Shown here piece by piece: positions 1 to 64,000 of a stretch of DNA of 64,000 nucleotides. The position numbers and the translations under genes are program-made. The notes beneath the pieces were generated by a model. The model had not been told where the DNA came from. It saw only the letters and a program-made list of their open reading frames with translations, and searched no databases. The DNA lies in assembly GCA_020852705.1 (NCBI GenBank), contig JADZAP010000004.1, forward strand, positions 17,486 to 81,485. The letters run 5' to 3'. Position 1 is the first letter of the stretch, and each line of letters starts with the position of its first letter. The DNA is from Ignavibacteria bacterium. GTDB taxonomy: Bacteria > Bacteroidota > Ignavibacteria > Tepidaquicellales > OLB5.

Positions 1-2
1 AT

Positions 3-140
3 GACCCCTCAATGGTAAATAAAATTATAGAAAGATACAATAAAGTTACAATTGAAGATATTATGAAAGCCGCAAATGAATATATAAACGGTAAGGGCAG
101 AGTTATATTAAATTATCTGCCGAAAGAAAAAGTAAATTGA
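3..140 (+). CDS. C-terminal end of an M16 family zinc peptidase (partial, cut by window edge)
   Basis: An open frame enters the window at its left edge and runs 45 codons to TGA. The encoded tail contains VTIEDIMKAANEYI followed by VILNYLPK, which resembles the last helix and strand of M16 (insulinase-like) peptidases. The next gene, 7 nt downstream, is a full M16-type subunit with a similar tail (LTKQDLLDAAVKYI). Bacteroidota commonly encode such peptidases as tandem pairs in which one subunit carries the HxxEH zinc site. The downstream gene lacks that site, so this truncated gene is inferred to be the catalytic partner. Its active site lies outside the window and cannot be checked. Confidence 0.6.
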   Translation, partial: DPSMVNKIIERYNKVTIEDIMKAANEYINGKGRVILNYLPKEKVN

Positions 141-147
141 TACTAGG

Positions 148-1596
148 TTGTTATTAAATTTTTTTAAAATATTATTTTTTACAGCAGCAATATTATATAT
201 GACGAATATAAAAGCACAGGATGATGTATTAGACCGTACAAAACCTCCAAAGGCGGGTCCCCCAAAAGATGTTGAGTTCCCAGTATATATTGATACCACA
301 CTTCAAAACGGAATAAATGTACTTGTAATTGAAAACAATAAAATTCCCGCAGTTTCAATCAGAATGGTATTTAAGGATGCAGGTTCTTATTATGACGGAA
401 GCAAATACGGGCTGGCAAGTTTAACTGCAGAAATGCTAACCAAAGGTACTTCAAACAGAACAGCGACTAAAATTGCTGAAGATATAGATTTCCTAGGCGG
501 GAGTTTAGTTTCAGGCAGTGACTGGGATGGCAGTTATGTTTCACTTTCAGTGCTTCGCAAATATTTAACCAACGGAACTGAAATATTAAGCGATGTGGTT
601 CAAAATCCCCTTTTTGAAGATGACGAACTTGCAAGATTAAAGGAACAGAGATTATCTTCAATTCTGCAGGGAAAAGATGACGCAGAAAATCTGAGTGATA
701 AAAGATTTAATAAAATTGTATATAATACATTGCCGTATGCAAATCCACCTGAGGGAACAGAAAATACTGTAAAAAACATGACAAGCCAAGACCTGAAGGA
801 ATTTTACAGAGAAAATTATCTTTCTTCAAATCTAATAATTGCTTTTGTAGGAGATATTACCAAAGAAGAGGCACTAAAAATTACTGATGAATATTTTTCG
901 AAACTGCCAATAAACGGAAAAAAGAAATTTGTTAATAATAATTATATACAAGATGAAAACAGAAAAAAAGTATATATTGTAAATAAAACCGGAGCAGTTC
1001 AATCCGACATAAAAATTGGTCATATTGGTATTGCAAGGAACAATCCGGACTATATTGCAGTAACAATAATGAATACTATACTTGGAGGATATTTTGGTTC
1101 AAGGATAAATTATAATTTGCGCGAAAAGCACGGTTTTACTTACGGTGCACGAAGCAGTTTTAACCCGTATCTGCTATCGGGTGACTTTTCGGTTGATACA
1201 GATGTAAGAAATGATGTTACAGATTCATCTATTACACTAATTGAGGATGAACTAAAACGCATTACAACAGAAGAAGTTACAGATGAAGAGCTTGAAACAG
1301 TGAAGAATTATATGACAGGGATATTTCCGCTGCAGCTTGAAACGGCAAATGCAGTTGCAACAAGAGTAATTAACCTGAAACTATATAATCTTCCAAAAGA
1401 TTATTACAATAAATATATCAGCACAATAAACAGTCTAACAAAACAAGACCTGCTGGATGCCGCTGTAAAATATATTCACCCCAAAGATATGACAATAGTA
1501 GTATCAGGTGATGCAGAGGCAATTAAGAATAAATTAAGAAAATTTGGCGAAGTTATTGTTTATGATGCAGACGGGAATATTTTCAATAAAAAATGA
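148..1596 (+). CDS. M16 peptidase-like protein, probable non-catalytic partner subunit, secreted
   Basis: This 482-residue protein has the two-domain fold expected of bacterial M16 peptidases. A signal peptide is visible at residues 1-23 (FFKILFFTAAILYM, then KAQ), so it should be periplasmic. Where catalytic members have HxxEH, this protein reads GLASLTAEML, so the zinc ligands are missing. The C-terminal half keeps the substrate-binding R/Y-type segment (LREKHGFTYGARSSF, near residue 325). The start is a TTG at 148, chosen because it gives the signal peptide; an in-frame stop lies just upstream, and the internal ATG at 199 would delete most of the leader. It follows the truncated M16 gene by 7 nt, so the two probably form a heterodimer made from one mRNA. 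Confidence 0.85.
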   Translation: MLLNFFKILFFTAAILYMTNIKAQDDVLDRTKPPKAGPPKDVEFPVYIDTTLQNGINVLVIENNKIPAVSIRMVFKDAGSYYDGSKYGLASLTAEMLTKGTSNRTATKIAEDIDFLGGSLVSGSDWDGSYVSLSVLRKYLTNGTEILSDVVQNPLFEDDELARLKEQRLSSILQGKDDAENLSDKRFNKIVYNTLPYANPPEGTENTVKNMTSQDLKEFYRENYLSSNLIIAFVGDITKEEALKITDEYFSKLPINGKKKFVNNNYIQDENRKKVYIVNKTGAVQSDIKIGHIGIARNNPDYIAVTIMNTILGGYFGSRINYNLREKHGFTYGARSSFNPYLLSGDFSVDTDVRNDVTDSSITLIEDELKRITTEEVTDEELETVKNYMTGIFPLQLETANAVATRVINLKLYNLPKDYYNKYISTINSLTKQDLLDAAVKYIHPKDMTIVVSGDAEAIKNKLRKFGEVIVYDADGNIFNKK

Positions 1597-1662
1597 GTTT
1601 GGAATATTTAAACTGAATTCAGCAAGCAATGCAGCTATGGTATATAACATATTAATTTATTA

Positions 1663-2712
1663 ATGGAAGAAAAAAAAATAATTACATCTAAACCCTCAAT
1701 AAAAACTAATGGTTCTGCTAACGGAACTGCAAATGGAATGAATGATGTTGAGCTGGTAAAATATCTCAATACAAAGTATAAAGAACTAAAGAAAGAAGTT
1801 GCAAAGGTAATTGTTGGGCAGGATGCAATTATTGATCAGATAATTACAGCAATTTTAAGCAAGGGGCACTGTTTGCTTGTGGGTGTACCTGGGCTGGCAA
1901 AAACACTTTTAGTTAAAACACTTTCTGAAGCACTTGAGCTTAAATTTTCAAGGATACAGTTTACTCCAGATTTGATGCCAAGTGATATAGTTGGCACAGA
2001 AATTCTGGAAGATGACAGGCAGGCAGGCACAAAGAAGTTTAAATTTATTCAAGGTCCTGTATTTGCCAATATGGTGCTTGCGGATGAAATAAACCGCACA
2101 CCGCCTAAAACACAATCAGCTTTATTAGAAGCGATGCAGGAACATAAGGTAACCGCTGCCGGCAATACATATACACTTGATGAACCCTTTTTTGTATTGG
2201 CTACACAAAATCCAATTGAGCATGAAGGCACCTATCCCCTGCCTGAGGCACAGCTTGACAGATTTATGTTCAATATCTGGTTAGATTATCCATCTCAATC
2301 GGAAGAAATTGATATAATAAAATACACTACAAGCATGTATCAGCCGGAAGTTAATATAGCATTAAAAAAAGATGAAATAATTATGCTGCAGGAGCTAGTT
2401 AAAAGAGTGCCTGTTGCAGATAACGTGATTGAATATACGGTAAATCTGGTGAATAAAACCAGACCGGGCGGTGCATCCGCACCTAAATATATAAAAGACT
2501 GGTTGGAATGGGGTGCGGGACCAAGAGCATCGCAATATTTGATTCTGGGAGCAAAAACAAATGCAATACTTAGCGGCAGGTTCTCTCCCGAAATTGACGA
2601 TATTAAAAAAGCTGCGAAACCTGTTTTAAGGCACAGACTTATTACCAACTTTAACGCAGAAGCTGATAATATTAAAACAACAGATATTATTGAAAAACTG
2701 TTAAAGGAGTAA
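1663..2712 (+). CDS. MoxR-family AAA+ ATPase
   Basis: The 349-residue cytoplasmic protein belongs to the MoxR AAA+ family. After a low-complexity leader (TNGSANGTANG) come Walker A GVPGLAKT near residue 73 and Walker B VLADEINR near 138, followed by the family segment PPKTQSALLEAMQE. A sensor-like ATQNP motif and the C-terminal lid domain follow. MoxR proteins act as chaperones that help fold or activate partner proteins, usually encoded next door with DUF58 and von Willebrand A domains. No such partner follows here: the next gene is on the other strand after 282 bp. Its target therefore cannot be inferred from context. The start is an ATG with little Shine-Dalgarno signal. Confidence 0.92.
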   Translation: MEEKKIITSKPSIKTNGSANGTANGMNDVELVKYLNTKYKELKKEVAKVIVGQDAIIDQIITAILSKGHCLLVGVPGLAKTLLVKTLSEALELKFSRIQFTPDLMPSDIVGTEILEDDRQAGTKKFKFIQGPVFANMVLADEINRTPPKTQSALLEAMQEHKVTAAGNTYTLDEPFFVLATQNPIEHEGTYPLPEAQLDRFMFNIWLDYPSQSEEIDIIKYTTSMYQPEVNIALKKDEIIMLQELVKRVPVADNVIEYTVNLVNKTRPGGASAPKYIKDWLEWGAGPRASQYLILGAKTNAILSGRFSPEIDDIKKAAKPVLRHRLITNFNAEADNIKTTDIIEKLLKE

Positions 2713-2909
2713 TTATAATTCACAAATCAGCATAACTAGCTTCATTTTTGTATGAACCCTTTTGTTATATTATTTCTCTACTTAAATACTAACCCCCATT
2801 AGTCCCCCCTTCAACAGAAAGGGGATGAGGAACAGTTTTTTTTTCTCATCAGGTCTTAAGGACATGACGGCAGCGAAATTACACGGATTATACTTTTACA
2901 CAAAATAAA
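2713..2909. other. Intergenic stretch with pyrimidine-rich, hairpin-capable debris
   Basis: No gene was found between moxR and the M61 terminator. A stretch near 2792-2835 has C-runs followed by G-runs (AGTCCCCCC then GAAAGGGGATGAGG). It can fold and resembles non-coding repeat debris. A similar C-run/G-run pair lies near 24336-24365. No function is claimed. Confidence 0.4.
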
Positions 2910-2910
2910 A

Positions 2911-2941
2911 AAGCCTGCCAAATTCACAGGCAGGCATAAAA
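2911..2941 (-). terminator. Rho-independent terminator of the M61 peptidase gene
   Basis: A perfect 7-bp stem GCCTGCC/GGCAGGC with a 9-nt loop (2913-2935) is followed, read on the minus strand, by TTTTTTATTTT. It lies about 55 nt past the stop codon of the minus-strand M61 gene. Confidence 0.8.
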
Positions 2942-2994
2942 TATATTTAATATATTATAAATTAAAACTCAGAATGTGGTGATAAACTACAATT

Positions 2995-4794
2995 TTAATT
3001 TTTTATTCCAAGCCAGCTATTATAAATATTTTTCTGCAGTGGTGTAAGATTATTGATAAGCTTTAATTTGTAGTTAGAAAGCTTAACTTCCTCGCGGCTG
3101 ATTTTAAAATCAATTAAAATGTTATCCCTGAAAATTGTGAGGTTTACTTTATCACCTGCTTTAAGCTCACCGATAAATTTTTCAGCTTCTTCATAGCTTA
3201 AACGGTTATTATCAACAGCAATAATTTCATCCCGTCTCATTAAACCTGCTTTTTCGGATGATGAACCTTCAAGTACATCCTGAACAATTATTTTATTTTC
3301 CTGTTTTACACATACAAGACCAACAACCGGGATATAAACGGAATCGCTGTGAGTAAGCTCTAAACCTGCATATAATAAATATTTTTCCCATTCAATAGGT
3401 TTTACACCATCAACATAATCAGCAAAGAATTGTTTAAGAGATTTGCCGGCATATTTTTCACATGCTTTTCTGAAATCTATATTGGTATAACCTTTTACAT
3501 CAAGCGGAAATTTATTGTACATATAACGGAAGACATCATCAAGAGAATACTTGTTATTTGAAGATTGCCTGATTTCCAAATCAAGAATAAGGCACACATA
3601 AGAACCTTTGGAGTAATAGTCAGACTCAGAATTATAAGAATTGGCAGAGCGTTTCCAGAATTTGATCCATGCATCAAAGCTGGATTCAGAAAGGGGCTGT
3701 ATTTTATTGCCTGGCCTGCGGCGTTCATCATCAGCACCGCGTGTTATTTCTTTGTAAAAATCATCAATGCTCATCTGCCCTGTTCTAACAAGCATTAAAC
3801 CATCATAGTAACTTGTACCGCCTTCGGCTATCCAAAGTTCGCGTGTGTAATTTTCTTTGGTCCAGTCATACGGAGTTAAACCGGCAGGTTTAAGCTGTTT
3901 AACATTCCACGTATGGAAAAATTCATGTGAAATAAGCCGTAGGAAAGATTTGTATCCTGATTCGTAATTAAATGCCTGAGGTTTAACACCTACTACTGTA
4001 GAGTTAATATGCTCAGTTCCCCCTCCGCTTTGCGGTGTGCAGTGTACAATAAATGTGTAATTTTTATATGGAACACTTCCCCAAAAATCATGATTCTTTT
4101 TAATTATTGTTGTAAAATCTTTTATTAGTTTTTCTTTATCATAATTTGCTTCGCCAAAAAAACTGATTGTATGTTTAAAGCCGTTAACATCAAAACTAAA
4201 ATCGGTTTGGCTGACAATTTCCAAGGGGCAATCAGCAAAGTAGTTATAATTAGGTGCATAGAATAAATTTGGGATATTATTGTAGAGTTCCATGCCGGTG
4301 GTAACATGCCAGTTTGAAAATGGTTCAACTTTTAGAGTAAGGGGTTTATCTGAATAATTGGGTGAAAACATAAATACAGCAAGATTGTTAATAAATGCAT
4401 GTTCAGAATTTAAACCGCAAGTTCTGTTTAAAAAATCATTTGCAAATACTTTATATTCAGCAATTACAGAATTGCCGTTTCTATTGATATTCCATGTTGC
4501 TTTATCGGTTTTTACCCAATTTAGTACATTTGAATTTTCATCTTTTGCAGAAAACTCCTGAACGCCTCCGGCAAAATCAAATAGAAGGTACCTTCCAGAT
4601 CGCCAAGCGGGCATTTTAAGTTCAATTGTTTTTTGGGAAACGGGAATATTGTAAATTTTGATTTTAACATTCAAAAAGTGTGAAGCAGGTTGGGGCATAG
4701 AAAGAGTATATTCAACCTGAAAATTATTGGTTTTGCTCATTTGAGTTATGATCAGAGAAATAAATATTAATCGATACAGATTATTTAAATACAA
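2995..4794 (-). CDS. M61 family metallopeptidase (glycyl aminopeptidase-like) with C-terminal PDZ domain
   Basis: The protein has 599 residues. The M61 signature HEFFHTWNVK, containing the HExxH zinc motif, sits near residue 286. A glutamate in IAEGGTSYY near residue 323 is the likely third ligand. The N-terminal part is the beta-rich M61 domain. A PDZ domain occupies about residues 470-570 (EKAGLMRRDEIIAVDNNRLS). Family members cleave N-terminal glycine or alanine, and the PDZ domain probably positions substrate. The open frame begins at a TTG and gives a hydrophobic stretch (LYRLIFISLIIT) that could be a signal peptide. An ATG at 4740 would give a 581-residue cytoplasmic form, so the start is uncertain. 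Confidence 0.9.
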   Translation of the reverse strand: MYLNNLYRLIFISLIITQMSKTNNFQVEYTLSMPQPASHFLNVKIKIYNIPVSQKTIELKMPAWRSGRYLLFDFAGGVQEFSAKDENSNVLNWVKTDKATWNINRNGNSVIAEYKVFANDFLNRTCGLNSEHAFINNLAVFMFSPNYSDKPLTLKVEPFSNWHVTTGMELYNNIPNLFYAPNYNYFADCPLEIVSQTDFSFDVNGFKHTISFFGEANYDKEKLIKDFTTIIKKNHDFWGSVPYKNYTFIVHCTPQSGGGTEHINSTVVGVKPQAFNYESGYKSFLRLISHEFFHTWNVKQLKPAGLTPYDWTKENYTRELWIAEGGTSYYDGLMLVRTGQMSIDDFYKEITRGADDERRRPGNKIQPLSESSFDAWIKFWKRSANSYNSESDYYSKGSYVCLILDLEIRQSSNNKYSLDDVFRYMYNKFPLDVKGYTNIDFRKACEKYAGKSLKQFFADYVDGVKPIEWEKYLLYAGLELTHSDSVYIPVVGLVCVKQENKIIVQDVLEGSSSEKAGLMRRDEIIAVDNNRLSYEEAEKFIGELKAGDKVNLTIFRDNILIDFKISREEVKLSNYKLKLINNLTPLQKNIYNSWLGIKN

Positions 4795-4942
4795 AATGGT
4801 TAAAATAAATCAAAAGTTTAATTTAAAAATATTTACCTTTAATTAATTCTGTAAATCTATAAAATTTTTTACATATTAAGTATTTAAATAAATTATCATA
4901 TTTATTTGGAGTAAACATTAAGTTTAAAATATAAAAATATAA

Positions 4943-5215
4943 ATGAGTGAAAGATTAGTAAATTGTATTAAGCTTGGAGCAAAGCTCCCCGGATTAGATT
5001 CACCCCCTCTGCCGGGAGAACTTGGACAAAGGATATTTGAAAATGTTTCAAAGGATGCATGGAAGGAATTTTTGGAACATTTTAAGATGGTAATTAATGA
5101 ATACCGGCTTGATTTGACAAGCCCAATGGCAGACCAGATATTTGAGCAAAAGGCAGATGAATACTTTTTCAGTGATAATTTCCGAATGCCAGAAGGGTAC
5201 GTACCGGAGAACTAA
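4943..5215 (+). CDS. yggX: Fe(II)-trafficking / oxidative damage protection protein YggX
   Basis: This 90-residue protein matches the YggX family along its full length. It has the conserved N-terminal NCIKLGAKLPGL with a single cysteine, then PPLPGELGQRIFENVS and KDAWKEFLEHFKMVINE. YggX limits damage to iron-sulfur clusters by superoxide and may hand over ferrous iron; the mechanism is debated. The family is best known from Proteobacteria, so its presence here is worth noting although it is not unique. The gene stands alone, divergent from the M61 peptidase, with an ATG start. Confidence 0.9.
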   Translation: MSERLVNCIKLGAKLPGLDSPPLPGELGQRIFENVSKDAWKEFLEHFKMVINEYRLDLTSPMADQIFEQKADEYFFSDNFRMPEGYVPEN

Positions 5216-5271
5216 CCTGAAATCAGTATAAAAATCACCCTAATACGTTATTTTTTTCGTAATATTGTGCT

Positions 5272-5299
5272 TGATTTCTGAACATTTATTATTATATTA
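5272..5299 (+). promoter_or_regulatory. Candidate promoter TTGATT-N16-TATATT upstream of the T9SS fibronectin-like protein
   Basis: TTGATT (5272-5277) and TATATT (5294-5299) are spaced by 16 nt and lie 34 nt before the ATG. In such AT-rich DNA this match is weak evidence on its own. Confidence 0.3.
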
Positions 5300-5332
5300 G
5301 AACAAGTCGGGGAAGAACTAAACATAACGATC

Positions 5333-6277
5333 ATGAAAAAAAATCTACTTTTTTTAATTTCACTTTTTTTAATCATCACTTTGAGAGTGTCATCTCAAGT
5401 GCCTGACTCACCAGTATTGGTAGAGCCGCCGGAAGAAACTGATGTTGTAGTAATGCCTGTAACACTTGATTGGAACGATGTAGCCGGAGCACAGTGCTAC
5501 AGGGTTGAAGTTACAGCTGATACAAACAGTCCGGAAAAATTTGAAGCTAACTGCAATGCACCGCAGTCGCATTATGAAATTCCGCCTGAAATTACAGATG
5601 CAAATACACAGTATTTCTGGAGAGTATATGCATGCAGTCCGCAAGGCTGGAGCCAGCCCTCAGGGTATTTTAGTTTTAAGACACAAAATACTACAGCAGC
5701 AGGCAGTATTCAGAACTTAACTGACGGCGTAATTGATCTGATTGCAGATGAAGATATTCCGCCAAACCAGGGACAGCAATTAATTAACAGATTAGAAAAA
5801 GCGCAACTAAGAGTAAACCAAAATCAGAAGTTCCTTGCAATGTTTGAAATGGTTTTATTTGAAGCAAGGGTATTTATTTTAAGGTTTTCCAATCAAATAA
5901 GTTCTGAAACTTCCAGAAGTTTAATATACAGTGCTGATGGTGTGATTGATCTGATTTCTGATATTGAAAGCAGACCGGGTCAATTGCCAAAAGTTGAGGA
6001 TTATTTGGTGCCAAAGAATTATGAATTATTGCAGAATTATCCAAATCCGTTTAATCCAAGTACAACTATAGAATACTCAATTCCCAAAGATGCAATTGTA
6101 ACAATGAAAATTTACGATATACTTGGCAAAGAAGTAGCTACGTTAGTAAATGAGCAAAAATCTGCAGGAACATATATAGTTAACTGGAATGCATCAGGTT
6201 TTTCAAGCGGAATCTATTTCTACAGGATAAATGCTGGTGAATTTACAGCTACAAAGAAAATGTATCTTGTGAAGTAA
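5333..6277 (+). CDS. T9SS-exported protein with fibronectin III-like and FIMAH-like domains
   Basis: The protein has 314 residues. A signal peptide covers residues 1-21 (MKKNLLFLISLFLIITL). Residues 25-118 look like a fibronectin III-type domain (VTLDWNDVAGAQCYRVEV, FWRVYACSP). Residues 125-215 hold a helical segment with a repeated GVIDLI phrase that resembles the FIMAH domain found near cell-surface anchors. Residues 228-314 are a complete type IX sorting domain (NYPNPFNPSTTIEYSIP, ending TKKMYLVK). It should cross the outer membrane through the T9SS and stay on the surface or be released. No enzymatic motif was seen, so binding or adhesion is more likely than catalysis. A strong terminator follows. 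Confidence 0.85.
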   Translation: MKKNLLFLISLFLIITLRVSSQVPDSPVLVEPPEETDVVVMPVTLDWNDVAGAQCYRVEVTADTNSPEKFEANCNAPQSHYEIPPEITDANTQYFWRVYACSPQGWSQPSGYFSFKTQNTTAAGSIQNLTDGVIDLIADEDIPPNQGQQLINRLEKAQLRVNQNQKFLAMFEMVLFEARVFILRFSNQISSETSRSLIYSADGVIDLISDIESRPGQLPKVEDYLVPKNYELLQNYPNPFNPSTTIEYSIPKDAIVTMKIYDILGKEVATLVNEQKSAGTYIVNWNASGFSSGIYFYRINAGEFTATKKMYLVK

Positions 6278-6308
6278 AATCACTGAAATTACGGTTTACA
6301 ATATATCT

Positions 6309-6345
6309 GAAGAGTGTTATTTTATCATAACACTCTTCTTTTTTT
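6309..6345 (+). terminator. Strong Rho-independent terminator
   Basis: A perfect 11-bp stem GAAGAGTGTTA/TAACACTCTTC with an 8-nt loop is followed by seven T residues. It ends the transcript of the preceding T9SS protein. Confidence 0.92.
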
Positions 6346-6383
6346 GGGTATTTTACGCAAAAATCAGAGTATTTTAAATTAAA

Positions 6384-8501
6384 TTGGATTATATAAATCT
6401 AAATATCACACCACGGTTTGCCTCTTCAGGAAAAAGCGAGGAATCACAATATCACTCCGTTCTGTTTGAACTTAAACAGCATGATAAGAGTGATTTGCAT
6501 AACTTTCTTAAAAAAGTATTGCTGGTAACGGCTGATGTACTGAATGTCAACAGGGTTTCTATCTGGTTTTTTAACGAAAACAAAAGTTCAATATACTGTG
6601 ACTATCTTTATCTGAAAAATTTTGGAGAATATATAAGCGAAGAGCCATTAAGCATTAGTATGTATGCAAAATATTTTGATGCAATAAAAACAAATCTTTT
6701 TATAGCCGCAGAAAATGCACTTGAAGATGAAAAGACAAAAGAGCTTGCTGAAACATATTTAAAACCCAGAGGAATATTTTCGATGCTTGATATACCGATA
6801 CATTACAATAATGAGATAATTGGTATAGTTTGTTATGAAGAACAGGAAAATTACAGAAATTGGAAACGTGAAGAAATAGATTTTACAACAGCAATTTCCA
6901 CACTTATTTCAACAGCATTAGAGATAGATTTTATACGAAACAAGGAAAAAGATTTCAATGAAAACCGCAGATTTTTACAAACATTGATAAGCAACCTTCC
7001 GGGATATGTTTACAGGGTATTAAAAGAGAAAAACGGCTGGACTATACAATATATTAGTAATGGTGTTTATGACCTAACAGGTCATAAACCTGATGAGCTG
7101 ATAAAAAATAAGGTTTTGTATTATGGTATGATGGTTAATGAAGAAGATAAACTAAAAGTCCGGGTTATAATATCAAAATCGTTAGCCAATAAAAAGCAAT
7201 ACAAGATAAATTACAGGTTAAAAACAGCTGATAATAAAATTAAATGGGTTTGGGAACAGGGTCGCGGGGTTTATAATGAGCAAAATGAACTGATTGCAAC
7301 CGAAGGATTTGTAACAGATATAACTGATAAAAAACTATACGAAGAAGAGCTAATCAGGAAAAATGTAGAACTTTCTGCTTTATATCAGTTTTCAAGATCA
7401 TTAAGCAGGCTTGCAGAGCCATCAGTACTTTTAGAAGATATTGGGAATATGCTTGTAAAACTTTACGGCAGAGAAAATATATATATTGCAATATATGACG
7501 AAAAAGACGGAATGATATCATATCCGGTATATTATGAAAATAATGAGAAGAAAGAAATTCCACCAAGAAAATATGCAAATGAGTTCAGTGAATTTGTGAT
7601 AAAAACGAGGAAAGGGATTATATTAAACGAAAATCTGCCTGTTACATTAAAAATGATGGATATAAAACCCGGTGTACAGGAGGCAAAATCACTTATTGCA
7701 TCACCGTTAATTGCCGGAGAAAAAGTTATTGGTGTAATTACAATTCAGGATTATAAAATTGAGAATTCATTTTCACAAGAACAATTAGAACTACTGACAA
7801 CAATAAGCTCACAGGCAGCAATTGCATTAGAAAATTCTTACTTGTACTCAGAAGTAACAAGATCTTTGAAAGAAAAAGAGGCATTACTGCAGGAAGTACA
7901 TCACAGGGTAAAAAATAATCTGCAGGTAATGTCAAGTTTGATAAAGCTTCAATCAAAATACATAAATGATGAAAAGATGCTTGAGCACCTTAAAGAAACA
8001 GGAAGCAGGGTACAATCAATGGCAATTGTACATACTAAACTATATAACAGCAAAGATTACGAACACATAAAGATTAATGAATATGTAAATAACCTGATAG
8101 AAAATTTTCAGGATAATTATGGCTACAAGTTAAGAAATATTTCATTTAAAGTACAGATAGAAGAGCTAATATTAAATATAGATACTGCAATACCCTGCGG
8201 CTTGATAATTAATGAGCTGTTAAGCAATGCGGTTAAACATGCATTTCCGGATAACAGGAAAGGCGAAATAATGATATCAATTATACAGACTAAAATGAAC
8301 CACTACAAGCTTAATGTAAAGGATAATGGTACCGGCGCAATTCAGGGAATTGATTTAAGGAAAAATGATTCTCTTGGGATACAACTTATAAATCTTTTGA
8401 CAAAGCAATTAAACGGTACTTTGGAGATAAATACTTCACCTGAAAAAGGTACTGAATTTATTATTATATTTGAAGAAGCATTATACAAATCCCGGAAATG
8501 A
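6384..8501 (+). CDS. Soluble GAF-PAS-GAF sensor histidine kinase (HisKA_2 family)
   Basis: The 705-residue protein has no membrane segment. A GAF domain covers about residues 25-185, a PAS domain with PAC motif about 195-320, and a second GAF domain about 335-480. The phosphoacceptor box EVHHRVKNNLQ near residue 505 is typical of the HisKA_2 group. The ATP-binding domain follows, with N-box INELLSNAVKHAF and DNGTG. It should sense an internal signal and pass phosphate to a response regulator, but none is adjacent. It starts at TTG, with an in-frame stop 9 nt upstream and the previous terminator 39 nt upstream. A relative with the same kinase core lies at 56394-58277. Confidence 0.9.
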   Translation: MDYINLNITPRFASSGKSEESQYHSVLFELKQHDKSDLHNFLKKVLLVTADVLNVNRVSIWFFNENKSSIYCDYLYLKNFGEYISEEPLSISMYAKYFDAIKTNLFIAAENALEDEKTKELAETYLKPRGIFSMLDIPIHYNNEIIGIVCYEEQENYRNWKREEIDFTTAISTLISTALEIDFIRNKEKDFNENRRFLQTLISNLPGYVYRVLKEKNGWTIQYISNGVYDLTGHKPDELIKNKVLYYGMMVNEEDKLKVRVIISKSLANKKQYKINYRLKTADNKIKWVWEQGRGVYNEQNELIATEGFVTDITDKKLYEEELIRKNVELSALYQFSRSLSRLAEPSVLLEDIGNMLVKLYGRENIYIAIYDEKDGMISYPVYYENNEKKEIPPRKYANEFSEFVIKTRKGIILNENLPVTLKMMDIKPGVQEAKSLIASPLIAGEKVIGVITIQDYKIENSFSQEQLELLTTISSQAAIALENSYLYSEVTRSLKEKEALLQEVHHRVKNNLQVMSSLIKLQSKYINDEKMLEHLKETGSRVQSMAIVHTKLYNSKDYEHIKINEYVNNLIENFQDNYGYKLRNISFKVQIEELILNIDTAIPCGLIINELLSNAVKHAFPDNRKGEIMISIIQTKMNHYKLNVKDNGTGAIQGIDLRKNDSLGIQLINLLTKQLNGTLEINTSPEKGTEFIIIFEEALYKSRK

Positions 8502-8504
8502 TAT

Positions 8505-8924
8505 TTAATTTCCAATAATTTTTACCAGAACCCGCTTATTTCTTTTACCATCAAACTCACCGTAAAAAATCTGTTCCCAGGGACCAAAATCAAGTTTTCC
8601 GTTTGTAACTGCAACAAGGACTTCCCTTCCCATAACAGAACGCTTTAAATGTGCATCTGCATTATCTTCACCGGTATTATTATGAGCATAATGTGAATAT
8701 GGTTTTTCAGGGGCAAGCGTTTCTAGCCATTTATCAAAGTCAGAGTGCAAACCGTTTTCATCATCGTTAATAAAAACGCTTGAAGTAATATGCATAGCAT
8801 TACACAATATAATACCATCTGAAATGCCGCTTTCATTCAGGCAATCTTCAATCTGCGGGGTAATATTTATATAAGCCCTGCGTTTTGGAATATTGAACCA
8901 AAGTTCTTTCCTGTAACTTTTCAT
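8505..8924 (-). CDS. YjbQ family protein (UPF0047), possible secondary thiamine-phosphate synthase
   Basis: The 139-residue protein matches the YjbQ/UPF0047 family over its full length. Conserved pieces are [17 protein letters not shown], the acidic/histidine segment [35 protein letters not shown] and the RKR-VLV ending. Some members can complement a loss of thiamine phosphate synthase, but the natural role is unresolved. It converges on the kinase gene with 3 nt between stop codons. A TATTTTTG element lies about 26 nt upstream of its start. Confidence 0.9.
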
Positions 8925-8949
8925 AATTATAATCTAAATATTAATTTCA

Positions 8950-8981
8950 CAAAAATAATAAACAAAGAATGTAAATATCAG
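8950..8981 (-). promoter_or_regulatory. Bacteroidota-type promoter element upstream of the YjbQ gene
   Basis: Read on the minus strand, CTG (8979-8981) is followed after 21 nt by TATTTTTG (8950-8957). This fits the TTG-N-TAnnTTTG consensus with one mismatch in the upstream element. Confidence 0.45.
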
Positions 8982-9026
8982 TCATAAATTACAAATTTTG
9001 GACTGTTTTGAACGATATTAAAAGAT

Positions 9027-9034
9027 TATTTTTG
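9027..9034 (+). promoter_or_regulatory. Bacteroidota-type -7 element (TATTTTTG) before the NADH dehydrogenase gene
   Basis: TATTTTTG matches TAnnTTTG and lies 22 nt before the TTG start. The best upstream TTG is 16 nt away, slightly shorter than usual, so only the -7 element is claimed. Confidence 0.4.
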
Positions 9035-9055
9035 TAGTATATAATTTTACAAAAA

Positions 9056-10279
9056 TTGAAAAAGAAATTAGCAGTACTTGGCACTGGGTTTGGGGCATTT
9101 AGTGCACTTAAAGAATTAGATACAGATTTGTATGATATAACAGTAATAAGTCCGCGAAATCATTTTTTATTTACCCCCCTGCTTCCCTCAACAACAGTTG
9201 GCACATTAGAATTCAGAAGTATAATTGAACCAATCAGGAATATCAAAGATATATATTATATACAGGCAGAGTGTATAAAAATTGATGAGCAAAATAATAT
9301 GCTGATATGCAGAGATACAGATACCGAAAAAGAATTCAACATAAGCTACGATATACTTTTTATTTCTGTAGGTGAAGTTACAAACACATACGGGATTGAA
9401 GGGGTAAAAGAATATGCACTTTTTTTAAGGGAAGTTACTGATTCAAGAAGGATCAGGATCAAAGTAATAAATTGTTTTGAAAATGCTTCACTTCCCGGAA
9501 TTAGCAAAGAAGAAAGGAAAAATTTTTTAAGATTTGTTGTATGCGGCGGAGGTCCAACAGGTGTAGAGTTTGCAGCAGAGCTGCATGATTTTATTGAAGA
9601 AGATGTATCCAGGAAATATCCCGAACTTAAGGATGATATTGAGATAATACTAATAGAGGCAGGTAATAAACTGTTAAATTCATTTGATAAGAAATTAAGT
9701 GAATATACAATGAAAGCATTTAAGAGGCAGAAGATAAAAGTAAAAATCAACCAAAATATTAACAAAGTAACAAAGAATGAAATTTACGTAAGTAATGGTA
9801 ATCATTTTAAATACAGTATTCTTGTTTGGGCAGCGGGAAATTCACCATCAGAACTTGTAAAAACCACATCACTACCAAAAGATAACAGGTATAAAATTTT
9901 AACAGATGACTACCTGAGGGTAATTGGTCATGAAAATATTTATGCAATCGGTGATTGTTCAGAAATCCCAGGAAAAGCATTCCCCGTAACAGCACAGACC
10001 GCTCAAATTGAAGGTAAATATACCGGTAAATTACTTAATAAACTTGCAAAAGGCAAAAAGGTAAAGACCTTTAAATACAGAGATTTTGGAATGCTAGCTT
10101 ATATAGGAAGTCATAAGGCACTAGCGAATTTGAATCAATACAAAGGTTCAGGTTTTGCTACATGGATATTTTGGAGAAGCGTTTATGTTACAAAGCTTGT
10201 AAGCTTGAAGAATAAGATATTGGTATTATTTGACTGGTTTAAGACATTTGTATTTGGAAGAGATGTAAGTAATTTTTAG
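9056..10279 (+). CDS. Type II NADH dehydrogenase (NDH-2)-like FAD oxidoreductase
   Basis: The 407-residue protein has the two-nucleotide-fold layout of NDH-2. An FAD motif GTGFGAFSA is at the N-terminus, and ISPRNHFLFTPLLPS follows. A second dinucleotide motif CGGGPTGVEFAAEL lies near residue 165, then WAAGNSPSEL and the FAD-binding IYAIGDCSEIP near 299. NDH-2 enzymes pass electrons from NADH to quinone without pumping protons, bound to the inner face of the cytoplasmic membrane. The amphipathic tail with W and F residues could serve as that anchor. It starts at TTG and its stop overlaps the end of the convergent rmuC by 4 nt. A related pyridine nucleotide-disulfide oxidoreductase cannot be excluded. 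Confidence 0.85.
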   Translation: MKKKLAVLGTGFGAFSALKELDTDLYDITVISPRNHFLFTPLLPSTTVGTLEFRSIIEPIRNIKDIYYIQAECIKIDEQNNMLICRDTDTEKEFNISYDILFISVGEVTNTYGIEGVKEYALFLREVTDSRRIRIKVINCFENASLPGISKEERKNFLRFVVCGGGPTGVEFAAELHDFIEEDVSRKYPELKDDIEIILIEAGNKLLNSFDKKLSEYTMKAFKRQKIKVKINQNINKVTKNEIYVSNGNHFKYSILVWAAGNSPSELVKTTSLPKDNRYKILTDDYLRVIGHENIYAIGDCSEIPGKAFPVTAQTAQIEGKYTGKLLNKLAKGKKVKTFKYRDFGMLAYIGSHKALANLNQYKGSGFATWIFWRSVYVTKLVSLKNKILVLFDWFKTFVFGRDVSNF

Positions 10280-11604
10280 GTTATTGATTTCTGAGTTTCA
10301 TCCTCAATATCGTCATCATTTACTGATCTATCAACAATTCTCTGGTCAATTGATTTAGATGCTTTTGCACCAATAACCTTAAGGTTTTCTGCCCTGCTGA
10401 TAATATTACCTCTTCCATCTGCAAGTTTTTTCATAGCTTCTTCATAAGATTTTTTAGCATCATCCATTCTTGTACCAACTTTAATAAGATCATCCACAAA
10501 TGCAGAAAGTTTATCATATAATTCACCGCCTTTCTTAGCAATTTCCAATGCATTTCTGTTCTGTTTTTCCTGACGCCAGATACTGGAAATAGTTCTTAAA
10601 GTGGCAAGTAAAGTTGAGGGACTTACGATTACAATATTCTTTTCAAATGCATCGTAAAACAGTGTTGAATCATTTTGAACAGCAAGTGCAAATGCCGGTT
10701 CAATAGGAATAAACATCAGTACAAAATCTAAACTATTCAATCCATAAAGATTTTGGTATTCTTTAGGGCTTAATCCCTTGATATGCCTTCTTATTGAATT
10801 AACATGTTCATGCAATGCTTTATCTTTAATTTCTTCTTTATCAGAAGAGCAATATGCTTCATAAGCAGTTAAAGAAACTTTAGAGTCAATTATCATACAT
10901 TTATTATCAGGTAAATTTACAATAACATCAGGTCTTAAATTACTGCCGTCATCAGATTTAATTGTTTCCTGAATAACAAATTCTCTCCCTTTTTCTAGTC
11001 CAGATTTTTCCAGAATACTTTCCAAAATAAACTCACCCCAAGCACCTTGAGTTTTTGTATCACCTTTAAGCGCTCTTGTAAGGTTATTGGCTTCTTCTGA
11101 CATTTGTTTATTTAGTTCGTGGAGAAATTTTAGCTGTTCAGCAAGCTGAGCACGTTCTTTGGTTTCATTAAGATAAACATCATTAACTTTCTTTTCAAAA
11201 TCAGCAATACGTTCCTTAAGGGGTGTAAGAATTGTATCCAGATTTTCTTTGTTTTGTTCAGTAAATTTTCTGCTTTTATCCTCAAGTATTCTGGATGCAA
11301 GATTTTCAAATTCTTTTTTGAATCTTTCTTCCAGTTTTTCAAGTTCAAGTTTTTGATCTGTTAATTTCGTTTCAAAATTATGATTTCTTTCATTTGCTGC
11401 TGCAAGTTCACTTGAAAGTCTTATGGTTTTACTGCGTTCTGTATCGTTAATTTGTTGAAATTCAGAGATTGTTTTATCTTTTTCACCAATCAACTTTTCT
11501 TTTTCTTCAAGTTTAGCATTAATTGCAGAAAGTCTGCTGTTGGAAATGAGATATCCGATAAGAACACCAACTATTAAACCTGCTATTAACAAAATTATTT
11601 CCAT
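10276..11604 (-). CDS. rmuC: DNA recombination protein RmuC
   Basis: The 442-residue protein has an N-terminal membrane anchor (residues 1-20), then a long coiled coil to about residue 200. The RmuC nuclease-like domain follows, with KTQGAWGEFILESILEKSGL, LRPDVIVNLPD and MIIDSKVSL. RmuC limits inversions at short inverted repeats in E. coli, and the core resembles a PD-(D/E)XK fold (PDVIV...DSK). It is the most downstream of three same-strand genes (yqeY-like, TPR protein, rmuC). The TPR gene lies 12 nt upstream, so the two are probably co-transcribed. Confidence 0.92.
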   Translation of the reverse strand: MEIILLIAGLIVGVLIGYLISNSRLSAINAKLEEKEKLIGEKDKTISEFQQINDTERSKTIRLSSELAAANERNHNFETKLTDQKLELEKLEERFKKEFENLASRILEDKSRKFTEQNKENLDTILTPLKERIADFEKKVNDVYLNETKERAQLAEQLKFLHELNKQMSEEANNLTRALKGDTKTQGAWGEFILESILEKSGLEKGREFVIQETIKSDDGSNLRPDVIVNLPDNKCMIIDSKVSLTAYEAYCSSDKEEIKDKALHEHVNSIRRHIKGLSPKEYQNLYGLNSLDFVLMFIPIEPAFALAVQNDSTLFYDAFEKNIVIVSPSTLLATLRTISSIWRQEKQNRNALEIAKKGGELYDKLSAFVDDLIKVGTRMDDAKKSYEEAMKKLADGRGNIISRAENLKVIGAKASKSIDQRIVDRSVNDDDIEDETQKSIT

Positions 11605-11616
11605 ACTATATAAATT

Positions 11617-12450
11617 TTACTGATGTTTTTTCTCTTTTGCTTCATCAATATACTTTTTAACAGAATCTTTTAGAGACGGGTCTATTTTGATACCTTTTTC
11701 CATGTTTAAAATTGCAGCATCATATTCACCTTTATTAAGGTATGTAATTCCAAGTCTGCAATATGCCTCAGCGGAAAATTGATCGAGTTCAATAGCTTTA
11801 TTAAAATCAGCAATTGCATCATCATATTTACCCATTTCTCTGTAAATTGCACCACGAGTATTATATATATCAACCCTGTTAGGACCAAGGGAAACTGCCT
11901 TATTAAGATCATCAAGTGCTCCGGTAGTATCGCCGGTAAATAATCTCATTGAACCTCGATTTCGGTAAGTATCTACATTTTCGGGATCAGTTTGAACGGC
12001 TTTATCAAGCAATTTAAGGGCATTGGTAATATTAGAATCAGCATAATAAATTATAGCAATTGAATTCATTGAAATTACATCTTTTGGATTAAGCTCTAAT
12101 GCTTTATTATAATTTTTTAAAGCTTTATCAGAATCCTGCATGAATGTATAAACGGTTCCAATTCCGCTATATGCACGGTAGTTTAAAGGATCGAGTTTAA
12201 TTGCAGTTTCAAAATCACTCATTGCATCTTTAATTTTTTTAAGAAAAATAGCAGCATTGCCGCGTGAAATATACCCTTTGGCACTATCGGGATTATATTC
12301 AATATATTTTGTATAATTAAAATAAGCGTCAGCAAAACGTCCTTCCTGAAAGTAAATTTCACCTTGTGTATATAAAACTTCCGATTCCTGTGCAAAACAA
12401 ATACCCGAACTAATTAAAAATAAACAAACAAATATTTTAAATTGTATCAT
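11617..12450 (-). CDS. Exported tetratricopeptide repeat protein
   Basis: The 277-residue protein has a signal peptide (residues 1-20, ending CFAQ). About seven tandem TPR units follow, for example YFNYTKYIEYNPDSAKGYISRG and ALKNYNKALELNPKDV. There is no enzymatic domain. TPR arrays hold protein partners, so it probably acts as a scaffold in the periplasm. It lies between the YqeY-domain gene (29 nt upstream) and rmuC (12 nt downstream), a likely operon, but that context does not reveal its partner. Confidence 0.85.
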   Translation of the reverse strand: MIQFKIFVCLFLISSGICFAQESEVLYTQGEIYFQEGRFADAYFNYTKYIEYNPDSAKGYISRGNAAIFLKKIKDAMSDFETAIKLDPLNYRAYSGIGTVYTFMQDSDKALKNYNKALELNPKDVISMNSIAIIYYADSNITNALKLLDKAVQTDPENVDTYRNRGSMRLFTGDTTGALDDLNKAVSLGPNRVDIYNTRGAIYREMGKYDDAIADFNKAIELDQFSAEAYCRLGITYLNKGEYDAAILNMEKGIKIDPSLKDSVKKYIDEAKEKKHQ

Positions 12451-12479
12451 TGAATGATATTATTTTAATGCTTTGTAAA

Positions 12480-12893
12480 TTAAGCGGTTTTTGATTTAAC
12501 TAATTCGCTAACGGTTTTACCATCATAAAGTCCGTTATAATTAGCTTTAAAAAACGGCATAATATCTTTTATACCTTTCCCCTCGGAAATTAGCGAGATA
12601 ACAATTTCTTCTATCTTTTCATTGCTGAGCTGAGCAGGCAAATATTGTTCAAGTATTTTAATTTCTTCTTGAAGTTTAGTTTTTGCATCATCACTAATAT
12701 TTAATGATAAAGTTTCATCAGCATTTTTGATGAATTTGCGGATTATTTTAAATTCATCATCTTCGGTCATTTGTTTACCCCTTTTTGAATAAGTGAAAAT
12801 TTCAGCATATAATGTTGAAAGCAGGTTAGCTTTTACGGTTTCTTTTGCAATTTTTGCCTGCTGCATATCTTTTCTAATTTTTTCTATCAGCAT
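12480..12893 (-). CDS. GatB/YqeY domain-containing protein
   Basis: The 137-residue protein is a stand-alone YqeY domain. It resembles the tRNA-binding tail of the GatB amidotransferase subunit: KIRKDMQQAKIAKETVKANLL, then YLPAQLSNEKIEEIV and a conserved ending with DGKTVSELVKSK. YqeY proteins are thought to act on or near aminoacyl-tRNA, but the exact function is unknown. It is the first gene of an apparent operon with the TPR protein and rmuC. Confidence 0.9.
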   Translation of the reverse strand: MLIEKIRKDMQQAKIAKETVKANLLSTLYAEIFTYSKRGKQMTEDDEFKIIRKFIKNADETLSLNISDDAKTKLQEEIKILEQYLPAQLSNEKIEEIVISLISEGKGIKDIMPFFKANYNGLYDGKTVSELVKSKTA

Positions 12894-13003
12894 ATTTAGC
12901 TCCTTAATTAAAGATAGTAAAGAGTTAAATCAGATTAAATGCAATAAGAAAGTAAAGCCAAGTATTAAATAGGCATTACACTAAATTTTCAGATTAAATT
13001 AAA

Positions 13004-13534
13004 TTATTTTAGAGAAAGTTTTTTAGAAACTTCTTCCCAGGCATTTGGGGAGAAAAAATTATATGTTTCTGAGCGGTATGTTGAATAATATGCAAACCCC
13101 CAAACAGGTGTGTTTGGGTAATAGTATAAGTTGTATGAATTAAGATCCAATACAGAAGGAAACTCTGCAGCGGCGAAATGTTTTGGACAATAATTTTTTA
13201 TAAATTCTGCCAGCTCGGCGGTAATGTTATCAGTAATAATCAAGGGGTAAACCACCATCATAGCACCAAATCCTAAAGGTGCACCTGAACGATTTCTATT
13301 AGCCATTGTAAACATATTTTCGCTGAACTCTTTTAATTCGTTACCTGTTATACCCTCCGGCATATTTTTAACACACACGTAACAATCAACTTTCCCAAAT
13401 TTAGATGCCTCTACCCTGCTCCGTTTATAAACTCTATCAACGCCTGCCTGTTCATTAACATTAAGCTCTTCAAAGCTGTAATATTTAAGCCATCCGTTAA
13501 GTAATTCGTAATATTTATTTAATTTATCTGACAT
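13004..13534 (-). CDS. Protein of unknown function, cytoplasmic, 176 residues
   Basis: I do not recognise this family. There is no signal peptide, membrane segment or clear nucleotide motif. The sequence is rich in aromatic residues near the C-terminus (YNLYYYPNTPVWGFAYYSTYR) and has two cysteines in DCYVCVK. The alternation of short beta-like stretches and helices suggests one compact alpha/beta domain. It begins with ATG and reads well in one frame. It sits alone between the yqeY operon and a T9SS protein on the same strand, with a terminator separating it from the latter. No function is proposed. Confidence 0.6.
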   Translation of the reverse strand: MSDKLNKYYELLNGWLKYYSFEELNVNEQAGVDRVYKRSRVEASKFGKVDCYVCVKNMPEGITGNELKEFSENMFTMANRNRSGAPLGFGAMMVVYPLIITDNITAELAEFIKNYCPKHFAAAEFPSVLDLNSYNLYYYPNTPVWGFAYYSTYRSETYNFFSPNAWEEVSKKLSLK

Positions 13535-13578
13535 AACAAAAAATTAACAATGATTTAGCTGATAAAATTTTATAAAAA

Positions 13579-13623
13579 CAAAAGGCTGTCATTCTTCGGA
13601 GATGTGAGAATGTCAGCCTTTTC
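13579..13623 (-). terminator. Rho-independent terminator after the T9SS beta-propeller gene
   Basis: AAAGGCTG-CATTCT pairs with AGAATG-CAGCCTTT around one T-T mismatch with an 11-nt loop. Read on the minus strand it is followed by TTTTGTTTTTATAAAATTTT. It lies about 35 nt beyond the stop codon. Confidence 0.8.
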
Positions 13624-13656
13624 TAAAGGAGGAGAAAAAACAAAAAGAAACCTGCA

Positions 13657-15534
13657 TCACTTTACCAATATCATTTTTTTAGTATCGGTAAACTCTTTTG
13701 TAATGTAACGATAAAAATAAATTCCGCTTGAATACTTAGCTGCATTCCATGAAATATTATAAGTACCTGCATTCAACTGGCTATTAACCAAAATTTCAAT
13801 TTCTTTTCCAAGCATATCGTAAACAGCAACTTTAACCAAAGCGGTTTTGGGAACATCAACTTTAAAATTAGTAGAAGGATTGAATGGATTTGGATAATTT
13901 TGGCTTAAATTGTATGTTTTAGGGATATTTCCGCTTACCGGTTCAATACCGATTACACCAATACCCGTCATATAAAAATTAATTGTATCCGGACTAACTG
14001 AACCAACAACAACATTTTTTTCAGCCTGAAAATATCCAAACCTATCGCAAATAACACGATATGACCCTTGTGTAATATTGTTTATATCATAAGGTCCGCC
14101 GCTGCGGGAAACACTGAAACCTTTAAATTCATTACCATTCATAGCATAGACTATAGCATTTTGAAGTCCCCCTGATTGCGGAGGAGCAACATAAACACCG
14201 CCGCTAACAAATGAACTTCCACCGGACCCTGTTACAGGAAAAACTTTAATATCAACATTAAAAATGTTATTATTAGTATATAAAGTTCTAGATTGCGACC
14301 AGCTGATAGTACCGTTATTAATTCCAGCAAAATATGTAGGTACAAATTGCGGAGGATTTGAATCCATATCCTCATCATTGGGATATGCCATAATATCGGT
14401 GCTATCAATACTTAGTTGAGTAAGAATGTAATCACCATTTGGCTGAATGCGGGCAGTATCAACAACTACTACAGTATTTGTCTGTTGATTATAGCGCAGT
14501 GCTTTAACAATTCCGCTAGTAACGGGCTGCCCGTTAGGGAATTTTACAGTTCCAGCGACAGCAAAAGGCGGGGTAAATTCACCGCCGTTAATAGTTTTCT
14601 GCACTGCTCCGGATTTTCCGGCAGTATAACCAAGCTCTGAACCAATAAAATAAATTGAATTCAGATCTTTATCAGAACTTGAAACCTGTGAATTCCATAT
14701 AAAACTGCCATTTGTAGTTTTAAGAATTATTCCGCCTTCACCAACTGTATAGCCGGTGTTATCATTTCTGAAATGCACAGCGTTCAGATCTTTATTCACA
14801 ATACCTTGCTGTATCCAGGTTTCGCCGCTATTTGATGTTTTGTAAATTACACCGGAAGATGCATATTCATATCCGCCAACAACATAACCAATATTATCAG
14901 AAGGAAAATGAATTGAGCGAAATTCAATATCAGATGTTTGAGGAGAAACTTCATACCAGGAAAGACCACCATTGACAGTTTTGTAAATTACACCGCTGTA
15001 TGGTGAATTCATTTTTCCTCCGGCAATATAACCGGTATTAATATTTCTGAAATAAACTGAATTAAAATTATTTCCGTACAAATTAACAAACTGAAGCTCC
15101 CAGCTTTCTCCTCCGTTGGTGGTTTTAATTATTTTACTGTTGTTTCCAACAGCATAACCGGTATTAGGGTCAGGGAAACTTATTGAATAAAGTGAAGATA
15201 AACCAAGGTCATTAAAAGAAACACCGCCATTGGTAGTTTTAAATACGGTACCTTCACAGATGTAACCTGTATATGCATTTGAAAAACTAATTGAACTGCC
15301 GCTTAATGAATTTGAAATCACAAGCCAGTTTTTCCCGGCATTCATAGTTTTAAGGACAATACTATTACCAGCCATAAACCCGGTGTTATCATTAATAAAA
15401 AATACAGACTTTAAAATATTTTGAGTACCTGATTGCAAAGGATACCAGCCGTTTTGTGCAAACAAAGTGCTGCACATAAATATCATAAACAGAAATATAG
15501 AAGCAACTAATATTTTTATGTATTTATTTATCAT
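13657..15534 (-). CDS. T9SS-exported beta-propeller protein with Ycf48/BNR-like repeats
   Basis: The 625-residue protein has a signal peptide at residues 1-26. Residues 30-325 contain about seven repeats of the form NTGYIAGG...IYKTVNGGLSWYEV, the Ycf48/BNR-like propeller blade. Two beta-sandwich segments follow: about 330-420 (VAGTVKFPNGQPVTSG) and 440-525 (a second carboxypeptidase regulatory-like unit). A type IX sorting domain ends it (NYPNPFNPSTNFKVDVP, TKKMILVK). It should be delivered to the cell surface. Such propellers are usually binding modules, and no catalytic residues stand out. A terminator lies just downstream. Confidence 0.88.
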   Translation of the reverse strand: MINKYIKILVASIFLFMIFMCSTLFAQNGWYPLQSGTQNILKSVFFINDNTGFMAGNSIVLKTMNAGKNWLVISNSLSGSSISFSNAYTGYICEGTVFKTTNGGVSFNDLGLSSLYSISFPDPNTGYAVGNNSKIIKTTNGGESWELQFVNLYGNNFNSVYFRNINTGYIAGGKMNSPYSGVIYKTVNGGLSWYEVSPQTSDIEFRSIHFPSDNIGYVVGGYEYASSGVIYKTSNSGETWIQQGIVNKDLNAVHFRNDNTGYTVGEGGIILKTTNGSFIWNSQVSSSDKDLNSIYFIGSELGYTAGKSGAVQKTINGGEFTPPFAVAGTVKFPNGQPVTSGIVKALRYNQQTNTVVVVDTARIQPNGDYILTQLSIDSTDIMAYPNDEDMDSNPPQFVPTYFAGINNGTISWSQSRTLYTNNNIFNVDIKVFPVTGSGGSSFVSGGVYVAPPQSGGLQNAIVYAMNGNEFKGFSVSRSGGPYDINNITQGSYRVICDRFGYFQAEKNVVVGSVSPDTINFYMTGIGVIGIEPVSGNIPKTYNLSQNYPNPFNPSTNFKVDVPKTALVKVAVYDMLGKEIEILVNSQLNAGTYNISWNAAKYSSGIYFYRYITKEFTDTKKMILVK

Positions 15535-15819
15535 TTTCTATTATTAGAAAATTTAGAGCATAAAACTTATCAAATGAATATATAACACCACTTATACGTA
15601 ATTTAACAGATATTTACAAAAATAACAGCATAAAAATCAGTATCTTTTAGATTAGATTTAAAATTGTTTTTCAGCCTGTGATTCTTATTAAGTTAATATA
15701 TTTCAATATATTAAGGAGTTTAATATTTTATATTATCAATAATAGAATCAAAAAAATCAGAAATAAACTAATGATACCCGGCAAAGAAAATTTTATTTTA
15801 AATTCCATTACAATGTTAT

Positions 15820-16647
15820 TTATTTTTTATTTTTATAATCTTCAATTTTGTAACTCTTCTCCCAATATGTATTAAATAAATCTTTAATGTGAGATGCATA
15901 ATCAGGATTTTTAATAATAAGATCTGCTTGTTTATGTTTAGGCACATTTTTATCAGAAGAAAGATTGATAAAAACATTTTCAGAATCAAATATTGAAATA
16001 TTGGGGAGCTTAAATTCAGCAAGCCTTACTTCTTCGCCGCCATTTTTAAACAACTCACAGGCAATAAGCAGATCATTATTCAATTCTCTGTTTTCATGAA
16101 GCTGGTAAATGGATCGTATCACACCGCCTGATTTAATAAAGTTTTGGGCATCACGGCTAAGCTCCTCTACGACAACCCTTCGCGGGCTGTACATTCCCAA
16201 AATCTCTTTTTTTGAAGAGTTTACCAATTCCATATACTTTGAAACTCTATGTTTATTAAATCCTCTGATAAGCTGTATGTTTTTATCAGGAGCATCTGTT
16301 TTTTCTGATTCTTTTTTATAAATTAGCTGAAGGTCGCCAAAAGTATCATTAAGACTTTCAATCCTCTTGTTAAAAGATTTTTTAAAATCACTGGTAATTT
16401 TATCCAGAATAATTTGCGGATCAATTATTTGGTAATTTAAAATTGTGTTGGTTTCTATTTCGTTGCAGTATCCTTTTTCAACAAAAGATTTCAAAATATC
16501 ATAAATAGAATTCCGGATTATTTTTGCTTCTTTGGCAATTTCAGAGGCACTCATAGGGTTACCTGAGAGCAATACAATCAACACTTTGGATTCATATTCT
16601 TTGAATCCAAGCGTTTTTAATCTTTCTATTAAAATTTCTTTATTCAA
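15820..16647 (-). CDS. TrmB-family transcriptional regulator
   Basis: The 275-residue protein starts with a winged helix-turn-helix of the TrmB type (LGFKEYESKVLIVLL, SASEIAKEAKIIRNSIYDIL). A coiled coil spans about residues 85-115 and a C-terminal effector domain about 120-270. That domain resembles the phospholipase-D-like fold seen in TrmB relatives (KEILGMYSPRRVVVEEL), but no HKD catalytic motif is present. TrmB proteins are mainly archaeal sugar-responsive regulators, with scattered bacterial members. It is monocistronic and starts at a TTG that directly abuts a near-perfect palindrome, suggesting autorepression. No obvious target gene lies beside it. Confidence 0.85.
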   Translation of the reverse strand: MNKEILIERLKTLGFKEYESKVLIVLLSGNPMSASEIAKEAKIIRNSIYDILKSFVEKGYCNEIETNTILNYQIIDPQIILDKITSDFKKSFNKRIESLNDTFGDLQLIYKKESEKTDAPDKNIQLIRGFNKHRVSKYMELVNSSKKEILGMYSPRRVVVEELSRDAQNFIKSGGVIRSIYQLHENRELNNDLLIACELFKNGGEEVRLAEFKLPNISIFDSENVFINLSSDKNVPKHKQADLIIKNPDYASHIKDLFNTYWEKSYKIEDYKNKK

Positions 16648-16677
16648 TATTGCTGTAGTCCTAAGCTACTGCAATAT
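16647..16677. promoter_or_regulatory. Imperfect palindrome at the TrmB-like regulator start, candidate operator
   Basis: ATATTGCTGTAG (16647-16658) and CTACTGCAATAT (16666-16677) are inverted copies with one mismatch and a 7-nt spacer. The right arm overlaps the -10 box, and the left arm touches the TTG start. This position fits autorepression. Confidence 0.55.
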
Positions 16678-16701
16678 ATAAGGAATTTGTAATATTGTCA
16701 A
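16673..16701 (-). promoter_or_regulatory. Sigma70-type promoter of the TrmB-like regulator (TTGACA-N17-TATATT)
   Basis: Read on the minus strand, TTGACA (16696-16701) and TATATT (16673-16678) are spaced by exactly 17 nt. The predicted leader is about 20 nt. The -35 box overlaps a second palindrome at 16699-16718. Confidence 0.6.
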
Positions 16702-16718
16702 GCTAAGAATATAGCTTG
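16699..16718. promoter_or_regulatory. Perfect palindrome CAAGCTA-N6-TAGCTTG over the -35 box
   Basis: Two 7-bp arms are exact inverted copies with a 6-nt spacer. The site overlaps the -35 element of the regulator's promoter and is a candidate second operator of different sequence from the one at the start codon. Confidence 0.45.
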
Positions 16719-16921
16719 TTTGGTTAGTCTTGCAAGTCATATAAAACATCAAAAATACTTGATAAAAATGTGAAAAAATGAATACTTTTAAGGGAAATGA
16801 ATAAAATTAGAGGATTAAACGATTTAGGAAATGCAGAAACCGCAAAAATTTAAGGAATACCACAAGTTTTGGCAGAAATTAAATAAGAAAAGAAATTTAA
16901 TTCAAGAATAATTAAATACAG

Positions 16922-17851
16922 TTAACCTTTAAATTTTTTGAACATATCACTGTGCCCATTGAGGAATTCCCTTGAATTCATTTTACGCTTCCCTTCTAAC
17001 TGAAGTTCAGTTATTTCAAGAAATTCATTAAGGCAAGAAACATATAACTTTTCATCTTTTATAAAAAATCTACCGGGACCTTTTAAACTATCCCAGCGTG
17101 ATTTAACAGTACTGAATATTTTAATATTTTTACCGTTATGTTCAGCAAAGGCACCGGGATAGGGCGAGAGTCCCCTGATAAAATCAAAAACTCTATCAAC
17201 TGACTGATTAAAATTTATCCGGCAGTCTTCTTTAAAAATTTTTGGAGCAGGGGTTGCCTCACTGTTATTTTGTCTACTAGCAGAAATAATACTTTTATTC
17301 AATGCAATCATTTCAACTGTATCATAAACAACTTCTGCACCAATTATCATAAGTTTATCATGTATGGTTCCGGCGCTATCAGATTGATTAATATCAATAC
17401 TTTTTTGCAAAATAATATTTCCGGTATCAACTTTTTCCTGTAAGTAGAAAGTAGTTACTCCGGTTTCTCTTTCACCATTAATAATAGCCCAATTAATAGG
17501 AGCAGCACCGCGGTATTTTGGCAGAAGAGAAGCATGAAGATTAAATGAACCAAATTCGGGTATTTTAAAAATAGATTTAGGAAGTATCCTGAATGCAACC
17601 ACAACAATCAAATCCGGTTCAAGTTTTTTAATCTCATCAATAAATACGGGTTCACTCAGATTTTGGGGCTGAAGTAATTTCAGATTATTTTCGACAGCAA
17701 ATTTTTTCACAGGGCTTGCAGTTAAATGTAACCCTCTGCCTTTGGGTTTATCTGGGGTAGTTACAACAGCAGAAATTTTATGATAAGAATTGCAAAGAAT
17801 CTTAAGCGAAGGTACGGCAAATTCAGGGGTACCCATAAATATAATGTTCAT
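16922..17851 (-). CDS. fmt: Methionyl-tRNA formyltransferase
   Basis: The 309-residue protein is a full-length Fmt. It begins MNIIFMGTPEFAVPSL, has the catalytic HASLLPKYRG segment with its histidine and VDTGNI with its aspartate, and a C-terminal OB-like domain with SPYPGAFAE. It formylates initiator Met-tRNA using 10-formyl-tetrahydrofolate. It overlaps the upstream def gene by 4 nt (ATGA), the classic def-fmt arrangement in which the deformylase that undoes this modification is made from the same mRNA. Confidence 0.97.
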   Translation of the reverse strand: MNIIFMGTPEFAVPSLKILCNSYHKISAVVTTPDKPKGRGLHLTASPVKKFAVENNLKLLQPQNLSEPVFIDEIKKLEPDLIVVVAFRILPKSIFKIPEFGSFNLHASLLPKYRGAAPINWAIINGERETGVTTFYLQEKVDTGNIILQKSIDINQSDSAGTIHDKLMIIGAEVVYDTVEMIALNKSIISASRQNNSEATPAPKIFKEDCRINFNQSVDRVFDFIRGLSPYPGAFAEHNGKNIKIFSTVKSRWDSLKGPGRFFIKDEKLYVSCLNEFLEITELQLEGKRKMNSREFLNGHSDMFKKFKG

Positions 17852-18426
17852 TTTCTTTTGTTTTGTTTTCCCTTTTGAGGAAGTTCCGCAAGGAGGTAAT
17901 CAGTTTCAATTTCACCTTTTTTGATAAGGTCTAATTCAGGTTTAATTTTTTTCTTCTGATCTTTATTTAACCGGTCAATAAAAAGCACACCATTTAAATG
18001 ATCAATTTCATGCTGAGCAACACGTGAAAGAAAGCTATTTAATTCGATGTAAAGTTTATTAAGATCAAGATCCTGATATTCTATATAAACAGTTTCAGGA
18101 CGAGTAACTTCTCCCCTAACATACGGAATACTTAAGCATCCTTCCTCGAGTGTAATTTCACCATGATAATCTTTAATTGCAGGATTTATTAGAGTAAGCG
18201 GTTCGGTTTTAACTTTTTTATTTTCTTCTGTTCTGGAAATATCTATCACAGTAACAGCAAACTCACTGCCAATTTGCGGAGCAGCAAGTCCAACACCAGA
18301 TGCTTTATACATAGTTTTATACATACTGCCAATAAGCTCAATAAGTTTATCATCAATTTTCGTGATCTTTTTAGTCTTTTTTCTTAAGACATCAAAACCG
18401 TAAGTATAAATAGGTAATGTTTTCAA
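17848..18426 (-). CDS. def: Peptide deformylase
   Basis: All three motifs of the family are present in this 192-residue protein: GVGLAAPQIG, EGCLSIP with the metal-binding cysteine, and QHEIDHLNG with HExxH. The enzyme removes the formyl group from new proteins, using Fe(II) or a similar metal. A C-terminal lysine-rich tail (KKKIKPELDLIKKG onward) is longer than in short deformylases. It is the first gene of the def-fmt operon, and a TTG-N20-TATTTTTG promoter lies just upstream. Confidence 0.97.
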   Translation of the reverse strand: MKTLPIYTYGFDVLRKKTKKITKIDDKLIELIGSMYKTMYKASGVGLAAPQIGSEFAVTVIDISRTEENKKVKTEPLTLINPAIKDYHGEITLEEGCLSIPYVRGEVTRPETVYIEYQDLDLNKLYIELNSFLSRVAQHEIDHLNGVLFIDRLNKDQKKKIKPELDLIKKGEIETDYLLAELPQKGKQNKRK

Positions 18427-18445
18427 GAATTTTTAATATAATTTA

Positions 18446-18476
18446 CAAAAATACCCTTAAATGAGAGAAAAATCAA
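18446..18476 (-). promoter_or_regulatory. Bacteroidota-type promoter of def-fmt (TTG-N20-TATTTTTG)
   Basis: On the minus strand TTG (18474-18476) is followed after 20 nt by TATTTTTG (18446-18453), matching the TTG-N17-23-TAnnTTTG consensus. Transcription would start about 15 nt before the def ATG. Confidence 0.65.
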
Positions 18477-18625
18477 TTTAGAAAGATTTATGTAACCGGA
18501 ATTTTATTAAATATTTTAATTGTTTAGTTAAATATCACCACAAATACAGCCCGCAGCAAAAATATTCCGTCATAAATCAAAGTATTGAATAAGCCGAAAA
18601 TTTAGCTTAAACTTACATAATTAAA

Positions 18626-19630
18626 ATGAAAATATTTAATCAAAAGAAAATTAAATTTAGAATCAGTTACATTTTTTATGTTTTAACAATATTTATTGTT
18701 ACATCATGTTTTCTGCAGAAAACATATACTCAGGAAATTTCAGGGTACCCTTTAAAATTGAAATTAAAAGATAAGTACAATTTTACGGATACCCTTAAGA
18801 GCGGAGCAGATAATACTGTAAGTGAAAACAGCAATTCACAACTGCCCCAAACAAAATATAAAATTAACTACATAAAGTTCGGAGCCATAACAGGAGTTAC
18901 AGCGGGTGCATTCTGGTGGCTGCATAATTACCAAAAAAACGCCTGGTGGAAAGATCAGCGTGGAAGTTTTCATTTTGCAAATGACTGGGCTTATGCAATG
19001 AGTGCAGATAAATTTGGGCATTTTTTTGACGGTGCATTTATTCAGGCATTGTACAGAGGTGCTTTTGAATGGGTAGGATTCAATCCAACCGCAGCACAAT
19101 GGATAGCTGCAGCTTTCAGTATTGCATATATGACTGATATTGAAATTGAAGATGGTTTTGCTACAACATGGGGATTTTCACCCGGAGATCAGATTTGCAA
19201 TGTTACAGGCGCATTGTATCCGGTAGCACAATATTACTGGAAACCGCTGAGGAGCTTTAATCTAAAGTGGAGCTATTACCCATCAGAAGAAATAACGAGC
19301 GGAAATAAAAACGGTGCATTTTTAGATGATTACAACGGGCAGACAATGTGGCTATCGGTAAATATACATGATTTTTTGGGAAAGAAGGCGAAGAATTTTT
19401 GGCCCGACTATCTAAATATAGTTGTTGGAAGAGGCGTTAACAATTACACGGAATTTGATAAGAGATATTCTGATATATATTTAGGATTAGATTTAAACTG
19501 GGAAAAAATAATACCGGGAAATTCAACATTTATGTTATGGTTTAAAAATGTTATTAATCATTTCAGATTTTTCCCCCTGCCTGCTTTAAGATTTAATAAA
19601 AACGGAATAGATTATATAGTAAACTGGTAA
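18626..19630 (+). CDS. DUF2279 family envelope protein, first of a tandem pair
   Basis: The 334-residue protein has an N-terminal hydrophobic export segment containing a cysteine (IFIVTSCFLQ), possibly a lipoprotein signal. The DUF2279 core follows, about residues 95-215: WWKDQRGSFHFANDW, DKFGHFFDGAF, EDGFATTWGFSPGDQ and the small-residue helices between them. The region resembles YfiM-type proteins with membrane-embedded helices. A C-terminal beta-rich part may pack against the outer membrane. The function of DUF2279 is unknown. The stop codon overlaps the next gene's ATG by one base (TAATG), so translation is probably coupled with its paralogue. Confidence 0.82.
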   Translation: MKIFNQKKIKFRISYIFYVLTIFIVTSCFLQKTYTQEISGYPLKLKLKDKYNFTDTLKSGADNTVSENSNSQLPQTKYKINYIKFGAITGVTAGAFWWLHNYQKNAWWKDQRGSFHFANDWAYAMSADKFGHFFDGAFIQALYRGAFEWVGFNPTAAQWIAAAFSIAYMTDIEIEDGFATTWGFSPGDQICNVTGALYPVAQYYWKPLRSFNLKWSYYPSEEITSGNKNGAFLDDYNGQTMWLSVNIHDFLGKKAKNFWPDYLNIVVGRGVNNYTEFDKRYSDIYLGLDLNWEKIIPGNSTFMLWFKNVINHFRFFPLPALRFNKNGIDYIVNW

Positions 19631-20664
19631 TGGGAAAAAATATATTACTATACCCGGCAGCTTTAATTTTATTTTTGCAAATTACATTTGCAGGAAGCGG
19701 GAATAATTTTGAATACAAAATCAGTTTAAAACTGAAAGAAAAAAAGACCACTAATATATTTTACAATGATAAAATAAACAAAAATAATTTTACCAGAATA
19801 AAATTTTTAGAGAAGAAAAACAGTATTTATCAGAATACATATCCGCAAAGTTCAGAACCCTTAAAAATAAAAAAGCAGTCAAAGGTATCACCTTTAAAAA
19901 TGACAATACTTGGTGTACTTGCAGCCGGAGTATTTACAGGTTTTCATATTTATTATGCAAATACCTGGTGGAAAGATCAGCGGGATTATTTTAAATTTGC
20001 AGCAGACGGCTATTATGCCAGAAATATTGATAAGGTATCGCATATTTATACTGCAAATGTGTTTACAGTTGCAACTTCTGCAGCTTACGAATGGGCAGGT
20101 GTTAAACCTTCAAAAGCATTGCTGTACGGTGCACTAACTTCACTTGCTTATGAAACTTATATAGAAATAAATGATGGTTTTGCTCCGATCTGGGGTTTTG
20201 ACTGGGGTGATATGGGGGCAAATATATTTGGTGCAGTATATCCCTTTTTACAGAAAGCAGCAAAACCGTTAAGACATATTAATTTTAAATGGAGCTTTAA
20301 GCCAAGATGGCTTAAATCAAAAATATCAACTTCGCAGGATGACCTGCTTGATGATTATACAAATATGACATTCTGGCTGAGTGTAAATCCAATGATTGCC
20401 TTACCGGAAACAGTTACAAAAGCAAAGTTATACCCAAATTTTCTTGCCCTAGCTATTGGAATGAGCATAAAAAATGCCAGCCATGTAACAGGAAGTTCAA
20501 ATGCTAAAGTGGAATGGATTCTATCGTTAGATTGGGATGTAAATCAGCTTCCCGGGAAATCTGATTTTATGAAAAAACTTAAAAAAATATTAAATTTTTA
20601 TCATTTCCCTGCACCAGCCGTTAAAATTTCGCCTGAAGGAGTTTGGTATGGACTTTATTTTTAA
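19630..20664 (+). CDS. DUF2279 family envelope protein, second of a tandem pair
   Basis: This 344-residue paralogue of the preceding gene has the same layout. A signal peptide (residues 1-21) is followed by a linker, and then the core repeats the same landmarks: TWWKDQRDYFKFAAD, DKVSHIY, NDGFAPIWGFDWGDMGAN and HINFKWSF. One difference may matter: DKFGHFFDGAF in the first copy is DKVSHIYTANV here, while DK and H are kept. The tandem arrangement with overlapping stop/start suggests two subunits of one complex. It is followed by the rpmB cluster 52 nt downstream. Confidence 0.82.
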   Translation: MGKNILLYPAALILFLQITFAGSGNNFEYKISLKLKEKKTTNIFYNDKINKNNFTRIKFLEKKNSIYQNTYPQSSEPLKIKKQSKVSPLKMTILGVLAAGVFTGFHIYYANTWWKDQRDYFKFAADGYYARNIDKVSHIYTANVFTVATSAAYEWAGVKPSKALLYGALTSLAYETYIEINDGFAPIWGFDWGDMGANIFGAVYPFLQKAAKPLRHINFKWSFKPRWLKSKISTSQDDLLDDYTNMTFWLSVNPMIALPETVTKAKLYPNFLALAIGMSIKNASHVTGSSNAKVEWILSLDWDVNQLPGKSDFMKKLKKILNFYHFPAPAVKISPEGVWYGLYF

Positions 20665-20676
20665 GAATTTTTCTCT

Positions 20677-20684
20677 TATTTTTG
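20677..20684 (+). promoter_or_regulatory. Bacteroidota-type -7 element (TATTTTTG) before the DUF4295-like/rpmB genes
   Basis: TATTTTTG lies 32 nt before the ATG of the small gene. No TTG is found at the expected upstream distance, so support is partial. Confidence 0.35.
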
Positions 20685-20716
20685 TAGCTTTAATAGAAAT
20701 TCAATAGTATAAACAG

Positions 20717-20920
20717 ATGGCTAAACAACAAACATTTGCGGATAAAGCAGGAAAATTAGGCAAAAAGGCAGAAACAGTAATTGACCCGGCTACGGGCAAA
20801 GAGACTAAACTTCTTAATGTAAAATTCATAGAATCCGTTAAGACAGAAAAAGGCACCTGGAAATTTCTTGAAAGAATGCAAAAGGTGTATGAATCATCAT
20901 TAAAACCATATAAACCGTAA
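20717..20920 (+). CDS. Small basic protein next to L28, DUF4295-like
   Basis: This 67-residue, lysine-rich protein lies 37 nt upstream of rpmB. In Bacteroidota, rpmB is often followed by rpmG and a ~50-residue DUF4295 protein. The segment VKFIESVKTEKGTWKFLERM here lines up by eye with the DUF4295 core (roughly VIKMVKSPKTGAYTFKEEM), and both start MAK. The assignment is an inference from this pattern and the neighbourhood. A ribosome-linked role is plausible but not shown. Confidence 0.6.
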   Translation: MAKQQTFADKAGKLGKKAETVIDPATGKETKLLNVKFIESVKTEKGTWKFLERMQKVYESSLKPYKP

Positions 20921-20957
20921 GTTAAATCAGGGTAAACCCCGTTATACAGATAATACA

Positions 20958-21185
20958 ATGTCAAAAGTTTGTGAATTAACAGGAAAGAAACCGCTAACAG
21001 GAAACCATGTTTCCCATGCTCATAACAAAACCAAACGGAAACAGCTTCCGAATTTAAGGACAAAGAGAATTTGGGTTGAAGAAGAAAGTAAATTTGTTAC
21101 TTTAAAAATTTCAACAAGTGCCTTAAAGACTCTAAAGAAAAAAGGTTATGCAAAAATGGTTGCAGACCTTAAAAAAGCAGGTTAA
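20958..21185 (+). CDS. rpmB: 50S ribosomal protein L28
   Basis: The 75-residue protein has the L28 signature throughout: CELTGKKPLTGNHVSHAHNKTKR, then LPNLRTKRIWVEE and LKTLKKKGYAKMV. The usual CxxC zinc pairs are not present; only one cysteine is seen, so it is a zinc-independent type. No rpmG follows. A hairpin terminator lies 26 nt after the stop, so the transcript probably holds only the small DUF4295-like gene and rpmB. Confidence 0.95.
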   Translation: MSKVCELTGKKPLTGNHVSHAHNKTKRKQLPNLRTKRIWVEEESKFVTLKISTSALKTLKKKGYAKMVADLKKAG

Positions 21186-21210
21186 ATTTTCCATCAAGTT
21201 CTTTATTACA

Positions 21211-21245
21211 GGAGTGTAATGTTTTTTACACTCCTTAATTATTTA
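21211..21245 (+). terminator. Rho-independent terminator after rpmB
   Basis: GGAGTGTAA/TTACACTCC form a perfect 9-bp stem with a 6-nt loop, followed by TTAATTATTTAT. Confidence 0.8.
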
Positions 21246-21289
21246 TAATAGCAGGTTAATTTTTGTAAAGTATAGATTAATAAAATCAT

Positions 21290-22024
21290 TTGCCTGAGAT
21301 AAGCATTATAATACCAACGCTTAATGAAGAAAAACTTATAAACCGCACATTAGAGCAGTTTACTCCTCAATTAAAAGAAAAATATTCATTAGAAATTATC
21401 ATTTCAGATGGTGGCAGCACAGATAAAACCCTTGAAAACCTACCAAATACAGTTGACATTATAGTCAGGGAAAATCCAGATAAAAAACAGAATATTCCAA
21501 TAGGCAGAAATGCAGGTGCAAAATCTGCAAAGGGCAGTTTGTTGTATTTTATAAATGCTGATACAAGAATTGAAGATACTGAAAAATTTTTCAGTATTTC
21601 AACTGATGCATTTAGGAATAAAAATATTGCTGCACTCACCTGTTGTTTTAAAGTATTTCCGGAAGAAGTAAAATTATCTGATAAGATGTTTCATGGATTT
21701 TATAATAATTATGTCAGATTGTTAAATTCAACAGGTATGGGCATGGGCAGAGGTGAGTGCCAGATGATAAGAACAGAGATTTTTAAAAAAGTGAACGGTT
21801 ATAATGAATTACTTGCAGCGGGAGAAGATTATGACATTTACAGACGGATCAAAAAAACAGGACTGGGAAAAATTAAGTTTTTAAATGAATTGACAGTATA
21901 TGAATCACCCCGCAGATACAGGAAATATGGTTATTTAAAAGTATTTAGTTCATGGACGAGGAATTCCCTTTCAGTATTCTTTAAAAATAAATCAGTAAGC
22001 GATGAGTGGGAAGAAGTTAGATGA
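21290..22024 (+). CDS. Family 2 glycosyltransferase
   Basis: The 244-residue protein has the GT-A fold of family 2: ISIIIPTLNEEKLI at the N-terminus, then ISDGGSTDKT and the metal-binding region NADTRIED. The central GRGECQMIR and AAGEDYDIYRR motifs are typical of acceptor-binding segments. No transmembrane helices were seen, so it should work at the cytoplasmic face of the membrane. The sugar and acceptor are unknown. It starts at TTG. A TAATTTTTG element lies 25 nt upstream, one base off the Bacteroidota -7 consensus. Confidence 0.88.
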   Translation: MPEISIIIPTLNEEKLINRTLEQFTPQLKEKYSLEIIISDGGSTDKTLENLPNTVDIIVRENPDKKQNIPIGRNAGAKSAKGSLLYFINADTRIEDTEKFFSISTDAFRNKNIAALTCCFKVFPEEVKLSDKMFHGFYNNYVRLLNSTGMGMGRGECQMIRTEIFKKVNGYNELLAAGEDYDIYRRIKKTGLGKIKFLNELTVYESPRRYRKYGYLKVFSSWTRNSLSVFFKNKSVSDEWEEVR

Positions 22025-22058
22025 AGAGGAATTACAAATTTCAAAAATATCCATTTTT

Positions 22059-22099
22059 GACACCAAGGCACGAAGACACTAAGTTTCACAAAGAAAAGC
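22059..22099 (+). repeat. Dispersed repeat of the ACAAAGGCACTAAGACACAAAG type, copy A
   Basis: GACACCAAGGCACGAAGACACTAAG belongs to a degenerate repeat family found five times in this window between genes. The units read like CA(C/A)AAGGCAC(T)AAGACAC. Confidence 0.5.
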
Positions 22100-22194
22100 T
22101 CTTCTAAGTTAGAAGTTAAAAATACAATTTTAATAATTAAACTACTTTGAGATCCATTGAGTATTTGTTTTTATTTTATTTTTATTATTTTTTT

Positions 22195-22234
22195 AACACT
22201 ACGGCACTAAGTACACAAAGATTCACTAAGGAAA
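22195..22234 (+). repeat. Dispersed repeat of the ACAAAGGCACTAAGACACAAAG type, copy B
   Basis: AACACTACGGCACTAAGTACACAAAG is a second degenerate copy in the same orientation, about 95 nt after copy A. The T-rich stretch between them holds no gene. Confidence 0.5.
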
Positions 22235-22272
22235 CATATGATAAAACCTTTAGACTTTGAGATTATTGATTG

Positions 22273-23259
22273 TTATAAAGTAAGATAATAACCTTTCATT
22301 AAGTAATTTTTTATGTAATCATTTATTGCAACATCCAGATTCATAATTGGATCATCAAATCCAGCGGAACGCAATTTGTTAATATTAGCTTTGCTGTAAT
22401 ACTGGTATTGGTTACGGATATTTTCGGGGATATCAATCCATTCAATATTTATTTCTTTACCAAGAGCATTAAATACAGCCCGGGCGGCATCAAGCCATGT
22501 TGAGGCAGTTCCCGAACCGATGTTATATATACCAGATTTATCTTTACCCTTGCCTAAATCCGAGTCAAAGAATACAGTCATTTCAACAGCATCTTTAATA
22601 TATATAAAGTCGCGAAGCTGTTCTCCATCTTTATATTCCGGTTTTAACGAACGAAAAAGTTTCAGCTTACCGGTTTCATTAATCTGAGTATATGCTTTAT
22701 TCACCATACTACGCATATCACCTTTATGGTTTTCGTTTGGACCGAATACATTGAAATATTTTAACCCAACAAATTTATTTTCTAATTTATTTTCAAGAAC
22801 CCACATATCAAATAGCTGTTTAGAAAGTCCGTATTTATTTAATGGTTTCAATTTTGGGATGATAATATAATCATCATCAAAGCCATTTGAACCATCTCCG
22901 TAAGTTGCAGCACTTGAGGCATAAATATATTTTACATTATAATTTAAACACCACTTGCCAAGTGATTTAGAATACTCAACATTATTTTCATTTAGGAAAT
23001 CCATATTTGTTTCAGTGGTTGAGCTGCAGGCACCCATGTGATAAACTGAGCTAACTTTAAAATTCACAGCCGCTTTATTTATTTTGTTGATGAACTCTTC
23101 TTTTTGTATAAAATCGGAATATTTTAAATTGTTGAGATTTTTTTGTTTTGCATCGGTTGGTTCATCATCAACGATAAGAATATCGTTATACCCGGATTTA
23201 TTTAAGTGCCAGCAAATAGCACTGCCAATAAATCCGGCACCGCCTGTAATTATTTTCAT
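22273..23259 (-). CDS. hldD: ADP-L-glycero-D-manno-heptose 6-epimerase
   Basis: The protein is a short-chain dehydrogenase-type epimerase of about 328 residues. The Rossmann motif GGAGFIGSA is at the N-terminus, HMGACSSTTETN is diagnostic for this enzyme, and YGLSK supplies the catalytic tyrosine/lysine. It makes ADP-L-glycero-heptose for the inner core of lipopolysaccharide. I chose the ATG at 23259 (MKIITGGAGF) because the ORF-track start at 23286 adds nine residues not expected in the family. A family 9 (heptosyltransferase-like) gene lies about 8 kb away at 30223. Confidence 0.95.
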   Translation of the reverse strand: MKIITGGAGFIGSAICWHLNKSGYNDILIVDDEPTDAKQKNLNNLKYSDFIQKEEFINKINKAAVNFKVSSVYHMGACSSTTETNMDFLNENNVEYSKSLGKWCLNYNVKYIYASSAATYGDGSNGFDDDYIIIPKLKPLNKYGLSKQLFDMWVLENKLENKFVGLKYFNVFGPNENHKGDMRSMVNKAYTQINETGKLKLFRSLKPEYKDGEQLRDFIYIKDAVEMTVFFDSDLGKGKDKSGIYNIGSGTASTWLDAARAVFNALGKEINIEWIDIPENIRNQYQYYSKANINKLRSAGFDDPIMNLDVAINDYIKNYLMKGYYLTL

Positions 23260-23418
23260 CAAATAGTATAAATTTAATTGATACAAATTTAACTTTAAGT
23301 ATCATTTATTTCAATTTAATTGAAAATCTAATAATATTATTATTTTTCAATAGTTTTTCAAATAAGAATTTACTAAATTACTTTATATAACAATTAACTA
23401 TTTAAACAGGAGGTAAAT

Positions 23419-24333
23419 ATGAAAAAGTTATTTTTATTAGTTTTATTCATTTTTAGTATTAACGGCTTAACAAAATCACAAAACTGGACTGAAAGTTTTG
23501 AAGGCTTAGATTCGCTTTCATTACCACAGGGGTGGTCAAAATATAATGCAGCAGCTTTTCCTATCGATCCATTCACAAACTGGACAGTACGTGATTCAGG
23601 TTCAAGTTTACCAGGTCTAACTTCAGCAACTGCAAAATCACATAGCGGTTTAAAATCAATTGGTGTAAGCTGGTGGGCATCCATAGATACAAATGGATCA
23701 GGCACTACTATTTCAGATGCTTGGTTAGTTACAAAAAGAATTCATGTAAATGATGCCAGCGGTTTCTTAAGTTATTATATGGCACTTGGTGGAGGAGCTG
23801 GACCATACAGAGATAGTGTTCAAATTTGGATAAGTACAGTTGATTCATTACCACAACATTTTAATCATTACGTAGAAACAATCAGCGGCACAGGACCTTA
23901 CGGTACATTCAACCAAAATTTTGTTCCATTCACTGATTATGCAGGTCAGGATATTTGGGTTGGCTTTAGATATAATATGGATTGTACAACTGATGGATAC
24001 TTTGTAAATCTTGATGATATAGAGGTTGTAAACCCAATAGGAATTATACCTATCAGTACAGAAATACCGCGTTCTTTTGAATTAAAACAAAACTACCCAA
24101 ATCCGTTTAACCCTGTTACCAATATTGAGTTCAGCATAGCCAAAACAAGACCGGTTAACTTAGTAGTATATAATTCAGTCGGTCAACTTGTTGCTACTCT
24201 AGTTAATGAGGAGCTTAAACCGGGAACATATAAATATGATTACAATGCATCAAACCTGCCTAGCGGAGCATATTATTACAGGTTAACAGCAGGTGATTTT
24301 GTTAAGACAAATAAGATGATACTTGTGAAGTAA
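23419..24333 (+). CDS. T9SS-exported protein with choice-of-anchor J (cleaved-adhesin-like) domain
   Basis: The 304-residue protein has a signal peptide at residues 1-20. Residues 22-205 look like a jelly-roll choice-of-anchor J domain: the N-terminal WTESFEGLDSLSLPQGW, a DAWLVTKRI segment, and the closing DGYFVNLDDIEVV. A T9SS sorting domain follows at about 215-304 (NYPNPFNPVTNIEFSIA, TNKMILVK). This domain is common in gingipain-associated adhesins and probably binds carbohydrate or protein on the cell surface. The gene has an unusually clear ribosome site for this genome, AGGAGGT 6 nt before the ATG. Confidence 0.88.
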   Translation: MKKLFLLVLFIFSINGLTKSQNWTESFEGLDSLSLPQGWSKYNAAAFPIDPFTNWTVRDSGSSLPGLTSATAKSHSGLKSIGVSWWASIDTNGSGTTISDAWLVTKRIHVNDASGFLSYYMALGGGAGPYRDSVQIWISTVDSLPQHFNHYVETISGTGPYGTFNQNFVPFTDYAGQDIWVGFRYNMDCTTDGYFVNLDDIEVVNPIGIIPISTEIPRSFELKQNYPNPFNPVTNIEFSIAKTRPVNLVVYNSVGQLVATLVNEELKPGTYKYDYNASNLPSGAYYYRLTAGDFVKTNKMILVK

Positions 24334-24381
24334 TACCCCGCCTAAATCCACTCCGAAGGGGAGTTAAGATTTTAGCAAAAC

Positions 24382-24416
24382 AAACCCTGTTGGTTTTAGT
24401 ATCAGCAGGGTTTTGA
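24382..24416 (+). terminator. Rho-independent terminator after the anchor-J protein
   Basis: AAACCCTGTTG pairs with CAGCAGGGTTT with a single wobble pair and an 11-nt loop, followed by a short T-run. Confidence 0.75.
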
Positions 24417-24444
24417 TTTAAATGCGAAAGTCAAATTTTAAAAA

Positions 24445-24487
24445 GAGACAAAGGCACAAAGTGCTCTAAGGAACACTAAGATACAAT
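24445..24487 (+). repeat. Dispersed repeat of the ACAAAGGCACTAAGACACAAAG type, copy C
   Basis: GAGACAAAGGCACAAAGTGCTCTAAGGAACACTAAGATAC is a third degenerate copy of the family seen at 22059, 22195 and 62312. Confidence 0.5.
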
Positions 24488-24629
24488 TTTTGGTGATATT
24501 AGTGCTGCGAATTTAACGTATTATAAATACTTTGTGGCAGACTTTATGGTCAAAAATTGAGCAGTTTTTGCAATTGAAACTCATAAACATATTAAATATA
24601 TTTGCTTTTCTTAAAATTTTTCTAATTAC

Positions 24630-27449
24630 ATGAATTATAAGAAGCTGAATTATATTTTCGCAGGGATAGTATTGGTAATCTCAGCGATAACGTATTTATA
24701 TACCATGCAAAAAACCCTTTCATTTTGGGATTGCGGTGAATTTATAGCCTGTGCCTATACAATGTCGGTCCCCCACCCTCCCGGTGCACCGCTTTGGATA
24801 TTGCTGGGCAAATTAGCTACAATGATACCAATTGGTTCTAATCCGGCACTACGCATGAATGCTCTTGCGGCAATAAGTTCGGCATTTACTGCATCATTTT
24901 TATATTTGGTTATAGTTTCAGTTATTAAAGTATGGAAATCAGAAATAAAAGATAACTGGGATGCAGTAATGATATATTCAGCAGCAGCAATTGGAGCACT
25001 TTCACTTACGTTCAGCGATGCCGAATGGTTCAATGCAAATGAATCTGAAGTATATGCCTTAGGGACAATGTTAGTTGGTTTATGTATTTGGCTTTTAATG
25101 TTATGGTGGGAAAAAGCTGATGAAAAAGGCAATGAAAGATTACTATTGCTGGTAGCATTTATAATAGGAATATCTCTTGGCATTCATTTGCTTGTTGTTC
25201 AGGTAATTTTGGTTGCTGGATTTATATTTTACTTCAGAAAACACAAGTATGAACGTAAATCATTTTTTATAGCTTTTGTTATAACATGTTTATCATTTAT
25301 TGCAGTTTACCCAATAACTGTAATTTGGTTCCCCACATGGCTTGGCGGAGATATAAAGGCATTTAAAATTGATGACAGTTCAACTGTAACATTTCTGGCA
25401 GCAATGATACCGGTTGCATTGCTTTACGGTATATATTGGGCAGTAAAAAATAAAAAACAAAGTCATGCAATAGCATTTTCAGCATTATTTTTAGTTATAC
25501 TTGGTTATTCAATTTATGCAGGTGTAATATTAAGGGCAAAAGTAGATAACCTGCCAATAAATGAAAACGAACCAAAGAATCTGCCAACACTTGTTTCATA
25601 TCTAAGCCGTGAACAATACGGTGATGCACCATTTTGGCCAAGAAGATACTCACAGGAACCAATGCATAAACGTACATGGGCAATGTACAGCAGTGATATG
25701 GATTTTATGTGGAAATATCAGATAAACCAGATGTTCAACCGCTATCTTGGATGGCAATATATTGGCAGAGAAAGTTACGATCAGGATACTGGTATTGGGT
25801 GGACAGCATCAAGCGGTACAAAAATGCTTATAATAATTGCACTAAGTGCCCTGCTGCTTGCATCAATGTATTTTTATTCATCGGGAAAATATATTCAAAG
25901 TTTAATTAGTGTTATACTTTTGCTGGCAGTTGGTGCAGCAGGGTTCTGGTCAACAGCCTTCAAGGCGATTCCATTTTTAATCGGACTCTTTGGGTTATTT
26001 TATCATTTCAGGAAAGACTGGAAATTAGCATTAACATTTTTATGGATGTTTTTGCTGATGGGTGTTTTAACTGCATTATTCCAGCGGCAGCAGGACCCGC
26101 AGCCAAGGGAGCGTGATTACTTTTATACCGGTGCATTCTTTGTATATTCATTATGGATTGGTATTGGTATTATGGGAATAATTGAGCTTATAAAAGAAAG
26201 TCTGCCGAGTATTCAGATAAATAAGGCACTTTCAGCCGCGGTACTTGTTATTACTTTTATTCTTGTGCCGGGTATGATGTTTAAAACGAATTTTCATTAT
26301 AACAACAGAAACGAGAATACTGTACCTTTTGAATATGCATATAATTTATTACAGGGGATTGATAAAGATGCAATTTTATTTACTAACGGAGATAATGATA
26401 CATTCCCCCTATGGTACCTGCAGGCAGTAGAGGGCTACAGAACAGATGTAAGAGTTGTGAATTTAAGTCTGTTAAATACCGACTGGTATATTATTGAGAT
26501 GAAGAACTCAATGCCATACGGCAGTTTAAAAGTACCAATCAGTTATACTGATGAGCAGATAAAACAGCTTCAGCCGATACAGTGGGGTGATTTTAAATCA
26601 GTAAGTGTTACAGTGCCTCCGGAAGCTTATCCTGATAGTCTAAAAACCAAAAACCAGATTCCTGATAAACTTACATGGCGTATGCCATATACATTTACTT
26701 CCGGCAACGTAAAGGCAGTTAAGGTACAGGATCAAATGATATTTGACATAATAAGAACCAACAACTGGCAAAGACCTGTATATTTTTCAGCAACTGTAAC
26801 TGAAGATAATTACATTGGATTAGAGGAATATGCAGTTCAGGAAGGAATGGCAAAGAGGGTTGTTCCGTTTAAAGCAGATGTACCAACACAATTCAGGGTG
26901 AATGAAGAAAGAATGTGGAAGAATTTTATGGTAACACCGGCGGGATTTTCTAAAACACCGCAGGACGGATACTTTTTTGATAATTTTAAAAATCCGAATA
27001 TATTTTTCAATCAGGTAGAAACCAATGCAGTGCAAAGTTACAGGTCACAATATCTGCAATTTGCTTATGAATATGTAAACCGCGGAGATAAAGCAAAAAC
27101 CAACGAAGTACTCAACAGGATGGAAGATCTTTTCCCAAAAAATATTGTGCCTTATGATTACCGGATACTTTATGATGTATGTATGCAGTATTATAAAGCT
27201 GATAATTTAGCAAAATTCAACGAACTTTCACCAATTGTTGAAAAGGAAGCCTTAGATGCATTAAGCAAAAATCCAAACGATATACAATCATACTGGAATC
27301 CCTATAAACTTTTATTAGATATATATGAAGTACGCGGAGATTATACAAAAGCATTAGATATTTTGTATAAGTTAGATAAGTTTTCGCCTAACAGTCCAGA
27401 GGTAAAATCAAAGATTGAAACGCTAAAACAAAAGCAGCAGGGAAAATAA
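24630..27449 (+). CDS. DUF2723 family membrane glycosyltransferase with C-terminal TPR-like region
   Basis: The 939-residue protein has about a dozen membrane helices in residues 1-560 and a soluble C-terminal part. The N-terminal SFWDCGEFIACAYT, with its acidic residues after the first helix, is the DUF2723 hallmark and occupies the place of the catalytic acid in GT-C enzymes. PHPPGAPLW and the lumenal loop RQQDPQPRERDYFY also fit. The vertebrate relative TMEM260 is a protein O-mannosyltransferase, so transfer of a lipid-linked sugar to exported proteins is plausible. Residues 800-930 form TPR-like helices. It heads the glycan block extending to 31302. Confidence 0.85.
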   Translation: MNYKKLNYIFAGIVLVISAITYLYTMQKTLSFWDCGEFIACAYTMSVPHPPGAPLWILLGKLATMIPIGSNPALRMNALAAISSAFTASFLYLVIVSVIKVWKSEIKDNWDAVMIYSAAAIGALSLTFSDAEWFNANESEVYALGTMLVGLCIWLLMLWWEKADEKGNERLLLLVAFIIGISLGIHLLVVQVILVAGFIFYFRKHKYERKSFFIAFVITCLSFIAVYPITVIWFPTWLGGDIKAFKIDDSSTVTFLAAMIPVALLYGIYWAVKNKKQSHAIAFSALFLVILGYSIYAGVILRAKVDNLPINENEPKNLPTLVSYLSREQYGDAPFWPRRYSQEPMHKRTWAMYSSDMDFMWKYQINQMFNRYLGWQYIGRESYDQDTGIGWTASSGTKMLIIIALSALLLASMYFYSSGKYIQSLISVILLLAVGAAGFWSTAFKAIPFLIGLFGLFYHFRKDWKLALTFLWMFLLMGVLTALFQRQQDPQPRERDYFYTGAFFVYSLWIGIGIMGIIELIKESLPSIQINKALSAAVLVITFILVPGMMFKTNFHYNNRNENTVPFEYAYNLLQGIDKDAILFTNGDNDTFPLWYLQAVEGYRTDVRVVNLSLLNTDWYIIEMKNSMPYGSLKVPISYTDEQIKQLQPIQWGDFKSVSVTVPPEAYPDSLKTKNQIPDKLTWRMPYTFTSGNVKAVKVQDQMIFDIIRTNNWQRPVYFSATVTEDNYIGLEEYAVQEGMAKRVVPFKADVPTQFRVNEERMWKNFMVTPAGFSKTPQDGYFFDNFKNPNIFFNQVETNAVQSYRSQYLQFAYEYVNRGDKAKTNEVLNRMEDLFPKNIVPYDYRILYDVCMQYYKADNLAKFNELSPIVEKEALDALSKNPNDIQSYWNPYKLLLDIYEVRGDYTKALDILYKLDKFSPNSPEVKSKIETLKQKQQGK

Positions 27450-27467
27450 TAAATAGTAAAATCTGAT

Positions 27468-27500
27468 ACGGCAGCAAATAATTGCTGCCGTAATTTTTTT
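27468..27500 (+). terminator. Rho-independent terminator after the DUF2723 gene
   Basis: ACGGCAGCAA/TTGCTGCCGT form a perfect 10-bp stem with a 4-nt loop, followed by AATTTTTTT. It separates the DUF2723 gene from the next GT-C gene. Confidence 0.92.
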
Positions 27501-27520
27501 GTAAAATTATCAGGATTTTT

Positions 27521-29512
27521 TTGAAGCAAACAAGAAAGATAAAAAATAAAAAAAAAGAAATAAAAACTGCAGATGTTAGGTATATTGCATTTGCTGTTCT
27601 AATTATACTTGCATTAATACTTTACTTTTATTCAAAGTTTTTTAGTTTCATTCAGGATGATTCATTTATCACCTACAGGTATGTAAAAAATTTTATTGAA
27701 GGGCATGGACTTGTATTTAATATTGGAGAAAGAGTTGAAGGGTATACATGTTTTTTATGGGTAATAATACTTGCTGGGGTTAAATCTACCGGAATTAATT
27801 TTATATCAGCATCACAAACCCTTGGCATCATTTCTTCAATGCTTACACTGCTGTTTACTTATTTAATATCATCCAGAATCTTTCCAAAAACGAAAGGTGC
27901 AGTATATAACCTGGTTTTTACACTTTCAGCCGCTGCAATGCTTGCTGTAAACGGATCATTTGCATTTTGGGCTGTAAGCGGAATGGAAACAGGATTATTT
28001 GCATGTCTTATTACCCTTGGTATATATTTATATCTCCGTGAAAATGACGAGGTTTTATACAGAATTCCATTATCATCTGCGGTATTTTTATTTGCATCGC
28101 TTACAAGACCCGAAGGTAATTTGATATTTGCAGTTACAGTACTGCATAAAATAATAATTACCATTAAAAACAAGAGAGAATCCGGTAAAAACGCAGCATC
28201 AATTTTAAGCAGAGATAATATGATATGGATTGCGATATATCTTATTCCAGCAGGTATATATATGGCATGGAGATGGAGCTATTACGGATATATGCTTCCA
28301 AATACATTTTATGCAAAAACCGGTTCATCCTGGGAATATATTAAAACAGGCTTTGACTATACCTGGACATTTTTAAGCTCATACGGATTTTACGGGCTGT
28401 TTGCTGTAATTGGTATTTATACATTAACCAGTAAAGATAAATTTTACAGCTATCTGTATCTTGTAATGATATTTTTAATATTTACAATTTATATAATATT
28501 TATTGGCGGAGATGTTTTAAGACCGAACAGATTTTTTATTCCGGTAATGCCCGTATTTTTCATATTGTTTCAGGAAGGGTTTGCAATGTTAACAGAGCAA
28601 TTTGATAAAAAGCGCGAAATGACTTTAGGGGCTATTGCAGGTTTAGCAGTTGTAATTGGATTTTCATATTATACATACAGTAAAGAATCAACTGTAATAA
28701 AGGGTTATGCCGATTTAGAAAACGGGCTAGTGCAAAAAATGAAGGGTACAGCCAGCTGGCTAAAAACCAAACAGATACAAAACGGCAAGCCGCTCACAGT
28801 AGCTGCTACTACAATCGGTGCAATTTCATATTACTCTGATGTTATATTAATTGATATGCTAGGCTTGACGGATAAAGAAATTGCACATAATCCAAAACCA
28901 ATACCTGAAATTTCAAGCAAAGAGGTTGGGTGGAGAGAGCGGAATTATAATGTAGATTATATTCTTTCAAGAAAACCTGACTACATTTATTTTTCAACAG
29001 GTATAAAACCAAGTGCTTATGCAGAGCGGGGACTTTTTACAAATAATGAGTTTATGAGATACTACTACCCGTATTATTTTACTGTACCTGAACTGAGCTC
29101 TGCTGATATTATTTATAAACGAAAAACTGATGCAGAAGTAAGTGTTTTGCCTATACCTGTACCAAATCCAAACTATAAAAAGTCGTTTGTAAATCTGTAC
29201 AATCAGGCAATGAACACACAAAAGGATAAGAGTAAACTGCAGGAAGCAATGATACTTTACACACAGGCAATAGAGCAGGGTCCACCCGGCTGGGGAACGC
29301 CTTATCAGATGATTGGAGAGCTTTACTTGCAGCAAAAAGATCAGTCCAAAGCAATGGAAAATTTTAAAAAAGCTGTTGAGTTAGATGATTATAATGTATT
29401 GGCTCATTATTATTTATATCAGCTTTATACTGCAAACAATGATACAGTAAATGCAAACATACATTTGGGAAAGATAAATAAATATGCACCTGAAATGCTT
29501 ACAAAACAATAA
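27521..29512 (+). CDS. GT-C type membrane glycosyltransferase with C-terminal TPR
   Basis: The 663-residue protein has about ten membrane helices. Just after the first helix comes QDDSFITYRYVKNF, carrying the paired aspartates typical of GT-C enzymes, then EGHGLVFN and GERVEGYTCFLW. This sequence recurs in membrane transferases that use polyprenyl-phosphate sugars. Residues 575-655 form tetratricopeptide-like repeats (AMILYTQAIEQGPPGW, AMENFKKAVELDDYN). The start is a TTG 21 nt after a terminator. The methyltransferase begins 17 nt after its stop and the GT9 gene 15 nt after that, so the three genes look like one operon. Confidence 0.82.
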   Translation: MKQTRKIKNKKKEIKTADVRYIAFAVLIILALILYFYSKFFSFIQDDSFITYRYVKNFIEGHGLVFNIGERVEGYTCFLWVIILAGVKSTGINFISASQTLGIISSMLTLLFTYLISSRIFPKTKGAVYNLVFTLSAAAMLAVNGSFAFWAVSGMETGLFACLITLGIYLYLRENDEVLYRIPLSSAVFLFASLTRPEGNLIFAVTVLHKIIITIKNKRESGKNAASILSRDNMIWIAIYLIPAGIYMAWRWSYYGYMLPNTFYAKTGSSWEYIKTGFDYTWTFLSSYGFYGLFAVIGIYTLTSKDKFYSYLYLVMIFLIFTIYIIFIGGDVLRPNRFFIPVMPVFFILFQEGFAMLTEQFDKKREMTLGAIAGLAVVIGFSYYTYSKESTVIKGYADLENGLVQKMKGTASWLKTKQIQNGKPLTVAATTIGAISYYSDVILIDMLGLTDKEIAHNPKPIPEISSKEVGWRERNYNVDYILSRKPDYIYFSTGIKPSAYAERGLFTNNEFMRYYYPYYFTVPELSSADIIYKRKTDAEVSVLPIPVPNPNYKKSFVNLYNQAMNTQKDKSKLQEAMILYTQAIEQGPPGWGTPYQMIGELYLQQKDQSKAMENFKKAVELDDYNVLAHYYLYQLYTANNDTVNANIHLGKINKYAPEMLTKQ

Positions 29513-29529
29513 CTGAACAGAGCTATTAT

Positions 29530-30207
29530 ATGACAATGATAAATGATATTAAGATATATTTCAAAATGATGTTCAGCTATAAGCCAAAAACATTCTGGAA
29601 TGAACTGTTATCAAATTCATTTGACTTAAAAGGTGTTGGACATTACAGGATGAGTAATGAAGAAAATCTTAAGATGTATGAAGAAAAAAAGATAATTCTG
29701 CAAAAAGAAATGGGAAAAGCAGGAATAACCATAACCCCTGAAATGAATTTAGTTGAAATTGGTATAGGAGTTGGCTTTTGGACAGATTATTTTAACTCAC
29801 TTGGTGCAAAAAATTACACAGGAAATGATATTGCCGAAATTTCTGTTATAAAGATGCAGGAAAGGTATCCGCAGTATAATTTTTTACAGGGAGATATAAG
29901 CGAGATACGGCTGCATGAGGATAAGTTTGACTTAGGGGTTATGATAGATGTAACGCAGCATATTACTGAAGATGAGAGGTTTAATACGGCAATGGATAAC
30001 CTATGGAAATCATTAAAAAGCGGAGCTAAACTTATAATTACAATGTGGGATCCCAAAAAGAATGTATATTTATCAAATAAGCTTCGTTTAAACAGGATAG
30101 AAAAACCGCGGGGATTGGAGTGGTATCAAAAGGTATTTGGAAATTCTGAAGTAATTTCAACTGCAGATTTTAACGATAAATTTCTTGTGATATTCAGAAA
30201 ACCCTGA
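29530..30207 (+). CDS. Class I SAM-dependent methyltransferase
   Basis: The 225-residue protein has the class I fold with motif I LVEIGIGVGFW near residue 80, an acidic motif II (NYTGNDIAE), and DLGVMIDVTQHI for motif IV. The closing strand region is KLIITMWDPKKN. Its place between a membrane glycosyltransferase and a GT9 enzyme, with gaps under 20 nt, suggests it methylates a sugar or glycan. The substrate cannot be read from the sequence. Confidence 0.85.
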   Translation: MTMINDIKIYFKMMFSYKPKTFWNELLSNSFDLKGVGHYRMSNEENLKMYEEKKIILQKEMGKAGITITPEMNLVEIGIGVGFWTDYFNSLGAKNYTGNDIAEISVIKMQERYPQYNFLQGDISEIRLHEDKFDLGVMIDVTQHITEDERFNTAMDNLWKSLKSGAKLIITMWDPKKNVYLSNKLRLNRIEKPRGLEWYQKVFGNSEVISTADFNDKFLVIFRKP

Positions 30208-30222
30208 ATTTTAATTATTTAT

Positions 30223-31302
30223 ATGAGAATATTAATAAATGCATTATCGGGAATTGGTGATGCCTTGATGTTCTCGCCGGCTTTAGCCCTTCTTAAAAAA
30301 CATTCACCTGAAATTAAAATAGATATTGCTGTAATGTTCAAAGCTGTTGAGGAGCTATACAAAAATAATCCTCACATTAATAAAATATATTTTATTGATT
30401 TTCTAAATCAATCAAAGGTAAGCTCACTGAAAGATACCCTTAAGCTGAGAAAGAATAAATATGATGCTGCAATAAATGTATATCCTTCTAACCGAAGGGA
30501 ATACAATTTGGTGCAGTTTTTTGAAGGTGCTAAAAAAAGTATTGCACACAGATATAATAATTTCTCTAAAACTAACTGGGATTTTTTAAACAATACATTA
30601 ATAAATGAAGTTAAGGATAAACATAATGTAATTGAAAATTTTGAATTGCTGAAAGCTGTATTTCCAGAAATGAGAGAGGATGAACTAGGTGAGCTTGAAA
30701 TTTATCTAATAGATGAAGATAAACAAAATGCGAAGCATTTACTTGAGGAGTTGGGACTTAATGATAAAATGATGATAGGATTTCATGCAGGTTCAGCAAC
30801 GTTTAAACGCCATATAAACAAGCGCTGGGCTGCGGAAAAATATGCTGAGCTGGCAAAGGAGCTTAATAATAAATACGGTGCTATAGTGCTTTTATTTGGA
30901 ACAGAAAAAGATGTGAATGAAAAAATAAAGATGCACTCAGGTAACTATGTATTTATACCACAAACCAAAAGCTTAACAGAATCAATGGCACTTATGAATG
31001 AATGTAATTTATTTGTGAGCAACGATTCAGCGTTGATGCATATAGCAGCAGCACTTAAAATACCGCAAATTGCTGTATTTGCATACACAAACTTCAAGGA
31101 GCTTTATCCGTGGAAAAACAAACATATTATAGTAAGAAAAGAACTTGATTGCTCTCCGTGTTTTTTTAACTCACCAAAACCTGTTAAATGTATATTTACA
31201 GGAGAAGATGAGTTTAAATGTATTAAAACAGTAAGTGTTGACGAAGCAATGGAAGCTTGTATAAAGTTAATTGAAGAAATTCCAGGTAATGTTGAATCTT
31301 GA
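30223..31302 (+). CDS. Glycosyltransferase family 9 (heptosyltransferase-like)
   Basis: The 359-residue protein has the two-domain GT-B layout of family 9. The N-terminus reads INALSGIGDALMFSPAL. The second domain opens with IGFHAGSATFKRHINKRW and contains the nucleotide-sugar motif SNDSALMHIAAAL. Two cysteines follow in LDCSPCFF, as often seen in the family. Family 9 enzymes add heptose or similar sugars to lipopolysaccharide core, which fits hldD at 22273 making ADP-heptose. Its 3' end overlaps the convergent receptor-like gene by 36 nt. Confidence 0.88.
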   Translation: MRILINALSGIGDALMFSPALALLKKHSPEIKIDIAVMFKAVEELYKNNPHINKIYFIDFLNQSKVSSLKDTLKLRKNKYDAAINVYPSNRREYNLVQFFEGAKKSIAHRYNNFSKTNWDFLNNTLINEVKDKHNVIENFELLKAVFPEMREDELGELEIYLIDEDKQNAKHLLEELGLNDKMMIGFHAGSATFKRHINKRWAAEKYAELAKELNNKYGAIVLLFGTEKDVNEKIKMHSGNYVFIPQTKSLTESMALMNECNLFVSNDSALMHIAAALKIPQIAVFAYTNFKELYPWKNKHIIVRKELDCSPCFFNSPKPVKCIFTGEDEFKCIKTVSVDEAMEACIKLIEEIPGNVES

Positions 31303-33138
31303 AAGAGCATTAAGAAAACCTCCCCTATCCATAAAAGGATAATATGCAGAATTATAAATTATCCTGTCTAGGATATTTTCAACTGTTAGACCAAATGTTG
31401 CCCTTCCGATTTTTCCAATGAGATAAAAATCAAATGTTGCATTAGCTGGAATTCTTAAAGAATTCTGAGCAGAGCCTTCAAAATATTCAGACCAGAAATG
31501 CGAAGTTACCCCAATTTTATATTCTAATTTATTTTTAAATGCAGCATCATGCCAAGCAAAACTAATATTACCATAGTGCTTAGGGAAGAAATACCTATGA
31601 AAATATTGTAATGTTGGATAATTATCAGTTAAATTAAACGAATAAACACCATCAATATCAAATTTAAAAAGCCGCAGAAACAGGGAATTGTTAATTCCTT
31701 TAAACGAATTTTCAGTTTCAGCTTTATGATAATAAATTTGTGAGCTAATATAATTTACACCGGAGCGAAAACTTAATTTAAAAGATGAGTAGTTGTAAAC
31801 ATTATCATAAATTGCCTGTGCTGTAAAAACTTTAGATGAATCGAAGTAATAGTTATAACCGGCTTTAACCCCGCCATTAAACTTTGCAATATCTGAATTT
31901 TTAATTTTATATCCGTTAATATATCCGCTTAGAATTAATTTATTAATTTTCAGGTCAATGTTTTCTTTAACCATTAATTTTCCGGTGTTATAAGTATAAT
32001 TTATAAAATGGTTTGGGTCAAATATATCATTATGGTAAATGTTATAAATATAAACACCTTCGGTGGTTGAAATGAGATCAATTTTTGAAGTAAGCCGGAA
32101 TTTAAGAACTTCATTCAATAAGATGCCGTAATTTACACCCAGTCTGTTGGATTTATAATATATACCATTAGGATTAGATCTGTTTTCTTCATCTCTATTC
32201 TTAACAAATGAATTATTTACAAATAATTGGAGTTTTGTTAACGAATTTTTCCCGGAAAAGAATACTGTACCAAAATCAACATCAAACCTTTCTTTAATCT
32301 GATAAAAATCTGAGTTAATTACCGGTGCTGCAGAGCTTAGGGCTTCCTCATTTTCACCCATATTAACAAGTGCTGAATTAAGTCCCCCGTTTATTCCTTT
32401 TTGTATTTTAGCATAATTTAAATGAGCAAAAAAATTAAGTTTATTGGAAGGAGCAAAAGTTAAATTAAACCTTCCAAGCCATCTGTCAAAATCGCTGTTG
32501 CTATAATGCCCTTTATAGGAATGTTTAGTGATTCCGAAATTAAAGTTGAGGTTTTTTAGAATGTTTTGATGGTAGTTTCCATCAAGATAAAGATTTTCGT
32601 ATCTATCCTGCCAAAAACTTATTTCAGTATAAGGTTTGAACTGAAAAAGCTGGCGCTGTATAACATTTATTGTGTTAATGAAACCAAAAGTATTATTGCC
32701 ATAACCATCGGTAAATTCCAGTTCAGAAATTTCATTTCTTGAAAGCAGATTGAAATCAATAGAGCTATCAGCCGGGTCAGTAATTGGTATTCCGTTTCTT
32801 AATATTCCGGTAGAATTACTGTTAATTCCATTAAAATAAAGAGGGTTATACTGCCCTATATCATGGAATTTGAAGTAATAGCCCGGAAGATTATCAAAGA
32901 TATTTTCCAAAGATTTTGCAGGGTACCATAAAAATCTGCTGCGAGTTAAAGTATCAGGGGAGAATTTATTTATGTATTGGTTATTGTGATCGGCGGAAAT
33001 GAATTTTTGAAAATATACTGTGTCAACATTCAGAGTATTTTTATTACTGTGATTATGAGTTGTATCTTGAGAATAAACTGATATAAGACAAAAAAACATC
33101 AGACAGGGTTGCAATATATTTAATTTAAAAATATACAT
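31267..33138 (-). CDS. TonB-dependent-receptor-like outer-membrane protein
   Basis: The 623-residue protein has a signal peptide at residues 1-23 (ending VYSQ). A plug-like region follows: ENIFDNLPGYYF, then PLYFNGINSNSTGILRNGIPITDP. The rest is rich in amphipathic beta strands with alternating aromatics and ends NITWNFFN, an aromatic-terminated barrel strand. No TonB box or carboxypeptidase-like N-terminal domain was seen, and the plug is short, so it may be a receptor-like porin. It lies 85 nt downstream of the lolD-type ATPase on the same strand. It overlaps the convergent GT9 gene, and its start region carries an 18-bp tandem duplication. Confidence 0.75.
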   Translation of the reverse strand: MYIFKLNILQPCLMFFCLISVYSQDTTHNHSNKNTLNVDTVYFQKFISADHNNQYINKFSPDTLTRSRFLWYPAKSLENIFDNLPGYYFKFHDIGQYNPLYFNGINSNSTGILRNGIPITDPADSSIDFNLLSRNEISELEFTDGYGNNTFGFINTINVIQRQLFQFKPYTEISFWQDRYENLYLDGNYHQNILKNLNFNFGITKHSYKGHYSNSDFDRWLGRFNLTFAPSNKLNFFAHLNYAKIQKGINGGLNSALVNMGENEEALSSAAPVINSDFYQIKERFDVDFGTVFFSGKNSLTKLQLFVNNSFVKNRDEENRSNPNGIYYKSNRLGVNYGILLNEVLKFRLTSKIDLISTTEGVYIYNIYHNDIFDPNHFINYTYNTGKLMVKENIDLKINKLILSGYINGYKIKNSDIAKFNGGVKAGYNYYFDSSKVFTAQAIYDNVYNYSSFKLSFRSGVNYISSQIYYHKAETENSFKGINNSLFLRLFKFDIDGVYSFNLTDNYPTLQYFHRYFFPKHYGNISFAWHDAAFKNKLEYKIGVTSHFWSEYFEGSAQNSLRIPANATFDFYLIGKIGRATFGLTVENILDRIIYNSAYYPFMDRGGFLNALSRFNITWNFFN

Positions 33139-33165
33139 TATTCAGGAAATATACATTATTCAGGA
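33130..33165. repeat. 18-bp tandem duplication at the start of the receptor-like gene
   Basis: AATATACATTATTCAGGA occurs twice in a row. On the minus strand each copy holds an ATG. Only the gene-proximal one opens the long frame; the upstream copy reads ATG TAT ATT TCC and then stops. Confidence 0.85.
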
Positions 33166-33207
33166 TATCTATTTATTTGAACAGTTGAAAATACTCTATT
33201 TTAAGAT

Positions 33208-33229
33208 AAATAATGAATATTCATTATTT
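33208..33229. repeat. Perfect 22-bp AT-only-rich palindrome at the lolD stop
   Basis: AAATAATGAATATTCATTATTT equals its own reverse complement and spans the stop codon of the ABC ATPase gene. It could act as a weak hairpin in the mRNA. Confidence 0.6.
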
Positions 33230-33910
33230 CTCCAGGAATCCATCAGCCATTTTTAAGGTCCTATCAGTCTTTTCAGCAAATTTTTCATTATGAGTTACTA
33301 TAACAAAGGTTTGATTATATTTTTTTCTCAAATCAAATATTAAATTCATAACTTCATCACTGTTTTTGGAGTCAAGATTACCTGTAGGTTCATCAGCTAG
33401 AATAACTTTAGGCGAGTTTATAAGCGCACGAGCAATAGCAACCCGCTGAGCTTCACCTCCTGAGAGTTCAGAAGGTTTATGTTCTAGTCTTAAGCCAAGT
33501 CCAACTTCGTTTAATATCTCTTTTGCCTTTGGCTCTGCAGCTTTTAAAGATTTACCTGCAATCATAGCAGCCAAGCAAACATTTTCAACAGCAGAAAATT
33601 CAGGCAAAAGATGGTGGAACTGAAAAACAAATCCAATTCTGGTATTTCGGAATTTTGCCAATTCATTGCTGCTTAATTTGAATACATCTTCACCATCAAA
33701 AATAACACTACCATCTGTTGGTTTATCAAGTGTTCCAATAATATGCAGCAATGTACTTTTTCCGGCACCGGAAGGACCAACTATAGTTACAACTTCGCCT
33801 TCGTAAATTTCAGTATCAATACCTTTTAATACTTGCAGAGTTTCTGTTTTAGAAACCTGATATTCCTTTGTTAATCCCTGAGTTTTAATGATAATTTTTC
33901 TGTTATCCAA
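33224..33910 (-). CDS. lolD: ABC transporter ATP-binding protein, LolD type
   Basis: The 228-residue ATPase has Walker [10 protein letters not shown] near residue 45, the signature [15 protein letters not shown] and Walker [32 protein letters not shown] matches the LolD/MacB subgroup, whose members work with FtsX-like permeases. LolD powers release of lipoproteins from the inner membrane toward the outer membrane. The matching permease is the next gene upstream (66-nt gap), so both form one operon with the receptor-like gene downstream. Confidence 0.9.
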
Positions 33911-33976
33911 AAAATTAATTGATATGATTATTATAGATTATTGAAATAAATGATCAAAATATTAGTAAAAATGAAA

Positions 33977-35203
33977 TTATTCCCACCTTATAGCTTTAAT
34001 TGGTTCCTGCTTAGCAGCCCGCAAGGCGGGATAAAGTGATGCAAGAAATGATAAAAATAGTGCACTTAAGCTGACAAAAATAAAATCGGTATATCTAATA
34101 TCAATTGGTAAAGCATCAATTGAATAAACCATAGTATCAAGCGGAAATAGTTTAAACCTTATCTGCATAATGCAAACAATCAGTCCAAGAATGCAGCCAA
34201 AGACAGTTCCATAAATCCCGATTAAGATACCTTCAAACATAAAGATCTTTATAATACTGCTGCTGCGTGTACCCATAGCTTTAAGTATTCCGATATCACG
34301 CCGTTTTTCGATAACGGTCATAGTTAAAGAACCAATAATACTAAATGAAGCAACTGCAATTATAAGGGAAAGAACAATAAAAGCAGTCCACCGTTCAACT
34401 TTCATAACAGAATAAAGATCTTCATGCAGGTCATACCAAGTATTTACCTTAAAAGAATTTCCGAGTAAAATTTCAAGTGCTGATTTTTCACTTTCGGAAT
34501 TATCTATATTATCCAGTCTTATTTCAATTCCGTTTACCCCGCTTTTCAGATCATAAAGGGACTGCGACTTTGGGAGTGAGATAAAAGAATATAATTTATC
34601 ATAGTCTCTGTTATTAGCATCAAAAATACCGCGAACAATAAATTTTTGAGTTCTTGGTGTAACAATTTGCGTTAGTGCTTTTTCCATGCCAATGGTACTC
34701 ATAACAGAAATTGTATCAAGAACTCTAGCTTCAAGTTTGGCAGCTAAACTATTTCCTAAAATTATGCCGCCAGTTTCATTATTATCATTGAATTCAAATT
34801 CACCCAGACTAGTTTTATCTTTAACATCAGAAAGCTCTCCAATAGATTTATCATCAACACCTTTAATAAAGGCAACCACATTGTTTTTTTTGCTTGAAAT
34901 AACTCCTTTATTAATAGTATAGGGAGCAATTGCCTTAATATTTCCTGCCAATTTAATTTTTTCTATCAGTTTACTGTAATCATTAATAACATTGCCTGAG
35001 TCTGCTTGAACTCTGATATGCGGGTCGAAACCTGTTAAAATATCAAGTTGGTATTTATTAAATCCATTGAATACAGAAAGTACGGCAATTAGAGCTGCAA
35101 CACCAACAGTAACACCGGCAATAGAGATAAGTGTAATGATAGTGATAAACTGAACTTTTTTCTTTGAAAGCAGGTATCTGCGTGCTATAAATCTTTCGAA
35201 CAT
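33977..35203 (-). CDS. lolC: LolC/LolE-type lipoprotein-releasing permease
   Basis: The 408-residue protein has the four-helix MacB/FtsX topology. One helix lies at residues 20-45 (FITIITLISIAGVTVGVAALIAV), a large periplasmic domain spans about 50-270, and three helices occupy the C-terminal third. The N-terminal FIARRYLLSKKK and GFNKYQ segments and the cytoplasmic IEKRRDIGILKAMGTRSSSI are typical of LolC/E. It is the only such permease here, so it may work as a homodimer, as in LolF systems. A TATATTTG element lies about 27 nt upstream of its ATG. Confidence 0.9.
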   Translation of the reverse strand: MFERFIARRYLLSKKKVQFITIITLISIAGVTVGVAALIAVLSVFNGFNKYQLDILTGFDPHIRVQADSGNVINDYSKLIEKIKLAGNIKAIAPYTINKGVISSKKNNVVAFIKGVDDKSIGELSDVKDKTSLGEFEFNDNNETGGIILGNSLAAKLEARVLDTISVMSTIGMEKALTQIVTPRTQKFIVRGIFDANNRDYDKLYSFISLPKSQSLYDLKSGVNGIEIRLDNIDNSESEKSALEILLGNSFKVNTWYDLHEDLYSVMKVERWTAFIVLSLIIAVASFSIIGSLTMTVIEKRRDIGILKAMGTRSSSIIKIFMFEGILIGIYGTVFGCILGLIVCIMQIRFKLFPLDTMVYSIDALPIDIRYTDFIFVSLSALFLSFLASLYPALRAAKQEPIKAIRWE

Positions 35204-35363
35204 TAAGTATGAAAAATTAATCTATTGATCAAATATAAGTATTGGTTATTTATAGAGCCATGCATCATTATTTATAATAAAAAATTATAATAAAAAATCA
35301 GGGTAATATAGCAATCTAAAATAATGAATTCCGTATAAAGAAAAATACCATTAAACTTTAGAA

Positions 35364-36221
35364 TTACAATTGAAAATTCAATCCTCCCGAACTTCCCCAT
35401 GTTCCGGCTTCATCAAGACCGTAGAAAGCACCTGCAGAAAAGTTAATCCGCTTAGTTATACCTATACCAAAGCCGGCATAAACAGTTGAAGTATTATAAT
35501 TAAGCCGCATATTTCGGGAAAATGCGAATCCGCTATAGATTGAAATATTTTTTGATATATCAACAGAAGGACCTGCTGAAATTACAAGTTCAGGTTCAAT
35601 GTTGTAATCATAGGCACGTTTAGTGCTGTCAATCAAAAGCTGAATTACAGGAATATATTTTCTGGTTTCAGGAAAATCTCTACGCTGCAGGAAATTGATT
35701 TCAATACTCAGGTCATAACCAAAACTTCCTGATACAAATCCCTGTGCAATGCCCATATATAAATCCGTTTTACCTGTACCAAGCTCTTTGGTATTGCTTG
35801 CAGTGGGTATTTTAAAAATACCCTGAATAGCATGTATAAAATGTTCTGATTCGAGGAAAGCATATTTAATACCAATGTAAGAATCACCCACACCGGAAAT
35901 TTTATCACCATAAAAGTTATATGATTGGGTAAAAGGAGAAATACCAGCAGAAAGCTCAACTTTATTGCTTAATCCATAGCTAAATGAAATTGGAATATCT
36001 ATAACATCATCGCTGTAAGATATTCCTAAAGATAAAATTGCAGAACCTTTATCAGAAACGTATGCATCAACTCCGTAACCGGGACGGTTAGCACTTAAGA
36101 GATATGAATAAGCAGTTTTTCCAAAAATGTTAAGCAGTTTCCTGTTTATTCTTCTTTGGCAAAGGGTTTCACTAAAGGACAAGGTTAAGAGTAAAACACA
36201 AATTACAAAAAGATTTTTCAT
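35364..36221 (-). CDS. Outer-membrane beta-barrel protein, transporter-like
   Basis: The 285-residue protein has a signal peptide at residues 1-21 (ending SETLCQ). The remainder consists of short amphipathic beta strands and ends in GGLNFQL. The middle portion (VGDSYIGIKYAFLE, IFKIPTASNTKELGTGKTDLYMG) resembles the phenol-degradation MetA-type barrel family. That similarity was judged by eye and is moderate. The substrate is unknown. A terminator directly upstream separates it from the lipoprotein gene, so it probably has its own promoter. Confidence 0.7.
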   Translation of the reverse strand: MKNLFVICVLLLTLSFSETLCQRRINRKLLNIFGKTAYSYLLSANRPGYGVDAYVSDKGSAILSLGISYSDDVIDIPISFSYGLSNKVELSAGISPFTQSYNFYGDKISGVGDSYIGIKYAFLESEHFIHAIQGIFKIPTASNTKELGTGKTDLYMGIAQGFVSGSFGYDLSIEINFLQRRDFPETRKYIPVIQLLIDSTKRAYDYNIEPELVISAGPSVDISKNISIYSGFAFSRNMRLNYNTSTVYAGFGIGITKRINFSAGAFYGLDEAGTWGSSGGLNFQL

Positions 36222-36229
36222 CGGAGAAA

Positions 36230-36262
36230 ATAATAAAAAACGGGCATAAAAATTATGCCCGT
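36230..36262 (-). terminator. Rho-independent terminator after the small lipoprotein gene
   Basis: ACGGGCATAA/TTATGCCCGT form a perfect 10-bp stem with a 3-nt loop. On the minus strand it is followed by TTTTTATTATTTT. Confidence 0.9.
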
Positions 36263-36282
36263 AATATAAATTAATTATAAAA

Positions 36283-36678
36283 TTACTTATTTACAATTTC
36301 AACTTCACCGGAGGCAATAACTGTTCCATCTTTTTTAAGGCAGCTAACCTTGTAATTACCGGGGTCTTTAAACTCCACGTCATCAAAGTGGATATAGTCC
36401 CAGCTGGATTGAACAGTGAAAGGAAAAGTATTAACAGCTTTTCCGGATTCTTTATCAGTAACATTAATGTCAACAGATGAAACACCAATCGGTTTTGATA
36501 GCTTAAGCATAACAGTAAGTGTACCGGTAGTAAATTTTGAGCTTTCACCAATTTCTTTAGTAGTATATTTTTCACAGAAATAAAGCCTATCGCCGCCTGA
36601 AAGATTTTTAAGTTTACTGCATGATACAACAACTAAAAAAATTACTGCTAATGAAAAGAAAAATTTAACTTTATTCAT
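36283..36678 (-). CDS. Small lipoprotein of unknown function
   Basis: The 131-residue protein has a lipoprotein signal (FFSLAVIFLVVVSC) with the lipobox cysteine at residue 20. The mature part looks like a single immunoglobulin-like beta domain: LTVMLKLSKPIGVSSVDINV, then FTVQSSWDYIHFDDVEF and GNYKVSCLKKDGT. I do not recognise the family. A good ribosome site (AGGAGAT, 5 nt from ATG) precedes it and a terminator follows closely, so it is probably expressed as a single-gene unit. Confidence 0.7.
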   Translation of the reverse strand: MNKVKFFFSLAVIFLVVVSCSKLKNLSGGDRLYFCEKYTTKEIGESSKFTTGTLTVMLKLSKPIGVSSVDINVTDKESGKAVNTFPFTVQSSWDYIHFDDVEFKDPGNYKVSCLKKDGTVIASGEVEIVNK

Positions 36679-36825
36679 AATATCTCCTGTAATGTTATAT
36701 TATTTATTGTGATGATTAAAAAATATTTATAAAATTATCATTTAAATTTCAGTAAAAATAATGAATTAATACGAAAAATAAAATAAGGTTAATAAATTAA
36801 ATTATAAAATATTCTAAAATATGTC

Positions 36826-37422
36826 TTATTTATCTCTGTTATCAAAAAAATTTTTGCCGTTTATATCGCCCCATAAACCCTTTTTATTTTCGCGAGCCTC
36901 ATTTTCAGCTTCAATAAATTCATTTTTCTTTGAAGTATTAAATTTTCTATATGCATTGGCATAACCTTCTTCAACAATTTTTAAATTGACAAATGTTCCG
37001 TCTTCAAGGTAAACATATCTCAGCAATCTGCCGTATTTATCTTTATCATCACTTTTGCTATCGGGTAACAAAATTACTTTTTTGCCGCCTATTAGTCTTG
37101 CGGTAAAATCAGATGAAAGTTCGCCCAGTTTACGAAGGAGTTCTTTATCTTTGCCGGAGCGTTCTTTATCACGCTCAAATTTATCAGAATCCCATTTTTC
37201 AGGGGTATCAATTCCAAGCATACGAATCTTTTCAGGTTTTCCATTAATTTCAGCTTCAAAGGTATCACCATCAAATACTTTTGTAACTAAAAAAGATTTT
37301 TTATTGTGTGAATCACGATTTTCAAGTTTAGGATAAATATACTTCCAGCCAAAGTATAGTAAAATAATTATTACACCGATTGTAAATACAGACTTGAATG
37401 TAAGTTTAATTAATGACTTCAA
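36826..37422 (-). CDS. Thermonuclease family (SNase-like) nuclease, membrane-anchored or exported
   Basis: The 198-residue protein has an N-terminal hydrophobic helix (VFTIGVIIILLYFGWKYI) that serves as an anchor or uncleaved signal. The staphylococcal nuclease-like domain follows, with VTKVFDGDTF, the catalytic IRMLGIDTPE (arginine, aspartate, glutamate) and DKYGRLLRYV with the second arginine. All expected catalytic residues are present. Such enzymes cut DNA or RNA with calcium outside the cytoplasm. It overlaps the upstream pyrimidine phosphorylase gene by 17 nt, which suggests a nucleic acid scavenging pair: the nuclease makes fragments and the phosphorylase uses the nucleosides. Confidence 0.9.
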   Translation of the reverse strand: MKSLIKLTFKSVFTIGVIIILLYFGWKYIYPKLENRDSHNKKSFLVTKVFDGDTFEAEINGKPEKIRMLGIDTPEKWDSDKFERDKERSGKDKELLRKLGELSSDFTARLIGGKKVILLPDSKSDDKDKYGRLLRYVYLEDGTFVNLKIVEEGYANAYRKFNTSKKNEFIEAENEARENKKGLWGDINGKNFFDNRDK

Positions 37423-38725
37423 TTATACGGCTTTTTAATTTTGGCTTAATATTTGTTATACTTATTCCCTTTTGCAAAATATTAACAGCAGTATTTACTT
37501 TTTCTTCAGTTTCACCTAATACAGTACATAAAATTTCCTCTTTATTAACTTCATCACCAGATTTTTTATTCAGAATAATTGCTGCGGAATAGTCAATATT
37601 ATCATCAATAGTTTTTCTGCCGCAACCAAGCTCAACAGTTGCTAAACCGAATGTGAGGGCATCCAGATTTTCTACAAAACCTGAACGTTCTGCTGAAATA
37701 TTTTGCATGATTGATGCTTTTGGATATTTTTCAGGGTGATGAATTAGCTCAATATTGCCGCCCTGAATTTTAACTAACTCAATAAATTTATTAAAACATT
37801 CACCGCTTAAAAGTTTTTCTTCAGCTAATTTTATTCCATCATCAATATCATTGCACTTTTTGCCAAGCTTAAGCATAGCCCCGGCAAGAAATAAAGTTAC
37901 TTCATAAAGATCACTGCTTAAAGGAGAATTTTTTTTCTGTGGATTCATAATTTCTATACATTCCAAAATTTCATACCAATTGCCAATGGCATATCCAAGC
38001 GGTGATCTCATATCGGTCAATACAGCAATTGCATTTAGTCCAAAATCTTTGGAAGTTTTAAGAAGTTTGGAAGCAAGCTCCTTAGATAATTTGTAATTTG
38101 GCAATGTTGAGCCATTTCCAACTTTAACATCATACACAATACCTTCGGAGCCCTCGGCAATTTTTTTGCTTGTTATACTTGCTGTAATTAATCCAATATT
38201 TTCAACTGTACCGGTAACATCACGCAGGGCATAAATTTTTTTATCAGCAGGTGTAAGTGAACTAGTTTGCCCAATCATTGAAACATTCAATTTTTCCAGA
38301 ATTTCAACAAATTCTGGAATAGTTAAATGCACATTAAAGCCGGGAATTGATTCAAGTTTATCAAGAGTACCTCCGGTATGACCGAGTCCCCTGCCGGATA
38401 TCATAGGTACAACAATATCAAAACAGGCAATTAAAGGAGCCAGAATAATTGAAGTTTTATCCCCTACCCCGCCAGTTGAATGTTTATCAATTTTTGGTTT
38501 GTTAATATTAGAGAGATCAACTTTTTCACCTGAATTTATGAAAGCATTAACAAAAAAAAGTGTTTCATTATCAGATAAACCGCGGAAATAAATAGCCATT
38601 AAGAGTGCGGATTTTTGGTAGTCGGGAATTTTTCCTTTTACATAATGTGAAACAAAATAATTGATTTCGTTTTCAGATAATTCTGCACCGTTTCGTTTGT
38701 TTTTAATAATTTCAACAGCATTCAT
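37406..38725 (-). CDS. Pyrimidine-nucleoside / thymidine phosphorylase
   Basis: The 439-residue protein matches the thymidine/pyrimidine-nucleoside phosphorylase family. The signature KHSTGGVGDKTS sits near residue 85 and MISGRGLGHTGGTLDKLE follows. The N-terminal helical domain (VEIIKNKRNGAELSENEINYFV) and the C-terminal domain are both complete. The enzyme splits pyrimidine nucleosides with phosphate. I cannot separate deoA from pdp specificity, so no symbol is given. A TATATTTG element lies only 4 nt before the start codon, hinting at a nearly leaderless mRNA. Confidence 0.93.
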   Translation of the reverse strand: MNAVEIIKNKRNGAELSENEINYFVSHYVKGKIPDYQKSALLMAIYFRGLSDNETLFFVNAFINSGEKVDLSNINKPKIDKHSTGGVGDKTSIILAPLIACFDIVVPMISGRGLGHTGGTLDKLESIPGFNVHLTIPEFVEILEKLNVSMIGQTSSLTPADKKIYALRDVTGTVENIGLITASITSKKIAEGSEGIVYDVKVGNGSTLPNYKLSKELASKLLKTSKDFGLNAIAVLTDMRSPLGYAIGNWYEILECIEIMNPQKKNSPLSSDLYEVTLFLAGAMLKLGKKCNDIDDGIKLAEEKLLSGECFNKFIELVKIQGGNIELIHHPEKYPKASIMQNISAERSGFVENLDALTFGLATVELGCGRKTIDDNIDYSAAIILNKKSGDEVNKEEILCTVLGETEEKVNTAVNILQKGISITNIKPKLKSRIIEVIN

Positions 38726-38859
38726 ATTACAAATATATAATTATAATTTATTAAAAATCCGCAAAAAATAATACATTTTTAAATAATTGATAGTTGATTT
38801 AATAAAAGGTTTATACTATTTTAGTATAGTTGTTATATAAGCTTTCGTTTTAAAACGTA

Positions 38860-38882
38860 TTCAGTAAGGGAGGATTACTGAA
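38860..38882 (+). promoter_or_regulatory. Hairpin with Shine-Dalgarno-like loop in the M12B gene leader
   Basis: TTCAGTAA and TTACTGAA form a perfect 8-bp stem whose 7-nt loop is GGGAGGA. It lies 38 nt before the ATG, too far to serve that start directly. Confidence 0.35.
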
Positions 38883-38920
38883 ATATTAAATAGATTTAAA
38901 ATTAATAATTTATATAAAAC

Positions 38921-41134
38921 ATGAAAATGAAATCAATATTTACATTAATATTTTTAGCAAGTTCAATTTTTGCGTCTGGTAATCTTTGGCAGGATGTTCA
39001 GCCGGGGAGCTTTGAAGTTAAAGGGAGTGTTTACATTACACCATTAGTATTCAGAACAGTATATTTGAACAATTCTGAACTATTTTCACTTTTACAATCA
39101 GCACCGTCAGAAATAAATGTGAAGGCAATAAATTCCAATTCAATAATAAACCTGCCTATGCCAAACGGAAAAAATCAGAAATTCCGTTTTTCCGAATCAC
39201 CTGTAATGGAGGCGGAACTTGCTGCAGGGCATCCTGAAATAAGATCATTTGTTGGACAGGGAATTGATGACCCTTACGCAACAGTAAGATTTGATATATC
39301 ACCTCTTGGCTTTCACGCAATGGTGCTCTCACCATTTGGCTGTGTTTTTATTGATCCCTTCAGTATGAATGAAACAGAGTACTATATATCATATTACAGA
39401 GATGATTTTAGACCTGCAGCACAAAGACATTTTACCTGTTTAACAGCAGGTGATAACAAACCTGTTATAAACAATTCTACTATTAAACGAACAGGTGAGC
39501 AGTTAAGAACTTACAGACTTGCAGTTGCCACAACAGGAGAATATACAACACTTTTAGGCGGACAGGCAAATACTCTTGCAAATATAAACACTACAGTTAA
39601 CAGAATAACCGGAGTATATGAACAGGATATGTCAGTACGGCTGACACTTATTGCAAATGAAATGGATATTATATATACAAATGGGGCAACTGACCCGTAT
39701 TCAAATAATAATGGCAATGCTATGCTAGGAGAGAATCAGTCAAATCTGGATAATGTAATTGGCAATGCTAATTATGATATAGGACATGTATTCAGTACAG
39801 GAGGTTTTGGAGGAATTGCCGGCTTGACTGTTGTATGTGTAACCGGGCAAAAAGGAAGAGGAGCAACAGGTTCAACAAATCCGGTAGGTGACCCCTGGGC
39901 GATTGATTATGTTGCGCATGAAATGGGGCATCAGTTTGGCGGAAATCACACACAGAATAATTTAAACTGCAACGCTAACCCGCCAACAGCATGGGAGCCG
40001 GGCAGCGGAGTAACTATAATGGGCTATGCAGGTGTTTGTCCCCCGAATTTAGCTAATAACAGTATCCCATATTTACACGGCGGTAATTTATTTGCTGAAA
40101 TGCTTCCTAATACACAAACAGGTTTGGCAAGTTCATGTCCGGTTGTAACTAATACAGGCAATAACCCGCCAAGTATTACAATGCCTGTAGTTTCATTGAC
40201 AATACCAATTTCCACACCTTTCAGTTTGACAGGTACAGCAACAGATCCCAATAATGATCCATTAACATATTCATGGGAGCAGTCAAATATTGGACCTCAG
40301 GGAAATCCGAATAATCCGGTTGGTAATGCACCTATTTTCCGACCGTTTACACCGGTTACAAATGGTACAAGGGTGTTTCCAAAACTATCAGATATAATAA
40401 ATAACACACAAACTTTAGGAGAAAGACTGCCAACTTATACAAGATTGTTAAGATTCAGACTTACTGTAAGAGATAACCGTGCAGGCGGGGGCGGTGTTGC
40501 CTCTGATGAAATTGTTTTTGACTGTATAGAAACTGCGGGTCCATTTTTGGTAACTTACCCAAATACAAATGTAACTATTGGCGGTACAATTACCGCAACA
40601 TGGGATGTTGCCAATACAAACACAGCACCTGTAAACTGTCAAAATGTAAAAATTTCACTCTCAACTGACGGAGGCCAGACATTTCCGACAATTCTGGCTG
40701 CTAGTACACCAAATGACGGTACCGAGGGTGTAACTTTACCTGCTATTGATAACACAACAGCAAGATTAAAAATTGAAGCTGCTGATAATATCTTTTTTGA
40801 TATGTCAAATGCTAATTTTACAATAACATCATCTATTGGAATTAACAATAATCAAACCGGAACGCCAATTGAATTTGGTTTATCTCAAAATTTCCCGAAC
40901 CCGTTCAATCCGGTAACGATTATTAATTTTGGTTTACCAAAAAAATCAGCAGTTACATTAAAGATATATGATGCATTAGGAAGAGAATCTGCGGTATTAA
41001 TAAATAATGAGATACGGACAGAAGGATTTTATAATATTGAATTTGATGCATCAAAGCTTCCAAGCGGAATTTATTATTACAGATTAGAAGGCGGAAGTTT
41101 TACTGACACAAAGAAAATGATAATGATTAAGTAA
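38921..41134 (+). CDS. T9SS-exported reprolysin-like (M12B-type) zinc metalloprotease
   Basis: The 737-residue protein has a signal peptide (residues 1-19) and a propeptide-like region to about 190. The catalytic domain spans about 190-400, with HEMGHQFGGNHTQN near residue 330, the full HExxHxxGxxH zinc motif. A downstream GVTIMGYAG can supply the met-turn. Residues 410-640 hold beta-sandwich domains (SWEQSNIGP, TATWDVANT), and a T9SS sorting domain ends it (NFPNPFNPVTIINFGLP, TKKMIMIK). It should be an active surface or secreted protease, possibly for nutrition. A terminator follows. Confidence 0.92.
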   Translation: MKMKSIFTLIFLASSIFASGNLWQDVQPGSFEVKGSVYITPLVFRTVYLNNSELFSLLQSAPSEINVKAINSNSIINLPMPNGKNQKFRFSESPVMEAELAAGHPEIRSFVGQGIDDPYATVRFDISPLGFHAMVLSPFGCVFIDPFSMNETEYYISYYRDDFRPAAQRHFTCLTAGDNKPVINNSTIKRTGEQLRTYRLAVATTGEYTTLLGGQANTLANINTTVNRITGVYEQDMSVRLTLIANEMDIIYTNGATDPYSNNNGNAMLGENQSNLDNVIGNANYDIGHVFSTGGFGGIAGLTVVCVTGQKGRGATGSTNPVGDPWAIDYVAHEMGHQFGGNHTQNNLNCNANPPTAWEPGSGVTIMGYAGVCPPNLANNSIPYLHGGNLFAEMLPNTQTGLASSCPVVTNTGNNPPSITMPVVSLTIPISTPFSLTGTATDPNNDPLTYSWEQSNIGPQGNPNNPVGNAPIFRPFTPVTNGTRVFPKLSDIINNTQTLGERLPTYTRLLRFRLTVRDNRAGGGGVASDEIVFDCIETAGPFLVTYPNTNVTIGGTITATWDVANTNTAPVNCQNVKISLSTDGGQTFPTILAASTPNDGTEGVTLPAIDNTTARLKIEAADNIFFDMSNANFTITSSIGINNNQTGTPIEFGLSQNFPNPFNPVTIINFGLPKKSAVTLKIYDALGRESAVLINNEIRTEGFYNIEFDASKLPSGIYYYRLEGGSFTDTKKMIMIK

Positions 41135-41155
41135 ATACATTTAAGATAAATTTCA

Positions 41156-41185
41156 AAAACCCCTGTAATATCAGGGGTTTTTTAT
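41156..41185 (+). terminator. Rho-independent terminator after the M12B protease gene
   Basis: AAAACCCCTG/CAGGGGTTTT form a perfect stem with a 6-nt loop followed by TTTTATTT. Confidence 0.9.
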
Positions 41186-41227
41186 TTCTGTAATTTGAAA
41201 ATTTTAACTATATTGCGTGTTATTGAA

Positions 41228-41258
41228 TTGAATTTGTCTTTTAAATTGGACATATTTG
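41228..41258 (+). promoter_or_regulatory. Bacteroidota-type promoter of feoAB (TTG-N20-CATATTTG)
   Basis: TTG (41228-41230) is followed after 20 nt by CATATTTG (41251-41258), one base off TAnnTTTG. It ends 23 nt before the GTG start. No convincing Fur or DtxR box was recognised. Confidence 0.45.
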
Positions 41259-41281
41259 GTCTGATATAAAATAATATATTA

Positions 41282-41560
41282 GTGATACAAATAAATAATT
41301 CGGATAAATTACCCTTAAATGAAATTACAAAATCTGTTTCAGATTTACAGATTGGAGAAACGGCATTAATCAGCACTGTTGGTGATGATTGTATTGATAT
41401 TCATTGTCATTGTTTAAGATTAATGGAACTTGGTTTTACACCCGGGCAGGAAGTAACAATAGTGGCTAAATCACCATTTAAAGACCCTGTTGCAGTTTCA
41501 ATACGAGGAACAATAATAGCATTAAGAAAAAGTGAAGCAGAATGCATTAAGATATTATAA
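41282..41560 (+). CDS. feoA: FeoA-domain ferrous iron transport protein
   Basis: The 92-residue protein is a stand-alone FeoA SH3-like domain, with RLMELGFTPGQEVTIVAKSPFKDPVAVSIRG and ALRKSEAECIKIL spread over its length. FeoA assists the FeoB iron channel. Just before the core helix it has an unusual Cys/His cluster, CIDIHCHC, not part of the general FeoA pattern and able in principle to bind metal. It starts with GTG. The feoB gene follows after 2 nt. Confidence 0.92.
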   Translation: MIQINNSDKLPLNEITKSVSDLQIGETALISTVGDDCIDIHCHCLRLMELGFTPGQEVTIVAKSPFKDPVAVSIRGTIIALRKSEAECIKIL

Positions 41561-41562
41561 TT

Positions 41563-43629
41563 ATGACATTGAAACTGAATCAAAAAGACTGCCATAATAC
41601 CCTAACAGAATTTATTTCAGAAGATGATACACCGGTAATTGCCTTGGTTGGAATGCCTAATTCAGGCAAGACAACATTATTTAATACATTAACAGGATCA
41701 AACTTTAAAACATCCAATTATCCTGGTGCAACTGTAGAGTACTCCACAGGTAAACTAAATGAGGAATACGGATTAAGAGCAAATATAATGGATTCACCGG
41801 GAATAATAAGTCTGAATCCAAGTTCACCTGATGAAGAAATAGCAATTGACGGATTGTTTAACAATCCAAAATTCGGAGTAGCGGATGTAGTAATAGTAAC
41901 CTGCGATGTAACACAGCTTTCACGTCAGTTATTTTTAGTTAATCAGGTAATTTCAACCGGATACAAAACTATTGTTGCATTAACAATGAATGACCTTTTG
42001 GATAAGAAACAGATTTATGTTGATGCAGAAAAATTAGAAACTCTGCTTAAATGTCCGGTTATAAAAATTAACAGCAAGAAAAAATCAGGTATTCAAGAAT
42101 TAATTAAAACAGCTAACTCAGTTTACAAAGAAACAGACCACAGTATTTACAAGACACTAATTCACAAACCACCTATTCCGGATATTGAAGATGTAGCAAG
42201 ACTGTATGACTATACTGAAGAAATAGAACAAAAAGTTATTAAACATTCAAAAAGAGAAATTGATTTAGATGTGATCAATAAAAATACTTTTAAATCACTT
42301 TCAAGGATACCTGATGCTGGTTCATTAAAATTAGATAAATATTTCCTTCACCCGTTTTGGGGTATAATAATTTTTGTAATTTCTATGGGGATTATCTTTA
42401 CCTCAATTTTCTGGATTGCTCAGCCATTGATGGATCTAATTGATTCAGGTTTCAGTGATCTTAGTACTTTAGTAACAGAAATATTACCTCAAAATACATG
42501 GTACAGCGATTTGATTACAAACGGTTTGATAAACGGATTTGGTGCTGTAATGGTATTTGTGCCGCAAATTGTTATTCTGTTTATTTTTCTAGGGTTATTG
42601 GAAGATACAGGATATTTAGCAAGAGCTGCTATGTTAATAGATAAACCGCTTACAAAATTCGGTTTAAACGGAAGATCATTTATACCCATGCTTTCGGGGT
42701 TTGCATGCGCAATACCTGCAATTATGGCGGCAAGAACAATTTCAAACCGCAGGGAGAGATTTTTAACAATATTGGTAATACCATTAATGAGCTGCAGTGC
42801 CAGACTACCGGTTTATGCAATGCTGCTTGCATTTCTAGTGCCGCCGGGTAAACCATGGATTGGGGGTATTGGGCTTGGTGCATTATACTTCTTCAGTATA
42901 ATTTCAGGGGCAGTAACGGCGGGTATAATCAATAAGTTCAAAAAGACTAATGAGAAATCAACTTTTATGCTGGAACTTCCTCCCTACCGGCTTCCGGTTT
43001 TTAGGCACATATTTAAAAATACATATTATAAAGCATTAATTTATGTAAAACAGGCGGGACCGATAATTATAGTTTTTTCATTGGTATTATGGGCATTAAC
43101 ATTTTTCCCAAATCAGGAACCGGTAATACCACCTGAAAAAACTGCCGGTTTAACGGAAGAGGCGGTAACACATTTAAAAGAATCTGAAAGACTAAATACT
43201 TCTTATGCAGCAACTATTGGGAAATATGTTTTTGAGCCGGTAATTAAACCGCTTGGCTGGGATTGGCGAATTGGTGTTTCGTTAATTTCAGCATTTGCAG
43301 CACGCGAAATATTTGTGAGTGCAATGGCAATAACTTTTGATATAACAGAAAGTGAAGATAATGAAGATAATTTTCAGAAATCAATTTTAGGATCAATGCG
43401 AGAGGCACGCTCACCTGACGGTACAAGACCGCTTTTTACAACTGCCTCAACAATAGCTTTAATAATTTATTTCATGTTTGCTATGCAGTGCCTTTCAACC
43501 GTTGCAGTTGCAAGGAAGGAAACGGGTTCATGGAAGATTCCTTTAATTCAGATAGGTTTATTTACTGCAATGGCATATATTTTTGCATTTATTACATATA
43601 GAGGGCTAAATTTAATAGGAATCCATTAA
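41563..43629 (+). CDS. feoB: Ferrous iron transporter FeoB
   Basis: The 688-residue protein has an N-terminal G domain (G1 GMPNSGKTTL, G3 DSPG) and a membrane part with FeoB gate-like segments (GFACAIPAIMAARTI, SCSARLPVYAMLLAF). It imports Fe(II) across the inner membrane. The G4 motif, normally NxxD (as in ALNMxD), reads ALTMND here, so the asparagine is replaced by threonine, which may alter nucleotide preference. feoA is immediately upstream. No FeoC follows. Confidence 0.95.
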   Translation: MTLKLNQKDCHNTLTEFISEDDTPVIALVGMPNSGKTTLFNTLTGSNFKTSNYPGATVEYSTGKLNEEYGLRANIMDSPGIISLNPSSPDEEIAIDGLFNNPKFGVADVVIVTCDVTQLSRQLFLVNQVISTGYKTIVALTMNDLLDKKQIYVDAEKLETLLKCPVIKINSKKKSGIQELIKTANSVYKETDHSIYKTLIHKPPIPDIEDVARLYDYTEEIEQKVIKHSKREIDLDVINKNTFKSLSRIPDAGSLKLDKYFLHPFWGIIIFVISMGIIFTSIFWIAQPLMDLIDSGFSDLSTLVTEILPQNTWYSDLITNGLINGFGAVMVFVPQIVILFIFLGLLEDTGYLARAAMLIDKPLTKFGLNGRSFIPMLSGFACAIPAIMAARTISNRRERFLTILVIPLMSCSARLPVYAMLLAFLVPPGKPWIGGIGLGALYFFSIISGAVTAGIINKFKKTNEKSTFMLELPPYRLPVFRHIFKNTYYKALIYVKQAGPIIIVFSLVLWALTFFPNQEPVIPPEKTAGLTEEAVTHLKESERLNTSYAATIGKYVFEPVIKPLGWDWRIGVSLISAFAAREIFVSAMAITFDITESEDNEDNFQKSILGSMREARSPDGTRPLFTTASTIALIIYFMFAMQCLSTVAVARKETGSWKIPLIQIGLFTAMAYIFAFITYRGLNLIGIH

Positions 43630-43649
43630 CTGTTTAACTGATTTTACAA

Positions 43650-43680
43650 TTTGATTTTTAAATTTTCCTTATTAAATTTG
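43650..43680 (+). promoter_or_regulatory. Bacteroidota-type promoter (TTTG-N19-TAAATTTG)
   Basis: TTTG (43650-43653) and TAAATTTG (43673-43680), 19 nt apart, match the TTTG-N19-TAnnTTTG consensus exactly. It lies 22 nt before the ATG of the small secreted protein. Confidence 0.65.
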
Positions 43681-43702
43681 AAAAATAAATGAGGTAACTA
43701 AT

Positions 43703-44059
43703 ATGAAAACAATAACAAAGCTGATTTCTGTTTCAATATTATTAATAATAATTTACATAAGTTTTTCAGCAGGAGATGCAAATGCAGGTAAATCCAATTG
43801 CGAAGCATATATTTATGTATCAAACAATTCATTGTTTGAAATTAATCTGACAATTGACGGATTTCCTTCGGGTAACCTGCTTGTAGGCAAGAGCAAAACA
43901 TATACAATTAATCTGCAGAATGATCAGGGAAAAAGGATAAAGGTTAAAGCTGAATATCAGGATCCGGATTACATTGACCCCAAAGCAATTAATTATGTTA
44001 CCAAAACAAAGGTAGAGTGTGGCGGAAGTGATTCAGTTTTTGTAGCATTTACAAAGTAA
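43703..44059 (+). CDS. Small secreted protein of unknown function
   Basis: The 118-residue protein has a signal peptide at residues 1-28 (ending ADANAG after SFSAGD). The mature part is one small beta domain (CEAYIYVSNNSLFEINLTIDG, GKSKTYTINL, KTKVECGGSDSVFVAF) with two cysteines that could form a disulfide. I do not recognise the family. It has its own consensus promoter, a GAGGT ribosome site and a terminator, so it is a stand-alone, probably well expressed unit. Confidence 0.7.
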   Translation: MKTITKLISVSILLIIIYISFSAGDANAGKSNCEAYIYVSNNSLFEINLTIDGFPSGNLLVGKSKTYTINLQNDQGKRIKVKAEYQDPDYIDPKAINYVTKTKVECGGSDSVFVAFTK

Positions 44060-44078
44060 GTTTTAATAAATTTCAGAT

Positions 44079-44103
44079 GCCCGGATTACACCGGGCTTTT
44101 TTT
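44079..44103 (+). terminator. Rho-independent terminator after the small secreted protein
   Basis: GCCCGG/CCGGGC stem with a 6-nt loop, followed by seven T residues. Confidence 0.9.
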
Positions 44104-44268
44104 ATGGAAATGGATATAAATAATATAACAAATATTTTGCAAAATTTTATTTTCAATATTTTAAAATTACCTCTTTAGCAAAAATCTGATATTTATAAAT
44201 CAATATTATTCAAAAATTATCAACAAATACTTGGCTTAATAATAAAATAATAAACTTTCCTTTAAAAA

Positions 44269-44299
44269 TTGCAATTATTAAGCAATTAAGTTATTTTTG
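44269..44299 (+). promoter_or_regulatory. Bacteroidota-type promoter of the solute symporter (TTG-N20-TATTTTTG)
   Basis: TTG (44269-44271) and TATTTTTG (44292-44299) are spaced by 20 nt, 30 nt before the ATG. Confidence 0.65.
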
Positions 44300-44329
44300 T
44301 TAATTATAAATTATTGCTGATAAAATAAC

Positions 44330-46108
44330 ATGCATATAATAGATTGGGTAATTATAGTATTATATTTCATTATCAGTCTTGGTATTGGATTATATTATTA
44401 CCGAAAAGCCAGCGGGAGTACGGAAGATTTCTTTTTAACAGGCAGAAAACTGCCCTGGTGGCTTGCCGGTTTAAGTATGGTTGCAACTACATTTGCTGCA
44501 GATACTCCGCTTGCTGTAACAGAACTTGTTGGTCAAAACGGAATAGCCGGGAACTGGTTGTGGTGGAATATGATGATAGGCGGAATGCTTACAGTATTTT
44601 TCTTTGCGAAGCTTTGGCGCAGAGCAGGGATTTTAACAGATGTAGAATTTATTGAGCTTAGATATTCAGGCAAATCTGCATCATTTCTTCGGGGATTTAA
44701 ATCGCTTTACCTTGGAATATTTATGAACTGCATAATTATGGGCTGGGTAAATTTGGCAATGGGAAAAATACTGCTTGGTATGTTTCCGGAATATGTTAAT
44801 GAAAATAATGTAATATACTTTTTAGCACTTGCAATGTTTATAACAGCAGTATATTCTGCAATTTCAGGATTATGGGGAGTAGCAGTAACAGATGCGTTTC
44901 AATTTGTACTTGCAATGGCAGGATGTATAATATTAGCAATAATTGTAGTAAACTCACCTGAAATTGGCGGAATCAGCGGATTGGAAGCAAAGCTTCCGGA
45001 ATGGGCATTAAGGTTTACTCCTCAGATTGGGGGAGAAACGGGAACTTCAAGCGGCGCAAGCGGAATTTTAATGATGACTGTATCAACTTTTCTGGCTTTT
45101 ATAGGTATTCAATGGTGGGCTAGCTGGTATCCAGGCGCAGAACCGGGTGGCGGTGGTTATGTAGCGCAAAGAATGATGTCCGCCAAAGACGAGAAAAACT
45201 CACTACTTGCAACGTTGTTCTTTCAAGTAGCCCACTATTGTATTCGCCCGTGGCCATGGATTCTAGTTGGACTTGCAGCAATTGTTTTATATCCAGAGTT
45301 ATCTATGGCAGATAAGGGATTAGGTTATGTAAAAGCTATGAACCAATTTCTGCCTGTTGGCTTAAAGGGTTTACTGCTAGCAGCATTTTTTGCTGCATAT
45401 ATGTCAACAATTTCAACCCACCTAAACTGGGGAACATCTTACTTTATTAATGATTTTTACAAACGGTTCATACAGCCCGGAAAACCGGAAAAAACTTATG
45501 TAAATATTTCGAGGGTAATGACGATTGTGTTTATGGTTATTTCAGTTTTTGTAACAATGTTTATGTCAACCATTTCAGGTGTGTGGGCTTTTGTGATAGA
45601 GTGCGGGGCAGGACTTGGATTAATACTGATACTTCGCTGGTATTGGTGGAGGATAAATGCAATTTCTGAAATTACAGCAACAGTAACACCATTTATAGTT
45701 TACGGCATTCTGCATTTTGGCAATTTCAATATAAAGTTTCCCGAAACACTTTTTATAATAGTGCCTGTAACAACAATTGCATGGTTAATAGCAGTATTTG
45801 TAACTAAACCGGTTGAGCCAAGAAAACTAGAACTGTTTTATAAACGGGTTCACCCTGGTGGAATTGGCTGGAAACCTTTCAAAGAAAAACACCCTGAAAT
45901 AAAAGCAGACCGCGGGTATCTAGTATTGTTTATTGATTGGGTACTTGGGATAATATTGGTATATATGTATTTGTTTGGAATTGGCAAAATTATTTTAGGC
46001 GATAATATTGCGGGAATAATATACATTTTACTTGGAACAATTGCGGGATGGATAATTTTGAAACACGTAAATTATCTAGGCTGGGATGATGTTAAATTCA
46101 CCAAGTAA
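44330..46108 (+). CDS. Sodium:solute symporter family (SSS) transporter
   Basis: The 592-residue protein has about 13-14 membrane helices. The N-terminal helix is followed by STEDFFLTGRKLPWWLAGLSMVAT, the typical SSS start. AAFFAAYMSTISTHLNWGTSYFINDFY further on is the conserved region around the sodium site. SSS proteins import sugars, amino acids, nucleosides or other solutes with Na+. The substrate cannot be read from the sequence and no enzyme gene is adjacent to indicate it. It has its own promoter, and ftsX begins 71 nt downstream. Confidence 0.9.
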   Translation: MHIIDWVIIVLYFIISLGIGLYYYRKASGSTEDFFLTGRKLPWWLAGLSMVATTFAADTPLAVTELVGQNGIAGNWLWWNMMIGGMLTVFFFAKLWRRAGILTDVEFIELRYSGKSASFLRGFKSLYLGIFMNCIIMGWVNLAMGKILLGMFPEYVNENNVIYFLALAMFITAVYSAISGLWGVAVTDAFQFVLAMAGCIILAIIVVNSPEIGGISGLEAKLPEWALRFTPQIGGETGTSSGASGILMMTVSTFLAFIGIQWWASWYPGAEPGGGGYVAQRMMSAKDEKNSLLATLFFQVAHYCIRPWPWILVGLAAIVLYPELSMADKGLGYVKAMNQFLPVGLKGLLLAAFFAAYMSTISTHLNWGTSYFINDFYKRFIQPGKPEKTYVNISRVMTIVFMVISVFVTMFMSTISGVWAFVIECGAGLGLILILRWYWWRINAISEITATVTPFIVYGILHFGNFNIKFPETLFIIVPVTTIAWLIAVFVTKPVEPRKLELFYKRVHPGGIGWKPFKEKHPEIKADRGYLVLFIDWVLGIILVYMYLFGIGKIILGDNIAGIIYILLGTIAGWIILKHVNYLGWDDVKFTK

Positions 46109-46179
46109 TATGTTTTAGCGGGATACATAACAAATACATTTACATGCAAATACATACTAAAAAGAAGAATTAACAATTA

Positions 46180-47049
46180 ATGGGTTTTTCATATTATTAC
46201 AGGGAATTTATGAGGTATCTGAAGACAGCTAAATCAGCTGTGTTCAGTTCAACAATAGTAATAGCTTTAGCGGTGCTGCTGCTTGGGATATATCTGACAA
46301 TTTCAATCAATTCAGTAAAACTGTTAAAGCTTATTCGTGATAAAGTAGAAATTGATGCATATTTAGTGGATCAGATAAAGCCGGCAGATATTAGTAAACT
46401 TACAGCTGAGATAAAAACTATTGGCGGTGTAAAAAATGTTTCATACATATCAAAGGAAGAAGCAGCAAAAATATTTGCCGAGGAATTTGGACAGGATATT
46501 TTAGAGGTATTTGACTACAATCCCCTGCCCCCTTCAATCAAAATAAATCTGTATGATGAGTATAAAACAATTGACAGAATTGAAAAAATAAAAGCTGAAC
46601 TGCAAAAGAATAAAGAAATTACAGATATAGTTTATGCACAGAAAAACCTTGAAATAATTGAAAGAAACTCACAATCACTTGTATTCCTTAATTTAAGCTT
46701 ACTTTTTATTATAACCTTTGCCTCAATATTTTTAATTGGCAATACAATCAGATTAATGATTGTAAATAAAAAGGATACAATTGAAATAATGAAGCTAATT
46801 GGTGCTACAAAAGAAACTATACGCACACCATTTATTATGGAAGGGTTTTTTCAGGGATTTACAGGCAGTTTACTTGCAGTAATTATTCTGCAGTTATTTT
46901 TAGGGTATTTTTATGCTACATATACAAATAATGATTTCAATTTTTCAATAATAGATACTAAATTCCTGATTTTACTTGTTATTTTTGGATCATTATTAGG
47001 TACATTTGGCAGTGCAATATCAATTAGAAGATATTTAAAATTCGGATAA
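46180..47049 (+). CDS. ftsX: Cell division protein FtsX
   Basis: The 289-residue protein has the FtsX topology: a short cytoplasmic N-terminus (YYYREFMRYLKTAKSAVF), one helix, a periplasmic domain of about 110 residues (VEIDAYLV, VSYISKEEAAKIFAEEFG, LPPSIKINL), then three helices. FtsX pairs with the ATPase FtsE to control cell-wall hydrolases at division. No ftsE is adjacent, so the partner must be encoded elsewhere. The sdhCD pair begins about 100 nt downstream with its own promoter. Confidence 0.92.
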   Translation: MGFSYYYREFMRYLKTAKSAVFSSTIVIALAVLLLGIYLTISINSVKLLKLIRDKVEIDAYLVDQIKPADISKLTAEIKTIGGVKNVSYISKEEAAKIFAEEFGQDILEVFDYNPLPPSIKINLYDEYKTIDRIEKIKAELQKNKEITDIVYAQKNLEIIERNSQSLVFLNLSLLFIITFASIFLIGNTIRLMIVNKKDTIEIMKLIGATKETIRTPFIMEGFFQGFTGSLLAVIILQLFLGYFYATYTNNDFNFSIIDTKFLILLVIFGSLLGTFGSAISIRRYLKFG

Positions 47050-47109
47050 ATTCACAATTTTAAGCAAAATACTAAAATCCTTAAAAAAACAAATATTTTT
47101 TTACAGATA

Positions 47110-47140
47110 TTGCATTTTCTTACATTTTTAACTACTTTTG
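47110..47140 (+). promoter_or_regulatory. Bacteroidota-type promoter of sdhCD (TTG-N20-TACTTTTG)
   Basis: TTG (47110-47112) and TACTTTTG (47133-47140) are spaced by 20 nt. The ATG is only 7 nt after the -7 element, so the mRNA would be leaderless or nearly so. Confidence 0.65.
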
Positions 47141-47147
47141 TATAGAA

Positions 47148-47558
47148 ATGTCAGAATTTAAAAAGTTTGACCAGAAAAATTGGGTAGCAACCAATTTGAA
47201 TTATAAAAAAGATTCCGGCAATTGGGCGTGGATTTTACACAGAATAACCGGAATTGCATTAATTGCATATTTATTTATGCATATTTTATCCCTTTCTCCA
47301 TTATCTCAGGGAAGAGCAGCATTCAATGAATTTATAAGTCATTACACTACCCCCTTTTTTATGGTTTTAGAGTGGCTTCTGTTTGCATTTGTGCTTTTTC
47401 ATTCATTAAATGGTATCCGAATAGTAGTAGTTGACTGGGCAGATGGTGCAAGATACCATAAAGCACTGTACAGGTATTCTATTGTTATTGGAGTGGTTAT
47501 GTTTTTCGCAATGGGATATGTAATGTTTTCACACGAAATAAATAAATTATTCAGGTAA
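47148..47558 (+). CDS. sdhC: Succinate dehydrogenase cytochrome b subunit
   Basis: The 136-residue protein has three membrane helices. HRITGIALIAYLFMHIL carries the histidine and arginine of the SdhC family, and LFHSLNGIRIVVVDW supplies a second histidine suited to heme b ligation. It anchors the succinate dehydrogenase/fumarate reductase complex in the membrane and helps pass electrons to quinone. sdhD follows 11 nt later. The catalytic subunits sdhA and sdhB are not nearby, which is unusual. Confidence 0.9.
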   Translation: MSEFKKFDQKNWVATNLNYKKDSGNWAWILHRITGIALIAYLFMHILSLSPLSQGRAAFNEFISHYTTPFFMVLEWLLFAFVLFHSLNGIRIVVVDWADGARYHKALYRYSIVIGVVMFFAMGYVMFSHEINKLFR

Positions 47559-47569
47559 AAAGATTAAAG

Positions 47570-47959
47570 TTGTATAAGCACAAAAATACACAGGGTTCAG
47601 GTTCATTCAGCTGGGTTTTTCAGCGGGTAACAGGACTAATTCTGGTTGTTGTTATGATAGGACATTATATATTAATGCATTATACACCTGAGTCAGGTCA
47701 CACTTATGATGCGGTTTTAGCACGAATGCAGAGCAATTGGTACAGAGTGCTGGATCTTACCTTTATTGTCCTTGGTATGTATCACGGTTTGAACGGTGTT
47801 TGGGGTATTTTCAGGGATTACAAACTGAAATCATGGCAAACCATAACAATTATAAGTTTATTGCTAGTTTTTGGTTTAGCATTCACACTTTGGGGAATAA
47901 AGACTGTACTTGATATTCCCTATGTTCAAACTTCAACAAGCGGGCTAATAGGAAAATAG
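47570..47959 (+). CDS. sdhD: Succinate dehydrogenase hydrophobic membrane anchor subunit
   Basis: The 129-residue protein has three membrane helices. VFQRVTGLILVVVMIGHYILMH and GMYHGLNGVWGIFRDY mirror the histidine-bearing segments of SdhC, as expected for the partner anchor. It is translated from a TTG 11 nt after sdhC. No flavoprotein or iron-sulfur subunit follows. The next gene is a histone H1-like protein with its own clear ribosome site. Confidence 0.85.
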   Translation: MYKHKNTQGSGSFSWVFQRVTGLILVVVMIGHYILMHYTPESGHTYDAVLARMQSNWYRVLDLTFIVLGMYHGLNGVWGIFRDYKLKSWQTITIISLLLVFGLAFTLWGIKTVLDIPYVQTSTSGLIGK

Positions 47960-48004
47960 CTGCACCATTAAAATAACTTTTTTCAATCAAAAAGGAGAAA
48001 ACAA

Positions 48005-48202
48005 ATGGAAAAAATCAACGAAATCAAAGCAATGCTTGATGAAATGGGCAAGGACCTGGAAAAATTTTACAGCAAAGGACAGAATTCTGCCGGAACAAGG
48101 TTAAGGAAATCACTGAACGAGGTAAGAAAAAAATGCCAGGAAATGAGAAATGAGATACAGACAATAAGGCAGGAAAGAAAATCGTCTGCACCTAGCGCGT
48201 AG
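48005..48202 (+). CDS. Histone H1-like (Hc1 family) small DNA-binding protein
   Basis: The 65-residue, lysine/arginine-rich, helical protein resembles the short bacterial Hc1-like proteins common in Bacteroidota: MEKINEIKAMLDEMGKDLEKFY, then AGTRLRKSLNEVRKKCQEMRNEIQ. Such proteins probably coat or bend DNA. A strong ribosome site (AAGGAG, 7 nt from ATG) suggests high expression. It may share the sdhCD transcript but has 45 nt of spacing. Confidence 0.8.
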   Translation: MEKINEIKAMLDEMGKDLEKFYSKGQNSAGTRLRKSLNEVRKKCQEMRNEIQTIRQERKSSAPSA

Positions 48203-48249
48203 TGAAGTTTTAAGGGTATATAGAAGAAAACGATTTTTACAGTTTTATT

Positions 48250-48310
48250 AAGTAGCGGTTTAAGCGGAGAATTTTTTATACCGTATTAAATTGCTACTTA
48301 TTTTTATTTA
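48250..48310 (+). terminator. Possible terminator-like structure after the Hc1-like gene
   Basis: AAGTAGC (48250-48256) pairs with GCTACTT (48293-48299), with an inner CGGT/ACCG pairing, followed by ATTTTTATTTAT. The loop is long, so confidence is modest. Confidence 0.45.
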
Positions 48311-48428
48311 TGAATGAATTAAATTTTTTATTCATTTATGGAATTAAATCTAGCTTCTTTTAATTTATATTAAAAGAGCTTTTAGTATTTATTTATTTAA
48401 GTTAACCAGTATAGGCAAAAAGTATTAG

Positions 48429-50225
48429 ATGAACAGCAAAATCAGAAATTTTTGTATTATAGCGCATATTGATCATGGAAAATCAACATTAGCAGACAGA
48501 CTTATTGAAGAAACCCATACAATAGCAAAACGCAATATGATAAAGCAGGTTCTTGATGATATGGACCTTGAACAGGAGCGAGGCATAACAATAAAACTTC
48601 ATGCTATTCAGCTTAAATATAAAGCTAAAAACAATGAATTATACACCTTGAATCTTATAGATACACCCGGTCATGTTGATTTTTCATACGAAGTATCACG
48701 CTCGCTTGCAGCATGTGAAGGTGCTTTGCTTGTTGTTGATGCATCACAGGGAATTGAGGCACAAACAGTATCTAACCTGTATTTAGCAATTGATGCAAAC
48801 CTGACAATAATTCCGGTAATAAATAAAGTTGACCTGCCGAGTGCAAACGTAGAAAATGTTAAAAGCCAGATAATTGAGCTTTTGGGATGTAATGATGACG
48901 AAATAATTCTTGCCAGCGCTAAAGCAAACATAGGAACAGAAGATATACTTGAGTCAATTGTTCACCGCATACCGGCACCGAAAATTAATGAAAATGCTCC
49001 GTTAAGAGCATTGGTGTTTGATTCCACTTTTGATGCATACCGCGGAATTATTGTATATTTAAGGGTTGTAGATGGTATATTAAAGAAAGGCGACAGAGTA
49101 AAGTTTTTTGCAACAGAAATTCCAAGTGATGCTGAAGAAGTTGGCACTCTGAGAATGAACAGAGTTGAATCAGGGGTGCTGCACTCAGGAGATGTTGGTT
49201 ATATGGTAACAGGAATTAAAACAGCATCAGAGCTGCTGGTTGGTGATACTATTGTAAATACCGCAAATCCTGCAAGGGAACCTCTTGGGGGCTACAAGAA
49301 AATAAAGCCGATGGTATTTTCAGGTATATATCCTTCATCAAGCGATGATTTTGAAGATCTGCGGGAATCATTAATAAAACTTAAAACCAATGATGCTTCT
49401 CTTATATTTGAACCCGAGACTTCATCAGCACTTGGATTTGGATTTCGCTGCGGGTTTTTGGGTTTGCTTCATATGGAAATAACTCAGGAAAGACTTGACA
49501 GGGAATACAACCAAACTATAATTACAACAGTACCAAATGTAGAATATCAGGTTTACAGAACTGATGGTGAGATGGTACTAGTTGATAACCCTTCGCAAAT
49601 GCCTCCGGTTGGCAATATTGATCATGTTAAAGAACCATACATTAGAGCACAAATTTTAACCCCCAGCGATTATATGGGTAATATTATGAAGCTTGCAAAT
49701 GATAGGCGCGGAGTATTTGTTTCAACAAATTACTTATCACCAACAAAGGCAGATTTGATATTTGAATTTCCGCTTTCTGAAATAATATTTGATTTTCATG
49801 ATAAACTGAAATCAATTTCAAAAGGATACGCTTCTTTAGATTATGAATTTATTGAATATCGCCAAAGCGATCTTGTTAAGCTGGATATTCTGCTTAATAA
49901 TGAACCTGTTGATGCACTTTCATCGATAGTACACCGTACAAAAAGCTATGAATACGGCAGAAAGCTTTGTCATAAATTAAAGGAACTTATTCCGAGACAG
50001 ATGTTTGAAATAGTGATACAGGGTGCCATTGGCGCTAAAATAATTTCAAGAGAAACTGTTAAAGCACTAAGGAAAAATGTAATTGCAAAGTGTTACGGAG
50101 GCGATATATCCAGAAAGCGAAAGCTGTTAGAAAAACAGAAGGAAGGCAAAAAAAGAATGAAACAAGTTGGAGCAGTACAGCTTCCGCAGGAAGCATTTTT
50201 AGCTGTTTTGGCAATTGATGAATAA
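48429..50225 (+). CDS. lepA: Elongation factor 4 (LepA)
   Basis: The 598-residue GTPase has G1 [10 protein letters not shown]3 DTPGHVDF and G4 NKVDLP. The EF-G-like domains are followed by the LepA-specific C-terminal domain ([24 protein letters not shown]). The length matches the family. LepA acts on ribosomes, probably in 30S assembly or in back-translocation under stress. It heads an apparent operon with two signal peptidases and hemW; lepA-lepB is a classic pairing. Confidence 0.97.
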
Positions 50226-50235
50226 AATTTGATAA

Positions 50236-51300
50236 ATGAACGAAGAAGAAAAAAAAGAACATATTACAAACACACCTACTGAAAATTCTACGGTTGAAAC
50301 CGAAGAAAATAACAAAAATAATAAAATTGAGAATAAGCAGTCTGAGAAAAAACCTGCTGAAGAGAAATCTGATGAAGGAAAATCTGCTGATGAGATAAAA
50401 ACTGCCGAGGAAAACAAAGATGCAGTTATTCATGTAACGCATCCTAAAAAGAATAACTCTAAGTTAAAAGAATATTTTGATGCACTTTTATTTGCGGGAA
50501 TAGTTGCTCTTATATTAAAAATAATTTTTTTAGAAGCATACCGCATACCAACAGGTTCAATGGAAAATACTTTATTGGTTGGTGATTTTTTATTAGTAAA
50601 TAAATTTATTTATGGTGCTACCACACCCAGAAATATACCATTTACACAAATACGCATACCATTTTTCAGATTTCCGGCTTTAAAAGAACCCGAACGGGGT
50701 GATGTTGTAGTGTTTGATTTTCCGGGGAATGCAAATGAGATAGTTTCAGCTGAAATTACAAATTATATAAAACGGCTGATTGGGAAACCTGGAGATACAA
50801 TTCAGATAATAAATAAAAAAGTTTTGGTAAACGGAGTTGAGCTTCCATTGCCGCCTGAAGCAAATATTGAAAGCAGAATTTCACAGGGTACATTTACTAA
50901 TATTTTTCCAAAAGGAGCTCCATGGAATGATGATAACTATGGTCCTATAATTGTTCCAAAGAAAGATGATATTATTAAGTTATCACCTGAAAATATTGAT
51001 GATTGGAGAATATTTATTAAACGCGAGGGGCACAGTGTAAGACTTACAGCAGATAATAAGGTATTTATTGATGAGATGGAAAATTCTGCTTATAAAGTTG
51101 AAAGAAATTATTATTTTATGATGGGAGATAACAGAAATAACAGTTTGGATAGCCGATTTTGGGGTTTTATGCCCGAAGATAACATTATAGGCGAAGCAAT
51201 GATTATATACTGGTCATGGAATCCGGATATTTCATTTGGAGAGTTTGGCAGACTGTTTGATTCCATAAGGTGGAGCAGAATAGCTAAGGTAATTCATTAA
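50236..51300 (+). CDS. lepB: Signal peptidase I with long charged N-terminal extension
   Basis: The 354-residue protein begins with about 75 residues very rich in E, K and N (NEEEKKEHIT, KKPAEEKSDEGK), then one membrane helix (YFDALLFAGIVALILKIIFL). The catalytic serine is in RIPTGSMENTLLVGD, the lysine in YIKRLIGKPGDTI, and the conserved box is MGDNRNNSLDSRFWG. It cleaves signal peptides at the outer face of the inner membrane. The cytoplasmic extension is absent from standard signal peptidases. The gene starts 10 nt after lepA. Confidence 0.93.
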   Translation: MNEEEKKEHITNTPTENSTVETEENNKNNKIENKQSEKKPAEEKSDEGKSADEIKTAEENKDAVIHVTHPKKNNSKLKEYFDALLFAGIVALILKIIFLEAYRIPTGSMENTLLVGDFLLVNKFIYGATTPRNIPFTQIRIPFFRFPALKEPERGDVVVFDFPGNANEIVSAEITNYIKRLIGKPGDTIQIINKKVLVNGVELPLPPEANIESRISQGTFTNIFPKGAPWNDDNYGPIIVPKKDDIIKLSPENIDDWRIFIKREGHSVRLTADNKVFIDEMENSAYKVERNYYFMMGDNRNNSLDSRFWGFMPEDNIIGEAMIIYWSWNPDISFGEFGRLFDSIRWSRIAKVIH

Positions 51301-51371
51301 AAATATTTGTAATTAATATTATAAATTGAAATCTAACATAAAAACGGTTAATAAACCGTAATTTAAATTTT

Positions 51372-52481
51372 ATGGCAAGTAATTTAGGTAAAAAAACTGT
51401 TAATAAGAAAAAAAGTAGTCCTGTTGAAGAAAAGCTGAAAAGTTTTGGATCACTGCTGCTTACCTTGCTGGTTGTGTTGTTTATTCAGTCATTTTTCATT
51501 CAGGGATATAGTACACCAACAGGCTCAATGCTGAATACAATTTTAATTGGTGACAAAATGTTTTTTAACCAGTTTATATACGGCGGTTCAACTCCAAGAA
51601 ATATTCCATTTACAGAAATCAGACTTCCGTACTTGCAGCTTCCTGCGATACGCGACCCGCTGAAAGGTGATATTATTAACTTTGAATTCCCAGGCAACAG
51701 AGAAGAAGTTGAAGCATCTATGAAAGTACAGTATTTAAAAAGATGCGTAGGCGAACCGGGAGATACTATTGAAATTAAAGACGCAATATTGTTTGTAAAC
51801 TCAAAACGGTTTCCAGAAGCACCAGAAATGCAGTATTCTTACAAAATATTTATAGATACAGCTAAAATAAAACGAAATGATCTTTTCAGAATGCTGCAGA
51901 ATCCAGATTATTTAGATAAATATGAGGTTACAGATACCAGACAGATACAGGGACTTTTCCCTGATTCAACCGGAGTATATTTTATAATAGCATTGCCAAA
52001 TTACAAGTTAAAAGAATTCTCATCGCAGCCGTATTTCACAAAAGTTGAAATTAACGTTGAATCAAAACATAAGCCGGATAATGGAATATTTCCTAAAGGC
52101 AAACCATGGAACAGAGATAATTACGGACCTCTTGTTATTCCAAAAAAAGGAGATGTAGTTAATCTTTCAACAAAAAACATACATGAATGGGATACATTTA
52201 TAAAACGGGAAGGACACACGCTTGATATACGTGGTGATTTGTTTTATATTGACGGCAAAGCAGCTGAAAAATACACAGTAGAAAACAATTATTATTTTAT
52301 GATGGGAGATAACAGGCATAACTCACTTGACAGCAGGTTTTGGGGATTTGTTAGCAGGCAGGCAATTGTAGGTAAAGCATGGTTTACATATTTTTCATGG
52401 AATTCTGAAATTCCATTCAGTGATTTTGTCAAATTGCTTGGTTCAATAAGGTGGGATAGGATAGGAAGACCAATAAAGTAA
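51372..52481 (+). CDS. lepB: Second signal peptidase I with an enlarged cap domain
   Basis: The 369-residue paralogue of the preceding gene also has the full catalytic set: serine in STPTGSMLNTILIGD, lysine in YLKRCVGEPGDTI and box MGDNRHNSLDSRFWG. It lacks the charged N-terminal extension but carries about 65 additional residues between the lysine region and the FPKG-PWN motif (including FIDTAKIKRNDLFRML). The extra segment should enlarge the substrate-facing cap. With many T9SS cargo and lipoproteins to process, two enzymes may split the work by substrate. Confidence 0.92.
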   Translation: MASNLGKKTVNKKKSSPVEEKLKSFGSLLLTLLVVLFIQSFFIQGYSTPTGSMLNTILIGDKMFFNQFIYGGSTPRNIPFTEIRLPYLQLPAIRDPLKGDIINFEFPGNREEVEASMKVQYLKRCVGEPGDTIEIKDAILFVNSKRFPEAPEMQYSYKIFIDTAKIKRNDLFRMLQNPDYLDKYEVTDTRQIQGLFPDSTGVYFIIALPNYKLKEFSSQPYFTKVEINVESKHKPDNGIFPKGKPWNRDNYGPLVIPKKGDVVNLSTKNIHEWDTFIKREGHTLDIRGDLFYIDGKAAEKYTVENNYYFMMGDNRHNSLDSRFWGFVSRQAIVGKAWFTYFSWNSEIPFSDFVKLLGSIRWDRIGRPIK

Positions 52482-52530
52482 ATATTTACAACACTCCCTT
52501 CCCTCTTCAGATAAAACATCGTAACAAAAT

Positions 52531-53652
52531 ATGGCCGGAATTTATTTACATATCCCCTTTTGCGACACAAAATGCATCTATTGTGATTTTTATTCCATTA
52601 CAAATCATTCACACAAAAATGAATTCCTTTCAGCTCTAAAAGATGAAATTTTATCTAAATCTGAAATGCTGAAGGATAGAAAATTTAATTCCATTTTCTT
52701 AGGCGGCGGGACACCTTCACTTTTAAGTTATGCTGAACTGAATGATCTATTTGCGCATCTTTTTAAATTCTATAATATTTCTAATGATTCTGAAATTACC
52801 ATTGAGGCGAATCCGGGTACATTAAATAATACAAAGCTTAAGGAAATCATAAATCTGCCTGTAAACAGAATAAGTTTTGGAGTGCAGTCATTTATTGATG
52901 AAGAGCTTAAATTTCTCACCCGCATTCATACAGCAAATGAAGCAAGGGAATCTATTAAAAATGCTATGAATGCAGGATTTGAAAATGTTAATCTTGATTT
53001 AATATTTGCATTGCCCGGGCAATCAATTGATAACTGGAAATATAATCTTGATGAGGCATTAAAGCTTGGTACAAAACATATTTCTGCATATTCATTGATA
53101 TTTGAAAAAGGAACTGCACTTTACACAATGAGAAAAAAAGGTGAAGTTAATAATGCAGATATAGAACTTGAACAGCAAATGTATGAATATACAATGGAAT
53201 TTTTAGAATTTAACGGTTATATGCAATATGAAATATCTAATTATGCCAAACCGGGGTATGAGTGCAAACATAACTTAAAATACTGGGCTATGGAGGAGTA
53301 TATTGCATTTGGTCCTTCTGCATCATCTTTTATCGGAAATAAAAGATGGACAAATGTGAAAAATCTCACAAAATATATTCAAAATATTAAAACCGGTAAA
53401 CCTGTTTATGATTTTATAGAAACAATTGATAAAGATACAGCAGTTACTGAGCACATTATGCTGGGATTAAGAAGCAAAGGAATTTATTTTGATGATTTTA
53501 AGCAAAGGCATAATATAGATTTCGATAAAAAATATTCTAAATCCATACAAACTCTGATAGAAAACAGTTGGGCTGAATCTGATAATGAAAAGCTTAAGCT
53601 CACGCGTAAAGGATATGCAGTTTGTGATGAGATTGTTGCTTCATTATTTTGA
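52531..53652 (+). CDS. hemW: HemW-type radical SAM protein
   Basis: The 373-residue protein starts YLHIPFCDTKCIYCDFYS, with the CxxxCxxC cluster-binding motif at residues 10-17. FLGGGTPSLL and RISFGVQSF follow in the expected order, and GYECKHNLKYW lies near residue 245. HemW proteins bind heme and probably deliver it to respiratory proteins. HemN-type coproporphyrinogen oxidase is less likely given the length and motif order. It is the last gene of the lepA operon. The terminator after it serves the convergent clpC. Confidence 0.92.
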   Translation: MAGIYLHIPFCDTKCIYCDFYSITNHSHKNEFLSALKDEILSKSEMLKDRKFNSIFLGGGTPSLLSYAELNDLFAHLFKFYNISNDSEITIEANPGTLNNTKLKEIINLPVNRISFGVQSFIDEELKFLTRIHTANEARESIKNAMNAGFENVNLDLIFALPGQSIDNWKYNLDEALKLGTKHISAYSLIFEKGTALYTMRKKGEVNNADIELEQQMYEYTMEFLEFNGYMQYEISNYAKPGYECKHNLKYWAMEEYIAFGPSASSFIGNKRWTNVKNLTKYIQNIKTGKPVYDFIETIDKDTAVTEHIMLGLRSKGIYFDDFKQRHNIDFDKKYSKSIQTLIENSWAESDNEKLKLTRKGYAVCDEIVASLF

Positions 53653-53672
53653 TTATTAATAATAGAATAAAA

Positions 53673-53704
53673 AAGCGGTGCAAGAAAAATATCCGGCACC
53701 GCAA
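53673..53704 (-). terminator. Rho-independent terminator between hemW and clpC
   Basis: GCGGTGC/GCACCGC stem with a 14-nt loop. On the minus strand it is followed by TTTTTTATT. It serves clpC and may also act in the other direction. Confidence 0.8.
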
Positions 53705-53728
53705 AAATAAATTATAAATACGTAATAC

Positions 53729-56227
53729 TTAATTTTCCGGAATAGATTCCGGTTCAATTTTTTCGGGGAGTTTACTTTGAGAAATATCAACAAAAATAAG
53801 TTCCTCAGCTCCATCTTTATATGATACCATAACATGTGAGCCATCTTTAAAAGTACCTTTCAAAACTTCTTCGCTAACCGGGTCTTCAACATATTTCTGA
53901 ACAGCCCTTCTCAGCGGTCTTGCACCGTATTTTGGATCATACCCTTTTTCAGAAAGGAAACCTTTAGCTGCATCATCAAATTCAAAAGTAATGCCAAGTG
54001 ATTGGATTCTTTTTAAAAGCTGTCTGGTAGATATATCAATAATTTTGAATATATCTTCCTTAGCAAGCTGTTTAAATGTGATAAGATCGTCTATTCTGTT
54101 AATAAACTCCGGACTGAATACACGTCTTACGGATTCTTCTATCTGTGATTTCATCTTATCATGCTTATCGGTTAAGCTTGGGTCACCAAAACCCATTGCA
54201 CCAATTGATTTAATATCGCGGGTTCCTATATTTGAGGTCATTATAAGAATAGTATTTTTAAAATCAACTTTTCTGCCCAAACTATCTGTAATTACACCTT
54301 CATCAAGCACCTGAAGAAGTATATTGAAAATATCGGGGTGTGCTTTTTCAATTTCATCAAGCAGTACAACAGAATACGGTTTACGTCTAACTTTTTCTGT
54401 AAGCTGACCTCCCTCTTCATAGCCAACATATCCGGGAGGAGCACCTACAAGCCGGGAAACATTGAACTTTTCCATATACTCGCTCATATCAATTCTAATC
54501 AGGTTTTCTTCACTGTCAAAAAGGAATCTAGCAAGAACTTTTGCCATTTCAGTTTTACCAACACCGGTTGGTCCGGTAAAAATAAATGAACCTATTGGTC
54601 TGTTGGGATCTTTTAATCCTGCACGTGTTCTGCGAATAGCTTTTGAAAGTTTTACAATAGCTTCATCCTGTCCAATAATAAATTTTTTCAGTTCATCTTC
54701 CATTTTAACTAATTTATCGCTTTCACTTTGAGCAACACGATTAACGGGAATACCTGTCATCATAGAAACTACATCAGCAACATTTTCTTCAGTAACATTA
54801 TGCACAATGCTTTGTGATTTAACTTCCCAATCAAGTTTTGCCTGTTCAAGATCGTTAATAAGATGTTTTTCTTCATCACGAAGTTTTGCAGCCTCTTCAA
54901 AATTTTGATTTTTTACAACCTGGTTTTTTTTGGATTTTATATTAGCAATATCATTTTCAAGAGCAACAATATTTTCAGGAACAACAATATTAGCAAGATG
55001 CACTCTGGAACCGGCTTCATCCATCACGTCAATAGCTTTATCGGGCAGGTAGCGGTCTGTTATATATCTGGAGCTAAGCTTAACAGCTGCTTCAATAGCT
55101 TTATCGGTATATTTAACATTATGATGTTCTTCGTATTTATGCTTTATATTATTAAGGATCTGCATAGTTTCATCTTCAGTAGCTGGGTCAACAATTATTT
55201 TTTGAAATCTGCGGTCTAAAGCACCGTCTTTTTCAATAAACTGTCTGTATTCATCAAGTGTAGTGGCACCAATGCACTGCAGGTCGCCCCTTGCCAAGGC
55301 AGGTTTAAAGATATTTGAAGCATCAAGCGAACCGGAGGCTCCGCCTGCACCAACAATAGTATGCAGTTCATCTATAAACAGAATAACATCTTTAGCTTTT
55401 TCAAGTTCATTCATAACAGCTTTCATCCGCTCTTCAAACTGTCCGCGGTATTTTGTACCGGCAACAAGACTTGCTAAATCAAGAGTAACAACACGTTTAT
55501 CATGCAGCACTCTGGATACTTTTTTCTCAACAATTCTAATTGCCAATCCTTCTGCAATAGCAGTTTTTCCAACACCCGGCTCACCAATTAGAACTGGGTT
55601 ATTCTTTTTTCTGCGGCTTAGTACCTGAGCAACGCGCTCAATTTCTTTTTCTCTGCCAACAATAGGATCAAGCTTATCATCCATTGCAAGTTTTGTCAAA
55701 TCACGACCAAAATTATCAAGTACAGGGGTTTTGGTTCTTTCGGGTTTCTTTTCTGAATGAGATGATTTTTGATGCTGCTGCGGATTTGACTTTCCGCTAA
55801 GGATTGCGGTCAATTCTTCTTTGGCAACTTCATAAGTTATTCCGAACTGCTGCAATATCTGTGAAGCAAGATTATCATCTTCCCTTAAAATAGAAAGCAG
55901 AAGATGCTCTGTACCAATTACATCACTTTTAAATATTTTGGCTTCAAGATAAGTTATTTTAAGTACTTTTTCTGCCTGTTTAGTAAGCGGGATATTTCCT
56001 ACGGTAAGAGTTGCACCTGATTGTCTTACCGTTTCTTCAATAGTTTTCTTTATCTTTGAGATATCTTTTCCAAGATTCCTGAAAATTTTTATAGCTATTC
56101 CCTCACCTTCCCGAATAATCCCTAAAAGGAGATGTTCGGTCCCAATATAATCATGTCCAAGGCGAATAGCTTCTTCTCTGCTTAATCTGATTACATCCTG
56201 AACTCTGTTTGAAAAATTACTATCCAT
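53729..56227 (-). CDS. clpC: ATP-dependent Clp protease ATP-binding subunit ClpC
   Basis: The 832-residue protein has the ClpC layout. Two Clp-N repeats cover residues 1-140 ([31 protein letters not shown]). The first AAA+ domain has Walker [14 protein letters not shown]-type segment ([15 protein letters not shown]) sits in the middle region. The second AAA+ domain has GPTGVGKTE and DEIEKAHPD. It unfolds proteins for ClpP. No mcsA, mcsB or ctsR gene is beside it, unlike in Firmicutes. The histidine kinase gene upstream is on the same strand with a 166-bp gap. Confidence 0.96.
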
Positions 56228-56393
56228 ATATATTATTCCTCTATAGTTACAATTTTCAACAATTCATATAAAATTTAAGTTTCATTGACTAAAAATACGT
56301 TTTAAATCATATATTTGCAAGGTTTCACTAATTACATATTACTACTAAAAATCAGTTAGATAGCAAATAAAATTCATAAATCATTGTAAAATA

Positions 56394-58277
56394 CTAATTC
56401 TTTCTTAAATAATTTGCAGATTTAAAATTTATTCTGAATTCTGTTCCATTTCGTTTAATCAACTCAACATTACCTCCTAGCTGTTCACTCAGCAGTTTAA
56501 CAAGTTTTAACCCTAATGAATTAGTTTTTTCAATATCTAAATCTTGAGGCAAACCTATTCCGTCATCTTTAATAACAAGTATATATTCATTTTGATTATT
56601 TTTCATAAGGTTAATAGCAATACTCCCCTTTCTTAAATCTGGGAAAGCATATTTAAGACAGTTACTTACAATTTCGTTAATAATTAAACTGCATGGAATA
56701 GCTGTATCAATATCAAGATAAATACTTCTGAATTCAATAACAGGAGTTACTCTTTCGTTGCTGATACCATAAGATAAATACAGACTTTCAACCAGATTTT
56801 TAATATATTCGTAAAACTCAATTACACTTATATCAATGGATCTGTAAAGCTTTTCGTGTATTAAAGCCATCGTTTTAATTCTGTTTTGGCTTTCGGCAAA
56901 AAGATTATGTATTTCTTTATCTTTTACATGTGAAGATTGTAATTTCATAAGGCTTGAAATTATCTGAAGATTATTTTTCACTCTGTGATGAATTTCTTTA
57001 AGGAGCATATCTTTTTGCTTAAGAGAATTTTCAACAGAATTTTCATATTTTTTTCTATCAGTAACATCACTATATATACCAATAGAACCAATAATTTTGC
57101 CATCAGAATCTTTTAATGGAGCGCTAGAGATTTCAACCCAGAATTTTTCACCGGTTTTTTTCTTCATTTTAACTTCAAACTTATCAGTAAATCCGTGTCT
57201 GCGAAGCTTGATTCTATCTTTAATGTGTTCTGTAAATTCTCCATCAGTTAAGATATCGTGCGCTATTTTTCCTATCAGTTCATCTTTTTCATACCCAAAC
57301 ATACCAAACACATTATCATTAGCAAAAATAATTCTATCATTATTATCAACATACAGAATTACTTCACTCATATTTTCAATCAGCGTTCTGTACTTTAGCT
57401 CACTTTCAGTTAAAGCCTGCTGCGTTTTTTTTAATTCTGTTATATCATAAGCAATTCCAAGCACAGCTGGTTCACCTCTATAGTTAATAGATGTTCCGCA
57501 ATAATCCAGCCACTTTTCATTTCCGTTTTTATCAATTATTTTAAGGTCATATCTTGCAGGAACTTCTTTACCTGATAATCTTGCTTCACCTCGCTGTTTT
57601 ACTATTTCCTTTTGATCGGGATGCACTAATTCCCAAAAATTCTTGCCAATCATTTCTTTAACATTGTATCCCGTAATTTTTACTGAATACTGATTACCAT
57701 AAACAAGTTTATTATTGGCATAAATAAAAATTGCAGCGGGAACTGATTCAGTAAGCTCTCTGTATTTTTCTTCACTTTCTCTTAAGAGTTTTTCTGAATT
57801 GATCCTTTCGGTAATATCAACATATATCTGATCAATAGCATAAGCGCTGCCGTTTTCATCAAACTCAGCATAAAAATATACATCAAGCCAAAGTGTTTTG
57901 CCTGATTTATTAATTATCCGGTAAAGGTAACGGAAAGTTTCATTGAAATTGCTTTCGCTCCATGCTTTATGTGCTGCAAGAAAACCATCCAAATCATCTT
58001 TGTGAATACTTCCAAGTATTTCTTCATCATTTAATGAATTGAATTCTTCTCTAATATATCCTGATTGTCTGGTGAACTCTTTATTGGCAAGGGAATATCC
58101 TTTTGTATCTTTTAATATTCGGGTAAATGCAACAGGCGCATTTTCAACTACTTTTGGATAAGAGAAAAGTGAAAAGTCGTATGACTCAAGCTGTTTTTCA
58201 AGTTCTAAAATACGATTTTTTAGTGCGGAAATTTCCGCATCAGAATTTATAGTATTTTTAAAAGGTTCATTTTCCAT
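56394..58277 (-). CDS. Soluble multi-PAS sensor histidine kinase (HisKA_2 family)
   Basis: The 627-residue protein has no membrane segment. After a short coiled coil come three PAS domains with PAC motifs, about residues 30-155, 168-285 and 292-410. The phosphoacceptor box EIHHRVKNNLQIISSLM and the ATP-binding domain (INEIVSNCLKYAFP, KDDGIGLP) follow. It shares this core with the kinase at 6384 but has PAS instead of GAF sensors. No response regulator is adjacent. The ATG is preceded by an AGGAG ribosome site. Confidence 0.9.
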   Translation of the reverse strand: MENEPFKNTINSDAEISALKNRILELEKQLESYDFSLFSYPKVVENAPVAFTRILKDTKGYSLANKEFTRQSGYIREEFNSLNDEEILGSIHKDDLDGFLAAHKAWSESNFNETFRYLYRIINKSGKTLWLDVYFYAEFDENGSAYAIDQIYVDITERINSEKLLRESEEKYRELTESVPAAIFIYANNKLVYGNQYSVKITGYNVKEMIGKNFWELVHPDQKEIVKQRGEARLSGKEVPARYDLKIIDKNGNEKWLDYCGTSINYRGEPAVLGIAYDITELKKTQQALTESELKYRTLIENMSEVILYVDNNDRIIFANDNVFGMFGYEKDELIGKIAHDILTDGEFTEHIKDRIKLRRHGFTDKFEVKMKKKTGEKFWVEISSAPLKDSDGKIIGSIGIYSDVTDRKKYENSVENSLKQKDMLLKEIHHRVKNNLQIISSLMKLQSSHVKDKEIHNLFAESQNRIKTMALIHEKLYRSIDISVIEFYEYIKNLVESLYLSYGISNERVTPVIEFRSIYLDIDTAIPCSLIINEIVSNCLKYAFPDLRKGSIAINLMKNNQNEYILVIKDDGIGLPQDLDIEKTNSLGLKLVKLLSEQLGGNVELIKRNGTEFRINFKSANYLRKN

Positions 58278-58392
58278 TCTTTCTCCTATATTAATATTAT
58301 TTTTATCAAATTTCTATAGCTATATAAGAGATTGATAATTTTAAAAAAAAATCGTTAATTTTAAGCAAAATTTATTAAAAAGGAGGAATATT

Positions 58393-58806
58393 ATGGGTGT
58401 AGTAAAAGAATTTAAACAATTTATCACACGAGGCAGCGTTGTTGATTTGGCAGTTGGTGTAATTATTGGTGCTGCAATAGGTAAAATTGTTTCATCAGTT
58501 GTAAGTGATATTATTATGCCGCCTGTTGGACTGATGCTTGGAGGTATGAATTTTACTTCATTAAAAATAATATTAAAGCAAGCATCAACTGACCCTACCG
58601 GAAAAATTACAGAAGCAGTTTCAATAAATTACGGAAACTTTCTGCAAACAGGAATTGATTTTTTAATTATTGCAGCAGCAATATTTATTTTTATTAAAGT
58701 AATTAATTCTATGAAACGTAATGAGGAAGCTCCCCCGCCAGCCCCGCCTACTAATGAAGAAGTTCTGCTAAAAGAAATCAGAGATTTATTGGCTAAGAAA
58801 AGTTAA
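58393..58806 (+). CDS. mscL: Large-conductance mechanosensitive channel
   Basis: The 137-residue protein matches MscL: KEFKQFITRGSVVDLAVGVIIGAAIGKIVSSVV is the pore helix with its glycine/alanine pattern. A periplasmic loop and second helix (IDFLIIAAAIFIFIKVIN) follow, and the cytoplasmic end is KEIRDLLAKKS. It opens when membrane tension rises and protects against sudden osmotic drop. Its ribosome site is strong (AAGGAGG, 6 nt from ATG). A proline-rich linker precedes the last helix. Confidence 0.95.
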   Translation: MGVVKEFKQFITRGSVVDLAVGVIIGAAIGKIVSSVVSDIIMPPVGLMLGGMNFTSLKIILKQASTDPTGKITEAVSINYGNFLQTGIDFLIIAAAIFIFIKVINSMKRNEEAPPPAPPTNEEVLLKEIRDLLAKKS

Positions 58807-58905
58807 TGTAAAATGTATAGTGTAAAATGTGGTATGTAAATTATCAAATGTAAAATTTGACATTTGAATTGCTTATAAATACATTTTGCAATACTGCATA
58901 ATAAA

Positions 58906-58953
58906 AGGACTTCGGTTTACAGCTGTTATATAACAGTGCTATTTCGAAGTCCT
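58906..58953 (-). terminator. Two-stem terminator after pckG
   Basis: AGGACTTCG/CGAAGTCCT form an outer 9-bp stem that encloses a second perfect hairpin CTGTTAT/ATAACAG. On the minus strand TTTATTATG follows. Confidence 0.7.
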
Positions 58954-58992
58954 GATTGCTATTAAACTAAATTAAATTAAATTAAATAAAGC

Positions 58993-60771
58993 TTAAGAAT
59001 TCTTATATCTTTCTTCGGCTTTATCAACTTCAGCGGCAAGTTCTTTAGGAAGTTTTTCGCCAAACATTTTATAATATTCACGCATTTCATTAAGTTCTGT
59101 AATACCCTGCTCCTTGTCAACTTCAAAAAGTTTTTTGAAGTTATCTTGAGATAATTTCAAATCAGATCTATCAAATTCATCTGCAATTGGAATTCTGCCA
59201 ATAGGAGTATCAACCGCACCAGCAGTACCATTTACTCTATCAATAACCCACTTTATTGCCCGGATATTATCTCCAAAACCGGGCCACATAAACTTGCCGT
59301 TTTCATCTTTACGGAACCAGTTCACGTAAAATATTTTTGGCAGTTTTGAAACGTCATGAGTTTTACCGATATTAATCCAGTGGTTAAAATAATCAGCCAT
59401 ATTGTAACCACAGAAAGGAAGCATAGCAAACGGGTCATGTCGAAGTTTGCCAACTGTTCCTGCTGCAGCTGCAGTCATTTCAGATGAACACGATGAGCCC
59501 ATAAAAACACCATGATTCCAATCATACGCTTCTGTAATGAGCGGAACAAATGATGCTCTTCTGCCTCCGAAAAGAAATGCTGAAATTGGAACACCTTTGG
59601 GATCTTCCCATGCAGGATCAATAACCGGACACTGTGAAGCTGGTGCTGTGAAACGCGAGTTTGGGTGAGCAGAGGGCTGAGTACTTTTGGGAGTCCAGTC
59701 ATTTTTGTGCCAATCTATTAAATGAGAAGGTTTCTCTTCTGTCATACCTTCCCACCATACATCACCATCATCAGTGTAGGCAACATTTGTAAATATTGAA
59801 TTTTTTGTCATTGAAAGCATTGCATTGGCATTAGTCTTCATTGAAGTACCGGGTGCAACGCCAAAGAATCCGTTTTCCGGATTTATTGCATACATCCTTC
59901 CATCCTCGCCAAACTTCATCCAGGCAATATCATCGCCAACAGTTTCAACCTTCCATCCCGGAAGTGAGGGAGTGAGCATTGCAAGATTAGTCTTTCCGCA
60001 GGCACTTGGAAAAGCTGCAGCGATATATTTCTTTTCTCCGCCCGGAGGAGTTACCCCTAAAATCAGCATGTGCTCGGCAAGCCAGCCCTGCTCACGTGCT
60101 AGAACTGATGCAATTCTTAATGCAAAACATTTTTTACCTAATAAAGCATTTCCGCCATAACCGCTGCCATAAGACCAAATTTCTTTATCATCGGGAAAAT
60201 GCACTATATATTTTGTATCATTACATGGCCAGTCAATATCTTTCTTGCCATTATCAAGCGGGTAGCCTACGGTATGTGCAGCTTTTACAAAATCACCATC
60301 TCCAAGTATATCCAGAACTTTTTGCCCCATACGTGTCATAATTCTCATATTGGTAACAACATAAGGTGAATCAGAAAGTTCAACGCCAATATGTGAAATC
60401 TTTGAACCAAGCGGACCCATACTGAAAGGAATAACATACATTGTTCTTCCTTTCATGCATCCATTAAACAGACCGTTAAGAATGGATTTCATTTCATTTG
60501 GATCCATCCAGTTATTTGTAGGACCTGCATCTTCTTTATTGCCTGAACATATAAAGGTTCTTTTTTCAACTCTAGCAACATCACTTGGGTCAGAAACCAC
60601 CCAATAGCTGTTCTCTCTTTTTTTAAGAGGTTTAAATTGACCGTTTTTTACACAAAGGTCTAAGATGTTTCTGTTTTCTTCTTCTGAGCCATCGCACCAG
60701 TGAATTGAATCGGGCTGGCAAAGCTCTGCCATTTGCTTGACCCAATCTTTAAGCTTTTGATTATTTGTCAT
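58993..60771 (-). CDS. pckG: Phosphoenolpyruvate carboxykinase (GTP)
   Basis: The 592-residue protein is a full-length GTP-type PEP carboxykinase. The nucleotide-binding loop with the reactive cysteine, FPSACGKTN, is near residue 255. [13 protein letters not shown] and [10 protein letters not shown] are further family marks. It converts oxaloacetate and GTP to PEP, feeding gluconeogenesis. Bacteroidota more often use the ATP-dependent enzyme, so the GTP type is a useful lineage hint. It is a stand-alone gene with a two-stem terminator. Confidence 0.97.
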
Positions 60772-60970
60772 TTTTCCTCAACATTAAATTAGAATATTAA
60801 CTGTTACCTAAAATTAAAAAAATAAGTTAAAGCTTCATAATTATGCAAGCATTAAAACTTTTACTAATTTTTGGTAAGCCAAAAGGTAAAAATACGTTTT
60901 TTTGATGTTTTTTTCAATTTAGAAATTGAGTATAAAGATTAGGGGTTTTTCTGAGATTTTTATAAAGTCT

Positions 60971-61237
60971 TTACACCAGCGAATCATACTGCACAATTTC
61001 CCATTTAAGGCTTTTGTGGTAGAATGAAATTTCGCATATCAGCCCGTCATCCTCACATATAACGGTAAAATGCGTTTTAAAGCCCTCCTCATTATCCGGC
61101 AGACGCCATACATTGGCAATGCGGTGTACCTTGTACACACGCTTATCCCACTTGAACTTAAGGATATCAACCTTTGAGTTGTGGAAATACGAAATTACCT
61201 CTATGGGTTTATAAACCTGGTTTTGAATGTAGGTCAT
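60971..61237 (-). CDS. DUF6504-like small protein facing lexA
   Basis: I take the ATG at 61237, giving 88 residues; the ORF-track start lies in a low-complexity AT repeat. The sequence PIEVISYF, then VDILKFKWDKRVYKVHRIANVWR and a closing LKWEIVQYDSL follow the order of DUF6504 (P-x-EV, F-x-W-x-x-R-x-Y-x-V, W, closing YD). That family is often encoded beside Y-family polymerases. Here it is divergent from lexA, with the polymerase beyond. The match is by eye. It may take part in translesion synthesis, but no catalytic motif is visible. Confidence 0.6.
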   Translation of the reverse strand: MTYIQNQVYKPIEVISYFHNSKVDILKFKWDKRVYKVHRIANVWRLPDNEEGFKTHFTVICEDDGLICEISFYHKSLKWEIVQYDSLV

Positions 61238-61445
61238 AACACAAATAACAAATAGTAAATTACAAATAACAAACAAATTCCACCTCTTGCCTGATTGCTT
61301 CGCAGTAGAATAGGAATATTAAAGCAATCGTTTTCACTGTCAAAGACGGTTCGTTGACTTCAAAGGGGGAATTAAAAACAGATTGCTATTACTTCTCCCA
61401 AAATTACCCTGTAAATCCACTTCAAAAAATTCCATTATTTCCTGC

Positions 61446-61474
61446 TTGACTTCGTTGAATAATTACTGTATATT
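61446..61474 (+). promoter_or_regulatory. lexA promoter, sigma70-like (TTGACT-N17-TATATT)
   Basis: TTGACT (61446-61451) and TATATT (61469-61474) are spaced by exactly 17 nt. Its -10 box lies inside the first LexA-box-like palindrome. Confidence 0.65.
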
Positions 61475-61496
61475 TATACATTGTAATTTTATACAG
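61466..61496. promoter_or_regulatory. Two abutting LexA-box-like operators
   Basis: CTGTATATTTATACAT (61466-61481) and TTGTAATTTTATACAG (61481-61496) each resemble the proteobacterial CTGT-N8-ACAG box with one mismatched end. They overlap the promoter -10 and lie 14 nt before the ATG. Confidence 0.7.
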
Positions 61497-61510
61497 TACT
61501 ATAATCATAT

Positions 61511-62131
61511 ATGAAAAAACTCACTAAAAACCAGCAGCGTACGGCTGACTTTATAAGCCGCTATATAAAAGAGCACTTATACTCCCCCACTTACAAAGAA
61601 ATAGCAGAGCATTTTAAGGTGAACGTTAATGCCATTCAGCAAACAGTTGCGGCGCTTGTAAAAAAGGGTGCACTGGAGCGAAATGAAAGAATTGCACGGG
61701 GATTAAGAGTTAAACAAGTTCCAAATGCGGAGCTGCTGCACGGCAGCGTGAAGATGATAACTATTCCCCTTTACGGCAATGTTGCCGCAGGCGAGCCTGT
61801 ATTTGCGGATAATAATATAGAAGGATACATTACAGTCGATAAACCCCGGCGCTTATCGGGTGAAATGTTTGCCGTTACGGTGCGGGGTGACAGTATGACC
61901 GATAAGAAAATTATTGAGCGCGATAAGCTGATTATCCGCAAGCAAAGTACGGCAAACGATGGTGAAATTGTTGTTGCCCTGCTTGATGATGAAGTAACTG
62001 TAAAGATATTTAAGAAAAATAACGGCAAGCCGTACCTTCAGCCGGCAAACAACAAATATGACCCCATACGCAGACCGTTTAAAATACTTGGCATTGTGGT
62101 GGGACTTACAAGGGATTATACGGAGGTGTGA
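61511..62131 (+). CDS. lexA: LexA repressor
   Basis: The 206-residue protein has the LexA winged helix at residues 1-70 (TADFISRYIKEHLYSPTYKEIAEHF) and the S24 peptidase domain. The self-cleavage Ala-Gly bond is in VAAGEPVF, the catalytic serine in VRGDSMTD and the lysine in VTVKIF. It represses DNA damage genes until RecA triggers self-cleavage. Its promoter is covered by two LexA-type boxes, so it probably controls itself and perhaps the divergent DUF6504-like gene. Codon use is richer in G and C than in the flanking region to the left. Confidence 0.95.
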   Translation: MKKLTKNQQRTADFISRYIKEHLYSPTYKEIAEHFKVNVNAIQQTVAALVKKGALERNERIARGLRVKQVPNAELLHGSVKMITIPLYGNVAAGEPVFADNNIEGYITVDKPRRLSGEMFAVTVRGDSMTDKKIIERDKLIIRKQSTANDGEIVVALLDDEVTVKIFKKNNGKPYLQPANNKYDPIRRPFKILGIVVGLTRDYTEV

Positions 62132-62287
62132 ATAAGGCAAAAAGCAAAAGTAAAAAAGCAAAAGTAAGGATTCATGCCGCGAATACAAAAACCGGCAGGT
62201 TTGGGAAAAATACTTTATTAACAATACTCAGTAAATTTGATTGGGAGAAAATTTGATTATGACCTCTACTTTTAACTGTATTGGCAG

Positions 62288-62354
62288 TCCTTTACAAAGC
62301 AAGCAGGGGATATCTCGCAAAGGCGCTAAGACGCAAAGAAATAGAAGCAATGAA
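62288..62354 (+). repeat. 67-bp direct repeat, copy 1
   Basis: It matches 62477-62543 with one mismatch (GGGGATATC versus GGGGAGATC). It contains the CGCAAAGGCGCTAAGACGCAAAG unit of the dispersed family and an ATG near its end. Copies are 189 bp apart, a multiple of three. Confidence 0.9.
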
Positions 62355-62476
62355 ACATATACACAAAGAACAAAAAGATACAAATGCTGGGGGAAAGCAA
62401 AAAGATGAAAAGTTTATTTATCGCTTCTCCTTAACAAGGCATGGCTTTACAAGAAGAAGAGTTTATTTATGACCTC

Positions 62477-62543
62477 TCCTTTACAAAGCAAGCAGGGGAG
62501 ATCTCGCAAAGGCGCTAAGACGCAAAGAAATAGAAGCAATGAA
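62477..62543 (+). repeat. 67-bp direct repeat, copy 2
   Basis: Second copy of the repeat at 62288. Its ATG at 62539 is the ORF-track start of the polymerase frame. Confidence 0.9.
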
Positions 62544-62631
62544 TACAGCAAAAAATACAGGTAAGATAAGTTCATCATTTTTTATTCCGAGGGATAATAA
62601 ACCTTCGGCGCATATTTTTAAGAGGATAAGG

Positions 62632-63858
62632 ATGATGCCGCTGTATTCTTTTCCCCACCACAAAGATCTTGGCAATACAGATAAAGCCAACCGCAATAAA
62701 TATTTCATACATCTTGACCTTGATGCATTTTACGCACAGGTAGAGCAGCGGGATAATCCGAAGCTTCGGGGGAAGCCAATCTCGGTTGGCGGAGGCGAGG
62801 GCAACAAGGGCATTGTAATGACAGCAAGCTATGAGGCGCGCAAGTTTGGTGTTGATATAGGCATGTCGGTAGTTGATGCAAAGCGGCTGTGTCCCGAGCT
62901 TATTTCCCTGCCCTGCTACGGTACAAAGTATGAAGCTGTTTTGCAGAGCATACTGTTTGAAATTTCAAAACTTTTGCCTGAAGACTGCATTGAGCAGTAC
63001 AGTATTGATGAGTGTTTTCTTGATATAACTCCAATAGCAGGTGATTATTTTAAGGCGGCAAAACTTGCATGGCAGATAAAAGGGCTTATCAGGAAGAAGG
63101 AGAACTTAACGGCATCCATAGGACTTTCATTCAACAAGTCATACGCAAAAATGGCAACAAAGTTTGATAAGCCGGACGGTCTTACAATAGTTCGCCAGGA
63201 GAACCGCGATATGATATACCGTCAGCCGGTAAAGAAGATGTGGGGGGTGGGTCATAGAATGGAAATACGCATGCACTCACTTGGCATACGCACTATTGGT
63301 GAGCTTGCTGAGTATGATTTTCATGCAATACATAAGGAGTTTGGGATAAACGGAGTGATACTTCGTAAAATAGCCCGGGGTGAAGATACAAGCGGCATAG
63401 CAGGCAGCGATACGCAGAGGGTTGAAAAATCTTTCAGCCATAACCACACTCTTTCAAATGCAATTTACGAAAGCCATAGAGCTGAAGAAGAAATTAAACG
63501 GATGACCGAGTACGTATGCCGCAGGATGCGGGCAAAGGATCTTATAGCAGACCATATAGGCATATCGTTACGCTATGAAGACCTTGGGTACCGCGGAGAT
63601 AAGGTAAGACTTTGCCATGCAACCAACAGCGAGCGTGAGCTTTTCCATAACGCAATGGAAATTTACAGGAAACTTCCGCAGCCAAGTCCATTATACAAAG
63701 TCCGCACATTCGGCATATTTGTTTACGACCTGTTTAAAGTATCAGCATACAATCTGGATTTGTTTAACCGTGAGCATCTTATCCCTTATAGACAAATTGA
63801 TATGCTGAAGGATAAATACGGAGAAAATATTATAAGGATGGGGCTGGGGAAAAGTTAA
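62632..63858 (+). CDS. Y-family DNA polymerase (DinB/UmuC-like)
   Basis: The protein bypasses damaged bases. The catalytic core begins YFIHLDLDAFYAQVEQRDNP with the first aspartates, and SIDECFLD holds the second pair. The steric-gate position is a tyrosine. The helix-hairpin-helix region GVGHRMEIRM and little-finger domain follow. Near the end NLDLF resembles a sliding-clamp binding motif, followed by IDMLKDKYGENIIRMG as in UmuC-type tails. I prefer the ATG at 62632, which has AGAGG 6 nt upstream; the in-frame ATG at 62539 lies in a repeat and adds 31 residues. It follows lexA, so SOS control is likely. Confidence 0.9.
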   Translation: MMPLYSFPHHKDLGNTDKANRNKYFIHLDLDAFYAQVEQRDNPKLRGKPISVGGGEGNKGIVMTASYEARKFGVDIGMSVVDAKRLCPELISLPCYGTKYEAVLQSILFEISKLLPEDCIEQYSIDECFLDITPIAGDYFKAAKLAWQIKGLIRKKENLTASIGLSFNKSYAKMATKFDKPDGLTIVRQENRDMIYRQPVKKMWGVGHRMEIRMHSLGIRTIGELAEYDFHAIHKEFGINGVILRKIARGEDTSGIAGSDTQRVEKSFSHNHTLSNAIYESHRAEEEIKRMTEYVCRRMRAKDLIADHIGISLRYEDLGYRGDKVRLCHATNSERELFHNAMEIYRKLPQPSPLYKVRTFGIFVYDLFKVSAYNLDLFNREHLIPYRQIDMLKDKYGENIIRMGLGKS

Positions 63859-64000
63859 AACAATCCAGCAATGGAGTAGTTTGGACTTTGAAGAATGTAA
63901 ATCCAGAAAACATTTTAATTCTTAAAAATTTTTCTGCATTAATACCAAAATTAAGTTTTCAAATAAATCAAGTTTAAGATAATAAAAAATAATTTGAAAT

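Follow-up and report, generated by a model that had tools for sequence, protein, structure and literature searches.

Among the systems described so far, the lexA-imuB-C-polY operon of Geobacter sulfurreducens (GeoPolY-like group; PMC6511836) contains the same three components as the locus analyzed here. According to PMC6511836, which cites Jara 2003, this operon is damage-induced and co-transcribed. PolY and ImuB-C, presumably together with RecA, are listed as a putative complex (PMC6511836, PMC12926913). Among the modules of SOS mutasomes, ImuB-C is regarded in the literature as the least characterized. It is a mainly beta domain with a conserved C-terminal Trp and at least two conserved positive residues (PMC3765255), and its fold is a novel beta-barrel that has no close PDB structure (PMC12926913). 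In Deinococcus deserti, we found genes for LexA, a Y-family polymerase, a DUF6504 protein and DnaE in this order on plasmid 1 (NC_012527.1), and the same genes were published as lexA-imuY-imuB-C-dnaE2 (PMC8072749). Since the DUF6504 gene of D. deserti carries the name imuB-C, DUF6504 corresponds to the published standalone ImuB-C. As in the present locus, LexA, a Y-family protein and a standalone ImuB-C/DUF6504 thus occur together in D. deserti, but there the Y-family protein is predicted to be inactive and DnaE2 performs synthesis. In the ImuA-ImuB-DnaE2 mutasome, ImuB has a C-terminal domain of the same family fused to a Y-family fold; it differs in that the polymerase is fused and inactive, ImuA takes the place of RecA and DnaE2 is present. 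Pol V of E. coli (UmuD'2C-RecA) likewise combines a LexA-controlled Y-polymerase with a small subunit and RecA, but its small subunit is the SH3-type UmuD', to which the ImuB-C barrel is structurally unrelated (PMC12926913).

The window (the whole stretch of 64,000 nucleotides that was analyzed) belongs to an Ignavibacteria genome of 2.94 Mb in 75 contigs, which is 97.6% complete. The three genes that a preliminary description had placed together at its end were all found as open reading frames (Table 1). In the following, f1 denotes the window genome's own family, f2 the other family of the same order (its sister family) and f14 a further family within the class. Very probably, the locus is a lexA / imuB-C / polY module that acts as a self-contained unit of SOS mutagenesis. 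Its likely function, for which we infer binding and activity from sequence, is that of a LexA-repressed, DnaE2-independent PolY-ImuB-C-RecA mutasome. This kind of module is known from Geobacter; for Ignavibacteria it is apparently new.

Table 1. Genes and putative control elements of the locus (window positions).
Feature	Position	Strand	Basis
Small protein, divergent standalone ImuB-C (DUF6504 superfamily), 88 aa	60971..61237	-	Alignment A1, profile links, AlphaFold2 model
lexA promoter-like TTGACT-17-TATATT, overlapped by box 1	61446..61474	+	Sigma-70-like, 10/12 matches
LexA box 1 (putative operator), TACTGTATATTTATACATTG, CTGT-N8-ACA[G] type	61464..61483		Upstream of lexA in 11/11 f1 loci
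LexA box 2 (putative), weaker, overlaps box 1, CATTGTAATTTTATACAGTA	61479..61498		15 bp downstream of box 1
lexA, 206 aa	61511..62131	+	NCBIfam TIGR00498 173 bits (cut-off 111); Pfam LexA_DNA_bind and Peptidase_S24
Y-family DNA polymerase, 439 aa	62539..63858	+	PF00817 IMS 149.5 bits; IMS_C (PF11799)

LexA is complete, as had been described, with a wHTH and an S24 domain, the Ala-Gly cleavage site VAAGEP, the Ser in GDSM and the Lys in VTVKIF, and it is the only LexA_DNA_bind protein of the genome (single PF01726 match). The polymerase is the only Y-family member (single PF00817 match). It carries the catalytic motifs DLDAF and SIDE, and the clamp-binding-like motif NLDLF pointed out previously was located at residue 405, ahead of a short tail (IDMLKDKYGENIIRMG). 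This tail resembles the N-terminus of RecA: the alignment of 26 f1 and f2 tails matched it with an hhalign E of 4.9e-5 vs 0.065 for the reversed control. Such a RecA-NT motif was described in polymerases that bind RecA (PMC6511836). The genome encodes one C-family polymerase (single PF07733 match) and therefore no DnaE2.

At the other end, the polymerase possesses a conserved N-terminal extension (SSSFFIPRD...MMPLYSFPHHKDL). Throughout the f1 and f2 polymerases, about 45 residues (SSxFFIPR...KRVRxMPLYSFPHxKD; window 62539-62700), which have no Pfam match, precede the catalytic domain and could form a docking site. Between lexA and the polymerase gene lies a 67-nt direct repeat (62288-62354 and 62477-62543, 189 bp apart, 99% identical), the second copy of which extends into the annotated start codon of the polymerase; its core was not found elsewhere within the window.

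The small protein had been called DUF6504-like. This holds through the profiles of its relatives, but not by direct comparison: the Pfam scan returned 0 families even at E = 10, which counts against our main reading, and scans with NCBIfam and PADLOC gave nothing useful. Relatives were collected in alignment A1 (22 sequences), according to which the ATG at 61237, and not the TTG at 61276, is the conserved start. Residues F18, F28, Y35, W44, V59, C61, C68, E69 and W79 are invariant in A1. PF20114 (DUF6504) matched 4 of these 22 sequences weakly (best 0.0066). The A1 profile aligned with A3, which comprises 7 proteins from Calditrichota and other MAGs, at 99.6% in hhalign (E 1.8e-24), and all 7 A3 members match PF20114 (best 6e-8, the first above its cut-off). 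The A3 profile in turn matched the DUF6504 proteins of f14, which belong to the same class, with an E of 9.9e-8, and A1 matched the DUF6504 alignment A2 directly (E 2.7e-5). Reached via its relatives, the link is indirect, yet it argues strongly for the small protein being a divergent ImuB-C/DUF6504 member. In agreement with the published traits of ImuB-C (PMC3765255), the AlphaFold2 model (pLDDT 89.8) is nearly all-beta with seven strands, W79 is invariant, and positions 27 and 29 are Lys/Arg throughout A1. Foldseek matched the model to no PDB entry at E <= 0.001, which would fit the novel fold reported for ImuB-C, and the A1 profile found no match among PDB sequences. The claim that the role of the small protein in damage bypass is undescribed did not stand, as the family has already been published as standalone ImuB-C (PMC3765255, PMC6511836, PMC12926913). 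The protein is kept in 37 of 59 relatives, all within the order of the window genome, and it reveals a branch of the ImuB-C family that Pfam misses. In a viral structure library, the top fold match was the uncharacterized siphovirus protein A0A8S5PG70 (E 0.023, TM 0.66, 20% identity), which may be a phage ImuB-C.

The likeness to the GeoPolY type is drawn on gene content, on the catalytic motifs and RecA-NT-like tail, and on the absence of DnaE2. As reported for G. sulfurreducens, an apparently active Y-polymerase with a RecA-NT-like tail occurs without a DnaE2 or ImuA partner. In contrast to Geobacter, imuB-C is divergent from lexA and not inside the operon, ImuB-C itself has diverged in sequence below Pfam detection, and the host belongs to the Ignavibacteria. 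Compared with D. deserti, the catalytic motifs are kept and DnaE2 is missing. The locus could serve as a clean test case for ImuB-C, with one polymerase, one ImuB-C, one LexA and no DnaE2.

Two overlapping putative LexA boxes precede lexA. Box 1 has 2 mismatches to the palindromic consensus, and the 15-bp spacing is identical in 11/11 f1 lexA loci, which show TACTGTATATTTATACA(G/C/T)TG together with a weaker copy. The TTGACT element is retained by most relatives. We take the f1 boxes to be of the E. coli CTGT-N8-ACAG type. Among the scanned f1 genomes with the locus, a perfect CTGT-N8-ACAG site occurs once, at lexA. Two observations count against our main reading: recA of f1 has no LexA box, and separate boxes are missing at both the small gene and the polymerase gene. 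In f1, the distance to the operator is 85 bp to >2 kb for the small gene and 0.6-1.8 kb for the polymerase gene, so that we assume LexA to control both genes in the window genome by way of divergence or read-through. A broad CTGT-N8-ACAG regulon in the window genome was considered and rejected, because the near-consensus sites examined are nearly all intragenic and recA carries none. The LexA regulon of f1 seems to be confined to the trio locus.

Surveying gene neighborhoods in Ignavibacteria, we found small gene, lexA and polymerase gene in the same order and orientation in all 11 testable f1 loci, mostly adjoining the PEPCK gene; in one of these, the contig stops short of the polymerase gene. 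In two of the genomes without a small gene, the locus lies at a contig end. The genomes compared are mostly fragmented MAGs, which counts against the reading as a single unit. Outside Ignavibacteria, linkage is based on 13 loci from one scan. Calditrichota show the order lexA - S24 protein - small gene - polymerase, and a MAG labelled Deltaproteobacteria shows lexA - small gene - polymerase. Three further loci, including Caldisericaceae, pair small gene and polymerase without lexA. In f14, the order is S24 protein - Y-polymerase - DUF6504 - dnaE. In f2, the type-B copies are located behind the polymerase, without lexA and with SRAP divergent. The majority of f2 small genes, however, lie far from lexA and polymerases, which also counts against our main reading. 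A single SRAP gene is present in the window genome, far from the trio within the same contig (G000:C5:142197-142778). In four Calditrichota loci (L123, L125, L126 and L127), the gene between lexA and the ImuB-C gene is a second short S24 gene, UmuD-like by eye, and lexA, S24 protein, ImuB-C and polymerase may there form a four-component mutasome.

In f2, the palindrome CCWTA-N6-TAWGG was detected upstream of lexA, the orthologous polymerase and the small gene. Within 150 nt upstream, an exact site occurs at 13/16 unlinked small genes, 13/17 orthologous polymerases and 13/17 lexA genes, vs 0/7 second Y-polymerases and 1/5 recA genes. Shuffled sequences contain at most 0.002 sites per sequence, and f2 genomes hold 4-11 sites each. 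These counts were made in the same sequences that yielded the motif, and the second-polymerase controls and genome-wide counts guard against over-fitting. One genome (G027) has four sites, namely at polymerase, lexA, small gene (assigned by position adjoining the small-protein match) and one intragenic. As the palindrome sits on lexA itself, we read it as the putative LexA box of f2; given the different box sequences at f1 and f2 lexA, the two families would use different operators. These are candidate LexA-binding motifs for the group, and we found none described for it in the papers examined. The operator common to unlinked genes offers independent evidence tying standalone ImuB-C functionally to an active Y-polymerase, and indicates that ImuB-C is not a mere passenger of operon structure. 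In f2, at lexA loci that include L246, L257 and L268, the putative operator overlaps the start codon and the -10 element lies only a few bases upstream, which suggests a leaderless lexA mRNA. Further f2 genes directly behind the palindrome (L271, L278, L281) encode a RarA-like AAA ATPase, RecA (G016) and a PA0069-like radical SAM protein (by eye).

Reportedly, ImuB-C was proposed in 2013 to be a damage-binding adaptor. As such, the small protein would mark lesions for several repair systems without binding the polymerase, and the invariable Lys/Arg at positions 27 and 29 as well as the occurrence of the family apart from polymerases, with most f2 copies solitary, would fit. ImuB-C contexts with Ku, SplB and SRAP point in the same direction (PMC3765255). 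We nevertheless consider this role rather unlikely, as the solitary f2 copies carry the polymerase's operator, ImuB fuses ImuB-C to a polymerase-like domain (PMC3765255), and alleles of the small protein co-vary with those of the polymerase and not with lexA. This co-variation was analyzed by Mantel tests on pairwise protein distances of nine genomes of the genus, a small number. Distances of small protein and polymerase are correlated (r = 0.58, p 0.004), those of lexA and polymerase more weakly (r 0.43, p 0.03), whereas PEPCK distances are uncorrelated with either small protein or polymerase. Two congeners (G010 and G012) are 97% identical in PEPCK and 98% in LexA, but 75% in the small protein and 79% in the polymerase. 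In the trees of small protein and polymerase, G001 groups with G000, G008 and G010; the lexA tree places G002 and G012 there instead. This suggests that lexA was exchanged in place, separately from the flanking genes. Because lexA sits between the two, the co-variation goes beyond linkage alone, and a matched small protein-polymerase pair would explain it.

The same data bear on the idea that the small protein works with LexA, as a partner or modulator (co-repressor or cleavage aid), and not with the polymerase. This idea would agree with the divergent small gene beside lexA in f1 and with the Calditrichota loci, where the gene adjoins either lexA or an S24 gene, yet small protein and lexA distances are uncorrelated (r = 0.00), and in the f2 type-B copies, Caldisericaceae and two other loci the small gene is paired with the polymerase in the absence of lexA. 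We regard this possibility as highly improbable. The earlier claim of a functional trio with lexA is backed by synteny, recurrence in other phyla, the shared f2 palindrome and allele co-variation.

In the proposed mutasome, LexA would repress lexA from the tandem CTGT-N8-ACAG operator and hence also the downstream polymerase gene, and this operator region probably also serves to repress the divergent small gene. Upon DNA damage, RecA filaments would trigger self-cleavage of LexA, as established for LexA in general; the putative operators of f1 and f2 would support damage-induced, joint expression as in Geobacter. After derepression, the polymerase would be made and could contact the sliding clamp via NLDLF, while its RecA-NT-like tail could bind RecA. 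As a standalone ImuB-C, the small beta protein may be a regulatory subunit that binds the polymerase, RecA or both, potentially playing in trans the role of the fused ImuB-C domain in ImuB, and might license lesion bypass. More broadly, we tentatively propose, with slightly less than even confidence, that the Ignavibacteriales LexA regulon has shrunk to little beyond lexA, one Y-polymerase and a dedicated ImuB-C, so that the SOS response governs mutagenesis but, for the most part, not recA. Polymerase and ImuB-C would be co-adapted and inherited as matched alleles, clustered in f1 or scattered under a shared operator in f2, with two unrelated operator sequences.

The region was noted before to be richer in G+C, which our measurements bear out: G+C is 40% in 61001-64000 vs about 33% before, and GC3 is 0.53 for the small gene and 0.44 each for lexA and polymerase, compared with a mean of 0.26 +/- 0.05 for 40 window genes. 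That the three genes are chance neighbors or a recent foreign island without joint function is hardly credible, even with a trio GC3 at least 3.4 standard deviations above the window genes and a relic of the polymerase tail just past the polymerase, since the order is kept in the family and recurs in other phyla, the operator is common where the genes are unlinked, the trio GC3 of congeners is equal and their PEPCK GC3 exceeds that of the window genome. We rejected distant horizontal transfer as an explanation of the high GC in view of the equal trio GC3 of congeners (0.41-0.61 in f1 relatives). PEPCK GC3 is 0.39-0.49 in f1 relatives vs about 0.31 in the window genome; together with the trio values, this indicates that the window genome has turned AT-rich, with a trio resembling that of a congener. 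Of the recent transfer suggested earlier, a transfer at most within the genus is left as plausible. PEPCK synteny in the genus and the equal trio GC3 of congeners argue against a wider one, and an origin from another phylum is not plausible. The relic, 32 codons at L002:3501-3596 (about 64016-64111, past the window end), is 75% identical to the polymerase's own C-terminus and perhaps represents the remains of a replaced resident polymerase copy.
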